From the NCBI GenBank assembly GCA_903842235.1, contig CAIMLG010000238.1:1-52796 (forward strand): a stretch of 52,796 nucleotides of DNA, written 5' to 3'. Source of the stretch: an uncultured Verrucomicrobia subdivision 3 bacterium. GTDB taxonomy: Bacteria; Verrucomicrobiota; Verrucomicrobiia; Limisphaerales; UBA11358. The notes under the pieces are model-generated. The model was not told the origin of the DNA. It made no database searches and saw nothing but the letters and a program-made list of their open reading frames with translations. Shown one piece after another: positions 1-52,796 of this stretch. Every line of letters begins with the position of its first letter. Within the stretch, counting starts at the first letter, position 1. The position numbers and the translations under genes were made by a program.

Positions 1-480
<480 letters not shown>

Positions 481-670
481 GGCACAATTCTCATGCAAAG
501 AGGCGCAGAGGCAAAGGATTTTTCCGCCCCGGGCGCTGATGAATGCGGCGGATTTCGGGATTCCGCAAAAAAGTAAATATTCTTTGAAACTTTAGCTGGT
601 GAGCGGTGTCTAATCGGGCAAAACTAGCCGGCCGCCAGGATTCTTTGGTTCAAACGGCATCATTTATTTA

Positions 671-2371
671 ATGGTTTTTCTGCGAAACAAATTTATTTCA
701 GTTTGCCGCTGGTCAAACGTCCCGCCGGTCGCAGGGCTGCTTTTGGCGGTGGCGGTGGCGGGTTGTTCCGCCAGCCATTACCGCCAGTCGGCCGACCGCG
801 CGGCTTATGGCTTGATTCGGCAAAAAACGCCGCTGGTGAAAAACATGGATTCCGCCTTTACCATCGAGCAGACCAACACCATCCCGCTCGAGGGTTTGCC
901 GGTGGTCACGAATGTGGTGGATTATCTCGGGGCGGATGGCGCTGCGGAACGCGGGGCGCGTTTGCTCCGCCTGGAAGATGCGCTAAAGATCGCCGTGCAC
1001 CAGAGCCGCAGCTATCAGGCGCGCAAGGAACAATTGTATCTGGCGGCGCTGTCACTGGAGCTGTCGCGCCACCAGTTCACGCCGATTTTCTCTGGCAGCG
1101 GGAGCGCGGCTTATAATGCGGCGGCCACGGAAACGGCGCCGTTGAGCGATCAATTCGTTGAAAGCCGCAGCGTCAGCGCCAATGGTGCGGTGGGCGCGAG
1201 CTGGCTGGTTCGCGATGTGGGCAAAATCACGACGGCGTTTACCACGGATTTCCTGCGCTTTGTCACTGGCGATCCGCGACTGGCCACGTCGTCCAAGCTG
1301 AGCGCCACGTTTGTCCGGCCGCTCTGGCAGGACGCGGGCTACAAGTCGGAGATGGAGGGCTTGAAGCAGGCGGAGCGGGATTTGCTTTATGGACTGCGGG
1401 ATTTCACCCAATATCGAAAGGATTTCAGCGTTAAGATCGCCACGTCCTACTACGGCGTGCTGGGCAATCGCGACGCCGTGCGCAACAGCTACCTCAACCT
1501 CCAGACCTCGCACAAGAATGCCGATCGCACCCGCGCCCTGGCGCAGGAAGGCCGCGTGGCCGGCACGGATCTGGGGCGGCAGGAACAACAGGAATTGACC
1601 GCCGAAAGCGGCTGGATCAACGCCGTGCGCAGCTACAAGCAGGCGCTGGATAATTTCAAAATCCAACTGGGCCTCAAAGTGGACGCCAATCTCGTGCTGG
1701 ACGACGGCGAACTGGCCGCCTTGCAGATCCACCACCCGGACATCAGTGTGGATGATTCGCTGCAACTGGCGCTGGTGTCGCGGCTGGATTACATGAGCAT
1801 CCAGGACCAGTTGGCCGACGCCGAGCGCAAGGTGAAGGTGGCGGAGAATTTTCTCAAGCCGAGCGTGAACCTGTTTGCCAACGCGGCCATCGCCAGCAAT
1901 CCGGGCAAAAACTTTTCCCTGCCCGAGCCGCAGCGTTACTCGTGGAGCGCCGGGCTGGAGGTGGATCCCGGGCTGGATCGCACGGCGGAGCGCAATGCGT
2001 ATCGCCAAGCCTTGATCGCCCGGAACAGCGCCGCCCGGACGCTGGAAGAGCAGGAAGACCAGATCCGGCTGCAAGTGCGCGACAGTTGGCGCACGCTGGA
2101 CCAGGCCAAGCGCAACTATGAAATCAGCGAAGTTGGCGTGCATATTGCCGAGCGCCGCGTGGAGGAACAAAGCCTGCTCGCCGAGGTGGGCCGTTCCAAG
2201 GCGCAAGACCAAGTGGATGCGCAAAACGCGCTGATTGATTCCAAAAACCAGCGGACGCAGGCGCTCGTGAATCACACGATCGCGCGGCTGCAGTTCTGGA
2301 ACAACATGGGAATTCTCTACATCAAAGACAACGGTCAGTGGGAAGAGGTGTCGAATGCAAAAACTAAATAA
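671..2371 (+). CDS. TolC-family outer membrane efflux lipoprotein
   Basis: Lipobox-like VAVAGCSAS; long helical repeats typical of TolC; directly followed by HlyD/MacB-like genes. Confidence 0.85.
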   Translation: MVFLRNKFISVCRWSNVPPVAGLLLAVAVAGCSASHYRQSADRAAYGLIRQKTPLVKNMDSAFTIEQTNTIPLEGLPVVTNVVDYLGADGAAERGARLLRLEDALKIAVHQSRSYQARKEQLYLAALSLELSRHQFTPIFSGSGSAAYNAAATETAPLSDQFVESRSVSANGAVGASWLVRDVGKITTAFTTDFLRFVTGDPRLATSSKLSATFVRPLWQDAGYKSEMEGLKQAERDLLYGLRDFTQYRKDFSVKIATSYYGVLGNRDAVRNSYLNLQTSHKNADRTRALAQEGRVAGTDLGRQEQQELTAESGWINAVRSYKQALDNFKIQLGLKVDANLVLDDGELAALQIHHPDISVDDSLQLALVSRLDYMSIQDQLADAERKVKVAENFLKPSVNLFANAAIASNPGKNFSLPEPQRYSWSAGLEVDPGLDRTAERNAYRQALIARNSAARTLEEQEDQIRLQVRDSWRTLDQAKRNYEISEVGVHIAERRVEEQSLLAEVGRSKAQDQVDAQNALIDSKNQRTQALVNHTIARLQFWNNMGILYIKDNGQWEEVSNAKTK

Positions 2372-4292
2372 AATTCTGACTTTCATCCGCCGGCAGCCCC
2401 GCTGGCGGCAGATCACCGCCGGCGTCCTCCTGGCGCTGGGGGCTTGGTGGGCATTGCGCAGCGGCACCAGCGCCGGACCGGCGGCACCGACCTTTGCGGC
2501 GCGGCGCGGCCCGCTGGAAATCAATGTTCTGGAAGGCGGCAGCCTGCAGGCGCTGGAATCGCAGGAGGCCAAATGCGAAGTCCGCGTGGGCTATCAGGGC
2601 ACGAAAATTCTGCGGATTGTCGAGGAAGGCTACCTGGTGTCGGACGCGGATGTGACGAATGGCAAGGTGCTGGTGGAACTGGATTCCTCCGACCTGCAAA
2701 AGCAGATTGCGCAGCAGGAATTGCAGTATCAAGAGGCGGTGGCCACCTTGATTGATGCCCAGCAAAACTACGAAATCCAGCTGAACCAGAATCAGAGCGA
2801 CATCAAGGCGGCCGAGCAAAAGGCCCGGTTTGCCCGGATGGATTTTGACAAATTCCTGGGCGACACCGTTTCCGCCCAGATCATCAAGGAACACGGGCTC
2901 GACAAAATTTTTGCGGAGGCCAGCAGTTATGACGCGGAGCAAACGGGCCATGCGGAAGTCGCCAGCACCGTCAAAGACGCCCCCCCGCCGTCGATCACCG
3001 AATCCGGAACTGTGCCGCCGGGCCGCGGCGCCACGAATGGGAGTGCGCCCGGCGTCGTCGCTGGGCCGGGTCGGCCGGCGGTCCCGTCCGTGCCCGCTGC
3101 GGTTACGAATCTCACCGTGGCCAATGCGATTCCCGATGCCATTATTGATTTCTTGAAATACGCCAGCCTGGAGGCGTTGGGCGATGGCGAAGCCAAACAA
3201 AAACTGCGCAAGTTTGAGGATGATTTGCAGGCGGCCCAGAAGGATCTTGGCCAAGCCCGGGCCACGCTGGAAGGCACCAAGCGCCTGTATGAAAAACAAT
3301 TTGTCGCCAAGTATGAACTCACGCGGGATCAGTTATTGCAGGACAGCGCGGAATTAAAAGTCCAGACGGCGGAAACCGACCGGGCGCTGTTCTTGAAATA
3401 TGATTTCTCCAAAACCGCCGAAAAATCGCTGTCCGACTACACGGACGCGGTCCGCGAACTGGACCGGGCCCGGCGCGCGGCCATTTCCAAGCTGGCCCAA
3501 GCCAAGGCCAAGCTGCAATCCGCCCAGGGACAATATGAAGTCCAGACCCGCCAGCGCCAGGATCTCAAGGAGCAGCTGGAAAAATGCACGATCCGCGCGC
3601 AGAAGAGCGGCTTGGTCGTCTATGGCGGCAGCGGGGATAACAATTATTACGGCGGGCAGGAGCCCATCCGCGAAGGCGCCACCGTGCGCGAGCGGCAGGC
3701 CATTTTCACCATCCCGGACATGTCCCGCATGTCGGTCAGCGTCAAAATCCACGAGAGCTACATCAAGAAAATTACCAAGGGCCAGAAGGCGCGGATTACC
3801 GTGGACGCTTTCCCCGACACCATTCTCACCGGCGATATCACCAAGGTGGGCGTGCTGCCCGATTCCCAAAACCGGTGGATGAACCCGGATTTGAAAGTTT
3901 ATAACACGACTATCACCATCAACGGCAGCTATGACTGGGTCAAACCCGGCATGAGCGCCAAGGTGGAAATTCTGGTGAACAAGCTGGCCGATGTGGTTTA
4001 CATCCCGCTGCAGGCGGTGGTGCCGGGCGACGGCCGGCAATTCTGCTATGTGGCGGGCCACTTCAAGCCGGAGCGCCGGGAAATCACCGTCGGCGACTTC
4101 AATGACGATTTCATTGAAATCAAACGCGGGCTGCAGGAAGGCGAGCGGGTGCTATTGCGGCCGCCGGACGGCGCGGAAGCGGACGGCGCGGAAAAAAATA
4201 AAACCACGCCGGAGCCCAAGCCCACCGAACCCGCCAAAGCCAGCCCGCCGGCGCTGCCGGCCAAGGCGACCCCGGCCACCAGCAAGGCTTAA
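2355..4292 (+). CDS. Periplasmic adaptor (HlyD/MacA-like membrane fusion protein), unusually long
   Basis: N-terminal TM, coiled-coil hairpin, barrel domain (GQKARITVDAFPDTILTGDITKVG, VKPGMSAKVEILV); overlaps upstream tolC-like gene. Confidence 0.85.
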   Translation: MQKLNKILTFIRRQPRWRQITAGVLLALGAWWALRSGTSAGPAAPTFAARRGPLEINVLEGGSLQALESQEAKCEVRVGYQGTKILRIVEEGYLVSDADVTNGKVLVELDSSDLQKQIAQQELQYQEAVATLIDAQQNYEIQLNQNQSDIKAAEQKARFARMDFDKFLGDTVSAQIIKEHGLDKIFAEASSYDAEQTGHAEVASTVKDAPPPSITESGTVPPGRGATNGSAPGVVAGPGRPAVPSVPAAVTNLTVANAIPDAIIDFLKYASLEALGDGEAKQKLRKFEDDLQAAQKDLGQARATLEGTKRLYEKQFVAKYELTRDQLLQDSAELKVQTAETDRALFLKYDFSKTAEKSLSDYTDAVRELDRARRAAISKLAQAKAKLQSAQGQYEVQTRQRQDLKEQLEKCTIRAQKSGLVVYGGSGDNNYYGGQEPIREGATVRERQAIFTIPDMSRMSVSVKIHESYIKKITKGQKARITVDAFPDTILTGDITKVGVLPDSQNRWMNPDLKVYNTTITINGSYDWVKPGMSAKVEILVNKLADVVYIPLQAVVPGDGRQFCYVAGHFKPERREITVGDFNDDFIEIKRGLQEGERVLLRPPDGAEADGAEKNKTTPEPKPTEPAKASPPALPAKATPATSKA

Positions 4293-4303
4293 CCGCACCC
4301 GCC

Positions 4304-4990
4304 ATGTCTGCGCCGATTGTTAAATTTAAGGATGTCACCAAGACCTACCAGATGGGTCCGGTGACGGTGGAAGCATTGCGCGGCGTATCCTTCGCCATTG
4401 AGCCGGGGGAATATATCAGCATCATGGGCTCGTCCGGCTGCGGCAAATCCACGCTGCTCAATCTGCTCGGCTGCCTGGATCGCCCGACCACCGGCCACTA
4501 TTTTCTCGGCGGCCAGGACGTGTCGCAGATGGATGACGACGCGCTCTCCGCCGTGCGCGGGGCGCGGCTGGGCTTCATTTTTCAATCCTACAACCTCATC
4601 CAGCAGCTCTCGGTGGTGGAGAACATCGAAGTGCCGCTTTACTATCAGGACTGGCCCGAGGCGGCCTCCCGCGAAGTGGCGCACAAACTGGCCGCCCGGG
4701 TCGGCCTGGCGCAGCGGTTGGATCACAAACCGTTTGAATTATCCGGCGGCCAGCAGCAACGCGTGGCCATTGCCCGCGCCCTGGTCAACGACCCGCTGGT
4801 GATTCTCGCGGATGAACCCACCGGCAATCTCGACTCCGCCTCGGGCGTGGAGATCTTGAAAATTTTCGACGAGCTGCACGCCCAGGGCAAAACCCTGATC
4901 ATTGTGACCCACGATCCCACCGTCGGTAAACGCGCCCGCCGCACCCTTCGCCTGTGCGACGGCCTGATTGAAAGCGATGTCCGCCATTAA
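4304..4990 (+). CDS. ABC transporter ATP-binding protein, MacB/LolD type
   Basis: Walker A GSSGCGKST, signature LSGGQQQRVAIARAL, Walker B VILADEPTGNLDS. Confidence 0.95.
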   Translation: MSAPIVKFKDVTKTYQMGPVTVEALRGVSFAIEPGEYISIMGSSGCGKSTLLNLLGCLDRPTTGHYFLGGQDVSQMDDDALSAVRGARLGFIFQSYNLIQQLSVVENIEVPLYYQDWPEAASREVAHKLAARVGLAQRLDHKPFELSGGQQQRVAIARALVNDPLVILADEPTGNLDSASGVEILKIFDELHAQGKTLIIVTHDPTVGKRARRTLRLCDGLIESDVRH

Positions 4991-6314
4991 CCCCCCAGCC
5001 AGCCATGAAAGCGCCTGGCGCGGCCTTACCGTCGCGCGGTTGAAGCGCGCGGTGCGCCTGGGCCTGCGCAGCTTGTGGCAGCATCGCCTGCGCTCGCTGC
5101 TCACGGTGCTGGGCATCGTCTTTGGCGTGTGCTCGGTGATCGCCATGCTCGCCATTGGCGAGGGCGCCAGCTATGAGGCCCAGGAACAGATTAAAAGCCT
5201 CGGCAGCCAGAATATTATTTTGCGCAGCGTCAAACCGCCGGATGAACAGAAAATTTCCAACCAGGGCAGCCAGAGCTATGTGCTGAATTACGGCATCACC
5301 TACGCCGATGCGGAGCGGATTCAGGCCACCATTCCCAACGTGACGGTCATTCTGCCCGCCCGCAATATCCGCGAATACGCCTGGAATATCAGCAAGCGCG
5401 TGGATTGTGAAATTGTCGGCACCGTGCCGTGGTATCCCACCATGCGCAACCAGCGCGTGGCCCAAGGCCGCTTCTTCACGGACAAAGACATGGCCACCCG
5501 CACCAGCGTGTGCGTGCTGGGCGCCGAGATGGTGCCGCTGCTGTTTCCGCTGGAATCCCCGCTGGGCAAACACGTCCGCGTGGGCGGCGACTATTATCAG
5601 GTCATCGGCGTCATGGAGGCGCACGGGCACGAGGCCAAAACCGATGAGACCACGGAAACGAAGGATAAATCCGCCGCCTTCCGCATGTTTGTGCCGCTGG
5701 AAACCATCAAGATGCGCTATGGCGAAGTCCTGATGCGCCGCCGGAGCGGCAGCTTTGAAGCCGAGCGCGTGGAACTGCACGAGCTCACCGTAAAAGTTGC
5801 CTCGCTGGAGACGGTGACGGGCGTTGCCGACGCCATCAAGACGGTGCTCGAGCGCAACCACAAGAAGAAGGATTATCAGATCGACGTGCCCCTCGAGATG
5901 CTCCGGCGCGCGGAGCGGACGAAACAGATTTTCAACATCGTGCTGGGCTCCATTGCCGCGATTTCCCTGCTCGTGGGCGGCATCGGCATCATGAACATCA
6001 TGCTGGCCAGCGTCACCGAACGCACCCGCGAAATCGGCATCCGCCGCGCCCTCGGCGCCCGGCGACGGGATATTATCATCCAATTTCTCGTCGAGACGGT
6101 GATGCTCTCCGGCATTGGGGGCATCATGGGGGTGATGCTGGGCGTGACCATTCCGCTGATCGTCTCGCACACCGCCGGCATGAAAACCATCATCACGCTC
6201 TGGTCGCCGCTGCTGGCCTTCACCATCTCGGCTTTGGTCGGCGTGGTCTTCGGCATCTACCCCGCCGTGCGGGCGGCGAACATGGATCCGGTGGAAGCCC
6301 TGCGGCATGAGTAA
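4977..6314 (+). CDS. ABC transporter permease, MacB/FtsX type
   Basis: N-term LLTVLGIVFGVCSVIAMLAIGEGA; C-term IGIMNIMLASVTERTREIGIRRALGARRRDI...VEALRHE. Confidence 0.93.
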   Translation: MSAINPPASHESAWRGLTVARLKRAVRLGLRSLWQHRLRSLLTVLGIVFGVCSVIAMLAIGEGASYEAQEQIKSLGSQNIILRSVKPPDEQKISNQGSQSYVLNYGITYADAERIQATIPNVTVILPARNIREYAWNISKRVDCEIVGTVPWYPTMRNQRVAQGRFFTDKDMATRTSVCVLGAEMVPLLFPLESPLGKHVRVGGDYYQVIGVMEAHGHEAKTDETTETKDKSAAFRMFVPLETIKMRYGEVLMRRRSGSFEAERVELHELTVKVASLETVTGVADAIKTVLERNHKKKDYQIDVPLEMLRRAERTKQIFNIVLGSIAAISLLVGGIGIMNIMLASVTERTREIGIRRALGARRRDIIIQFLVETVMLSGIGGIMGVMLGVTIPLIVSHTAGMKTIITLWSPLLAFTISALVGVVFGIYPAVRAANMDPVEALRHE

Positions 6315-6405
6315 CCGGAGGGGAAACGGCGCAAGCTTCCCGGCTGGTCGTGAGAGAGCCTGGGGCGAGACATTCGCCTGCGCCCGCCCGGCAGACGAGT
6401 GAACC

Positions 6406-6621
6406 TTAGCGCAGACGGTAGGTGATGCGGGCTTTGGAGAGGTCGTAGGGGGACATTTCGATGCGCACGCGGTCGCCGACGGTGAGGCGGACGTAATGTT
6501 TCCGCATCTTGCCGGAGATGTGCGCGAGCACTTCGTGCTGATTGTCCAAGGCCACCCGGAACATCGTTCCGGGCAACACCATCTTGACGACGCCTTCCAA
6601 TTCAATTGCTTCTTCTGCCAT
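6406..6621 (-). CDS. infA: Translation initiation factor IF-1
   Basis: [71 protein letters not shown]. Confidence 0.97.
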
Positions 6622-6779
6622 AACCATTTTCCCAGGCCGTTATGCCCGGTATGAAAAATAAAGCGGAGACGCACCCGCGCCTCCAGCTTCTAAGCCGATC
6701 AAATCAACTCATCCAAGATGGCCAGCCCCATTCGCCGGCACAAGCCCAATTTCGGCGATTTCAGGCCGGGTCCGGCAGA

Positions 6780-7667
6780 TTAAAACCGCTTGGTCAGCGT
6801 CAGTGTGAAAGTCTGGCCTTGGGCGCGGTTTTCCGCCATGAATTCATTCAGGTAACGGAAGGAAACAAACACCATCGGCTTCGGAAACGCCAGGCTGATT
6901 TCCGGTCCGACCGCCGCCACGCGATCTTGGGGCGAGACCGATAGAGCCGGGCCGCTGTCGCCGGTGACTTTTTGCTGATAATAACCGACCACGCCGACAT
7001 CAATGACTTTTTGTAGCGTCTTGCTGATGCCCCATTCCAGCGTGAACGCCTGGCCGCGCGTCACGTGCGTGTCATCCTGCTCGGTGTTGTATTCGTAGCG
7101 GCCGAGCGCGGACACGGCCCAGGTTTTTTCCTGATCCACATACCACGTGGCTCCGGCGGTCAACATGGGCGTCCAGTATCCGAGGCCGGGTTTGGTGCTG
7201 TTCGGCTCGTAATCGCCGGTCGGCATCCACACGCCGAGAGCGGTTGAAAAATCAAACTGCTTGACGTGCCAGGACAGCGTGGATTCGGCAAACAAATCGC
7301 CTGCGCCAAAGGTGCTGCTTTCCGCGCCGCCGGCCCGGACGCTTTGATAGGTCAGCGGGATCAGCGCATCCACGCCCACAAAACCGCCCAGCAGTTTCGT
7401 GTCGGTTATCCAAATCACCCTCGGCACGTTGGCGTAGGTGAAGGCCTTGAAATCGGGCGGGCCGGAGCTGTCGCCGCTGCCGTTGTTTGCCCTCGTGGCA
7501 TAGTAGGCCAGATTGTAATCGCGCACATACCAGCCGGGCGGCGGCAGCGACGCGCCCTTGAGGCCTTCGACGCCGGGCACATAATGGGCCGTAGGTTGGG
7601 CTTGAAGCGAGGTGGCCAGAACTGCTGAACTGAGTATGAGAACTAGGCGGGCCAGTGATGTTTTCAT
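6780..7667 (-). CDS. Outer-membrane beta-barrel protein, Phenol_MetA_deg/transporter-like
   Basis: Signal peptide; YVPGVEGLKGASLPPPGWYVRDYNLAYYATR and alternating beta-strand pattern ending in F. Confidence 0.7.
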   Translation of the reverse strand: MKTSLARLVLILSSAVLATSLQAQPTAHYVPGVEGLKGASLPPPGWYVRDYNLAYYATRANNGSGDSSGPPDFKAFTYANVPRVIWITDTKLLGGFVGVDALIPLTYQSVRAGGAESSTFGAGDLFAESTLSWHVKQFDFSTALGVWMPTGDYEPNSTKPGLGYWTPMLTAGATWYVDQEKTWAVSALGRYEYNTEQDDTHVTRGQAFTLEWGISKTLQKVIDVGVVGYYQQKVTGDSGPALSVSPQDRVAAVGPEISLAFPKPMVFVSFRYLNEFMAENRAQGQTFTLTLTKRF

Positions 7668-7691
7668 GTGATTTTAAGGGTTGGTTGGGAA

Positions 7692-8999
7692 TTAAACGTC
7701 CTGAATTTTTCCGTGCAGATAGGTTTCAAACGAGCTCAAATCGAGCAGGCCATGGCCGGAAAGGTTGAAGAGCAGTACTTTTTTCTGGCCGGCTTCGCGG
7801 CATTTCATCGCCTCATTCACCACGGCGGCGATGGCGTGGGACGATTCCGGCGCCGGCACAATGCCTTCGTTGCGGGCAAATAGCGTCGCGGCCTCAAACA
7901 CCTTCGTCTGGTGAATCGCCTCGGCCTCGATCAGCCCCAGCTTGAGCGCGTGGCTGACCATCGGCGACATGCCGTGGTACCGCAGCCCGCCCGCATGAAT
8001 GCTGGGCGGCATGAACTTGTGGCCCAGCGTATACATCATCATCAGCGGCGTGGTTTCCGCCGTGTCGCCGAAGTCATAGCGCAGTTCGCCCTGGGTGAGC
8101 GAAGGGCAGGCCGATGGTTCCACGCCGACGATGCGGTATTTCTTGCCGTCGCGAATTTTCCCCCGGATGAAGGGGAAGGTCAGGCCGGCAAAATTGCTGC
8201 CGCCGCCGCAGCAGCCAAAAATCACATCCGGTTCCTCGCCAGCCATTTCCATCTGCTGGATGGTTTCCTCGCCGATGACGGTCTGGTGATGGCAGACATG
8301 GTTCAGCACGCTGCCGAGGGAATATTTCGTGCCCGGCGTCTTGACCGTGTCCTCGATGGCTTCGCTGATGGCGATGCCGAGGCTACCGGCGCAATGCGGA
8401 TCTTCCGCCAGCAGTTTGCGGCCATATTCCGTCAGGGGGCTGGGGCTGGCGTGAACCGTCCCGCCCCAAGTATGCATGAGCATCCGGCGATACGGCTTCT
8501 GGTCGTAGCTCACCTTGACCATGTAAATATTGCATTCCAGCCCGATCAGGCTGCACGCGAAGGCCAGCGATGCGCCCCACTGGCCCGCGCCGGTTTCGGT
8601 GGCCAGGCGCTTGGTGCCGGCAACTTTGTTGTAATACGCCTGCGGCACGGCGGTGTTGACCTTGTGACTGCCGGCGGGGCTGACGCCTTCGTATTTATAA
8701 TAAATGTGGGCCGGCGTGTTCAGCGCCTTTTCCAGCCGCACCGCCCGGAGCAACGGCGTGGGCCGCCAGAGGGCGTAGATTTCGCGCACCGGTTCGGGAA
8801 TCTCGATATATTTTTCCGCGCTGATTTCCTGGTCAATCAGGTTGCGGGGGAAAATCGCCTCCAACGCCTCGGGTGGCATGGGCTGCTGGGTGCCGGGATG
8901 CAGCGGCGGCGGCAGCGGTTCGGGGAAATCGGCATTGAGGTTATACCAGGCGGAGGGAATATCCGCCTGCGTCAGGTCAAAACGCGTTTTTAGGCTCAT
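7692..8999 (-). CDS. TrpB2-type tryptophan synthase beta-like PLP enzyme
   Basis: [37 protein letters not shown]...[25 protein letters not shown]...[10 protein letters not shown]; TrpB2-like length and motifs. Confidence 0.93.
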
Positions 9000-9081
9000 A
9001 GGGTGGCGGGCACATATTTGCGGAACTCCCGCCGGAGGCAAACAAATAATTTGGAATTCTGCGCTTTTTCCTCCGGCCGCT

Positions 9082-9870
9082 TTATTGCGTTCCCAGCTTG
9101 CTGAGCAGGCCCTTTTCCCGCGCCACGTCGAACATCCGGCGGAAGAATAGGGCGGCGGCGAGGAGATAAATCACATTCAAGCCCGCCGCCCAGCCGAATT
9201 GCGCCCACGAAAATGCCTCGCCGCGCATGACGTCCCGCATGCCTTCAAAAACGTGGCTGCACGGCATGGCCCACGCCAGCGGCTGCAGCCATGCCGGCAG
9301 GATGCTCACCGGATAAAACACCGCCGAGAGCGGCTGCACCAGAAACGGAATGCCCCAGGCCAGCGCCTCGGAGGCGTTGCCCCACCGCACGATCAGCGCC
9401 GTGGTGAACAGGCCCACCGCCCAGCCGAAGATCAGCAGGTTGAAAAAAAACGGCACCAGCGCGAGGCCCAGGTTCAGCAGGTTGAAATCGTAGAACGCCA
9501 GGGCCAGCACGGACAAGACGAGGGTGATGGCGATGATTTTGATCAATCCCACCAGAAACGTCGCCGCGATGAATTCGCTGCGCCGCAGCGGGGCGACAAA
9601 CAGGTTCAGCAGATTGCGCGACCAGACGTCCTCCAGAAACGCGATCGTCACCCCTTGCTGCGCCCGGTAGATGATGTCCCAGAAAATCATCGCGCTGATG
9701 AGGTAGCTGATCCAGTTGAAGGTGTGATTGGCGACGAGAAATTTGTAAAGAAAGCCCCACACCAGCAAGTCCATCACCGGCCAGAAAAACACCTCCATGA
9801 TGCGGGGCGGGCTGCGCCGATACAGGTAAAGGTAGCGCCGCATGAGCGCCCGGATGCGTCGCCAGTTCAT
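9082..9870 (-). CDS. ABC-2 type transporter permease
   Basis: [44 protein letters not shown]; six TM pattern; adjacent ATPase. Confidence 0.88.
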
Positions 9871-10661
9871 GGCGGGGTTCCTCCGCGCTCTTTCACTTCT
9901 TCTTCGCTGAGCAACTCGCCGCTGCGCGAGACGTGGATGAAAACGTCCTCCAGCGTTTTCTGCTGAAACTGCGCCAGCACCTGGCTGCCCGTGCCGTCGG
10001 CGATTTTCCGGCCCTTCTGCAAAAAGATGATGCGGTCGCAAATCTCCTCCACGTCCCGCATGTTGTGCGAGGTGTAGATCATCGTGATGCCGCGCTCAGT
10101 CTGAATGCGCTTGAGCAGCTTGCGCACTTTGTCGGCGATATCGGGGTCCAGGCTGGCGGTGGGCTCATCGAGCAGGAGCAATTCGGGATCGTTCAGCAGC
10201 GATTTACAGAGATTCACGCGGGTGGATTCGCCGGAAGACAGCTGGCCGGTCAGGGAATTCTTCAGATGCCCGATCTCCAGCAACTCCAGCAGCGCGCGGA
10301 TTTTTTCGGGCGCCTTGCGCACGCCGTAAAGCCCGGCGAACACCGTGAGATTCTCGCTCACCTTCAAGTTGCCGGGCAGCGCCGTGTAGGCGGAGGTGAA
10401 ATTCGCCCGCTGGAGGATCGCAATGCGCGCCTGCTCCATGTCCTGGCCGAACATCCGCACCACGCCGGACGTGGGTTTGATCAAGCCCAGCAATATTTGG
10501 ATGGCGGTGGTTTTGCCCGCGCCGTTCGCGCCGAGAAACCCGAGAATCTGGCCGCGCGGCACGGTGAAGGACAGCCGGTTCACGGCGGTGGTGTTGGCGA
10601 AGGTCTTCGTCAGCTCCACCACTTCCACCACGGGCCGTTCAATGGGTTCGATTCCAGGCAT
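9867..10661 (-). CDS. ABC transporter ATP-binding protein
   Basis: GFLGANGAGKTTAIQILLGL, LSSGESTRVNLCKSLLNDPELLLLDEPTASLDPD. Confidence 0.95.
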   Translation of the reverse strand: MPGIEPIERPVVEVVELTKTFANTTAVNRLSFTVPRGQILGFLGANGAGKTTAIQILLGLIKPTSGVVRMFGQDMEQARIAILQRANFTSAYTALPGNLKVSENLTVFAGLYGVRKAPEKIRALLELLEIGHLKNSLTGQLSSGESTRVNLCKSLLNDPELLLLDEPTASLDPDIADKVRKLLKRIQTERGITMIYTSHNMRDVEEICDRIIFLQKGRKIADGTGSQVLAQFQQKTLEDVFIHVSRSGELLSEEEVKERGGTPP

Positions 10662-10667
10662 GGCCGG

Positions 10668-11237
10668 TTATTTCATCCACTTTACTTCCGCCGGCGGGCG
10701 GAAGGCTTGCAACTGCTGCAACATCATTTCGGGGCCGTCGGCCACCAGCACCAGCCGGCGATGCTGCGGGCGGATGAAACCTTCCCGCTCCGTATGATCC
10801 AAGAAATTCAGCAATGGCCCGTAAAAACCCGCAATATCCAGCAACCCAAATGGCTTTTGGTGCCAGCCCAACTGGCTCCACGCCAGAATTTCAAAAAATT
10901 CCTCAAAGGTGCCGTAGCCTCCGGGCAGGGCGATGAAGCCGTCCGAAAGCTCGGCGATCAGCGCCTTGCGTTCGTGCATGTTTTTCACCACGCGCAAATC
11001 CGGCAGCCCCTCATGCACCACTTCTTTAATGACCAGTTTTTCGGGAATGACGCCGATGACGTGGCCGCCGTGTTTCAAGGTCGCGTCCGCCACGATGCCC
11101 ATGAGACCCACCATGCCGCCGCCATAGACGAGTTCAAGCTGCGCCTGCGCCAGCAGAGCGCCGAGTTGTTCGGCCGCCGCCGCGTATTCCGGGCGCGTGC
11201 CGGGATTGGACCCGCAATAAACGGCGATACGTTTCAT
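10668..11237 (-). CDS. LOG family protein (TIGR00730 Rossmann fold)
   Basis: MKRIAVYCGSNPG...LVYGGGMVGLMGIVADA...ALPGGYGTFEEFFEILAWSQLG (PGGxGTxxE motif). Confidence 0.93.
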   Translation of the reverse strand: MKRIAVYCGSNPGTRPEYAAAAEQLGALLAQAQLELVYGGGMVGLMGIVADATLKHGGHVIGVIPEKLVIKEVVHEGLPDLRVVKNMHERKALIAELSDGFIALPGGYGTFEEFFEILAWSQLGWHQKPFGLLDIAGFYGPLLNFLDHTEREGFIRPQHRRLVLVADGPEMMLQQLQAFRPPAEVKWMK

Positions 11238-11252
11238 ATTGAAATTAGTCGG

Positions 11253-12536
11253 CTATTTTGCCGTGACCACGACGTAATTCTTTTTGCCTTTGCGAAGCAG
11301 GATGTGCTTGCCAAACAGCAGGTCGGCGCTCGTCACCGCCCGTGCCGCGCTGGTTTCGCGGACGTTGTTGATGTTCACGCCGCCGCCTTCGATATCTTTT
11401 CGCGCCTGGCCTTTGGAGGGGCACAAACCGGCAAGCACCAGCAATTCCACCAGCGGCAGGCCCGCGCCTTCCAACTTGGCCCGCTCGATTTCCTTCGTGG
11501 GCACCTCGCCGATGATGCAGTTGAAAATGTTGTCTTTGGAGTTAACCAAATCAATATTTTCGCCAAAAAGAACATTGCTGGCCGCGTGGGCATTGAGCAT
11601 TTCTACTTCGCCGTGAATTGAAGTTGTCATTTCGCGGGCCAGTTTTTTGTGAGGAATTCGTGCATTGGGATTCTCTGCATGCCTGATTTCCAATTGATCA
11701 ATTTCCTCCTTTGCCAAAAACGTGAAGTATTTCAAGTAGCGAATGACATCGCGGTCGTCCGTGTTGATCCAGAACTGGTAAAATTTATATACGCTCGTCC
11801 GCTTTGGATCGAGCCAGATGGCCCCGGCGGCGGTTTTGCCGAACTTGGAGCCGTCGGTGTTGGTGATGAGCGGCAGCGTCAGGCCGAAGACGTGCTGGCC
11901 GAGCTTTTTCCGCGTCAGGTCAATGCCGGCCGTGATGTTGCCCCATTGGTCGCTGCCGCCGATCTGCAATTCGCAATTCGTGTCGCGGCAGAGCACCATA
12001 AAATCAAACGCCTGGAGCAGCATGTAGCTGAACTCCGTGTAGCTGATGCCCACCTCGCGGTCTTCCATGCGGGCGCGGACGGATTCCTTGGCCACCATCT
12101 GGTTGACGGAAAAATGCTTCCCGATGTCGCGCAGAAAATCGAGGAACGAAATCCCCGCCGTCCAGCTTGCATTGTCCACGAGCCGGGCGGGATTTTGTTT
12201 CGTTTCGAAATCGAGCAGCTTGGCGAGCTGCACCTTCACGCTGGCGATATTGTGATCGAGAATTTCCTTGGTGAGGAGCTGCCGCTCGGCGGTTTTGCCG
12301 CTGGGATCGCCGATGGAACCGGTGGCCCCGCCGGCCACGGCGATGGGATGATGGCCGAGCAACTGAAACCGGCGCAGCGCGAGCAAGGGCACCAGATTGC
12401 CGACGTGCAGGCTGTCCGCCGTGGGATCGAACCCGCAATACAGCGTGAGGGGCGTCGCCAGCCGCTTTGACAATTCCGCTGTGTCCGTGCAATTGGCCAC
12501 GAGGCCGCGCCAAGTCAGTTCATCAATGATGCTCAC
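11253..12536 (-). CDS. tyrS: Tyrosyl-tRNA synthetase
   Basis: YCGFDPTADSLHVGNLVPLLALRRFQ (HIGH-like), KFGKTAAGAIWLD (KMSKS-like), C-terminal S4 domain; GTG start likely at 12536. Confidence 0.95.
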   Translation of the reverse strand: MSIIDELTWRGLVANCTDTAELSKRLATPLTLYCGFDPTADSLHVGNLVPLLALRRFQLLGHHPIAVAGGATGSIGDPSGKTAERQLLTKEILDHNIASVKVQLAKLLDFETKQNPARLVDNASWTAGISFLDFLRDIGKHFSVNQMVAKESVRARMEDREVGISYTEFSYMLLQAFDFMVLCRDTNCELQIGGSDQWGNITAGIDLTRKKLGQHVFGLTLPLITNTDGSKFGKTAAGAIWLDPKRTSVYKFYQFWINTDDRDVIRYLKYFTFLAKEEIDQLEIRHAENPNARIPHKKLAREMTTSIHGEVEMLNAHAASNVLFGENIDLVNSKDNIFNCIIGEVPTKEIERAKLEGAGLPLVELLVLAGLCPSKGQARKDIEGGGVNINNVRETSAARAVTSADLLFGKHILLRKGKKNYVVVTAK

Positions 12537-12746
12537 GCGGGCAGGATAAATTGGCGGTTGGCGATTGCCAATTGCCAATTGGCTGGCGAATTTAGCGTAT
12601 CCACGAGCCAGTTAGGTCAAACCCCAGTCGGCTCGCGGGGACACCCGCCCGCCAATTTCAGCAATTTGGCCTTGCGTCACGCTGTCTTTGCGCAAAAATC
12701 CGCCGTGTCCTACCGATTGCAATCTTCTGGCGCGCCAGCGGGCGTA

Positions 12747-14228
12747 TTGGCGATTGAGAGTCCCCTCCACGACTTGGAGGTCATCATTCGCTCGCGCACG
12801 CCGCTGGTGGCGGTGGAGACCAATGAGGAGCCGCAGATCGTCCGCATCACGCGGAAAATTGGGCAGCGGTTGCAGCTGAAAGCGTATCGCTGGACGGTGA
12901 CAGAAGGGCTTCAGGCGTTTGATCCCTGTGACCAGCCGCTCCAGTCGCTGGTCAAGTCGCAGGACATTTTGGGATACATCAAGACCGAGTCAAAATATTC
13001 ACTTTTTTTGCTGCTGGATTATCACCCCTATCTGCAGGACTCCGTGCATATCCGCCAGCTCAAAGATGTCGCCCTGACTTACGAAAAGCATTATTCCACC
13101 GTACTGCTGGTGGGACCGTCTCTGAAGATACCGGAGGAGCTTTTGCCCTTCACCGCCATGTTCCGCCTGCCGCTGCCCACGCCGGACGAATTGCGGGGCA
13201 TCGTGCTGGAGGTGGCTGGGGAATGGGGGGCAGAACATGGCCGGCGCGAGGTGGAAACCACCAACAAATCTCTGGATCTGCTGGTGCGCAACCTCGGCGG
13301 CTTGACCGCTACGGATGCGCGCCGGATCGCCGCCCGGGCGATAAACGACAATGGCATTATCGGCGAGGCGGATATCCCCGAGGTCATGCGGGCCAAATAT
13401 GAACTGCTCGGTCGCGATTCGCTCCTTGCTTTCGAAAATGAAACGGTGCGTTTCGCTGAAGTGGGCGGCATGCGGCGCCTCCGGCAATGGCTGGCGGTGC
13501 GAAAGGATTTTTTCCACGGCGCCCAGCCCGAGTTCGATCCCCCGCGCGGTGTGCTGCTGCTGGGCGTGCAAGGCTGCGGCAAAAGCCTGATGGCCAAGGC
13601 GGCAGCAGGGGTTCTCGGCGTGCCGCTGCTCCGCCTCGACTTTGGCGTCCTCTACAACAAATATTACGGCGAGACCGAGCGCAACCTTCGCAAGGCGCTG
13701 GAAACCGCCGAAGTGATGTCGCCGTGCGTGCTCTGGCTGGACGAGGTCGAGAAAGGCATCAGCGTGGACCGGGACGACGACGGTCTTTCGCGGCGCGTGT
13801 TGGGCACCTTGCTGACGTGGTTGGCGGAGCGGAAAAAACCGGTATTCATCGTCGCCACCGCCAACGACATCAGCGGTCTGCCGCCGGAAATGGTCCGCAA
13901 AGGGCGGTTCGATGAAATCTTTTTTGTGGACCTGCCGTCGCCTGAAAACCGGCGGGAAATCCTGACCATTCACCTGAAAAAGCGCGGGCTTGATCCGATA
14001 GCGTTCAACTTGGACGAGCTGACGCAAGTGACGGAGGGCTTTTCCGGCTCAGAAATCGAGCAGGCCATCGTTTCAGCCCGGTATGCGGCCCATGCCAATG
14101 GCGGCGATTTGTCGCAGGCGGATTTGATCACCGAAATCAACCAAACTCGTCCGCTTTCCGTGGTCATGTCGGAAAAAATCGACGAGCTTCGTCGCTGGGC
14201 GGCGGGCCGCACCGTGCCCTGCGATTGA
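12747..14228 (+). CDS. Ycf46-like AAA ATPase
   Basis: [27 protein letters not shown]-domain, then [21 protein letters not shown] and [14 protein letters not shown] start inferred. Confidence 0.8.
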
Positions 14229-14237
14229 AGGATGCGT

Positions 14238-14272
14238 GACTTTGGACTTTGGACTTGAGGCTTTGGACTTTA
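14238..14272. repeat. Degenerate heptanucleotide tandem repeat, unit GACTTTG (about 5 copies)
   Basis: GACTTTG GACTTTG GACTTGA GGCTTTG GACTTTA, read directly. Confidence 0.85.
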
Positions 14273-14282
14273 ATCTTCGCCC

Positions 14283-15857
14283 GTGTCAAAGATGCTCAAA
14301 GCTTCCGGCGCGATGGCCGGGGCCACTCTGTTCAGCCGCGTGCTGGGCATGGTGCGCGTCATGGTCTATGCCCGCTTCATGGGCGACGGCTGGGTGGCGG
14401 GCGCATTCACCTTCGCCTTTCAAATCCCGAATCTCTTCCGCCGGCTGCTGGGCGAAGGCGCATTGACGGCGGCCTTTATCCCAATTTTCAAGGAGAAGGA
14501 AAAAAATCACGGCGAAACCGAAATGTGGCACGCCGCGAATGCCGTCATCTCCGGTCTCGTTATTGTGGCCAGCGGCTTGATTGCCGTGGTCATGCTGGGG
14601 CTCGCCATCGCCCTGTCGGTCCATGAGTTTGATGCCAGCACGGGGCTGATGCTCCGGCTGTTGTTGGTGATGTTTCCCTACATGCTGCTGGTGTGCATCG
14701 CGGCGGCCTTGATGGGCATGCTCAATGCGCGCGGCCATTTTTTCATCCCGGCCATGGGCGCGACGATGCTGAATCTGGTGATGATCACCTCCGTGCTGTG
14801 GCTGGCGCCGCAGTTAGGCCTGAATCTGCCCCCGGAAGGCCGTTTGCCCACGCAGATATTCGCGCTCGCCTATGGCGTGCTGGTGGCCGGCGTGGCGCAG
14901 GCGGCGTTTCAAGTGCCGACGCTCGCGCGGGAAGGTTTCCGCTACCGCTGGGTCTCGCCTTGGAAAAATGCGACGGTCCGGCTGGTCGCCACCCGGATGA
15001 TTCCCGGCACCATCGGGGTGGCGGCGTTTCAATTGAACGTCCTGTTGGTGCAAAGCCTCGCCTTTTGGATCAATCCGCAGATCAATGCCTCCTTTGAATA
15101 CGCCGTGCGCCTGATGGAACTGCCGCAGGGCATGTTCGGCATTTCCCTCGCCACCTATTTGCTCACGGCCTTGAGCGGGCTGGCCATTGATAAGAATTAT
15201 CCCGAATTTCGCGCCACGTTGCGCCACGGCATCGGCTCGCTGGTGTTCGTCAACTTCATCGCCGCCGCCCTGCTGCTGGCGCTGGCGGAACCCATCATGC
15301 GGCTGTTGTTCGAGCGCGGCCAGTTCACGGCGGAATCCACCGGGCGCGCGGCCTTTGCCCTGGCCTGCCTCGCGCCGGGTTTGGTGGCCTTTTCCACGGT
15401 AAATGTGCTCGCCCGCGCCTTTTTTGCGCTGGGCGACACCAAGACGCCGATGAAAATCAGCCTGGTTTGCCTGGCCTTGAACCTGATGCTTTCGGCCATC
15501 CTGATCGTGCCGCTCAAGCAAGGCGGCCTTGGCATCGCCAACACCCTTACCTCCGTTTGCAATGTCGCCTTGCTGCTGTTCGCGCTGCGGAAAAAACTCG
15601 GCCAACTGGAAATGGCTTCGCTGCGCGCAACGCTTCGGCCGCTCGGCCTCGCGGCCCTGCTCGGGTGCGTGGTGGCCTGGTGCGCCTGGACCAGTTGGGA
15701 TCAGTGGCTCGGCCATGCCACGCTGGCGCTCAAGCTGGGCGCGGTGTTTGTGCCGGCCGCCATCGCCGGCGGCAGCTACGGCCTCCTGGCGCTGCTGTGC
15801 AAAATCCCGGCGGCGAAAGAAATGGCGGCGTTCGCGCTGGCGAAATTCAGAAGGTAG
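14283..15857 (+). CDS. murJ: Lipid II flippase MurJ (GTG start)
   Basis: SGAMAGATLFSRVLGMVRVMVYARFMGDGWVAGAFTFAFQIPNLFRRLLGEGALTAAFIPIF; polytopic MurJ/MviN pattern. Confidence 0.96.
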   Translation: MSKMLKASGAMAGATLFSRVLGMVRVMVYARFMGDGWVAGAFTFAFQIPNLFRRLLGEGALTAAFIPIFKEKEKNHGETEMWHAANAVISGLVIVASGLIAVVMLGLAIALSVHEFDASTGLMLRLLLVMFPYMLLVCIAAALMGMLNARGHFFIPAMGATMLNLVMITSVLWLAPQLGLNLPPEGRLPTQIFALAYGVLVAGVAQAAFQVPTLAREGFRYRWVSPWKNATVRLVATRMIPGTIGVAAFQLNVLLVQSLAFWINPQINASFEYAVRLMELPQGMFGISLATYLLTALSGLAIDKNYPEFRATLRHGIGSLVFVNFIAAALLLALAEPIMRLLFERGQFTAESTGRAAFALACLAPGLVAFSTVNVLARAFFALGDTKTPMKISLVCLALNLMLSAILIVPLKQGGLGIANTLTSVCNVALLLFALRKKLGQLEMASLRATLRPLGLAALLGCVVAWCAWTSWDQWLGHATLALKLGAVFVPAAIAGGSYGLLALLCKIPAAKEMAAFALAKFRR

Positions 15858-17004
15858 CCCGGGCGGGAAAGGCGGGAAATTGCAGGAGCGCCACAATGCT
15901 GAACCCGGCCACATTGGAATACTTTTCCGAGCCGGGCTTGGCCGTGTCCCGCATTCCGCCCTCCGCCGGATCGAATCCTATTGTGGTGAGCCATCTCATG
16001 GCGGAATCCGGGCGCGGCCTGCCCAGGGCGCCGGCCGCCATCGCATCAACCGCCACGCTGAGCGTGTAGTGCGGGTCGCCGGGATAACAGGCCAGCGAGC
16101 CATCCGCCTGGCGGTGTTGGGCCAGCCATTCCCCGGCCGCCACGGTTTCGGTGGTTTTGCCTAAAGCCCAAGGCGCGTAACCTTGCGGAAAGACCGCGTT
16201 AAATTCCTGCAGGTCCAAATTTAAGCGTCCATCCGCTTCGCGGCCCTCGGCAAACCGCCCTTGCGCGCCGGCAAAAAACGCGGGGCCCAGGTGCTGGGCA
16301 ATGAAATCAGCCGCTTGTTGATACCGCGGCTCATGATAGAGCAGCGCCCCGGCCCGCAAGCCGAGATAGACATCCACCTGATCAGCCGTGTATTCATAGC
16401 GCCACAGTTGCCACGCCCCCGAGCGCTTCCGTTGCCAGGAACTGAACGCGAAGCCATCGGGGCCAAGATTGCGGCTTAAAACAAAATCCAAGCCGGCGCG
16501 GGCATTGGTTTCATATTCTCTGGCCAGGGCGTTGGTGCCCGAAATCTGGGTATAGAGAAAAAGGTCGTAGGCGAACAAGGCGCCAGTGGCATCCACGCCG
16601 CGCACGTCTTTAATCCCCGGCCCGGGCGACGTGGGCACGGCGGCATACGGCGGGTGCGTGGCAAAGGCATATCGCCAGCTGCCGCGCCACCGCGGATCGG
16701 TCATTTCCTGCCGCGCCGCCAGCCAGGCGATGCCCTGGCGCACGCCCTCGCGATATTTGGCCTCTTGGCTGTGCCAGCCCGCTGCCGCCAGGCCCACCAA
16801 GGCATATTCCATCGTGGAGTCTTCGTTGCAAAGGTGGCCTTCCTTTAAATCGGGGATGCACCCGGCCGCATCCTGCTGGCTCAATAAATAGTCCGCCACC
16901 CGCAAGGCGGTCACTGTAGATTCATCCGCCCAAACCGGCGTGATCACGGCGAAAAACAACCCAGCCAGAATTCGTCGGAGGCATCCTGGGCCGGCGATGT
17001 TCAT
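15847..17004 (-). CDS. Secreted protein with alpha/alpha-toroid (glycosyl hydrolase/terpene-cyclase-like) fold, unknown function
   Basis: Signal peptide; repeated helical motifs GLAAAGWHSQEAKYREGVRQGIAWLAARQ, WLAQHRQADGSLACYPGDPHYTLS. Confidence 0.55.
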   Translation of the reverse strand: MNIAGPGCLRRILAGLFFAVITPVWADESTVTALRVADYLLSQQDAAGCIPDLKEGHLCNEDSTMEYALVGLAAAGWHSQEAKYREGVRQGIAWLAARQEMTDPRWRGSWRYAFATHPPYAAVPTSPGPGIKDVRGVDATGALFAYDLFLYTQISGTNALAREYETNARAGLDFVLSRNLGPDGFAFSSWQRKRSGAWQLWRYEYTADQVDVYLGLRAGALLYHEPRYQQAADFIAQHLGPAFFAGAQGRFAEGREADGRLNLDLQEFNAVFPQGYAPWALGKTTETVAAGEWLAQHRQADGSLACYPGDPHYTLSVAVDAMAAGALGRPRPDSAMRWLTTIGFDPAEGGMRDTAKPGSEKYSNVAGFSIVALLQFPAFPARATF

Positions 17005-17013
17005 ATTGGCACC

Positions 17014-17889
17014 CTACTGGATCGCCACCGCGGCCAGCCAGCCGTTGTCGCCGAATTGTGACTTGAATTTTTCCGCCAGCGCTTCCGCCGCCGCGAGGTT
17101 TTCAGCAATGGCAAAGGTCGTTGACCCGCTGCCGGACATGAGCGCGATCACGGCGCCGTTTTCCCGCAGGAATTCCTGGTAGAGTTCCAGCACCGGAAAT
17201 TTGGCAAACGCCGGCGCCTCCAGTGAATTGTAAAAATCGCCCGCGGCCGCTTTCAAATCGCCGGCCTGGAGCAAGGCAATGAGGTTCTGGGCGCGCCCGG
17301 CCTGGCCGTTCAACGCGGCGGGAAACCGCGCCAGGTTTTGATACGACCACAGCGTGGAAATGCCGAAGCCGGGATGCGCGAGGAAAAACGCCTTGCCGTG
17401 CAGCGCTGGAAATTTCTCGAGCAACTGGACCTGCTCGCCCCGGCCGGTGGCCAGCGCCGGCTGGGCGTAAAGAAAAAACGGCACATCGGAGCCGAGCGCG
17501 GCGGCCAGTTTGTGCAGTTGTGCCAGCGGCAGTGGCGCGCCGAAAAGTTCATTGAGCGCGCTAAACGTCACCGCCGCATTGGCGCTGCCGCCCCCGATCC
17601 CGCCGGCCAGCGGGAGGTTTTTTTGGAGGTGAATTTTAACGCCGTCGGTGATTTTGGCGGCGGCGAGAAATGCCGTGGCGGCGCGGTGAACGAGATTGTT
17701 GGCGTCCACCGGCAATTCCGGATGGCTGCACGTCAGTTGCAGGCCGGTGCCGGCGCGCGCGAAGGTCATTTCATCGCCGAGGTTCACCGGCTGCATGACC
17801 GTTTCCAGCTCATGAAAGCCGTCGGCGCGCTTGCCGAGGATGTTCAGGATCAGGTTGACCTTGCAGGGTGATTTTTTTTCGAGGCGCAT
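17014..17889 (-). CDS. ispE: 4-diphosphocytidyl-2-C-methyl-D-erythritol kinase
   Basis: KVNLILNILGKRADGFHELETVMQPV...NLPLAGGIGGGSANAAV...ALMSGSGSTTFAI. Confidence 0.95.
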   Translation of the reverse strand: MRLEKKSPCKVNLILNILGKRADGFHELETVMQPVNLGDEMTFARAGTGLQLTCSHPELPVDANNLVHRAATAFLAAAKITDGVKIHLQKNLPLAGGIGGGSANAAVTFSALNELFGAPLPLAQLHKLAAALGSDVPFFLYAQPALATGRGEQVQLLEKFPALHGKAFFLAHPGFGISTLWSYQNLARFPAALNGQAGRAQNLIALLQAGDLKAAAGDFYNSLEAPAFAKFPVLELYQEFLRENGAVIALMSGSGSTTFAIAENLAAAEALAEKFKSQFGDNGWLAAVAIQ

Positions 17890-17906
17890 GGCGGGTTGGA
17901 AAAGCA

Positions 17907-17936
17907 AAACGCGCCAACAATTGTTGCTGGCGCGCC
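17907..17936 (-). terminator. Probable intrinsic terminator between the TIGR04073-like gene and ispE
   Basis: CGCGCCA (17910-17916) pairs with TGGCGCG (17928-17934); T-rich TTTTGCTTTT on the minus strand downstream. Confidence 0.6.
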
Positions 17937-17956
17937 AAGCTGAAAGCGTTTCGCGC

Positions 17957-18391
17957 TCAGTCTTCGAAAATCTGGAACCGGCTGCCGGGAATGAACGGCG
18001 CCACATCGCCGCCGCTAAAGCCGGTGTAGGTGTCGGTGTCCAGCAAGGGATCCGAGAACCGGCCGGGCTGGTAGCTCTCCGGGAAAACCGGGTCGGCGGC
18101 AAAGCTGCGGGTTAAGATCGGCTTGTAGGACGGCAGCGGGAAGGTGGCCACTTCGTAAACGCCCAGGCCAATGCGCTGCAACGAACGGTCAAAGCCGTGG
18201 ATCGCTCCATAGTAGCCAAACCCGGGCTGGGTGAGCACCGCATTCTCTTCCACCGACTTGCGCATTTCCCCCCAGCGAACGACTTCAAAGGTGTTGGCAA
18301 GGCCGCGCCCGAGCTTTTGCTCCGGGCCGGTGCAGCCGGTGAAGCACATTGCGGCCGCCAGGGCGGCGAGGGGAAAAATCATTTTTCGCAT
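17957..18391 (-). CDS. Exosortase-system-associated lipoprotein, TIGR04073-like
   Basis: MRKMIFPLAALAAAMCFTGCTGPEQKLGRGLANTFEVVRWGEMRKS...RSLQRIGLGVYEVATFPLPSY. Confidence 0.7.
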   Translation of the reverse strand: MRKMIFPLAALAAAMCFTGCTGPEQKLGRGLANTFEVVRWGEMRKSVEENAVLTQPGFGYYGAIHGFDRSLQRIGLGVYEVATFPLPSYKPILTRSFAADPVFPESYQPGRFSDPLLDTDTYTGFSGGDVAPFIPGSRFQIFED

Positions 18392-18417
18392 ACAGTTGTC
18401 AGATTGATGGCTTGAAT

Positions 18418-19416
18418 TTACGCGGATTCTCCAGCTTGTAAAGCGCGTTTTCGATCGCGCCGCTCCCAATACCAGGCAATCCAGACGGTAATTTCGTAGA
18501 GCAGATAGAGCGGCACCGCCATCAGGATCTGGGTGACTACCTCCGGCGTGGTCAGCACCGCGCCGAGCACCAGTACAATGATGATCATATAACGCCACAT
18601 GGCCCGCAGCGTGGTGTAGTTCAAGATGCCGATTTTGACCAGCGTCAAAATCACCACGGGCAGCTCAAAGCCCAGCCCCATGCCCAGCAAGAATTTGCAG
18701 ACGAAGCTGATGTATTCTTCCGCCCGCCATTGAAAAGCCCCCAGCCCGAGCCATTGCGAATACATCTGTGACGCCCCCAGTGCCACTGGCATCAGGATGA
18801 AATAGCAGAAGGAAATGCCCACCAGAAACAGCCCGCCGCCCACGAACAGGGCGCGATAGATATATTTGCGTTCCACCAGCCGCAACGCCGGAAATACGAA
18901 CGACGCCACGAAATAGAGGATAAAGGGCGCCGCCAGCACGGCGCCGCCGTAAAACGCCACTTGAAACGCCACAAAGAAACCGCCCGCCGGGGTCAGGTTG
19001 ACCAGCTCAATATGCATCCGCTGGATTTCGGCAATGGCGCCGGGGTCATTGCTCACGCGCCAGCCCAGGATGCGGTTGGTGCCGAGCGTGACCGGCTCCA
19101 CCACGATGGCGGCAAAGCGGTTGGTGCCGGAATCCAGCGCCTGCTGCTGTTCCGGCGTGATGGTATAATTGCCCAGATGATTGGTGCCGAAGCTGACGCT
19201 GACAATCTGGTTGGTGCCGGGAAAACTAACGTGGGCGCGGGTCAGCGGCCATTTGATGATGCCAATGACGTAGTTGGCGGCAATCAGACAAATCAGCATC
19301 GCCAGCGTGAGGGCCACGGCGCATTTGACGAGCAGCCAGCGAAAGTCTTCGAGGTGTTCGAGAAATGATTTGATGGGACCGCCTTCGTCAGGCGGCTCGG
19401 GAGCAAAGTCGGCCAT
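18418..19416 (-). CDS. tatC: Sec-independent translocase TatC, with extended first periplasmic region
   Basis: FLEHLEDFRWLLVKCAVAL; FPALRLVERKYIYRALFVGGGLFLVG; MGLGFELPVVILTLVKIGILNYTTLR. Confidence 0.95.
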   Translation of the reverse strand: MADFAPEPPDEGGPIKSFLEHLEDFRWLLVKCAVALTLAMLICLIAANYVIGIIKWPLTRAHVSFPGTNQIVSVSFGTNHLGNYTITPEQQQALDSGTNRFAAIVVEPVTLGTNRILGWRVSNDPGAIAEIQRMHIELVNLTPAGGFFVAFQVAFYGGAVLAAPFILYFVASFVFPALRLVERKYIYRALFVGGGLFLVGISFCYFILMPVALGASQMYSQWLGLGAFQWRAEEYISFVCKFLLGMGLGFELPVVILTLVKIGILNYTTLRAMWRYMIIIVLVLGAVLTTPEVVTQILMAVPLYLLYEITVWIAWYWERRDRKRALQAGESA

Positions 19417-19448
19417 GCAGCGCTTTCCCTAGTTAATCATCCGCCAGG

Positions 19449-19724
19449 TCAGAGCACCTTGGTTTCCGGCGGCTGGGATTGGGCGGTGGTGTCCGCCGGC
19501 AGGGTGGCCCGCGAGGGTGCGGGCGGCGCCGGGGTGGGGGGGGTGGTGCCGGCGTTCTGGATTTCGTCCGTCACTTCCTTCGTCGCCTTCTTGAATTCCT
19601 TGATGCCGGTGCCCAGCCCCTTGGCCAGCTCGGGCAGCTTTTTCGCGCCGAACAAAATCAATACCACGGCCAGAATCAGGACGATTTCCCAGCCGCCAAA
19701 AAAACCTGCAAGCATCACGTTCAT
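19449..19724 (-). CDS. tatA: Twin-arginine translocase TatA/E
   Basis: [42 protein letters not shown]. Confidence 0.96.
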
Positions 19725-19864
19725 AAAATTTGTCTTTCTGCCCTAAAGCTACGGCCGAAACGCGGCGTAGTAAAGCCGCAAAACCGTCTTCGCCTCCGTT
19801 GCCGCGCTTGATTTAAACCAGTCCCCCCCCCGCGGGCCGCGGCGAGGCAGGCTTCCGGGGAAAA

Positions 19865-19893
19865 GAAAAAAAGCCGCGTTCGCACGCGGCTTT
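19865..19893. terminator. Hairpin AAAGCCGCG-TTCGCA-CGCGGCTTT downstream of pal
   Basis: 9 bp arms at 19870-19878 and 19885-19893; A-rich tract on the left gives a T-run on the minus strand. Confidence 0.75.
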
Positions 19894-19919
19894 GATTGGC
19901 TATCGGTTTGAAATCCACC

Positions 19920-20510
19920 TCACGGATTCGGCAGAAGCAGGATGAATTCGCCGCGGCGATTCTTGGTCCATGCGGCGTCATCGTGACTGGGATCCACCGG
20001 CTTGTCCTTGCCGAAGCTGAGCGTGCGGATGCGGTCCGGGCTGACGCCAGCCTTGGCCAGCGCCTCGCGGAGGGCCAGCGCGCGGCGTTCGCCGAGCGCG
20101 CGGTTGTATTCCTGAGTGCCGCGTTCGTCGCAATGGCCTTCGATCAGCAGCTTATTGCTCGCGGTCGCCGCCAAGGCCGAAGCCACCGCCGCCACATTCA
20201 CCGCTTCGGATTTTTTTACCACCGCGCTGTCAAACGCGAAGTGGACGGTTTGCGCGGCAAACGCCGTGCGATCCATCTTCATGCCATCAAACGTATCCAA
20301 ACCTTGCGTATCGATGCCCCCTGTTTTTACATTGGGGTTGCCATCGTTTGGATTGAACGGCACGGTTGGCGGAAGCTCGGGGGGATTGCCGACGACGGTC
20401 CGCGCTCCCGGCAGCGGGGTGACTCGGGTGGGGCCGTGTTTGCAGCCGGTGGCGGCCAGCGTCGCGACCAGCGCGAGCACCAGCGGGAAAATAACGGGAT
20501 TCGTTTTCAT
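19920..20510 (-). CDS. pal: Peptidoglycan-associated lipoprotein (OmpA-like)
   Basis: Lipobox LAATGCKHG; FAFDSAVVKKSEAVNVAAVASAL...LLIEGHCDERGTQEYNRALGERRALALREAL. Confidence 0.93.
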   Translation of the reverse strand: MKTNPVIFPLVLALVATLAATGCKHGPTRVTPLPGARTVVGNPPELPPTVPFNPNDGNPNVKTGGIDTQGLDTFDGMKMDRTAFAAQTVHFAFDSAVVKKSEAVNVAAVASALAATASNKLLIEGHCDERGTQEYNRALGERRALALREALAKAGVSPDRIRTLSFGKDKPVDPSHDDAAWTKNRRGEFILLLPNP

Positions 20511-20562
20511 AGTTTTTGTTTGGTTAAAAGTTGCGGTTGAAATGCAGTTGTGAAATTTAAAT

Positions 20563-21738
20563 TTATCTGGCCCAAGCCGGCTGGGAACAATTCCCGGTCG
20601 CTCGCGAACAATCCTTGTATTGTTTGGTGAAAACGTCAAGCACAGACAGCGTTTGCCGGCCATTGGGGCCGTGATTGAAAACCAGTGTCCGGGAGTTGGG
20701 CGCCCAAGAGGGATTCTCGCCCGCCACCAGCACCGCCGGCTCTCGGCTGCCGTCCGCCGGCATCACGCAGATGTCAAAGTTGCCCGCCTGCCGGGTGAAC
20801 GCGATCCACTTGCCATCCGGCGACCAGTCCGGCTCCGTGGGGTTGGCAACGCCCGCGGTGTTGAGCGTCTGCACCGCCCCGCCGCCGGCGGGCACCTTGG
20901 CCAGCCGCCGCCGCTCGGCGATTTTCGTCGCGAAGCAGACCCATTGCCCGTCGGGCGACCAGCAGGGCGAGGAATCCTCCACGCCCGTGGTGAGCCGTTT
21001 CAAATTGCTGCCGTCGGCGTTGCAGACCCAGACGTTCGGGCTGCCGGCCTTGCTCAAAATCATCGCCACCTTGGAGCCGTCCGGCGAAACGCTCGCGCTA
21101 TCGTTCAAGCCGGAAAAGCCCGCCACCACCCGCCGCTGACCGCTGGACAGGCTGTGGAAGAAGATATCCGGATTATTGCGGGCATAGGAGGTGTAATACA
21201 GCGCCAGCTTGCCCGGCACCCACGCGGGCTTGGCCACGATGGCGTTATCGCGGGTGATGCGGGTGGTGCCGTAGCCATCGAAGTCGGCCACGTAAATCTC
21301 ACCGGCCCCATAGCCGCCGGGCTGCAGTTTGAAGGCGATCCGGGACTTGCCGATGCCTTTCTTGTTCAGGATGGTTTCCACGATTTCATCCGCAAACGTG
21401 TGCGCCTGCACCCGCAAACTCGCGCCGTTGTAGCTGCGGGCGAGAATCACTTTCTTGGCAAATTTGTCCGTCACGCTGCCGGTGAGGTTGCCCGTGTCGC
21501 TGCCGTGAATGAGGTATTGCGCCGCATCCGGGCTGACGAAGCTGAAGCCCTGCACGTAAAGATCAAACTTCAACACCTCCGCGCCCTCGCCGGTGAAGCC
21601 GTCCAAGGCCACGGGGATGGGTTTCATTTGCCCGATGACATCAATGGTGGCTTCGATTTTGATTTCCTGCGCCGAGACGCTGGTAAGGGTGCCGGCCACA
21701 AGACCAAGGGTGAGAAAGTTGAGAATTGATTTTTTCAT
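20563..21738 (-). CDS. tolB: TolB beta-propeller protein
   Basis: ILARSYNGASLRVQAHTFADEIVETI...GKSRIAF; repeated CWSPDGQWVCFAT, PDWSPDGKWIAFTR blades. Confidence 0.9.
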   Translation of the reverse strand: MKKSILNFLTLGLVAGTLTSVSAQEIKIEATIDVIGQMKPIPVALDGFTGEGAEVLKFDLYVQGFSFVSPDAAQYLIHGSDTGNLTGSVTDKFAKKVILARSYNGASLRVQAHTFADEIVETILNKKGIGKSRIAFKLQPGGYGAGEIYVADFDGYGTTRITRDNAIVAKPAWVPGKLALYYTSYARNNPDIFFHSLSSGQRRVVAGFSGLNDSASVSPDGSKVAMILSKAGSPNVWVCNADGSNLKRLTTGVEDSSPCWSPDGQWVCFATKIAERRRLAKVPAGGGAVQTLNTAGVANPTEPDWSPDGKWIAFTRQAGNFDICVMPADGSREPAVLVAGENPSWAPNSRTLVFNHGPNGRQTLSVLDVFTKQYKDCSRATGNCSQPAWAR

Positions 21739-22469
21739 TCGAGCATCCGTTTCGCTTTGAGGTTAAAGTTGATGGTATAAGTCCGTTCCTCGCCCGCCCC
21801 CTCCGGGAGCGCGGCGACAAAAATCACGCGTTCCAGCGTCCGCTGCACGCTGGCATCCAGCCGCGCATCGCCGGAACGATTAAGGATGCGCGCGGCGGTC
21901 ACCTGGCCATCGCGGCGGATGGTGATGCTGACGCGGGTATTGGCATCGTTGCTGGGCATGTCCTCCGGCGGAAGCCAGGCTATTTCGTATTTGCGCTTCA
22001 CAAACGCCGCGTAATCCGCCAACGCCGCCGCGCTGGGGCCGGGCACACTCACTTGGGTGCCGGTGGTTAAATTCTGGTTCAGATGACCCAAAACCTCGTT
22101 AAAAGTTTCCCGCGGCAGATTTTGCGGCCGCGCCTCCAAATGCTCCCGGGCTGATGGCAGGGCCACGTTGCGCGTGACCTGGACCAAATCCAGTTTACCG
22201 TCCGGCGGAGGCGGCGTTACGTTGGCCGACGGCGTGGGTGCCCCGGCGGTTCTTGCCGCCGGCGGGATAAGATGGGTTTCCGGTACGGGAGCCGGGGTGG
22301 GTCCCGGCCAGGCAGGGTCCGGATAGATCGTGATGGGCGGTTGATCCGCCCCGGCCGGATCGCGTGCGGGCTGTGGTTTGAAGAACGCCGCGCCCGCCAG
22401 CAAAACGACCACCAGCAGCAGGTGAAAACCGGCGGTGGCGGCAAAGCATTTTTGTTGGAGCGGGTTCAT
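21735..22469 (-). CDS. TolA/TonB-like energy transducer, copy 2
   Basis: N-terminal TM, C-terminal TonB-like DANTRVSITIRRDGQVTAARILNRSGDARLDASVQRTLERV; sits in tol operon. Confidence 0.8.
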   Translation of the reverse strand: MNPLQQKCFAATAGFHLLLVVVLLAGAAFFKPQPARDPAGADQPPITIYPDPAWPGPTPAPVPETHLIPPAARTAGAPTPSANVTPPPPDGKLDLVQVTRNVALPSAREHLEARPQNLPRETFNEVLGHLNQNLTTGTQVSVPGPSAAALADYAAFVKRKYEIAWLPPEDMPSNDANTRVSITIRRDGQVTAARILNRSGDARLDASVQRTLERVIFVAALPEGAGEERTYTINFNLKAKRMLE

Positions 22470-22483
22470 GGTGGGCGCGGTGG

Positions 22484-23332
22484 TTAACCGAGCATCCGTT
22501 TCGCTTTGAGGTTGAAATTGATGATGAACGTCCGCTCTTTGTCCTTCGCGCCATCCGGGAACGGCCGGATAAACGTCACGCGATTCAGCGTCCGCTGCAC
22601 GCTGGCATCCACCCGCGCATCGCCGGAGCGGTCGAGGATGCGCGAGGAAATCACCGTGCCATCGCGGCCGATGGTGACGCTAACCCGCGTGTTGGCATCG
22701 TCGCTGGACGTGTCCTCCGGCGGCGTCCAGGCCCGTTCGTAAATGGTTTTGACCACCGAGGCGTAACTGGCATACGACTCGGTGCTGTTGCCGGGCATCT
22801 CCACTTCGGTGGCGGCGGAGGCATTGGCCGTGATGGCCCGCGTGGCGTTGGCGATGGCTTTCAACCGTGCGTCCCGCTGCTGCTTCTGGAGTTTGGCCTG
22901 GTTATCCGCTTCGGACGTATCAGGCGTCTTCGGCACCACCCGTTTCACCGGCACAAACTCCGGTTTCACCTCGCGCGGCGGGGTTTTCACCGGCTTTACC
23001 ACCGGCGTTAACTCATCCGGCGCGGGCTGGGGCGGCGGCTTCACCGGCGTGGGGTCGGGCGGTTTGACCGGCTCCGGTGGTTTGACGACGGGCGTTGGCT
23101 GGGGCGGCGGTTCCGGCGGCTTGACCACCGGCTGAGCCGGCGGGGGCTGGGGATTTTTCACGCCGCCGCTGAAGGCGGCATCAATCAGCTTGTCCGGAAT
23201 GACCGTCAGCACCGGCACATCATCCGTCTGGGGCGCGGAGGAGAAAAAGCCCGGGCCGACCAATAAAATCACCACCAGCAGCAGGTGAAAACCCGCGGTC
23301 GCAATCAGACATTTTTTTTGCAGCCGGTTCAT
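22484..23332 (-). CDS. TolA/TonB-like energy transducer, copy 1, with Pro-rich linker
   Basis: N-terminal TM, Pro/Val/Lys repeats, C-terminal DANTRVSVTIGRDGTVISSRILDRSGDARVDASVQRTLNRV. Confidence 0.85.
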   Translation of the reverse strand: MNRLQKKCLIATAGFHLLLVVILLVGPGFFSSAPQTDDVPVLTVIPDKLIDAAFSGGVKNPQPPPAQPVVKPPEPPPQPTPVVKPPEPVKPPDPTPVKPPPQPAPDELTPVVKPVKTPPREVKPEFVPVKRVVPKTPDTSEADNQAKLQKQQRDARLKAIANATRAITANASAATEVEMPGNSTESYASYASVVKTIYERAWTPPEDTSSDDANTRVSVTIGRDGTVISSRILDRSGDARVDASVQRTLNRVTFIRPFPDGAKDKERTFIINFNLKAKRMLG

Positions 23333-23745
23333 TTGGGCGTGGGGTCGGTGCGCAATGAGTAGCGCGTGATCCCGCTTTTCTGGCAGCCATCCAGGATCTG
23401 CGCGACGAGGTCGTAGCGGCAATCTTTGTCGGCGCGGATGAACACCACCAGTTTGGAATTGCGCCGAAATTCAGCCGTGAGCTGCCCGAGGATCTGCGCC
23501 AGGGTCAGCGTTCGGGATTCCAGCTTGTAATAGCCGGTGTTGGAAATCTCGACAGTGCGAATGTCGTTTTGGTTCGGCTTTTTGTCCGCCTGGCCGCCCT
23601 TGGGCAACTGCAACTCAATGCTCTGCGTCAACAGCGGTGTGGTGATGATGAAGATGATCAGCAGCACGAACGCCAGATCCAGCAGCGGCGTAATGTTGAT
23701 GTCACTCAACGTCACCAGATGACTGCGTTGGGAAAAGCGGCGCAT
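23329..23745 (-). CDS. tolR: ExbD/TolR biopolymer transport protein
   Basis: LSDINITPLLDLAFVLLIIFIITTPLLTQSIELQLPKGG. Confidence 0.94.
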   Translation of the reverse strand: MRRFSQRSHLVTLSDINITPLLDLAFVLLIIFIITTPLLTQSIELQLPKGGQADKKPNQNDIRTVEISNTGYYKLESRTLTLAQILGQLTAEFRRNSKLVVFIRADKDCRYDLVAQILDGCQKSGITRYSLRTDPTPK

Positions 23746-23748
23746 GAT

Positions 23749-24477
23749 TTATTCCTCGCCGAGAAATTCCGTCTCCATCTTGGAAACCAGTTCCTGCGCG
23801 AAATTGTCCAGTTCAACCGTAAACGTCCGCAGGTTGTGCACGAGCCAGTTGTAGCCGAACATCGAAGGAATTGCCACCAGCAGACCGGCCACCGTCGTGG
23901 CGAGCGCGCCAGAAACCCCCGGGGCCATCACCGCCAGCGACGCGCCCTGCGGCGACTGCGCAATGCCGGCGAAGGTGCTCATCACGCCCCAGACCGTGCC
24001 GAGCAACCCCATGAACGGCGCGCCGCTCACCGCAATGGCCAGCAGAATGAGGCCGGACTCCAGCTTGAGCGATTCCTTGGCGACGACGTTTTCAAAGGCG
24101 CGCTTGATGTGCTCCATGTTTTTGAGACTGATCTGCTGCTTGGCGCGTTCCCCGGTCGGCCCGCGCAGGCGGGCATCGAGCTGCACGCAGCCGACCTGAT
24201 ACACGGCGTAGAGCGGGCAGCCGTCCACCTGCAGCTTGCGGTCATACATCTCCAGGACGGTTTTCTGGGCGGTGAATTCGTCGCCGAAAAAGGCATTCAG
24301 CTTCCGCGCCCGGCGCATCTGGATGACTTTGAAAATCATCATCCACCAGACAACAATCGAAGTTATGAAAAGCAAGACGATGATCGCCTTGGCTTCCGTT
24401 TTCGCCTGCGTCCAAACGTAAAGTGGCTCCAACGAAGTGGTAGCCGCTCCGATTAGTGTAAAAGGTAACCCGCTCAT
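23749..24477 (-). CDS. tolQ: MotA/TolQ/ExbB proton channel protein
   Basis: GLILLAIAVSGAPFMGLLGTVWGVMSTFAGIAQSPQGASLAVMAPGVSGALATTVAGLLVAIPSMFGYN. Confidence 0.94.
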   Translation of the reverse strand: MSGLPFTLIGAATTSLEPLYVWTQAKTEAKAIIVLLFITSIVVWWMMIFKVIQMRRARKLNAFFGDEFTAQKTVLEMYDRKLQVDGCPLYAVYQVGCVQLDARLRGPTGERAKQQISLKNMEHIKRAFENVVAKESLKLESGLILLAIAVSGAPFMGLLGTVWGVMSTFAGIAQSPQGASLAVMAPGVSGALATTVAGLLVAIPSMFGYNWLVHNLRTFTVELDNFAQELVSKMETEFLGEE

Positions 24478-24646
24478 AATAATAAATAAACTTGGTGGTG
24501 AGGAACCGGTTTGGGCCAAGTGGCGGAACTCCGAGCTTTCGTCCGCCGGGGCAAATTATCAGTCCGCCCCCGAAAAAATGCAAAATCTTTTTGCAGGAAA
24601 ATGAATCCGCTTTGCCGCCGCCGCAAAATCGCTTACAACAAGCGCC

Positions 24647-26623
24647 ATGTCTCGTCCGCGCCTTGTCGCCCTGCTGCTGGCCTTTGCCACGCTTGTCGTG
24701 TTTCTGCCGGCCGCGCGGTTTGCATTCCTCAATTTTGACGACAACGACTATGTCACCGAAAACGCCTTCGTCAAAAACGGCCTGACGGGGGCCGGGCTCC
24801 AATGGGCGTTCACCGCCTTTCACGCCGGCAACTGGCACCCGCTCACCTGGCTCACGCATATGCTGGACTGCGAGTTATTCCAGTTGAACGCCGGCGCGCA
24901 CCACTTCGTCAACGTCCTCTGGCACGCCGCCAACGTCGCGCTGCTGTTTGCGCTGCTCTGGCGGTTGACGGCCCGCCTCTGGCCGGCGGCGCTCATCGCC
25001 GCGCTGTTCGCGTGGCACCCGCTCCACGTGGAATCCGTGGCGTGGCTCTCCGAGCGCAAGGATGTGTTAAGCACGTGCTTTGCCCTGCTATCGCTATTGG
25101 CTTATGCGAAATACGCTGAAGCGTCCAAGGTCCAAAGCCCAAAGTCCAAAGTCTATTTCGGCTTGAGCCTGACGGCTTTTGCGCTTGGGCTGCTGGCCAA
25201 GCCCATGCTCGTCACGTTGCCGTTTGTGCTGCTGCTGCTGGATTACTGGCCGCTCCAGCGCGGTTCGCCGCCAACCGGGCGAAACTGGCTCCGGCGGGCG
25301 GGCGAGAAGTGGCCATTTTTTCTGCTCACCGCCGGCTCCTGCGTGGTCACCTTTTTCGCGCAGCGCCAAGGCGAGGCCGTGGTCTCGCTGACCAAGGTAT
25401 CCTTGGTATACCGGCTGGAAAATGCCCCGCTGGCGGTTGTCAACTACGTCCTGAACCTTGTCTGGCCGACCAATCTCTGCGCCCTTTATCCACTGCCGGG
25501 CAAAATCTCCGCGTCGTCGGTGGTCGCCGCGGTCGTGGTGCTGGCATTAACCAGCATCGTTGTCTGGCGCCAGCGTCGCCCCCGGCCTTATCTGGTGGTC
25601 GGCTGGCTGTGGTTCCTCGGCACGCTCGTGCCGGTCATCGGCCTCGTGCAGGTCGGCGGCCAGGCGATGGCCGACCGCTACACATACCTGCCCTCGATTG
25701 GATTTTTCCTCGCGCTGGTCCTGCTCGCGGCGGATTTCGCGGCGCGGATTCGATTGCCCAAACCCCTTGCTGCTGGAATCGCCGCCCTGATCTTGGCCGG
25801 CTGCGTGCTGGCCACGGAACGGCAACTGCCCTATTGGCGCGACAGCGAAACGCTCTTTCGCCGCGCCCTCGCTGTGACGCAGAACAACGATATCGCCCTG
25901 GTCAATCTCGGAGCCGCGCTCGACGAGCAAAACCGGCCTGCCGAGGCGCTCGCGGCTTACCGGCAGGCGCTGAGCATCGAGCCGGGCCGTTACCAGTTGC
26001 ACAGCAATCTGGGCCGCATTCTCAGCCAGCAAGGTCATCACCTCGATGCGCTGGCCGAGTATCGCGCGGCCGTCCGGCTCCGGCCCGGCAATGCGGTGAT
26101 CCATAACGCCGTCGGTAGTGAATTGGCGGCGCTGGGCCGGTTCAGCGAGGCGCTCGCGGCATTTGCCGAAGCGGAGCGGCTGGACCCGAACTATCCCTGG
26201 CCGCATGTGGAAACCGCCAAAGCCTATCTCCAGCAAGGCCGCGATGCCGACGCGGTGGCGGAACTCCGGGCCGCCTTCCGCCTCGCGCCCGAAAACTTCC
26301 AGATTCTCGCCTATGCCGCCCGCGTGCTCGCCGCCAATGAAAATGCCGCCGCCCGGGATGGCCAGCAGGCCCTCGCGCTGGCCGTTAAGGCAAATGTCCT
26401 GACTGGCGGCAGCCAGCCGTTTGTCTTCGACGCTCTCGGCATGGCCTTCGCGGAAACCGGCGATTTTACCAACGCCCAAACCTGTGCCCAAAACGCGCTG
26501 GATCTCGCGACCGCCGCGCGGATGAAAGCCTTGGAGCCCCTCCAAAAACGCTTGGAGCTCTATAAAAATCGCCAGCCGTGGCGGGAATCCTTCCGCGCTA
26601 CCAACGCCCCGGCGGCTCAATAA
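24647..26623 (+). CDS. Multi-TM glycosyltransferase-like protein with C-terminal TPR repeats
   Basis: NFDDNDYVTENAFV, WHPLHVESVAWLSERKDVLST, then TPRs (EALAAYRQALSIEPGRYQLHSNLGRILSQQG). Confidence 0.85.
   Translation: MSRPRLVALLLAFATLVVFLPAARFAFLNFDDNDYVTENAFVKNGLTGAGLQWAFTAFHAGNWHPLTWLTHMLDCELFQLNAGAHHFVNVLWHAANVALLFALLWRLTARLWPAALIAALFAWHPLHVESVAWLSERKDVLSTCFALLSLLAYAKYAEASKVQSPKSKVYFGLSLTAFALGLLAKPMLVTLPFVLLLLDYWPLQRGSPPTGRNWLRRAGEKWPFFLLTAGSCVVTFFAQRQGEAVVSLTKVSLVYRLENAPLAVVNYVLNLVWPTNLCALYPLPGKISASSVVAAVVVLALTSIVVWRQRRPRPYLVVGWLWFLGTLVPVIGLVQVGGQAMADRYTYLPSIGFFLALVLLAADFAARIRLPKPLAAGIAALILAGCVLATERQLPYWRDSETLFRRALAVTQNNDIALVNLGAALDEQNRPAEALAAYRQALSIEPGRYQLHSNLGRILSQQGHHLDALAEYRAAVRLRPGNAVIHNAVGSELAALGRFSEALAAFAEAERLDPNYPWPHVETAKAYLQQGRDADAVAELRAAFRLAPENFQILAYAARVLAANENAAARDGQQALALAVKANVLTGGSQPFVFDALGMAFAETGDFTNAQTCAQNALDLATAARMKALEPLQKRLELYKNRQPWRESFRATNAPAAQ
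25124..25151. repeat. Degenerate heptanucleotide tandem repeat, unit TCCAAAG (4 copies), inside a CDS
   Basis: TCCAAGG TCCAAAG CCCAAAG TCCAAAG; same unit as 14238-14272 on the opposite strand. Confidence 0.85.
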
Positions 26624-26672
26624 ACCCGCCGGTTAAGTTGTTTTCCGTGGCCCCCAAACCCGCCTGAATCGT

Positions 26673-27344
26673 TCAAGCCACCAGCTTGGGAAGCATGCGC
26701 CGAACCTGGGAATTTTTCAAAGCCTGGGGCCGGGAAACGGATCGTCCCAGCCACGGCAGCACAAAGGTTTTTTCAGGCGGGAAAAACGGCGCCAGGAGTT
26801 GGGCATTTGTGGCCGTGGCGGAATCGGGCCGGGCAGGCGACCGGAAAACCACCCGGGCGGCGGCGCGGGCTTTTTTTGGCAGCGCTTCCAGCGTGAGCAA
26901 AACGTGGTTTACCACGCCGAGTTGATTGGGCGCGACGATGATGGGGGTGGCGTCCAGCGCGGAAATCAGGTCGCGGGAATTGCCATCCTCGACCAGCGGG
27001 CTGAGCAAACCGCCGGCGCCTTCGACCAGCAGCACCTCGTAACATTTCTGCCGCGCCCGGAGGTGCGTGAGCACCGTCGCCAGTTTCACGGGTTTTTTTT
27101 CCTGCCGGGCGGCCAGCGCCGGCGTGACGGCCGATCGGAAATGCCACGGGTTGATTTCCTCCAGCGTCAGCGTCCCGCCCAGCGCGGCGTGCAATATTTC
27201 GGCATCGGCCCGGCCGCCGGAGCCGAGCGGCTTGAGCGCGGCAACGGCCACCCCGCGTTCGCGGAGCCACTGCGCCAGCAGCGCGGTTAAAACGGTTTTG
27301 CCCGCGCCGGTGTTCGTGGCGGTGATGAAATAGGTCCGCTGCAT
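26673..27344 (-). CDS. bioD: Dethiobiotin synthetase
   Basis: MQRTYFITATNTGAGKTVLTALLAQWL; LLVEGAGGLLSPL. Confidence 0.93.
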   Translation of the reverse strand: MQRTYFITATNTGAGKTVLTALLAQWLRERGVAVAALKPLGSGGRADAEILHAALGGTLTLEEINPWHFRSAVTPALAARQEKKPVKLATVLTHLRARQKCYEVLLVEGAGGLLSPLVEDGNSRDLISALDATPIIVAPNQLGVVNHVLLTLEALPKKARAAARVVFRSPARPDSATATNAQLLAPFFPPEKTFVLPWLGRSVSRPQALKNSQVRRMLPKLVA

Positions 27345-27497
27345 GGCTCCAGCAAAGCGCAAACCGGCGGGAAACGCCATGAAAACTGGCTTGTTTTCGG
27401 CATTGCCGCCGGCGGGCATTGCGTATATTTTTCGCCCTGTTCACCGTTTCATGCAAGCTAATCAAAATCATTTAACCGCCTTAAGCACCCTTTGTTT

Positions 27498-28091
27498 ATG
27501 AATGAACCCACCCTTACCCAGCTTCAGGACACCACCGCCAATCCGGCGCCGCTCGGCCTGCTGGGCTTTGGCATGACCACCGTGGTGCTCAACCTGCACA
27601 ACGCCGGCCTTTACGAGCTGAACAGCATGATTCTTGGCATGGGCATCTTTTATGGCGGCACCGCGCAGGTGATCGCCGGCATCATGGAATGGAAAAAGAA
27701 AAACACCTTCGCTACGACGGCCTTCATTTCCTACGGTTTTTTCTGGCTGACGCTCGTGGCCCTGGTCGCGCTGCCCAAAATTTTCACGGGTATTGTCGCC
27801 ACCACGCCGGATGCCTTTGCCGCCTTTCTGGCGTGCTGGGGCGTCTTCACCGCCGTGATGTTTGTGGGCACGCTCAAGCTGAGCCGCGCCCTGCAGGTCG
27901 TATTCGGCTCGTTGACCGTGCTGTTCTTCCTGCTGGTCGCCGCCAAGCATACCGGGAACGAAGCCATCGAGCATCTGGCGGGTTATGAAGGGATATTCTG
28001 CGGGCTTTCGGCCATTTACACCGGGCTGGCCCAGGTGCTGAACGAGGTTTACGACCGGACCGTCCTGCCGCTCGGCATCCCCAAAAAGTAA
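27498..28091 (+). CDS. satP: GPR1/FUN34/YaaH (SatP) acetate/succinate transporter
   Basis: [69 protein letters not shown]. Confidence 0.95.
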
Positions 28092-28175
28092 GTTTTCCGG
28101 GCCTTCCCTGAAATCGAATTGACGCAAACGCCGCCATTCCGCTATGCTGCGCGGCTCGTTAACTCATTTTTTATT

Positions 28176-29486
28176 GTGAACGTATCCGTTGAAAACTTGG
28201 CCCCGTGCAAAAAGCTCGTGCGGGTGGAACTGGACGCAGCCGCCGTGGACGCGGCGTTTGCCGCCATCACGAAGGATTATCAAAAGCAGGCGGCGCTGCC
28301 AGGCTTCCGGCCGGGCAAGGCCCCGCTGCCCATGGTCGTCAAGAAATACACCGCGGAAATCCAGGACGAAGCCAAGCGCAAGCTCATCGGCGACGCTTAC
28401 CGCAAGGCGATCGAGGAGCAGAAGCTCCACGTGATCGGCCAGCCCGACATCGAGGAAGTGCAGTTCGGCCGCGGCCAGATCTTGCAGTTTACCGCCACGG
28501 TGGAAACCGCGCCGGATTTCCCCCTGCCGGAATACAAGGGGTTGCCCGCCCAGCTGGAAACCAAATCCGTGACCGAGGCGGATGTGGAGAAAGCGCTCGA
28601 TCTGCTGCGCGGCCAGCACGCCAATTACAACACCGTCGCCCGCCCGCTCGCTAATGGCGACATCGCCGTGGTCAACTATGCCGGCACCTGCGACGGTCAG
28701 CCGATCACCGCGCTCGCGCCGACGGCCAAAGGCCTGACGGAACAGAAGAATTTCTGGGTGGATACGGCCGAAGGCTCGTTCATCCCCGGCTTTGCCGCGC
28801 AGCTCATCGGCACCCAAGCCGGCGATAAACGCACGGTGAACGTGGATTTCCCCGCCGACTTTGTGACCCCGCAATTGCAGGAAAAAAAGGGTGTTTACGA
28901 GGTGGAACTTGTCGAAGTGAAGGAAAAATCCCTCCCGGCGCTCGATGAAGATCTGGCCAAGAAATTTGGCGCGGAAAACCTGGAAGCCCTCAAGACTGGC
29001 GTCCGCAAGGATTTGGAAAATGAGTTGAAATACACGCAGTCCAAGGCCATCCGCGCCCAGCTTGTCCGCGCCTTGCTGGGCCGGGTGAATTTCGACTTGC
29101 CGGAAACCGCCGTGGCCCAGGAGACGCGCAACGTGGTGTATGACCTCGTCCGCCAAAACACCCAGCGCGGCGTCGCGCGGGAATTGATCGAGTCGCAGAA
29201 GGATGAAATTTACGCCAACGCCGCCGTCAGCGCCAAGGAGCGCGTCAAGCTGGCGTTCCTCGTGAGCCGCATCGCCGAGCAGGAAAAGCTGGAAGCCACT
29301 CAGGAGGATGTCCTCAAGCGTGCCCAGCAACTGGCCATGATGTATCGGATGCCGTTTGAGCAATTCCTCAAGGATTTGCAGAAGCGCAATGGGGTGAACG
29401 AGCTCTACGAGCAGGTGCTGCACGAAAAAGTGCTGGCCGTGCTCGAGAAAAACGCCACTCTCTCCGAAGGCCAGCCGTCCCGATAA
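28176..29486 (+). CDS. tig: Trigger factor (GTG start)
   Basis: ALPGFRPGKAPLPMVVKKY ribosome-binding motif; PPIase and C-terminal helical domain. Confidence 0.94.
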   Translation: MNVSVENLAPCKKLVRVELDAAAVDAAFAAITKDYQKQAALPGFRPGKAPLPMVVKKYTAEIQDEAKRKLIGDAYRKAIEEQKLHVIGQPDIEEVQFGRGQILQFTATVETAPDFPLPEYKGLPAQLETKSVTEADVEKALDLLRGQHANYNTVARPLANGDIAVVNYAGTCDGQPITALAPTAKGLTEQKNFWVDTAEGSFIPGFAAQLIGTQAGDKRTVNVDFPADFVTPQLQEKKGVYEVELVEVKEKSLPALDEDLAKKFGAENLEALKTGVRKDLENELKYTQSKAIRAQLVRALLGRVNFDLPETAVAQETRNVVYDLVRQNTQRGVARELIESQKDEIYANAAVSAKERVKLAFLVSRIAEQEKLEATQEDVLKRAQQLAMMYRMPFEQFLKDLQKRNGVNELYEQVLHEKVLAVLEKNATLSEGQPSR

Positions 29487-29529
29487 CCTTTCGGTTATTT
29501 GGCTGCCGCGGCGGGCGTCTGGTTTTCTA

Positions 29530-30984
29530 ATGAAAAAAATCGGTGCCATTTTAATGTGCGCCGCCGGGTTGATCCCGGCGGTCGCTCAAACCAATCCGCC
29601 CGCCACGCGGATGCTCGCCTTGCCGGACTGTCTTGTGGAGGCGATCCAGCACAACTTCGATGTGCAGGTGGCCCGCTACGAGCCGCTGAAAGCGCAGTTC
29701 GGCCTGAACGCATCTTACGCGGGCTACGATCCGACCCTTAGTTTGTCTGGCACCCACGACCATGATCGGTTTGGCGGCACCGCCACCAACAGCTTTGCCA
29801 ACAACAACACCTTCTCGTCCGGTCTTGGCGGTTCGCTCCCGCTGGGCACGACTTACAATCTGTTCGGCAATGTGCAGGACAACACGACCGGGGAAAGTTC
29901 CAGTGGGCAGATCGGCGTTAGCGCGCGCCAGCCGTTGCTGAAGGATTTCTGGATCGATGGCACGCGGTTGAGCATCAGCGCGGCCAAAAATAATCTGAAG
30001 CTTTCCGAAAACGACTTGCGCCTGCAGCTCATCACCACGGTCACCGCCGTGGAAACCGCCTATTACGAGCTCATTTACGCCCGGGAAAACCTGAAGGTGC
30101 AGCTGGAAGCGCTGGGGTTGGCCGAACAGCAGTTGGCCGATGACAAGACCCGCCTCGTTTATGGCGCCATCGCCGAGGCGGGCGGCACCTTGGAGCAGGA
30201 CGAAGCCCAAGTAGCGCAGCACCGGGCCAGCCTGATTGCCGCGCGTTATGCGCTGTCGGCCGCTGAGAACGTGCTCAAAAGCCTGATCACGGACAATTAT
30301 GTGCAATGGCATGACGTGACCATCGAGCCCGCGACGCCCCTGGAAGCCGTGCGCCAGTTATTTGACGTGCAAGACAGCTGGACCAAAGGGCTGGCGCAGC
30401 GGCCGGATTTGCAGCAGGCCAAGCTGAACCTGGAGCAGCAGGGCATCCAGTTGAAATTTTCCCGCAACCAGCTTTTTCCCCAGCTCGACCTCACCGGCAG
30501 CCTGGGCTACAACGGCGCGGGTCGGGAAGTCAGCGATGCCTTCCATCAATACGGCACCGCCGACCGGCCGTTTTACAGCTATGGTGCCGAGCTTTCCCTT
30601 CCCCTGAGCAACGCCAAGGCGCGCAATTCCCTCAAGGCGGACAAAGCCAGCGAGCAGCAATTGTTGCTGCGGCTCAAGCAAAAGGAGCAAGGCGTCATGG
30701 TGCAGATTGACGATGCCGTCAAGCGGGCGCAGGCCGCGTGGGAAAGCACGGATGCCACCCAAAAGTCGCGCGTCTCGGCCGAAGCCGCGCTCAAGGCGGA
30801 ACAAGGTAAGTATAACGCCGGCAAAAGCACCACGTTCATCCTGTTGCAATTGCAAAATAATCTCACCGCCGCCCGCTCCCAGGAAATCCGCGCGCTGGCG
30901 GATTACAACGAGGCCCTCTCCAATCTTGCCCAGCAGGAAGGCACCACTCTGGAGCGGAATAAAGTGGATTTAACGGTGAAATAA
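29530..30984 (+). CDS. TolC-family outer membrane protein
   Basis: Signal peptide; VETAYYELIYARENLKVQLEALGLAEQQLADDKTRLVYG; YGAELSLPLSNAKARNSLKADKASEQQ. Confidence 0.9.
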   Translation: MKKIGAILMCAAGLIPAVAQTNPPATRMLALPDCLVEAIQHNFDVQVARYEPLKAQFGLNASYAGYDPTLSLSGTHDHDRFGGTATNSFANNNTFSSGLGGSLPLGTTYNLFGNVQDNTTGESSSGQIGVSARQPLLKDFWIDGTRLSISAAKNNLKLSENDLRLQLITTVTAVETAYYELIYARENLKVQLEALGLAEQQLADDKTRLVYGAIAEAGGTLEQDEAQVAQHRASLIAARYALSAAENVLKSLITDNYVQWHDVTIEPATPLEAVRQLFDVQDSWTKGLAQRPDLQQAKLNLEQQGIQLKFSRNQLFPQLDLTGSLGYNGAGREVSDAFHQYGTADRPFYSYGAELSLPLSNAKARNSLKADKASEQQLLLRLKQKEQGVMVQIDDAVKRAQAAWESTDATQKSRVSAEAALKAEQGKYNAGKSTTFILLQLQNNLTAARSQEIRALADYNEALSNLAQQEGTTLERNKVDLTVK

Positions 30985-31192
30985 ATCCGGCTCGTTCTCC
31001 TTGTCATCCTCGAAAATTGAGGGCCAGACGAAGAATGTGCCTCGGAGGACTGTTTGATTGTTTTTTACCGTAAATCCCACGTCTCGCTCCGAGAGAACAC
31101 AGGAACATCCGATTCAATTTCAGTCCGACCTGCCTACGAGATACCGATTGCTTACGGGGCGGGCTTGCGGCTATAAACAAACCTCAGGAAAA

Positions 31193-31828
31193 ATGAAAAC
31201 TGAAATTACAGCGATCATTTTCGCACTTGCCGGAATGTCTTCCGGCTATCCGCAAGGTTTTTTAAATCTTAATTTTGAGAGCGCTACAATTCCAAGCAAT
31301 CCAACATATGCTGATATAACAGTCTCCAACTTATTTCCGAGGTGGACCGTGACGGCGCCACTATTCTATTACAATGATGTCTCGCTAACCGGCAACTCAA
31401 TAAGTATTTGGGACACGAATCCACCAGCTGCGTTTCCGCCCATTCAAGGAAGATATTTTGCTGTATTTTTCGGAGGCAATTATCCTGGATTTGGGACCGC
31501 CATTTCCCTTGGTCAAACCGGACAAATTCCGCTTTCGGCACAATCGCTGATATTTTTGGGAGCCATCGGCGGCATGCAAATAAATTTCAACGGCCAACCC
31601 ATTTCCTTCTTCAGCTTGAGCGCCACCGCCAATTATACGGTTTACGGCGCAGATATTTCGCCCTATGCCGGACAGACCGGGCAATTGCTATTTACACTTC
31701 CTCCATACGTCGGAAATGCCATGCTCGATAACATTCAGTTTTCATCTTCACCCATTCCCGAACCCGGCGTTTTATGTTTGTTCGCCTTGGGCGGCGCGTT
31801 GCTTGGCGTGCGCCGCTGGAAAAAATGA
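31193..31828 (+). CDS. PEP-CTERM sorting-domain protein
   Basis: Signal peptide MKTEITAIIFALAGMSSGYPQG; C-terminal IPEPGVLCLFALGGALLGVRRWKK. Confidence 0.88.
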   Translation: MKTEITAIIFALAGMSSGYPQGFLNLNFESATIPSNPTYADITVSNLFPRWTVTAPLFYYNDVSLTGNSISIWDTNPPAAFPPIQGRYFAVFFGGNYPGFGTAISLGQTGQIPLSAQSLIFLGAIGGMQINFNGQPISFFSLSATANYTVYGADISPYAGQTGQLLFTLPPYVGNAMLDNIQFSSSPIPEPGVLCLFALGGALLGVRRWKK

Positions 31829-31904
31829 AAATCAAAATTACAGCGAGCTGAAAATTGGAGCCCCAAAGGCAGAAGCGAGGCACTCGCCAATCCTGCCAGG
31901 CCCT

Positions 31905-32609
31905 TTACCAAAATTGCCACGCGCCCTGCCAGACGACCCAGACGCCCAGGAGGAAATTCGTGATGGCGTGCGCCGTCATCGCTTCGCCCAGCCGGCCCTG
32001 GCGGAGCACGAGCCATTGATACGCCGCCCCGCAAATAATTCCCGCCAGCCATTCGTTGTGCGCCAATCCGAACAGCGCCGCCGTCACCAAAAACGGCACC
32101 GGCAAAAACCGGTTCAGCGGCACGGCCAGGAAATCTTTCCCGGCAATGTAGCGATACAGGAACGACCGGTAAAAAACCTCCTCCAGCGGCGGCACGATAA
32201 ACGTTGAGCCAAGAATTCGCACGCTGATGAGCAGCCACGCCACCGCGGAGCCGGCGCCGAACTGTTCCTGGGGGTTCCACGCCGGCGCGGGTTGGGCCGG
32301 CGCGTGGGACAGTCCGAGTTTCACCCAGGGCGAATTTTGCGTGGTCCACTCGCCGCTGAGGCCGGCCCAGACGGCAAAAATTCCGACGCCCACCAGCACC
32401 GCCGGCCAGCTAAACGCCCAGCGCATTTCCGCGACGAACGGCCGCATCGCCCAGATCAGCCACAGGCCCACCAGCGTTTTCGCGAGGTAAAACCAATAAG
32501 CCGAGGCTGGCCCGAACTGGCCCTGACCGGCCGTCAGCAGGAGAAAAATGCCGAACGGCACCACCCGCGCCGCCGCCGGGTTGCGGGCAAAGATTTGTTT
32601 CCACGCCAT
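31905..32609 (-). CDS. CPBP/CAAX-type intramembrane protease, PEP-CTERM-associated type (TIGR03008-like)
   Basis: PPLEEVFYRSFLYRYIAG (EExxxR), FGLAHNEWLAG, AHAITNFLLG metal-site motifs. Confidence 0.8.
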   Translation of the reverse strand: MAWKQIFARNPAAARVVPFGIFLLLTAGQGQFGPASAYWFYLAKTLVGLWLIWAMRPFVAEMRWAFSWPAVLVGVGIFAVWAGLSGEWTTQNSPWVKLGLSHAPAQPAPAWNPQEQFGAGSAVAWLLISVRILGSTFIVPPLEEVFYRSFLYRYIAGKDFLAVPLNRFLPVPFLVTAALFGLAHNEWLAGIICGAAYQWLVLRQGRLGEAMTAHAITNFLLGVWVVWQGAWQFW

Positions 32610-32612
32610 GCC

Positions 32613-33125
32613 TCAGCGCTCCATGCCCAGTTTAATCTCCTGATTCCCCGGCCCCCTGAGCGTCACCCCGGTTTGACTGATGGCTTTCACCTTGAACTGG
32701 CCCACCGCCTCGCCGGGGCGGACGGTCTTGCCGCCCACGATGGCGATCGGCTTGGTTGGGGAATAGAAAATTGCCTGCAAAACCGGCCGGTCAGCCGGGC
32801 TCGCTGGCGGAGGATCTGCTGGCGTCGGCAGCGGCGGGGCGGGGGCCTTCGGCCTTTCCACGGTTCGCGCGACGACCGGCGGTGTGACCGGCACCACCGG
32901 CTGGGTCGTCACGATGGGGTGGACCATTGTGCCCAAGCTGGGGCGGGGCCACCAAAACCAGGCTCCGAAGCCGATCACCGCCGTTAGGGTCAGAAGGATG
33001 ATACCGGGGAAGCGCCACGCGGCGGCGGGTTCGTCCGCGACCGGCTGGAGCGGCGCCAGCGGCGGGGACGAGTGGGGCGGCGGGTTTTGCCGGGCCTGTT
33101 TCAAGGCGTCGTTGATGAGGCTCAT
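32613..33125 (-). CDS. GspB-like general secretion protein
   Basis: MSLINDALKQARQ N-terminus, one TM, Pro-rich linker, C-terminal LQAIFYSPTKPIAIVGGKTVRPGEAVGQFKVKAISQTGVTLRGPGNQEIKL. Confidence 0.75.
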   Translation of the reverse strand: MSLINDALKQARQNPPPHSSPPLAPLQPVADEPAAAWRFPGIILLTLTAVIGFGAWFWWPRPSLGTMVHPIVTTQPVVPVTPPVVARTVERPKAPAPPLPTPADPPPASPADRPVLQAIFYSPTKPIAIVGGKTVRPGEAVGQFKVKAISQTGVTLRGPGNQEIKLGMER

Positions 33126-33937
33126 GCGTGGATGTCTCCTTCCAGTTCGCGGATGGCGCGGCCCACCATCCGGTAATTGATGCGGTCGCTGCGCTCGACA
33201 AACCCCGCCAGCAGCGCCTTGTCGCACACGGCGTTGACCAGCCGCGGAATGCCCTTGCTATAGCCAAACACCCGCCAGAGGGCTGGCGCGGTGAAGGTCG
33301 GAAAGCCGCGCGCGCCGGCCAGCGCCAGGCGGTGGTGGATATACTGGCCGACTTCCGTCCGCGTCAGTGGATTCAAATGATACCGCACGGTGATGCGCTG
33401 GCGCAGTTGCCGGAGCTGATGGCTGTTCAGGCGGTCGCGCAATTCCGGCTGGCCCATCAGGACAATCTGCAACAGCTTCCGGTCATCCGTCTCGATATTG
33501 GAAATTAGCCGCACCTGTTCGAGCAATTCCACGGTCAGGTTCTGCGCCTCGTCCACAATGAGCACCGTCTCCCGGCCCGCCAGTGTTTGTTTCAACAAAA
33601 AATCGCTGATGCTGGCCAGCGTCTCCAGCCGGTCCCGGCCTTTCACCTCCAGGCCGTATTCCGTGGCGATGGCCTTCATCAGCTCATCCGCATTCAGGAC
33701 GGGATTCAATATCAAAGCCGTGGAGAAATTGCCGTCCAGGTGTTCCAGCAGCGCGCGGCAGAGCGTCGTTTTACCCGCGCCGACCTCGCCGGTCAGTTGG
33801 ACAAAGCCTTTGCGCTCGCGAATGCCGTAAAGAAGATGGTTGAACGCCTCGCGATGCTTCCGGCTGTGAAAAAGAAAGCGCGGATTCGGCGTGATGTCGA
33901 ACGGCGACTGCTTCAATCCGTAATATTCCAGATACAC
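33122..33937 (-). CDS. ExeA/GspA-like AAA secretion ATPase (TIGR03015-like)
   Basis: MYLEYYGLKQSPFDITPNPRFLFHSRKHREAFNHLLYGIRERKGFVQLTGEVGAGKTTLCRALL; VLIVDEAQNL. Confidence 0.9.
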   Translation of the reverse strand: MYLEYYGLKQSPFDITPNPRFLFHSRKHREAFNHLLYGIRERKGFVQLTGEVGAGKTTLCRALLEHLDGNFSTALILNPVLNADELMKAIATEYGLEVKGRDRLETLASISDFLLKQTLAGRETVLIVDEAQNLTVELLEQVRLISNIETDDRKLLQIVLMGQPELRDRLNSHQLRQLRQRITVRYHLNPLTRTEVGQYIHHRLALAGARGFPTFTAPALWRVFGYSKGIPRLVNAVCDKALLAGFVERSDRINYRMVGRAIRELEGDIHA

Positions 33938-34134
33938 AGGTGGTTTCTTTCGCGCTAAACCGGGGTGGCCCCGAGTTCATCACCATGAAAGCACAAGATC
34001 CCAATTAGAAGCAATTGGCAATTGCGGGCGCAGGGCGGTTCGCCACCCGAAGCCGGGTGAACTTTAAAACCTCAATGATTTCCTCCGCCGTCGACCGCTT
34101 GACATCCCACGCCACCGCGGCAAACACTAGCCGC

Positions 34135-36030
34135 ATGACGTCTGAGACGAAGAACTTTTTTGCCTTCACCGGCACCGTATTATTGCCCCGGGCCGGCCGG
34201 ATGTCCCCAACCGGATCCAAATCCCACTCGTTGGCTCGCTGGCTGGTGGTTGCTTGTGCGGCGCTGGCCATGCTTGGTGCAGCCAGCCCCGTCGCCGCGG
34301 CCGAGGGGCCGATCAAGACGGAAATCAAGCCGACGGCCGGGGGCTGGCAGCTGCTGCGCGCTGGCCAGCCCTATTTCATCAAGGGCGGCGGCGGGGGTGG
34401 TTCCAAGAGCGTGCTGGTCGAGTGCGGCGGCAATTCGTTTCGGACGTGGGGCGTCGGCAGCGACACGTTGGCCCAGTTGGACGAAGCGCAGAAACTCGGC
34501 CTCACGGTCACCTTGGGCGTCTGGCTGGGCCACCAAGGCAACGGCTTCAGCTACGAAAATCCCGAAACCTTGAACCGACAGTTCGACGCCGTCAAGCAGG
34601 CGGTCGAACGCTACAAAAATCATCCCGCCGTGCTGATGTGGGCTTTGGGCAACGAAATGGAAAACGGCAACGATACGCCGGTTCTGTGGCACCACATTGA
34701 AGCGCTGGCCAAGCTGGTGCACACATTGGATCCGAACCATCCAACCATGACCGTCGTGGCCGAACTGGGCGGCAATAAAGTCCAGAACCTCCACCAATCC
34801 TGCCCGTCGCTGGATGTGATCGGCATCAATTCTTATGGCGGCGGGCCGTCCGTGGCCAAGCGCTACCGGGCGGCGGGCGGCACCAAGCCCATCGTCATCA
34901 CTGAATTCGGCCCGGCCGGCACTTGGGAGACGCCCCTGAATTCCTTTGGGGCCGCCCAAGAATTAACCAGCACCGCCAAGGCCAAGGCTTACCATGACAC
35001 TTACGTCCAAGCCGTCACCGGCGCGCCGGGCCTGTGCCTCGGTTCGTATGCGTTTACCTGGGGCTCCAAGATCGAGGCCACGGCCACTTGGTTTGGCATG
35101 TTTCTGGCGGATGGCCGCCGCTTGGCCGCCGTGGACACCATGCAGGAACTCTGGAGCGGCAAGGCCCCGGCGAAACCGTGCCCGGCCATGACCAAGCTGG
35201 CTTTAACCTCCCCGGATCAAGTGCAGGCCGGCGATATTGTCAAAGCGGTGGTGGAAATCACTGACGCCAAGGATTGCCAGATCGATTGGGAACTTTACCG
35301 CGAGCAAAGCAATTATGATGTGCCGGGCGCTGGCGCGGCCGCCACGGCCGCTTATCCTGATGCGATTGCTCAGAATGGTGAGCGCGCGGTTTCCCTCAAG
35401 CTTCCTTCCGCCGGCGGCATTTACCGGCTTTACTGCACCATCCGCAATGCCACCGGCGGCGCGGCCGTGGGGAGTTTGCCCGTGAAAGTAACCGGCTCGA
35501 AAGTCGCCTTCCGGGCGCCGGTGGTGAACGTTCCGTTCGTCGTTTATGCCGACGAATTGAAAGACGCGCCCTATGTGGCATCCGGCTGGATGGGGGATGC
35601 CTCCGCCGTCGCCATGGACGCCGCGTGCGCGGACAATCCACACAGCGGCAAAACGTGTCTGAAAGTTGCCTACAACCAGCCCGGCGGCTGGGCGGGCGTG
35701 GTCTGGCAAAGTCCGGCCAACGACTGGGGCCAGTTGCCCGGTGGCTATGATCTTAGCGCGGCCAGCAAACTAACTTTCTGGGCGCGCGGCGCCAAGGGCG
35801 GGGAAAAGGTCAAGTTTGGCGTCGGCCTTATCGGCATCGAGAAGCGTTACCACGATTCCGGAAAAACGGATACCGGCGACCTCGTCCTGACTTCCGACTG
35901 GAAACAATATTCGATTGATCTGAGCGAGCTGGACCTGCAATGCATCAAATCGGGTTTCTATTGGACGCTGGTCGGCCAAGGCCGCCCGCTGGCGTTCTAT
36001 TTGGACGACCTCCAGTATGTGGCGGAGTGA
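34135..36030 (+). CDS. Secreted glycoside hydrolase (GH2/GH5-like TIM barrel) with C-terminal CBM-like domain
   Basis: AVERYKNHPAVLMWALGNEMENGND; IVITEFGPAGTWETP; C-terminal KLTFWARGAKGGEKVKFGVG...FYLDDLQYV. Confidence 0.75.
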   Translation: MTSETKNFFAFTGTVLLPRAGRMSPTGSKSHSLARWLVVACAALAMLGAASPVAAAEGPIKTEIKPTAGGWQLLRAGQPYFIKGGGGGGSKSVLVECGGNSFRTWGVGSDTLAQLDEAQKLGLTVTLGVWLGHQGNGFSYENPETLNRQFDAVKQAVERYKNHPAVLMWALGNEMENGNDTPVLWHHIEALAKLVHTLDPNHPTMTVVAELGGNKVQNLHQSCPSLDVIGINSYGGGPSVAKRYRAAGGTKPIVITEFGPAGTWETPLNSFGAAQELTSTAKAKAYHDTYVQAVTGAPGLCLGSYAFTWGSKIEATATWFGMFLADGRRLAAVDTMQELWSGKAPAKPCPAMTKLALTSPDQVQAGDIVKAVVEITDAKDCQIDWELYREQSNYDVPGAGAAATAAYPDAIAQNGERAVSLKLPSAGGIYRLYCTIRNATGGAAVGSLPVKVTGSKVAFRAPVVNVPFVVYADELKDAPYVASGWMGDASAVAMDAACADNPHSGKTCLKVAYNQPGGWAGVVWQSPANDWGQLPGGYDLSAASKLTFWARGAKGGEKVKFGVGLIGIEKRYHDSGKTDTGDLVLTSDWKQYSIDLSELDLQCIKSGFYWTLVGQGRPLAFYLDDLQYVAE

Positions 36031-36061
36031 ACGGGCTTAAGCCGGATCCCTGCCGTTGGAT

Positions 36062-36160
36062 TGGGTGGAACGGCCAACTTGGCCGTGCGCGGCGGCAACT
36101 TGCCGCCGCGCCGGGCGGGCGGGTCACCCGCCCGAACGGGCTGGTGGCCCGTTCCACCCA
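36062..36160. repeat. Compound palindromic element: outer 11 bp inverted repeat enclosing consecutive hairpins
   Basis: TGGGTGGAACG (36062-36072)/CGTTCCACCCA (36150-36160); internal CGGCC-AACTT-GGCCG, GCGCGGCGGC-AACTT-GCCGCCGCGC, CGGGCGGG-TCA-CCCGCCCG, ACGGGC-TGGTG-GCCCGT. Confidence 0.92.
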
Positions 36161-36182
36161 GACTTTGACGGCATGCTTACGG

Positions 36183-37292
36183 TTAAGATGACCGAGCGAT
36201 CACCCGCACCGCCTTAATCAGCGCCGCCGCCTCGGCGGGCGTGCCAATGGTGATGCGCAGATAATCACTCACTTCCGAGGCGCTGAACCAGCGGACCAGA
36301 ATTTTTTTGGCCCGCAACTTCGCCAGCCATTCCGCCGCCGGCAAGCGCGGCGGCCGGACCAGGATGAAATTCGCCTGGCTCGGCAGCACGCGGAAGCCCA
36401 GCTGGGTCAATTCCCGATCCAGCCATTCCCGCGTGGCGATGATTTTCTTGAAGTTGGCCTGATAATATTTCAAGTCTCCCAGCGTCGCCTCGGCGGCGAT
36501 TTGGCCGAGCCCGTTCACATTGTAGCTGTCGCGGATTTTATCCAGGGCGGCGATGAGTCCGGCTGCGCCGACGCAATAGCCGACGCGCTGGAAACAGAGC
36601 GAATAGGCTTTGGAGAAAGTTCGGGCCACCAGCACATTGGGATGCGTCAGCGCCAGCTTCAGCGCGTTTTCTTTGGCAAAATCCACATATGCCTCATCCA
36701 GCACCACCACGCCTTTTTGCGCGCGGCAGATTTTTTCCAGTTCCGCCGTGGGATAGCCGCGGCCACCCGGGGCGTTGGGTGTGGTGATGAATGTCAGCGC
36801 CGCTTGGAAATTCCACTCTTTGTCCCGCTTGAGTTCGGCCACCGAAGGCAGGGAAAAATCCGGGTTGAGCAACACCGCGTTTTTCGCGGCGCCATGAATC
36901 TCCGCCAGCACGGGATAAAGGGAATAGCTGGGCGTAAAATACTGCATCACCGCCCGGGGGCTGTCGTGTTTGGCCTTGGGCATGGGCTCCACAAACGCCC
37001 GCCCCGCCAGCGCCAGCACCTCGTCCGAGCCGTTGCCGACGAGGATGTTTTCCGGCCGACAGCCATGTAATTTAGCCAGTTGGGCGCGCAGGTTTGCCGC
37101 CGTGGGATTCGGATACCGCCGCAATCGGCTGTCCACCGCCGCCCGGACCGCCGCCAGCACCTTGGGCGAGGGCGGATACGGATTCTCGTTGGTGTTCAGC
37201 TTGATCAACCCCTTAATTTTGGGTTGCTCTCCCGGCACATAAGCGTGCAAGCCCTGCACCAGCGGACGAATGAGCGTGAGCGGTTTTGACAT
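36183..37292 (-). CDS. hisC: Histidinol-phosphate aminotransferase
   Basis: LIKLNTNENPYPPSPKV; ENILVGNGSDEVL; VVLDEAYVDFA; ARTFSKAYSLCFQRVGY. Confidence 0.93.
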   Translation of the reverse strand: MSKPLTLIRPLVQGLHAYVPGEQPKIKGLIKLNTNENPYPPSPKVLAAVRAAVDSRLRRYPNPTAANLRAQLAKLHGCRPENILVGNGSDEVLALAGRAFVEPMPKAKHDSPRAVMQYFTPSYSLYPVLAEIHGAAKNAVLLNPDFSLPSVAELKRDKEWNFQAALTFITTPNAPGGRGYPTAELEKICRAQKGVVVLDEAYVDFAKENALKLALTHPNVLVARTFSKAYSLCFQRVGYCVGAAGLIAALDKIRDSYNVNGLGQIAAEATLGDLKYYQANFKKIIATREWLDRELTQLGFRVLPSQANFILVRPPRLPAAEWLAKLRAKKILVRWFSASEVSDYLRITIGTPAEAAALIKAVRVIARSS

Positions 37293-37353
37293 GCGATTAT
37301 TTCAATGAAAAAGCGGGCAAAAGTCGAGGCTGCGCTCGCGGGAGCCAGCCGGT

Positions 37354-37935
37354 TTACCCGCGCAGTGTTCGCACATCCACCGCGTCCATGCCGGCGGCCC
37401 GAATGGCCTCCAAGCCCAAGTCGGTATCTTCGTAAGCGCGGCAATATTTTGGCTCCGCGCCAAGGCGGCGGGCGGCTTCAAGGAAAATATCCGGCGCGGG
37501 CTTCTGGTGTTTCACCATTTCACTGGTGACCACCGCCGCAAAGAGCTGGCGGATTTTAATCTGTTCCAACACCTCGCAGATGATTTTTTGCGTGCCGCCG
37601 GACGCCACGGCCAGGGGGATTTTACCAAAGTTCGCCTGGGCAATTTCCACGACGGCCCGGATGGGCTCAATCTGCGCCATCAGCGGTAAATAGAGATCTT
37701 CCTTTTCGTGAGCCACGGCGATGTGATCCAGCGACCGGCCTTGTTCCTCGGCCAGCATTTTCAAAATGTCGCGCGACGGCACGCCGCCGAGCGCATAAAA
37801 TCGGTCCTCCGGAAAATGCAGGTCGTATCGGCGCGTGACCATCTGCCACGCGTGCCAGTGCAGCGGCATGGTGTTGGCCAAGGTGCCATCGCAATCGAAT
37901 ATCAGGGCTCGGGGTTCCAGGGGCTGGGGGTTCAT
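37354..37935 (-). CDS. HAD-superfamily phosphatase, beta-phosphoglucomutase-like
   Basis: ALIFDCDGTLANTMPLHWHAWQ; HQKPAPDIFLEAARRLG; AYEDTDLGLEAIRAAGM. Confidence 0.92.
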   Translation of the reverse strand: MNPQPLEPRALIFDCDGTLANTMPLHWHAWQMVTRRYDLHFPEDRFYALGGVPSRDILKMLAEEQGRSLDHIAVAHEKEDLYLPLMAQIEPIRAVVEIAQANFGKIPLAVASGGTQKIICEVLEQIKIRQLFAAVVTSEMVKHQKPAPDIFLEAARRLGAEPKYCRAYEDTDLGLEAIRAAGMDAVDVRTLRG

Positions 37936-38805
37936 TTCAAGTTTTTATTCAGAAAGTCGAGGATCACCTTTTGATAGGTTTCCGGGGCAAAATGGAGCAA
38001 ATCTTCATGGTGTGCGCCTTCCAGGGCGACCAACTGTTTGGGCTCGGCGGCCTCTCGAAACATTTGCTGCGCCTCACCGAGGTGGGTTTCTTGTTCGAGC
38101 GTGCCGGCGAGAAATAATTTCGGCACGGTGATTTTAGCCACCTGGTCCAGCGGCCGCAAATCGTCCACCCCGCCGCCGGTCCGCAGCGGGATTTGCGCCG
38201 TCAGCAATGGCGATAGCCAGCGGCCCGCCGGTCCCAGAACCATTTCCAGCCGGTCCTTGGTCGCGTCCACGATGGTTGGAAACATGGATTCCAGCACCAG
38301 CGCCTGCACCGCCAGTGGCGGTTTTGCCAGCGCTGCCGCCGCCGCTCCGAGCGAAATGCCAATCACCCCAATGGGCCGGCCGGGAAAACGGGTTTTGACA
38401 AATTCCACCGCCGCCTGCGCATCGCGACTTTCGAGAAAACCAAAGGTGATCTGTTGGCCGACGCTCTCGCCGTGCGCCTGAAAATCGTAGAGCAGAACGG
38501 CATAGCCGGCCCGCGATAAAAACCGCGCCCGCTCGACCAGCGATGCTTTGTCCGCATGAATGCCATGCTGCAAAATAACCACGCCATGATTGTTTTCCGG
38601 GGTGACCAGCCAGCCATGAATCAGCGCGCCGCTGGCGCTGGGAAAGGTGACCGGTTCGACTGGCAAATGGAGCGGAAGTGGCACCGGATGATTGCAGGGG
38701 GCGGAATAGCGGCTGCCAAAAACCCACGCGCTGGTAAGCCGCCCGCCAGCAGGATGACCGGGGTGATTAGACCGATGCGTTTCCAATGCCGTTGGAGGCG
38801 ACGAA

Positions 38806-38809
<4 letters not shown>
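37932..38809 (-). CDS. Alpha/beta hydrolase; 5' end apparently frameshifted (main frame 37932..38786)
   Basis: HGWLVTPENNHGVVILQHGIHADKASLVERARFLSRAGYAVLLYDFQAHGES; GVIGISLGAAAA; a signal-anchor-like N-terminus lies in another frame starting at 38809. Confidence 0.75.
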
Positions 38810-39885
<1,076 letters not shown>

Positions 39886-39957
39886 TGTCAATGGGAGCGC
39901 CGATTGGCATCCGCTGGACCAATCCAGCGATGCGCCTCCGGCGTCGCAGCAAAAAAC

Positions 39958-40000
39958 AAGCCGCCCGCCACCCCGGAAATTCCGGCGCGGCGGGCGGCTT
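39958..40000 (-). terminator. GC-rich hairpin between rpmE and prfA
   Basis: AAGCCGCCCGCC (39958-39969) pairs with GGCGGGCGGCTT (39989-40000); A-rich tract before it gives a T-run on the minus strand. Confidence 0.75.
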
Positions 40001-40011
40001 TAATCGAAAAG

Positions 40012-40257
40012 CTAGGCTTTTTTCTTCTTCTTGGTGGCAAAGGCCTCGGCGGCGGCGGCCGTCTTGGCGGCCCGCTGTTGGAATTTATCCACGCGCCCGG
40101 CCGTGTCCACGAACTTCTGCTGGCCCGTGTAAAACGGATGGCAGGCGTTGCAGATACCGACGATGATGGTGTGCTTGGTGGAACGGGTCTTGATCACGTT
40201 GCCGCAGGCGCAACGGATCTCGGCGTCCACATATTTCGGGTGAATGTCCGTCTTCAT
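40012..40257 (-). CDS. rpmE: 50S ribosomal protein L31
   Basis: [59 protein letters not shown]. Confidence 0.96.
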
Positions 40258-40373
40258 AAAAAAGGGCGTTCAAACTATCAAACGTTGGCCGGATGACAAG
40301 CAGGAATTCTGGTTGCCGTAAAAACCATTTTCGCTTTGCGTGGCGAATCGGGAAGGGCTATTCTGCCGCCGTT

Positions 40374-40447
40374 TGTCCGATGGTGTAATGGTAACACAGC
40401 GCCCTTTGGAGGCGTTATTCATGGTTCGAATCCATGTCGGACAGCCA
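40374..40447 (+). tRNA. tRNA-Gln (anticodon TTG), CCA encoded
   Basis: Acceptor TGTCCGA/TCGGACA, anticodon loop CTTTGGA, T-loop GGTTCGAATCC, terminal GCCA. Confidence 0.95.
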
Positions 40448-40550
40448 TTTTATTTTGTTCAATAAAACCCTAGCTTTCTTTCATTTTGGGGTGCGAACGG
40501 TTGCCCTGGGCGCCGCTGACTCCTTTTTCCGAGGTTATCAAACATTTCGC

Positions 40551-42836
40551 ATGCACGCCCCGCCCCCAACCTCTGCGACCGGCCGCCCCTCCGTCACCAT
40601 AGCCCCCGCCGGCATTCCAGTTCAAAGCGTCGGGGGCTTAATGCTGGCCGGGCTGCTGGCCTTGATGCTGGCCGGGTGCAAGCCCTCCCCCTCCCTTCCC
40701 GCGCCGCCGGGCATGGCATATGCAACGAACCAACCGTCGGGCTATGCCGGTTCCGCCAGTTGCCGCGTCTGTCATGCCTACGCCTACGACAAATGGGCCG
40801 CTTCCCATCATGCCGAGGCGGAACGGTTATTGCAGACGAACCGGGATCAATCCGCCTTTTCCCCCGCGCGCTCCTTGGCGCACGGCACGCAGAAATCCTA
40901 TTTCAGTTGGAATAATGGCCAGCCCCAGGTGGTGTGCCTCGGGTTGTCCGGAAAAATGGAGACCAATCCCGTGGTTCGCGTGATTGGCGAATATCCCTTG
41001 CGGCAATTCCTCGTGGCGCAACCGGGCGGGCGTCTGCAAGTGCTGGAGGCCTCTTACGATCCGACCAACAATGCCTGGTTCAATGTCTATGGCAACGAAG
41101 ACCGGCAGCCCGGTGAATGGGGGCACTGGACCGGCCGTGGCATGAACTGGAATTTCATGTGCGCTTCCTGCCATAACACCCGCGTGCAGAAAAATTACGA
41201 TGCCGCCACCGACACCTATCACACCACCATGCTGGAGCCCACCGTCAGTTGTGAAGCCTGTCATGGCCCGCTCCAGGCCCATGTGGACTGGCAGCGGAAA
41301 TACGGTGGCACGAATGATCCGGTGTTTCCCAAGCTCACCTCCCAGCAGACCTTCGACATGTGCGGGTCCTGCCATGCCCGCCGGGCCGACCTCACCGGCG
41401 ATTTTGTGCCGGGCGATCGCTTCTCCGACCGCTATGAGCTGTCCCTCGTGGACAACAGCGAGTTGTTTTATCCCGACGGCCAAGTGCATGATGAGGACTA
41501 CGAATTTGCCGCGTTTCTCGGCAGCAAAATGCACCTGGCCGGCGTCACCTGCCTGGACTGCCATCCGCGCAACTTGCACATGGCCAAGTTATATGGCAAC
41601 GCCGTGTGCCTGCGCTGCCACTCCGGTGGCAATCCCAAGTCCCCCATCATCAACCCCACCCAGCACAGCCATCACGCCGAGGGCAGCCCCGGCAACGCCT
41701 GCATTGCTTGCCACATGCCCGTGACGGTTTACATGCAGCGGCATCCCCGCCACGATCACGGCTTCACCATTCCGGATCCGCTGCTGACCAAACAAATCGG
41801 CGTGCCGAACGCCTGCAATCGCTGCCATGCGGACAAAAGCGTGGATTGGTCGCTGCAAAGTGTTGAGCAATGGTATGGCGACCGGATGAATCGCTCCACG
41901 CGCGACCGGGCTTTGGTCATTGCCCGCGCCCGGCAAGGCGATCTCGCCGCCCAGCCCCAGCTGCTCACGTTGCTGCAAACCGAAAAAATCCCCTACTGGC
42001 GCGCCGTCGCCGCCGGACTGCTGGGTAATTGGGCGTCAGATCCGGCGGTGATGCCGGTTTTGATCAAGGGGCTGGCCGACAGCAATGAGCTGGTGCGCGC
42101 GGCTTGTCTGCGCTCGCTCGAACCGCTGGTCCTGGTGCCCGCGGTTTCCAATGCGGTGCAAAGCCGGTTGACCGATCCGTTCCGCAATGTCCGCATCGCC
42201 GCCGCCTGGGATCTGCGCGCCACTTTGCCGACCAATAATGCCGCCCATGGCGAGCTGCTCCATTACTTGAAGACGAATGCCGACCAGCCCACCGGCCAGA
42301 TGCAATGGGGTAATTATTATTTTGCCCGGGGGGATTTGAATTCGGCGGCCAAGCATCTGCAAACCGCGGTGGCGTGGGATGCGTATTCTCCCCCGCTGCG
42401 AATGGAACTGGCGGTGGTTTTGAGCGCCCAGGGAAAATTAGCCGAAGCCGTTGCCCAATTGCAGGCCGCCTGCCGGACGGCGCCGCGGGATGCCGAGGCG
42501 CATTATAGTCTGGGCCTGGCGCTGGCGGAATCCGGCGACAGCGAGGGCGCGCTAAAAGAGCTGCAGCTCGCCGTGCAGCTGGAACCGCGCCACGCCCGGG
42601 CTTGGTATAATTTGGGCCTGCTCCAAAACGCGCTCGGCCAGTCGCCGTTGGCGGTCGAATCCTTGGTGCGCGGCGAAACCGCCGCCCCGAATGACCCGCA
42701 GATTCCCTACGCCCGGGCGACGATTCTGGCCCGGCTCAATCGCCCGGCGGAAGCGAAAGTCGCGGTCCAACAAGCCTTGAAACTCGATCCCAATTGGGAG
42801 GCCGCGCAACAATTGCTGCAAGCGCTGTCGCGCTGA
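40551..42836 (+). CDS. Octaheme cytochrome c-type lipoprotein with C-terminal HEAT-like and TPR repeats
   Basis: Lipobox LMLAGC; eight CXXCH motifs (CRVCH, CASCH, CEACH, CGSCH, CLDCH, CLRCH, CIACH, CNRCH); C-terminal TPRs. Confidence 0.88.
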   Translation: MHAPPPTSATGRPSVTIAPAGIPVQSVGGLMLAGLLALMLAGCKPSPSLPAPPGMAYATNQPSGYAGSASCRVCHAYAYDKWAASHHAEAERLLQTNRDQSAFSPARSLAHGTQKSYFSWNNGQPQVVCLGLSGKMETNPVVRVIGEYPLRQFLVAQPGGRLQVLEASYDPTNNAWFNVYGNEDRQPGEWGHWTGRGMNWNFMCASCHNTRVQKNYDAATDTYHTTMLEPTVSCEACHGPLQAHVDWQRKYGGTNDPVFPKLTSQQTFDMCGSCHARRADLTGDFVPGDRFSDRYELSLVDNSELFYPDGQVHDEDYEFAAFLGSKMHLAGVTCLDCHPRNLHMAKLYGNAVCLRCHSGGNPKSPIINPTQHSHHAEGSPGNACIACHMPVTVYMQRHPRHDHGFTIPDPLLTKQIGVPNACNRCHADKSVDWSLQSVEQWYGDRMNRSTRDRALVIARARQGDLAAQPQLLTLLQTEKIPYWRAVAAGLLGNWASDPAVMPVLIKGLADSNELVRAACLRSLEPLVLVPAVSNAVQSRLTDPFRNVRIAAAWDLRATLPTNNAAHGELLHYLKTNADQPTGQMQWGNYYFARGDLNSAAKHLQTAVAWDAYSPPLRMELAVVLSAQGKLAEAVAQLQAACRTAPRDAEAHYSLGLALAESGDSEGALKELQLAVQLEPRHARAWYNLGLLQNALGQSPLAVESLVRGETAAPNDPQIPYARATILARLNRPAEAKVAVQQALKLDPNWEAAQQLLQALSR

Positions 42837-43012
42837 GGCGCGCCGGCGGGCGGCAAGGCTTCCGGCCTGGGGTTGGCGTCTGCCTCAAACGCTCTGCGGC
42901 GGGTGAGTGGGGGTCGGCCTCTTGGCCTTCCGCCGGGGATTTGAGACCCAAAACTTCGGCTTGTGACGGGGGAGATATGCATTAACTTTGACCGACGCGC
43001 AGGGCGCGAATC

Positions 43013-43765
43013 ATGAAAACTTTTGCTGAATTGAATTTTCCCGGCCGCTTGATCGCGGTGGAAGGCCTCGACGGGTCGGGCAAATCCACCCAAATCTATC
43101 TGCTCAAGCGCTGGCTGGAGGCGGAGGGCATCAAGGTCTATTTCAGCGAGTGGAATTCGTCGGAGCTGGTGAAATCCGCGACGAGCAAGGGCAAAAAGCG
43201 CGAGCTGCTGACCCCCACGACCTTCAGCCTCATCCACGCCACGGATTTTGCGGACCGCTATGAGCGGCATCTGGTGCCGTTGCTGCGCGCCGGCTATGTG
43301 GTGCTGTGCGACCGCTATGTGTTCACGGCCTTTGCCCGCGATACGGTGCGGGGCTGTCCGCCGGACTGGGTGCGGGGCAATTACAGTTTCGCGGCCGCCC
43401 CGGATTTGACGATGTTTTTCAAGGCGGATCTGGCGGTGTCGCTGAGCCGGATCCTGGAGGGCCGGCCGAAGTTGAAGTTTTTTGAGGCGGGCATGGATTT
43501 GCACCTGTCGAATGATCCTTACGAGAGCTTTAAACTTTTTCAAGGCCGGATCCTCGAGCAATATCTGGCGATGGGGCCGGAGTTCAAGTTCGTGACGATT
43601 GATGCGAACGACCCGGTGGAGAAGCAGCAGGTGCTCGTCCGCCAGCTGGTGGCCGAGCGGATTGATTTGAAAAAGTTCAAGCGGCGCAGCCCGTTGCCGT
43701 TGCCGCCGTCGCTGCCGGGCAGCCGCGAGGAAAAAGAGGTGGATTTGGAGGACAAGGCCGCATGA
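43013..43765 (+). CDS. Thymidylate kinase-like P-loop kinase, copy A
   Basis: GRLIAVEGLDGSGKSTQIYLLKRWLEAEG; VVLCDRYVFTAFARD. Confidence 0.82.
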   Translation: MKTFAELNFPGRLIAVEGLDGSGKSTQIYLLKRWLEAEGIKVYFSEWNSSELVKSATSKGKKRELLTPTTFSLIHATDFADRYERHLVPLLRAGYVVLCDRYVFTAFARDTVRGCPPDWVRGNYSFAAAPDLTMFFKADLAVSLSRILEGRPKLKFFEAGMDLHLSNDPYESFKLFQGRILEQYLAMGPEFKFVTIDANDPVEKQQVLVRQLVAERIDLKKFKRRSPLPLPPSLPGSREEKEVDLEDKAA

Positions 43766-44457
43766 AAAAAGCGCATCGTTTTTACGGACATGGCATTCCC
43801 GGGATTAAAGCCGAAGCTTTGGGCGGCCGGTTGATTGTCGTCGAGGGCGCGGATGGCTCGGGGCGGTCAACGCAAATCGTCGAGCTGGTGAACTGGCTGG
43901 AAACCAGCGGGCGCCCGACCGTGCAGGTCGGGTTAAAACGTTCCACGCTGGTCAGCGCCGAATTGGAAAAGGCGCAGAATGGAAATGTTTTGAGCCGGAC
44001 GACGCTGAGTTTGTTTTACGCCACCGATTTTGCCGATCAGCTGGGGAACATCATTATTCCCGCGCTCAAAGCCGGGTTCATTGTGTTATCGGACCGCTAC
44101 ATTTACACGCTGATGGCGCGGGACCTGGTGCGCGGCATGGATGCGGCTTGGCTGAAGAATCTTTATGGCATCGCCCCGGTGCCGGATGCGGTGTTTTATC
44201 TTTCGGTGGAGCCGGCAGAGTTGGTGCAGCGGAATCTTTCCAAGCAGGCCACGCTGGATTACTGGGAAAGCGGCATGGATCTCGGGCTCTCGCGGGATGT
44301 CTTTGATAGTTTTCTTCAATACCAGGCCCGCATGCAGAATGCCTTCAAGGCGATGCAAAAGACCTACGGCTTTGAGTTCGTGGATGGCAACCGCTCGGCC
44401 AGCGCGGTCAACCGGGAGCTCCGCAAGAAGATCAGTTCGGTGATCAGCCAGGACTGA
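43762..44457 (+). CDS. Thymidylate kinase-like protein, copy B (Walker A GSGRST)
   Basis: GRLIVVEGADGSGRSTQIVELVNWLETSG; IVLSDRYIYTLMARD; overlaps copy A by 4 bp. Confidence 0.8.
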   Translation: MKKAHRFYGHGIPGIKAEALGGRLIVVEGADGSGRSTQIVELVNWLETSGRPTVQVGLKRSTLVSAELEKAQNGNVLSRTTLSLFYATDFADQLGNIIIPALKAGFIVLSDRYIYTLMARDLVRGMDAAWLKNLYGIAPVPDAVFYLSVEPAELVQRNLSKQATLDYWESGMDLGLSRDVFDSFLQYQARMQNAFKAMQKTYGFEFVDGNRSASAVNRELRKKISSVISQD

Positions 44458-44468
44458 CGCTCAAACGC

Positions 44469-44933
44469 TCAAAGGGCGCTGGCGGCCGGGCCCGGCGCGT
44501 TGGTTCCCCCCGCCCCTGCGGGTGCGTTGGTGTTGAAAATGGGTTTGTGAAAGGGCCGCTTGATCAGGGCATCAAAACCGGTGATTTGCTCCGGCGTCAG
44601 CGCCTCGCGTATCTCCAGGCGCGCATCCTGAACCACCTTGCGCATTTGGTTTTGCCGGTCGTTGATGATTTTCTGAATGGCATCGCGCTGCTCCGGCTTC
44701 AACTGCAAGGATTCATCCATTTGCTGTAAAAACTGCCGGCTTAGGAGTTCCGGCGGCCGGGGCTTGCTGGCTTCGCCCGTGCGCGTAAGCTGGTTCGTGC
44801 CGCCGGCTCGGGCCGCCGGGGTGCGCACCGCTTTGGGATGGGAGTGTTGAACGTAATCCACCAGCAAGCCGCCGGCGACAACCCCGGCTCCGAAAATCAC
44901 CACGGTGGCGAAAATGACTTTCCAATTGTTCAC
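44469..44933 (-). CDS. Membrane-anchored Spy/CpxP-like or heavy-metal-resistance-like protein
   Basis: N-terminal TM, then LQQMDESLQLKPEQRDAIQKIINDRQNQMRKVVQDARLEIREALTPEQITGFDAL. Confidence 0.6.
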   Translation of the reverse strand: MNNWKVIFATVVIFGAGVVAGGLLVDYVQHSHPKAVRTPAARAGGTNQLTRTGEASKPRPPELLSRQFLQQMDESLQLKPEQRDAIQKIINDRQNQMRKVVQDARLEIREALTPEQITGFDALIKRPFHKPIFNTNAPAGAGGTNAPGPAASAL

Positions 44934-45238
44934 GGCACTGAGGAAGTATCCGGCAAGTCGGCCGAGGCCAGCAGGGCATTTTCGAAATCCTGCGAAAGAT
45001 CTCGGGAGTTGTCAGGCGTTTGGGGCTGGAATAAAGTGATCACGCCCAGCAGCCCCGCCACGGCCACGCAGGAGGCGGCCGCCCGCCACATGCCGCGCGC
45101 CCAGAACACCCACTGATCCGCCGCCTGCGCCCGGAGCTGCGCCAGGATGCGCTTTTCAAAAGCATAGGGCACGCGGTCGTCCGCCGGTTGTCGCCGGCCC
45201 GCCGCAATCAATTTTTTTTGGAGTTCCGCAACATTCAT
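44930..45238 (-). CDS. Small single-TM protein in sigma-factor operon, putative anti-sigma factor
   Basis: Soluble N-terminus, one TM (AAASCVAVAGLLGVITLF); overlaps downstream gene by 4 bp; just downstream of ECF sigma gene. Confidence 0.5.
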   Translation of the reverse strand: MNVAELQKKLIAAGRRQPADDRVPYAFEKRILAQLRAQAADQWVFWARGMWRAAASCVAVAGLLGVITLFQPQTPDNSRDLSQDFENALLASADLPDTSSVP

Positions 45239-45278
45239 AAACACTTCATCCCCTTTGACGCGCAATAATTGCGCAGAG

Positions 45279-45863
45279 TTACAAATATTTGTCCTGCGTC
45301 ATTCGGCCCAGAATTTTCCGCATTTCCCGCCGTGCCCGAAACGCCCGGACTTTCACCAGCGGCACGGACCAGCCGGTTAGTTTGGCGATCTCCTTGACGG
45401 AGCGATCCTCGATTTCCAGAAGCTGGATCACCAGGCGCGCCTCGGGTGAAAGTTTCTCCAACACGCGATCAATCAACAGTTTCGCGGCATCCGCATCCTC
45501 GGCGGCATTGCCGGGATCGCCCACGAATTTTTCCAGCCAGTCTTCTTCGGGTTCGGAGATTTCGCTGAAAAAAGATTCCCGGTTCCGCTGGTGGCCGCGC
45601 AAAAAATCGTAGCACGTCCGCACTGTCATCCGCATCAGCCAGTGCTCGAACGGGGCTTCGCCGCGAAACGTGTGGAGTTTGTTAAAAGCCTTGAGCCACA
45701 CCTCCTGAACGATGTCCTCAATCTCGCTCTCGCGCCGGGCATAGCGCCGGGCGGTGGCGAATACCCGGGGGGAATATTTAACAATCAGCGGCTCGAAACT
45801 GGCCGCGTCGCCTTGGAGCACCGCCGCAATGAGTTCGTTTTCCGGGCGTTCCATGGGGAGCAA
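45279..45863 (-). CDS. RNA polymerase sigma factor, ECF family
   Basis: YARRESEIEDIVQEVWLKAFNKLHTFRGEAPFEHWLMRMTVRTCYDFLR; region 4 VKEIAKLTGWSVPLVKVRAFRARREMRKIL. Confidence 0.93.
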   Translation of the reverse strand: MLPMERPENELIAAVLQGDAASFEPLIVKYSPRVFATARRYARRESEIEDIVQEVWLKAFNKLHTFRGEAPFEHWLMRMTVRTCYDFLRGHQRNRESFFSEISEPEEDWLEKFVGDPGNAAEDADAAKLLIDRVLEKLSPEARLVIQLLEIEDRSVKEIAKLTGWSVPLVKVRAFRARREMRKILGRMTQDKYL

Positions 45864-45870
45864 ACGGCAG

Positions 45871-46137
45871 TTACTGCGGTTTCATCCCCAGCTCGGATTC
45901 CAGCTTCCGCGAAAAGGCCACCAGCAGGTCTTTGGCCCGGAAGGCTTCCTCCAGCACCAGCTGCAAGCGCTCCGCGCGCTGCTGCTCCGGGCGCATGCGC
46001 ATCAACTCGGCGGCGGCGGTGATGTTGGCCAGCCGGCCATTGATGTCATGGCGCATGTCGCGAAGTTTTTGGTGCAGGGCCAGAATCTGTGCCTCGCTCA
46101 ACGTCACCGGGCCACTCGGTTTATAACTGAAAGCCAT
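45871..46137 (-). CDS. Small stand-alone histidine-kinase dimerization (DHp)-like protein
   Basis: LRDMRHDINGRLANITAAAELMRMRPEQQRAERLQLVLEEAFRAKDLLVAFSRKLESELG; H-box-like RHDINGRLANI with no catalytic domain. Confidence 0.5.
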   Translation of the reverse strand: MAFSYKPSGPVTLSEAQILALHQKLRDMRHDINGRLANITAAAELMRMRPEQQRAERLQLVLEEAFRAKDLLVAFSRKLESELGMKPQ

Positions 46138-46179
46138 GCGTAAATCATCGCGGAAACCGTCCTCGGAAAGCAAGCGGGT

Positions 46180-46890
46180 TCACGTGTAAAAATAGCCCAG
46201 CTCGCGCAGGGAGGAATAATCTTTCGCCCGCTCGGCCGTCGCGCGACCGATGATCACATGATCCACCACCTCAATTTTCAAAAGGTGGCCCGCCCGGATT
46301 AAATCCCGCGTCACCTTGATGTCCGCCTCGCTGGGCGTCGGATCGCCGCTCGGATGATTGTGCACCAGCACCACGGCGGCGGCGTTGGCCATAATGGCGG
46401 CGCGAAAGACTTCGCGTGGATGCACCAGAATGGTGTCCAGCGTCCCGCGCGATATTTCCTCCACCCGGATCAGTCGCTTGCGGGTATTGAGCAGCAAGGC
46501 CTGAAAGGACTCCACCTTTTGCAGCCGGTTCGCCTCCCGCAGGTGGTTCACCACCGTCGCCGGAGTATCCAGCACCGGCGATTCCTCCCGCCGCTCCTGT
46601 TCCATCCGCCGCGCCAGCGCAAACGCCGCCACCAGCGTGGCCGCCTTGTCCGGGCCCACGCCGGCGGTCTGTCTCAATTCGTCCACCGGGGCCAGCGCCA
46701 GGGCGTTCAGCGTGCCGTATTTTTGCAGCAAATTTTGCCCCACCTGCACCACGTTGGCGCCGCGCCGGCCCGTCCGCAGCAAAATCGCGATCAGCTCCGC
46801 CTGGGTCAACGCCTCCGGCCCGCGCGCCACCAGCCGTTCCCGCGGTCGCTCGTTCACGGGCTGGTCTTTGAGCCGAATGCTGTCTGCCAT
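46180..46890 (-). CDS. radC: RadC family JAB/MPN-domain protein
   Basis: RLKDQPVNERPRERLVARGPEALTQAELIAILLRTG; LVHNHPSGDPTPSEADIKVT. Confidence 0.95.
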   Translation of the reverse strand: MADSIRLKDQPVNERPRERLVARGPEALTQAELIAILLRTGRRGANVVQVGQNLLQKYGTLNALALAPVDELRQTAGVGPDKAATLVAAFALARRMEQERREESPVLDTPATVVNHLREANRLQKVESFQALLLNTRKRLIRVEEISRGTLDTILVHPREVFRAAIMANAAAVVLVHNHPSGDPTPSEADIKVTRDLIRAGHLLKIEVVDHVIIGRATAERAKDYSSLRELGYFYT

Positions 46891-47154
46891 GAAAGCTTTG
46901 TATGCGAATTGCCGGACAAATTCACGCGGAAAATGGCGGAGCAGCCAGGCCTGGCGATTTTTTGAACAGCGGTGGCTTTTCTGGGGGCCATAATATTTGT
47001 TGCGGTTATTCTAGAATAATGTTGTCGGTGGCACCTCTTTTGCTAAGTATGGGGCAGAAGGCGGTTGCAACCGGCAATCAAGTGCAACAAATCCGTCATC
47101 ATGAAACCCGCCGGTTGCGTTGTTCACACCGCTCAGAAAAGAAAGCAAAACACA

Positions 47155-47529
47155 ATGAAACAGACCAAAAACATCCGCAAGGCGGGTTTCACGCTGGTGG
47201 AAATCATGATCGTGGTGGCCATCATCGGCCTCCTCGCTGCGATCGCGATTCCGAACTTCGTGAAAGCGCGCGCCACCTCGCAGGCCAACGCCTGCATCAA
47301 CAACCTCCGCCAGATTGACGCGGCGGCCAACCAGTTCGCCTTGGAAAACAAGAAGAAAACCGGCGACGCCATCTCCTATCCCAGCGATCTGACCCCCTAC
47401 ATCAAGCTGAATGCGGCCAGCAGCATCCCCGGTTGCCCGGCGGGTGGTGACTATTCCGATGCCACCGTGGGCGCTACGCCGGCCTGCAGCTTGGGCAGCA
47501 CGGTAACGCCGCCGCACCTTCTGCCGTAA
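47155..47529 (+). CDS. Type IV pilin-like / T2SS pseudopilin
   Basis: KAGFTLVEIMIVVAIIGLLAAIAIPNFVKARATSQANACINNLRQIDAAANQFALENKK. Confidence 0.95.
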   Translation: MKQTKNIRKAGFTLVEIMIVVAIIGLLAAIAIPNFVKARATSQANACINNLRQIDAAANQFALENKKKTGDAISYPSDLTPYIKLNAASSIPGCPAGGDYSDATVGATPACSLGSTVTPPHLLP

Positions 47530-47562
47530 TCGTAATTATTCTGGACAGTGCATCATTTCAAG

Positions 47563-47596
47563 GCACTGCGATGGAACCTCCGTCGCAGTGCTTTTT
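47563..47596 (+). terminator. Intrinsic terminator of the pilin-like gene
   Basis: GCACTGCGA (47563-47571) pairs with TCGCAGTGC (47583-47591), followed by TTTTT. Confidence 0.85.
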
Positions 47597-47759
47597 GCTT
47601 TTTCGGCTGTCGCCGGGGTAAACCAAACCGCCCCGGCACTCGAATGAGCCGCAAGGTTTTCCAGGCGTGACGCCAAGATTCTCCCCGCCCTCGGCATTTC
47701 TGGGGAATTTCGCGAACGCCGGCGAGGGCAGGTCAAAGCCTGGTTTTCCAAACCGGCGC

Positions 47760-48485
47760 TTATCGCCAGTGTCCGCGTTCGTAGTGCCAGCCGTGCGGCT
47801 CATGCCAGCTCCGGCCCACCACCCACACGGCCTGCGGGCGGGGCGGATTAGCCCAATGGCCGCCCACCCAGATCCAGCGGCCGCTCCATTCCCACTCCCC
47901 GCTCACCCAGATGTAACCCGGCCCCGGCGAGACCACCACGGTTTCCACCGGCGGCGGCGGCGGCGCCTGCTGGATGATGACGGGCGCCGCTTGCGCTTGC
48001 CCTTCACTCGCTGTGTTGATCATGCAATTCACCACCTTGTCCGACACCCCGGCATCGCGCAGGTCAATAATGTCGGCCGCGCTCAAATGGAAGATCGTGC
48101 GCGAATTTTTAATCTGGGTGACCATCACGTCTTCATTGATGCCCGCCTTGGCCAGCGCTTTGATGTCCGCCACGCTCAGCGGCTGGCCTTGATCCACCCG
48201 CGCATAGGTCTGCGGTGCCTGCGCCCGCAGCCGCGCCTGCTGGTCCTGATCCATGGAATTGCCCACCAGCCCGCCCGCAATCACGCCCGCGGCGGCCCCG
48301 ATCAAGGCGCCCTCGCCGCCATGCCGCGATCCGCCGATGGCCGCGCCGGTGATGGCCCCGATCGCGCCGCCAATCAGCGCGCCGGAGCCGGTGTTGTTTT
48401 GGGAGCCGTCCGGGTTCTGGCAACCCGTCAGCAAAACCGCCAGGCCGGCGGCCGTTAAAATTAATTGGGATGTCTTCATATTCAT
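47760..48485 (-). CDS. Glycine-zipper lipoprotein with YXWGXW-like C-terminal repeats
   Basis: Lipobox LLTGCQNP; GALIGGAIGAITGAAIGG...GALIGAAAGVIAGGLVG; YIWVSGEWEWSGRWIWVGGHW. Confidence 0.8.
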   Translation of the reverse strand: MNMKTSQLILTAAGLAVLLTGCQNPDGSQNNTGSGALIGGAIGAITGAAIGGSRHGGEGALIGAAAGVIAGGLVGNSMDQDQQARLRAQAPQTYARVDQGQPLSVADIKALAKAGINEDVMVTQIKNSRTIFHLSAADIIDLRDAGVSDKVVNCMINTASEGQAQAAPVIIQQAPPPPPVETVVVSPGPGYIWVSGEWEWSGRWIWVGGHWANPPRPQAVWVVGRSWHEPHGWHYERGHWR

Positions 48486-48608
48486 GTTTCCGAAAAGTCA
48501 TTGTATCTGACAAATATTTAAACGCTTCAACTCAAAAATAGTTTCACCACGCTTATCCATGGCGCGGAATGATTTGCCCTGCCACCCAAATCCCCATTTA
48601 ATGGGGGC

Positions 48609-49382
48609 ATGATTGCCAAACGGGTCATTCCCTGTCTCGATGTTCACGCCGGCCAGGTCACGCGCGGCGTCCAGTTTGGCGTGGCCGAGCAGGGCGGCCT
48701 CCGCAACGTGGGCGACCCCGTGGAGCTCGCCCTCCGCTACAACGAGCAGGGCGCGGACGAAATGGTGTTCTTCGACATCACCGCCACCGCGCACGGTCGC
48801 GGCACCATGGTGGACGTCATCGAGCGCGCCGCCGACCAATGCTTCATGCCCCTCACCGTCGGCGGCGGCATCAAGTCCGTGGCCGACATGTTCACCATGC
48901 TGCGCGCCGGCGCGGACAAGATTTCCATCAACTCCAGCGCCATCGCCCATCCCGAGCTCATCCGGTCGGGCGCGGAGAAATTTGGCAGCCAGTGCATCGT
49001 CGTCTCCATTGACGCCAAGAAAATCGCGCCGGACCAATGGGGCGTGTTCTCGCACGGCGGCCGGAAGGACACCGGCCTGGATGCCCTCGATTGGGCGAAG
49101 CGAGCCGTCGCCCTCGGCGCGGGCGAAATCGTTTTGAACTCCATTGATGCCGACGGCACCAAGGCTGGCTTTGACCTCGTCATCACGCGGCGCATCAGCG
49201 AAGCCGTAGGCGTGCCCGTGGTGGCCAGCGGCGGCGCGGGCAGCCTGGAACACATGGCCGAAGTGCTGCTCGAAGGCCGCGCCGACGCCGTCCTCGCCGC
49301 CAGCATCTTCCATTTTGGCACTTTCACCGTGGGCGATGTGAAACAATTTCTGAAGAAGAAAAATATTCCTGTGCGGCTGTAG
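48609..49382 (+). CDS. hisF: Imidazole glycerol phosphate synthase subunit HisF
   Basis: [69 protein letters not shown]. Confidence 0.96.
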
Positions 49383-49445
49383 CAGCCGACGTGAGGAGGC
49401 TCAAAACTTTCCGGATTAGAATGAGCCTCCATGCGTCGGCTGTTA
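49379..49445. repeat. Imperfect palindrome overlapping the hisF stop codon
   Basis: GTAGCAGCCGACGTGAGGAGGCTCA versus reverse complement of TGAGCCTCCATGCGTCGGCTGTTAC (21/25 identical), 18 bp spacer. Confidence 0.8.
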
Positions 49446-49827
49446 CGCCCCAGTTTGAAGTCCGGCGGCTTGCGAATCTGCCGGAATATCGTAACCTGCC
49501 ACAGTGCGTGAAGCTGGTGCAAGAAGTTGCCGATAAACTCAACCTCAAAAGTCCCCTGCATCCCGATTGAAGGCTCGATCAGTTGGGCCGACTGGCTCAA
49601 AGGCCGCCGCGCCCGCCGCGAGAGCAGCCAGCTTGTCGCGCCCGGCGTCATCCGGCGCAAGAGCAGTTCCAGCGACCGGCGGCTGAAAAAACTCTTCAAC
49701 GGCGAACGCGGTCTGCCCTTCACGCCCACCGAGAAGCTCTAGGAATTTAAGGGTCCACTCCGGCGCGCGTCCCGGCTCGTGCCGAAGGGACGCCGCCCCC
49801 CCCCAGCGCCGCCGGCGCGGCTGACAA

Positions 49828-49988
49828 TAGCCCGCAGTTTTAACTGCGGGTTTCGCCCGCCAAATCAAACCCAGTCCCGGAGGGACGATCGAGGCCTTCG
49901 CCGCCTGTTTGCCTGCCACCCCATCCGGGGCTTGAACGATTAACCTACGGTTTTATCGTGGGCTGCTTTCGTCCGCCACTCCGTGGCT
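49828..49988. repeat. Cluster of short intergenic palindromes
   Basis: CCCGCAGTT-TT-AACTGCGGG, GTCCCGGAGGGAC, CCCCATCCGGGG, ACGAT..AACC-TAC-GGTT..ATCGT, GCCACTCCGTGGC. Confidence 0.75.
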
Positions 49989-49994
49989 GCCCGT

Positions 49995-50774
49995 TTATTG
50001 GTAAACGCGCACGTAGTCTATCAAGAATTGTTGCGGCAGAGCCGTATCATCAATCGGCCCGCCCCAGTCGCCGCCGAGGGCAAAATTGAGGATGAGATAT
50101 TGGGGCGCACGGAAGGGATTCGTCGCGCCCTGGGCTGCCATGTCGGTGGGGGAAGTGTGATATTTCGTGCCGTCGAAGTAGAAATCAATTCGTTCCGGGG
50201 TCCACTCGATCGCGTAGGTATGAAAATCCGCATACGGCTGATTCGTTTCCAGTCGGCCGCCGTCGGATGCGTGTTTGCCATTTGCTGCATAATGGACGGT
50301 TCCATGGATGCCGCGGGGGTCTTTGCCGACAAATTCCATGATGTCAATTTCTCCGCAGCGCGGCCAGCCGACCGTGGTGATGTTCGTGCCGAGCATCCAG
50401 ATGGCGGGCCAGACGCCCTTGCCCTGGGGCAGCTTGGCGCGCACTTCCATCCGGCCATAGCGCCAGCTTTCCCGGTTCTGCGTGGTGAGGCTGGCCGCGG
50501 TATATTCCACCGGCGCATGGTTGGTGGGCGTGAACGACTCCTTGCGGCATTCGATGACCAGATGGCCGCTCTCCACGCGGGCATTCTCCGGGCGCGCCTG
50601 GGTGTAGTATTGGCTTTCGTGGTTGCGGATAAATCCCGTTTCGAAGCCCCATTTGGCCGGGTCGGGCAACCCCTGATAGTTGAACTCATCCGACCAGACG
50701 AGTTTCCAATCTTTTGCGGAAAGGGGGTTGGCTATCAGGACAAGGAGGCTGAAGGTGAGCCAGAATATTCTCAT
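49995..50774 (-). CDS. Secreted glycoside hydrolase family 16 (beta-glucanase/laminarinase-like)
   Basis: KDWKLVWSDEFNYQGLPDPAKWGFETG; catalytic CGEIDIMEFVG. Confidence 0.93.
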   Translation of the reverse strand: MRIFWLTFSLLVLIANPLSAKDWKLVWSDEFNYQGLPDPAKWGFETGFIRNHESQYYTQARPENARVESGHLVIECRKESFTPTNHAPVEYTAASLTTQNRESWRYGRMEVRAKLPQGKGVWPAIWMLGTNITTVGWPRCGEIDIMEFVGKDPRGIHGTVHYAANGKHASDGGRLETNQPYADFHTYAIEWTPERIDFYFDGTKYHTSPTDMAAQGATNPFRAPQYLILNFALGGDWGGPIDDTALPQQFLIDYVRVYQ

Positions 50775-50881
50775 GCGATAACCGTATTGCGGTCGCCTAT
50801 GGCTGTCCAGCTTCAATCGCCATTTTCAAGCCGCCGGATTCTCATTTGACAGGCGGGAATGGTGAATCCATTTTCCCGCCC

Positions 50882-51235
50882 ATGAATTTGACTGAATCCC
50901 GCTGGCTGCCCATCGTCTTGCTGACCTTTTCCAACGTGTTCATGACCTTTGCGTGGTATGGCCATTTGAAATTCAAAAGCCAGCCGCTGCTCCTCGTCAT
51001 TCTCGTCAGTTGGGGGATTGCCTTTTTTGAATATTGCCTGCAGGTGCCGGCCAATCGCTGGGGCAACTCGGTCTATTCCGCCACCGAGCTAAAAATCATC
51101 CAGGAGATCATCACCCTCGCCGTGTTTTGCGCCTTTGCCATCTTCTATCTGGGCGAAAAGTTGCACTGGCATTATCTGGCGGCCTTTGTCTGTGTCCTGG
51201 GTGCGGTGGTGTTCACCTTCCTGCCCAAGAGTTGA
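50882..51235 (+). CDS. DUF486 / DMT-like small membrane protein
   Basis: LLTFSNVFMTFAWYGHLKF...WGIAFFEYCLQVPANRWG...LKIIQEIITLAVFCAFAIFYLGEKLHWHYLAAFVCVLGAVVFTFL. Confidence 0.88.
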   Translation: MNLTESRWLPIVLLTFSNVFMTFAWYGHLKFKSQPLLLVILVSWGIAFFEYCLQVPANRWGNSVYSATELKIIQEIITLAVFCAFAIFYLGEKLHWHYLAAFVCVLGAVVFTFLPKS

Positions 51236-51306
51236 AATCGCCGCACGGTCGCCGCCCCGCGCCAAATACCTTGCTTTGGCCGGCCCGTCGGCACAATTTG
51301 TCGGGC

Positions 51307-52581
51307 ATGAAGAAATGGTTTCTGCGCCTCACCCTGGGGGTTTTGGCGATGTTTGCCCTGCTGTTCGCGTTCGTGTTCCTGCGCTCCACCCTGCCGGCCA
51401 CGGTGTTGGATAAGGATTTAAAATTGGAACGGCGCAACCTGCCCGCCGGGGCCAATGCTTACGACCAGCTCCAGACCGCCGCCCGCCAAATCTGGTGGCC
51501 AGAGGAGCAAAGCGCGGGGATTGGTGCTTTGGTGAGCAACACTCATTGGGCCCCGGCCCTGGCCACCACGGTGCTGGCCAAAAATCAGGCGGCGCTCGCC
51601 GCGTGGGATGCCGCCGCCCAACTGCCGGACTTGCAGGTGCCGGAGATTACCCAGTTCGGTGCCTTAATGCCTTATCTGCAGGACTGGAAAAAATTGTCGC
51701 AACTGGCTCAGGTGCGGGAAAACTTTCTCCTGCACAACGGACAGGCGGTGGCGGGGTTTGACCAAATCGTGCAGCACATCCAGATCGGGCAGCGCCTGCA
51801 AAATTCTCAAAGCTTGTTGATCGGCTATCTGGTGGGCACGGCGGTTCACAGCATGGGCTTGAGTCAAATGCAGCGGTGGGTCGGAAAAACCCAACTGACG
51901 CCGCTTCAATTAACCGATTACATCCGGCGGATCGAGCCGCCGTCCGACCAAGCCAGCACTGCCTTTGCCAAGGCCATCAAGAGTGAATATCAATGTCTGA
52001 CGGGCACTTTGGAGGCCTTGCGGAGCGGCAGACTGGTGGATACGGAGACGGGCGATAATTATCCCCGCCTTCCGCGTTTTCTGCCGGTTTACAATGCGAG
52101 CCAGACCCGGTCGTTGTTTGCGGAGAATGCGCTCCGATTGGTCAAAGCCGCGCCGCGCCATTACAACGAAGCCAAGTTGCCGGACTTTGAGACACACCGG
52201 CCTGGCATGGTTTCCCTGATCTTGAGCGGGAACTTAAGCGGCCAAGTCTTGTTTTACATGACGTGGCCCGCCGTATCCGGGTCGCTGACCAAAAAGTGCC
52301 AGGCGGACGTTCAATTGCAGGCCACCCGCACCATTCTCGCCCTGCGCGCCTATCAACTGACCCACGGCCAGTTGCCGGCGGACCTCAACGCCTTGGTGCC
52401 GGAGTTTCTGGCCGCGGTGCCGGTGGATGATTTCGATGGCCAGCCGCTGCGCTATTCCGCCGAGAAAAAAATCGTCTATTCCGTCGGCAAGGATCTCAAG
52501 GATGACGGCGGCGACGACCGCAGTTCGGAAACCAGCTCAGCGCAACGCCATCTCGACTTCGCTTACCACTTTGATTTCTGA
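51307..52581 (+). CDS. Membrane-anchored hypothetical protein
   Basis: N-terminal TM MKKWFLRLTLGVLAMFALLFAFVFL; C-terminal LRAYQLTHGQLPADLNALVPEFLAAVPVDDFDGQPLRYS pseudopilin-like tail motif. Confidence 0.65.
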   Translation: MKKWFLRLTLGVLAMFALLFAFVFLRSTLPATVLDKDLKLERRNLPAGANAYDQLQTAARQIWWPEEQSAGIGALVSNTHWAPALATTVLAKNQAALAAWDAAAQLPDLQVPEITQFGALMPYLQDWKKLSQLAQVRENFLLHNGQAVAGFDQIVQHIQIGQRLQNSQSLLIGYLVGTAVHSMGLSQMQRWVGKTQLTPLQLTDYIRRIEPPSDQASTAFAKAIKSEYQCLTGTLEALRSGRLVDTETGDNYPRLPRFLPVYNASQTRSLFAENALRLVKAAPRHYNEAKLPDFETHRPGMVSLILSGNLSGQVLFYMTWPAVSGSLTKKCQADVQLQATRTILALRAYQLTHGQLPADLNALVPEFLAAVPVDDFDGQPLRYSAEKKIVYSVGKDLKDDGGDDRSSETSSAQRHLDFAYHFDF

Positions 52582-52587
52582 ACCAAA

Positions 52588-52620
52588 AAAATGCGGCCGG
52601 GGTTGCCCCCGGCCGCATTT
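52588..52620. terminator. Strong, near-perfect bidirectional terminator hairpin
   Basis: ATGCGGCCGGGG (52591-52602) pairs with CCCCGGCCGCAT (52607-52618), flanked by A- and T-tracts, between convergent genes. Confidence 0.88.
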
Positions 52621-52641
52621 CAAGGAATCGTCAAGAGCCGT

Positions 52642-52796
52642 TTAGGCCGCCTTGTCGGCGGCGGGCAGATCACGGCGGGATTGCACCACGTGATCCACCA
52701 AGCCAAAGGCTTTGGCTTCCTCGGGGCTCATGAAGTTATCCCGGTCACAGGCTTTTTCCACCACGTCGTAAGGCTGGCCGGTGTGTTTGGCGAGGA
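52642..52796 (-). CDS. clpP: ATP-dependent Clp protease proteolytic subunit, C-terminal part (runs off right edge)
   Basis: Reverse-strand [50 protein letters not shown]-stop. Confidence 0.92.

Follow-up and report, generated by a model that had tools for sequence, protein, structure and literature searches.

The window, meaning the whole 52,796-nucleotide stretch analysed here, comes from an uncultured Verrucomicrobia subdivision 3 genome (G000; 88.65% complete) and carries a four-hairpin palindrome at 36062–36160, in which an outer stem of 11 bp surrounds hairpins arranged in tandem. The palindrome lies between a glycosidase gene and hisC, and the features of the locus are as follows.

34015–36030, plus strand: glycosidase gene (Glyco_hydro_2_C), a neighbour outside the element
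36036–36187, no strand: whole palindromic element with imperfect outer arms, ~152 bp; the arms pair in the DNA fold
36036–36062, plus strand: left outer arm CTTAAGCCGGATCCCTGCCGTTGGATT, pairing in the DNA fold with the right arm
36063–36073, plus strand: 5' side of the outer stem, GGGTGGAACGG; GTGG adjoins H1; 97% of cells paired in 18 copies (helix 1)
36071–36085, plus strand: hairpin H1, loop AACTT; helix 2, 100% paired, compensatory changes at 2 pairs
36087–36111, plus strand: hairpin H2, loop AACTT; helix 3, compensatory changes at 4 pairs; in complete units a gene for a RAYT (REP-associated tyrosine transposase) follows H2
36116–36134, plus strand: hairpin H3, loop TCA; helix 4, compensatory changes at 5 pairs; located after the RAYT gene in complete units
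36136–36152, plus strand: hairpin H4, loop TGGTG; helix 5, competing with the outer stem
36149–36159, plus strand: 3' side of the outer stem, CCGTTCCACCC, found in the fold and in the alignment of 18 copies
36160–36187, minus strand: right outer arm AGACTTTGACGGCATGCTTACGGTTAAG, containing the hisC stop codon (36183–36185)
36183–37292, minus strand: hisC, with its stop codon inside the right outer arm

A previous sequence-only reading had described the outer stem and four hairpins, and all parts were present where it had placed them, including H4, which competes with the outer stem. Its limits of 36062–36160 hold for the core and fall short of the full length, as the imperfect arms extend to ~36036–36187. 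The extended palindrome thereby fills the gap between the two genes, running from just past the glycosidase stop codon into the end of hisC. Outer arms were also found in other copies (CTTAGCCGGAAC..GCAGTTGGAT); intergenic copies in relatives are flanked by arms similar to those of the window copy, whose left arm resembles that of a half copy (C60) in the same genome.

Folding of both strands, which that reading had proposed, gave a stable structure on each, with RNA minimum free energies of -82.7 (plus) and -82.3 kcal/mol (minus), z-scores of -7.8 and -8.5, and none of 200 dinucleotide-preserving shuffles as stable; a fold of 36033–36190 with DNA parameters gave a z-score of -8.1. Its suggestion of transcription insulation found no support: no promoter-like site was detected at the element and no T-run terminator-like site in 35900–36350, leaving the palindrome outside the definition of an intrinsic terminator. 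Rfam returned no match at the element at the gathering threshold. Elsewhere in the window, 49805–49850 on the minus strand matched the Rfam family Acido-Lenti-1 (37.5 bits, gathering score 37).

An AAA ATPase gene occupies 33122–33937 of the window. Among 28 other same-genus hisC loci with a parsable downstream flank, read by eye, ~20 have hisC followed directly by this ATPase gene; in the window's genome the glycosidase gene and the element are placed between the two (33122–37292). No other parsed locus has a glycosidase gene at this position, and the element was absent after hisC in all other parsed same-genus loci (read by eye), so the window copy is particular to its lineage.

The palindrome is not a single-copy sequence. 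Related elements are present in G000 and in its relatives, which bears out its earlier description as a dispersed compound REP-like element. G000 holds the window copy, the half copy (C60), a copy in metH and a two-hairpin copy in alaS. A strict hairpin pattern matched 32 of 245 genomes of the order, and a reversed control pattern matched none; matches per genome reached dozens to ~100 in some (89 in G099, where copies at many places are nearly identical). Distribution across the order is patchy, and the named relatives carrying the family are Verrucomicrobiota MAGs, including Limisphaerales and Pedosphaera. Spread by phages was considered and rejected, as nothing supported it and the strict two-ended pattern had no match in IMG/VR.

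Structural conservation was assessed in 18 distinct four-hairpin copies, a set that includes copies related by descent (metH orthologs and G099 copies). Standard pairs filled 96.8% of pair cells and compensatory changes affected 13 of 31 pairs, consistent with the covariation that the sequence-only reading had proposed to look for. The covariation score was 0.325, against 0.103 for shuffles (0/500 as high) and at most 0.073 for slid partners, and RNAalifold recovered the same four hairpins unaided. GTGG directly precedes H1 in 17 of the 18 copies, mirrored in most by CCAC after H4. Whole stems are swapped between copies while the loops stay. The covariation may stem either from selection on recognition or from correction of quasi-palindromes, two causes that these data do not separate. 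Two G099 loci (L339, L342) show a duplicated hairpin tip, e.g. GGCTGGTAGCCTGGCTGGTAGCC, a pattern that template switching within a palindrome would produce.

What the earlier interpretation missed is that the core is readable as protein and that many copies lie in frame in housekeeping genes. Copies occur within the long open frames of metH, alaS, lysS, valS and leuS, as well as in those of a DUF2126 protein, a sodium/solute symporter, a DNA methylase and a PKS-like protein, which corresponds to the in-frame palindromic repeats that characterize the Rickettsia palindromic elements (RPEs). The in-frame copies examined all use the phase GGT-GGA-ACR, whose translation yields, for example, GGTGYQPVAVGNLPT...GQVGRSTQT; this phase is partly forced, because stops close the other phases in some copies. 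Five genomes carry metH copies, all in one linker. In ~20 species this linker is short, and in others it is occupied by unrelated in-frame inserts, which marks it as a tolerant site used by several repeat families. Such unrelated inserts (L275–L286; G004, G009, G015–G017, G040, G042, G044, G046, G049, G050, G055) include peptides of the SPLTPTLSPKGERE- and ALAPALSPGERENRR- types. Another apparent in-frame insert was seen in leuS of G038 (L296:389-3022), where residues 450–510, downstream of the element, match TIGR00168 (the N-terminal part of IF-3).

The link to a transposase emerged only through spacing, as in three genomes the inverted ends lie 620 bp apart. A strict motif scan found none of 37 other Y1_Tnp loci (ten genomes) flanked by the element. 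Complete units read GTGG, H1, H2, a RAYT reading frame, H3, H4 and CCAC. This is exemplified by G029, in which H1-H2, the RAYT and H3-H4 form one stop-free frame within alaS, the only alaS found; further genomes also have palindrome ends on both sides of a RAYT. The encoded protein matched NF047646 REP_Tyr_transpos (E 2.5e-20; 72.8 bits, below the curated cut-off of 80) and Pfam Y1_Tnp (24.6 bits, above the cut-off of 23), and the HUH and Tyr-x-x-x-Asn-Pro motifs are retained in the RAYT alignment, which places it, on predicted features, among the Y1/HUH transposases of REP_Tyr_transpos type. No relative of the RAYT turned up among solved structures searched by sequence.

Searching 240 genomes of the order with the G029 RAYT gave matches in 36, and the best ~33 all lay in stop-free frames of 555–1540 aa. 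Host genes for this clade in the order were alaS (at two sites), thrS and priA; outside it, in further orders and one further class, they were alaS and recG; more distant Y1 transposases lie within clpB and dnaE frames. Short versions of alaS sites A and B without a RAYT were found in relatives. Apparently single in the 14 genomes checked, alaS is on two contigs in G034, broken near the insert. An assembly artefact is made less likely by G144, a one-contig assembly whose sole alaS contains a RAYT. In alaS of G099, G195 and G109 (L392, L386, L402) two RAYTs were observed, one per site. The RAYT association raised by the sequence-only reading is thus borne out in relatives, where the gene sits between the hairpin pairs, and not in the window's genome: G000 (88.65% complete) yielded no RAYT of this clade, and its alaS retains a short left-end remnant without one. 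No close RAYT was found in the element-rich genomes G092 and G217.

RAYT and palindrome are also matched by type. Five palindrome families flank RAYTs, and one family can occupy different host sites; mapping the flanking family onto the RAYT tree required 5 changes, with a minimum of 4 and a mean of 17.2 in shuffles (0/200 as low). Such pairing is not what chance insertion into repeats would give. The palindrome was present in 10 of 11 genomes with a RAYT of at least 60% identity versus 22 of 229 without (p 4.5e-9), a comparison that pools two draws (245 and 240 genomes) as one set and involves some circularity, the ends of the RAYT being themselves matches to the pattern. Other RAYT clades (L389–L421; alaS, thrS, priA and recG) are bordered by at least four more families of palindromic coding repeats, with the peptides ATVPVAS../DAQQSDRDGRAPQ, ARVPRAVSG../RRDAEESTRDARAPQ, APASGAADRALAV../SREGAGNGARGGRAPQ and HTRPRVSQSAPS../PTAAREGACAPP.

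Collectively, these comparisons make it very probable that the window feature is a non-autonomous, REPIN- or MITE-like copy of a presumably mobile RAYT element. The short copies, including the one in the window, would consist of the two ends without the transposase and represent non-autonomous RAYT products. The RAYT would recognize the hairpins as single-stranded DNA and copy or move them, as known RAYTs do. With a core free of stops in the phase that genes use, inserts into flexible loops of housekeeping proteins may be tolerated and persist, and many intergenic copies carry outer arms too. The window copy would then be an intergenic relict in a genome that keeps relicts only. Neither a clean empty site with codon-exact junctions nor a target duplication has been established for the element.

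Domestication of the embedded RAYT would offer a different account, in which the transposase domain and its ends became fixed in AlaRS and other proteins and were inherited vertically, leaving the scattered hairpins as old, immobile debris. Use of the same two alaS sites across the phylum agrees with it, as do a RAYT dN/dS of ~0.05 (28 computable pairs, with synonymous sites near or beyond saturation) and correlated RAYT and AlaRS distances (Mantel r 0.51, p 0.0015). As the domain is in frame, this constraint might be to the benefit of the transposase, of the host protein or of both. However, the RAYTs differ in clade between two AlaRS genes that are 93% identical (G081, G141), indicating exchange of RAYTs at one site, and RAYTs that are 88% identical (G050, G081) include one whose host AlaRS shares at most 63% identity with any other of the set. 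Judged from such comparisons, the histories of RAYT and AlaRS differ in part. RAYTs of the same clade also reside in thrS, priA and recG, the RAYT is missing from most genomes of the order, and the many near-identical copies within G099 sit poorly with old debris, so that domestication appears unlikely.

Replication slippage with quasi-palindrome correction might alone have spread the repeats and kept them palindromic, the RAYT having inserted into repeats already in place. The exchange of whole stems around constant loops, the duplicated tips in L339 and L342 and the several unrelated repeat families of the metH linker are all in keeping with this; the match of each of five separate RAYT clades with a palindrome family of its own, over a range of host sites, is not, and we consider such an origin very unlikely. 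A regulatory role as a structured RNA or as a bidirectional terminator or insulator is extremely improbable, since the great stability on both strands, the position between convergent genes and the compensatory changes that keep the helices are set against the lack of a T-run site and of an Rfam match, the many copies within coding sequence, the absence after hisC in parsed relatives and the patchy distribution.

Taken beyond the window copy, the reading as a RAYT element can be extended to a class of transposon adapted to a translated life. The RAYT and its ends, stop-free in one phase, would occupy preferred loops of essential genes present in single copy, with alaS as the main host, and be expressed within the host protein while scattering short in-frame and intergenic copies; we regard this extension as evenly balanced between right and wrong. 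Under it, the element could not be lost by deletion of its host gene, because that gene is essential. With the complete form of relatives lying in frame in essential genes such as alaS, a selfish element seems to persist as a translated portion of a presumably vital protein.

Among known systems, the closest are the RAYT/REP systems described as REPtrons, REPINs and BIMEs (PMC3733652, PMC2817692, PMC3116915), in which intragenic REPs, including some in tRNA synthetase genes, are on record (PMC3733652). Shared features are a REP-type Y1/HUH transposase bordered by inverted palindromic repeats, short end copies that are dispersed, a transposase clade matched with a repeat family, a patchy distribution and intragenic copies. 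As in REPINs, the same repeats flank a transposase gene in relatives, though not in the window's own genome, and many dispersed copies carry two inverted REPs, of which G000 has only a few. In contrast to those systems, the transposase here lies in frame and stop-free in essential genes, mostly alaS, the hairpin ends are translated, and each end has two hairpins. At the hairpin foot, where REPs have GTAG or a degenerate form of it, the element has GTGG, which has been reported for most GTAG-20 repeats of Opitutus terrae (PMC3733652).

RPEs likewise lie in frame in genes for functional proteins and between genes, with a CGTC end tag (PMC3733652). They share with the present element palindromic repeats in frame in protein genes as well as intergenic ones, and differ in phylum, apparently in sequence, and in that a matching transposase lies here between the ends; the CGTC tag by which RPEs are described was not seen, the conserved ends being GTGG/CCAC. 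Bacterial MITEs are similarly short, palindromic and dispersed, with terminal inverted repeats and an apparent origin in a larger transposase-bearing unit; the enzyme here is of the HUH/Y1 rather than the DDE type, and there are several hairpins. Inteins and homing elements place a selfish enzyme frame in frame in essential proteins at few preferred sites, as is the case here. Unlike them, the element has a Y1 transposase instead of a homing nuclease, and, no splicing domain having been seen, the protein is expected to retain the insert.

RAYT/REPIN systems and RPE-type repeats are already known, and what appears to be new is the transposase itself in frame in essential genes. The literature searched, which covered few subscription papers, contained no report of RAYTs embedded in alaS or in frame in essential genes, and an earlier description may exist. 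One survey put unusually long TnpA proteins aside as fusions or annotation errors (PMC6006769). An entire additional enzyme domain of selfish origin can be present in genes for AlaRS, ThrRS, PriA and RecG. This bears on annotation, where the resulting proteins resemble fusions or errors, and on the way proteins evolve by insertion. The element joins two puzzles, namely in-frame palindromic repeats such as RPEs and the persistence of RAYT transposases, in one testable system, with a transposase of the right kind between repeat ends and within essential genes of the same phylum.

Single hairpins of the form GGTGGAACRGGC-loop-GCCYGTT were also observed in cyanobacteria (L074, L077, L100, L112, L127; loop region ATCTT), and single hairpins of the same form in planctomycetes (L068, L070, L080).
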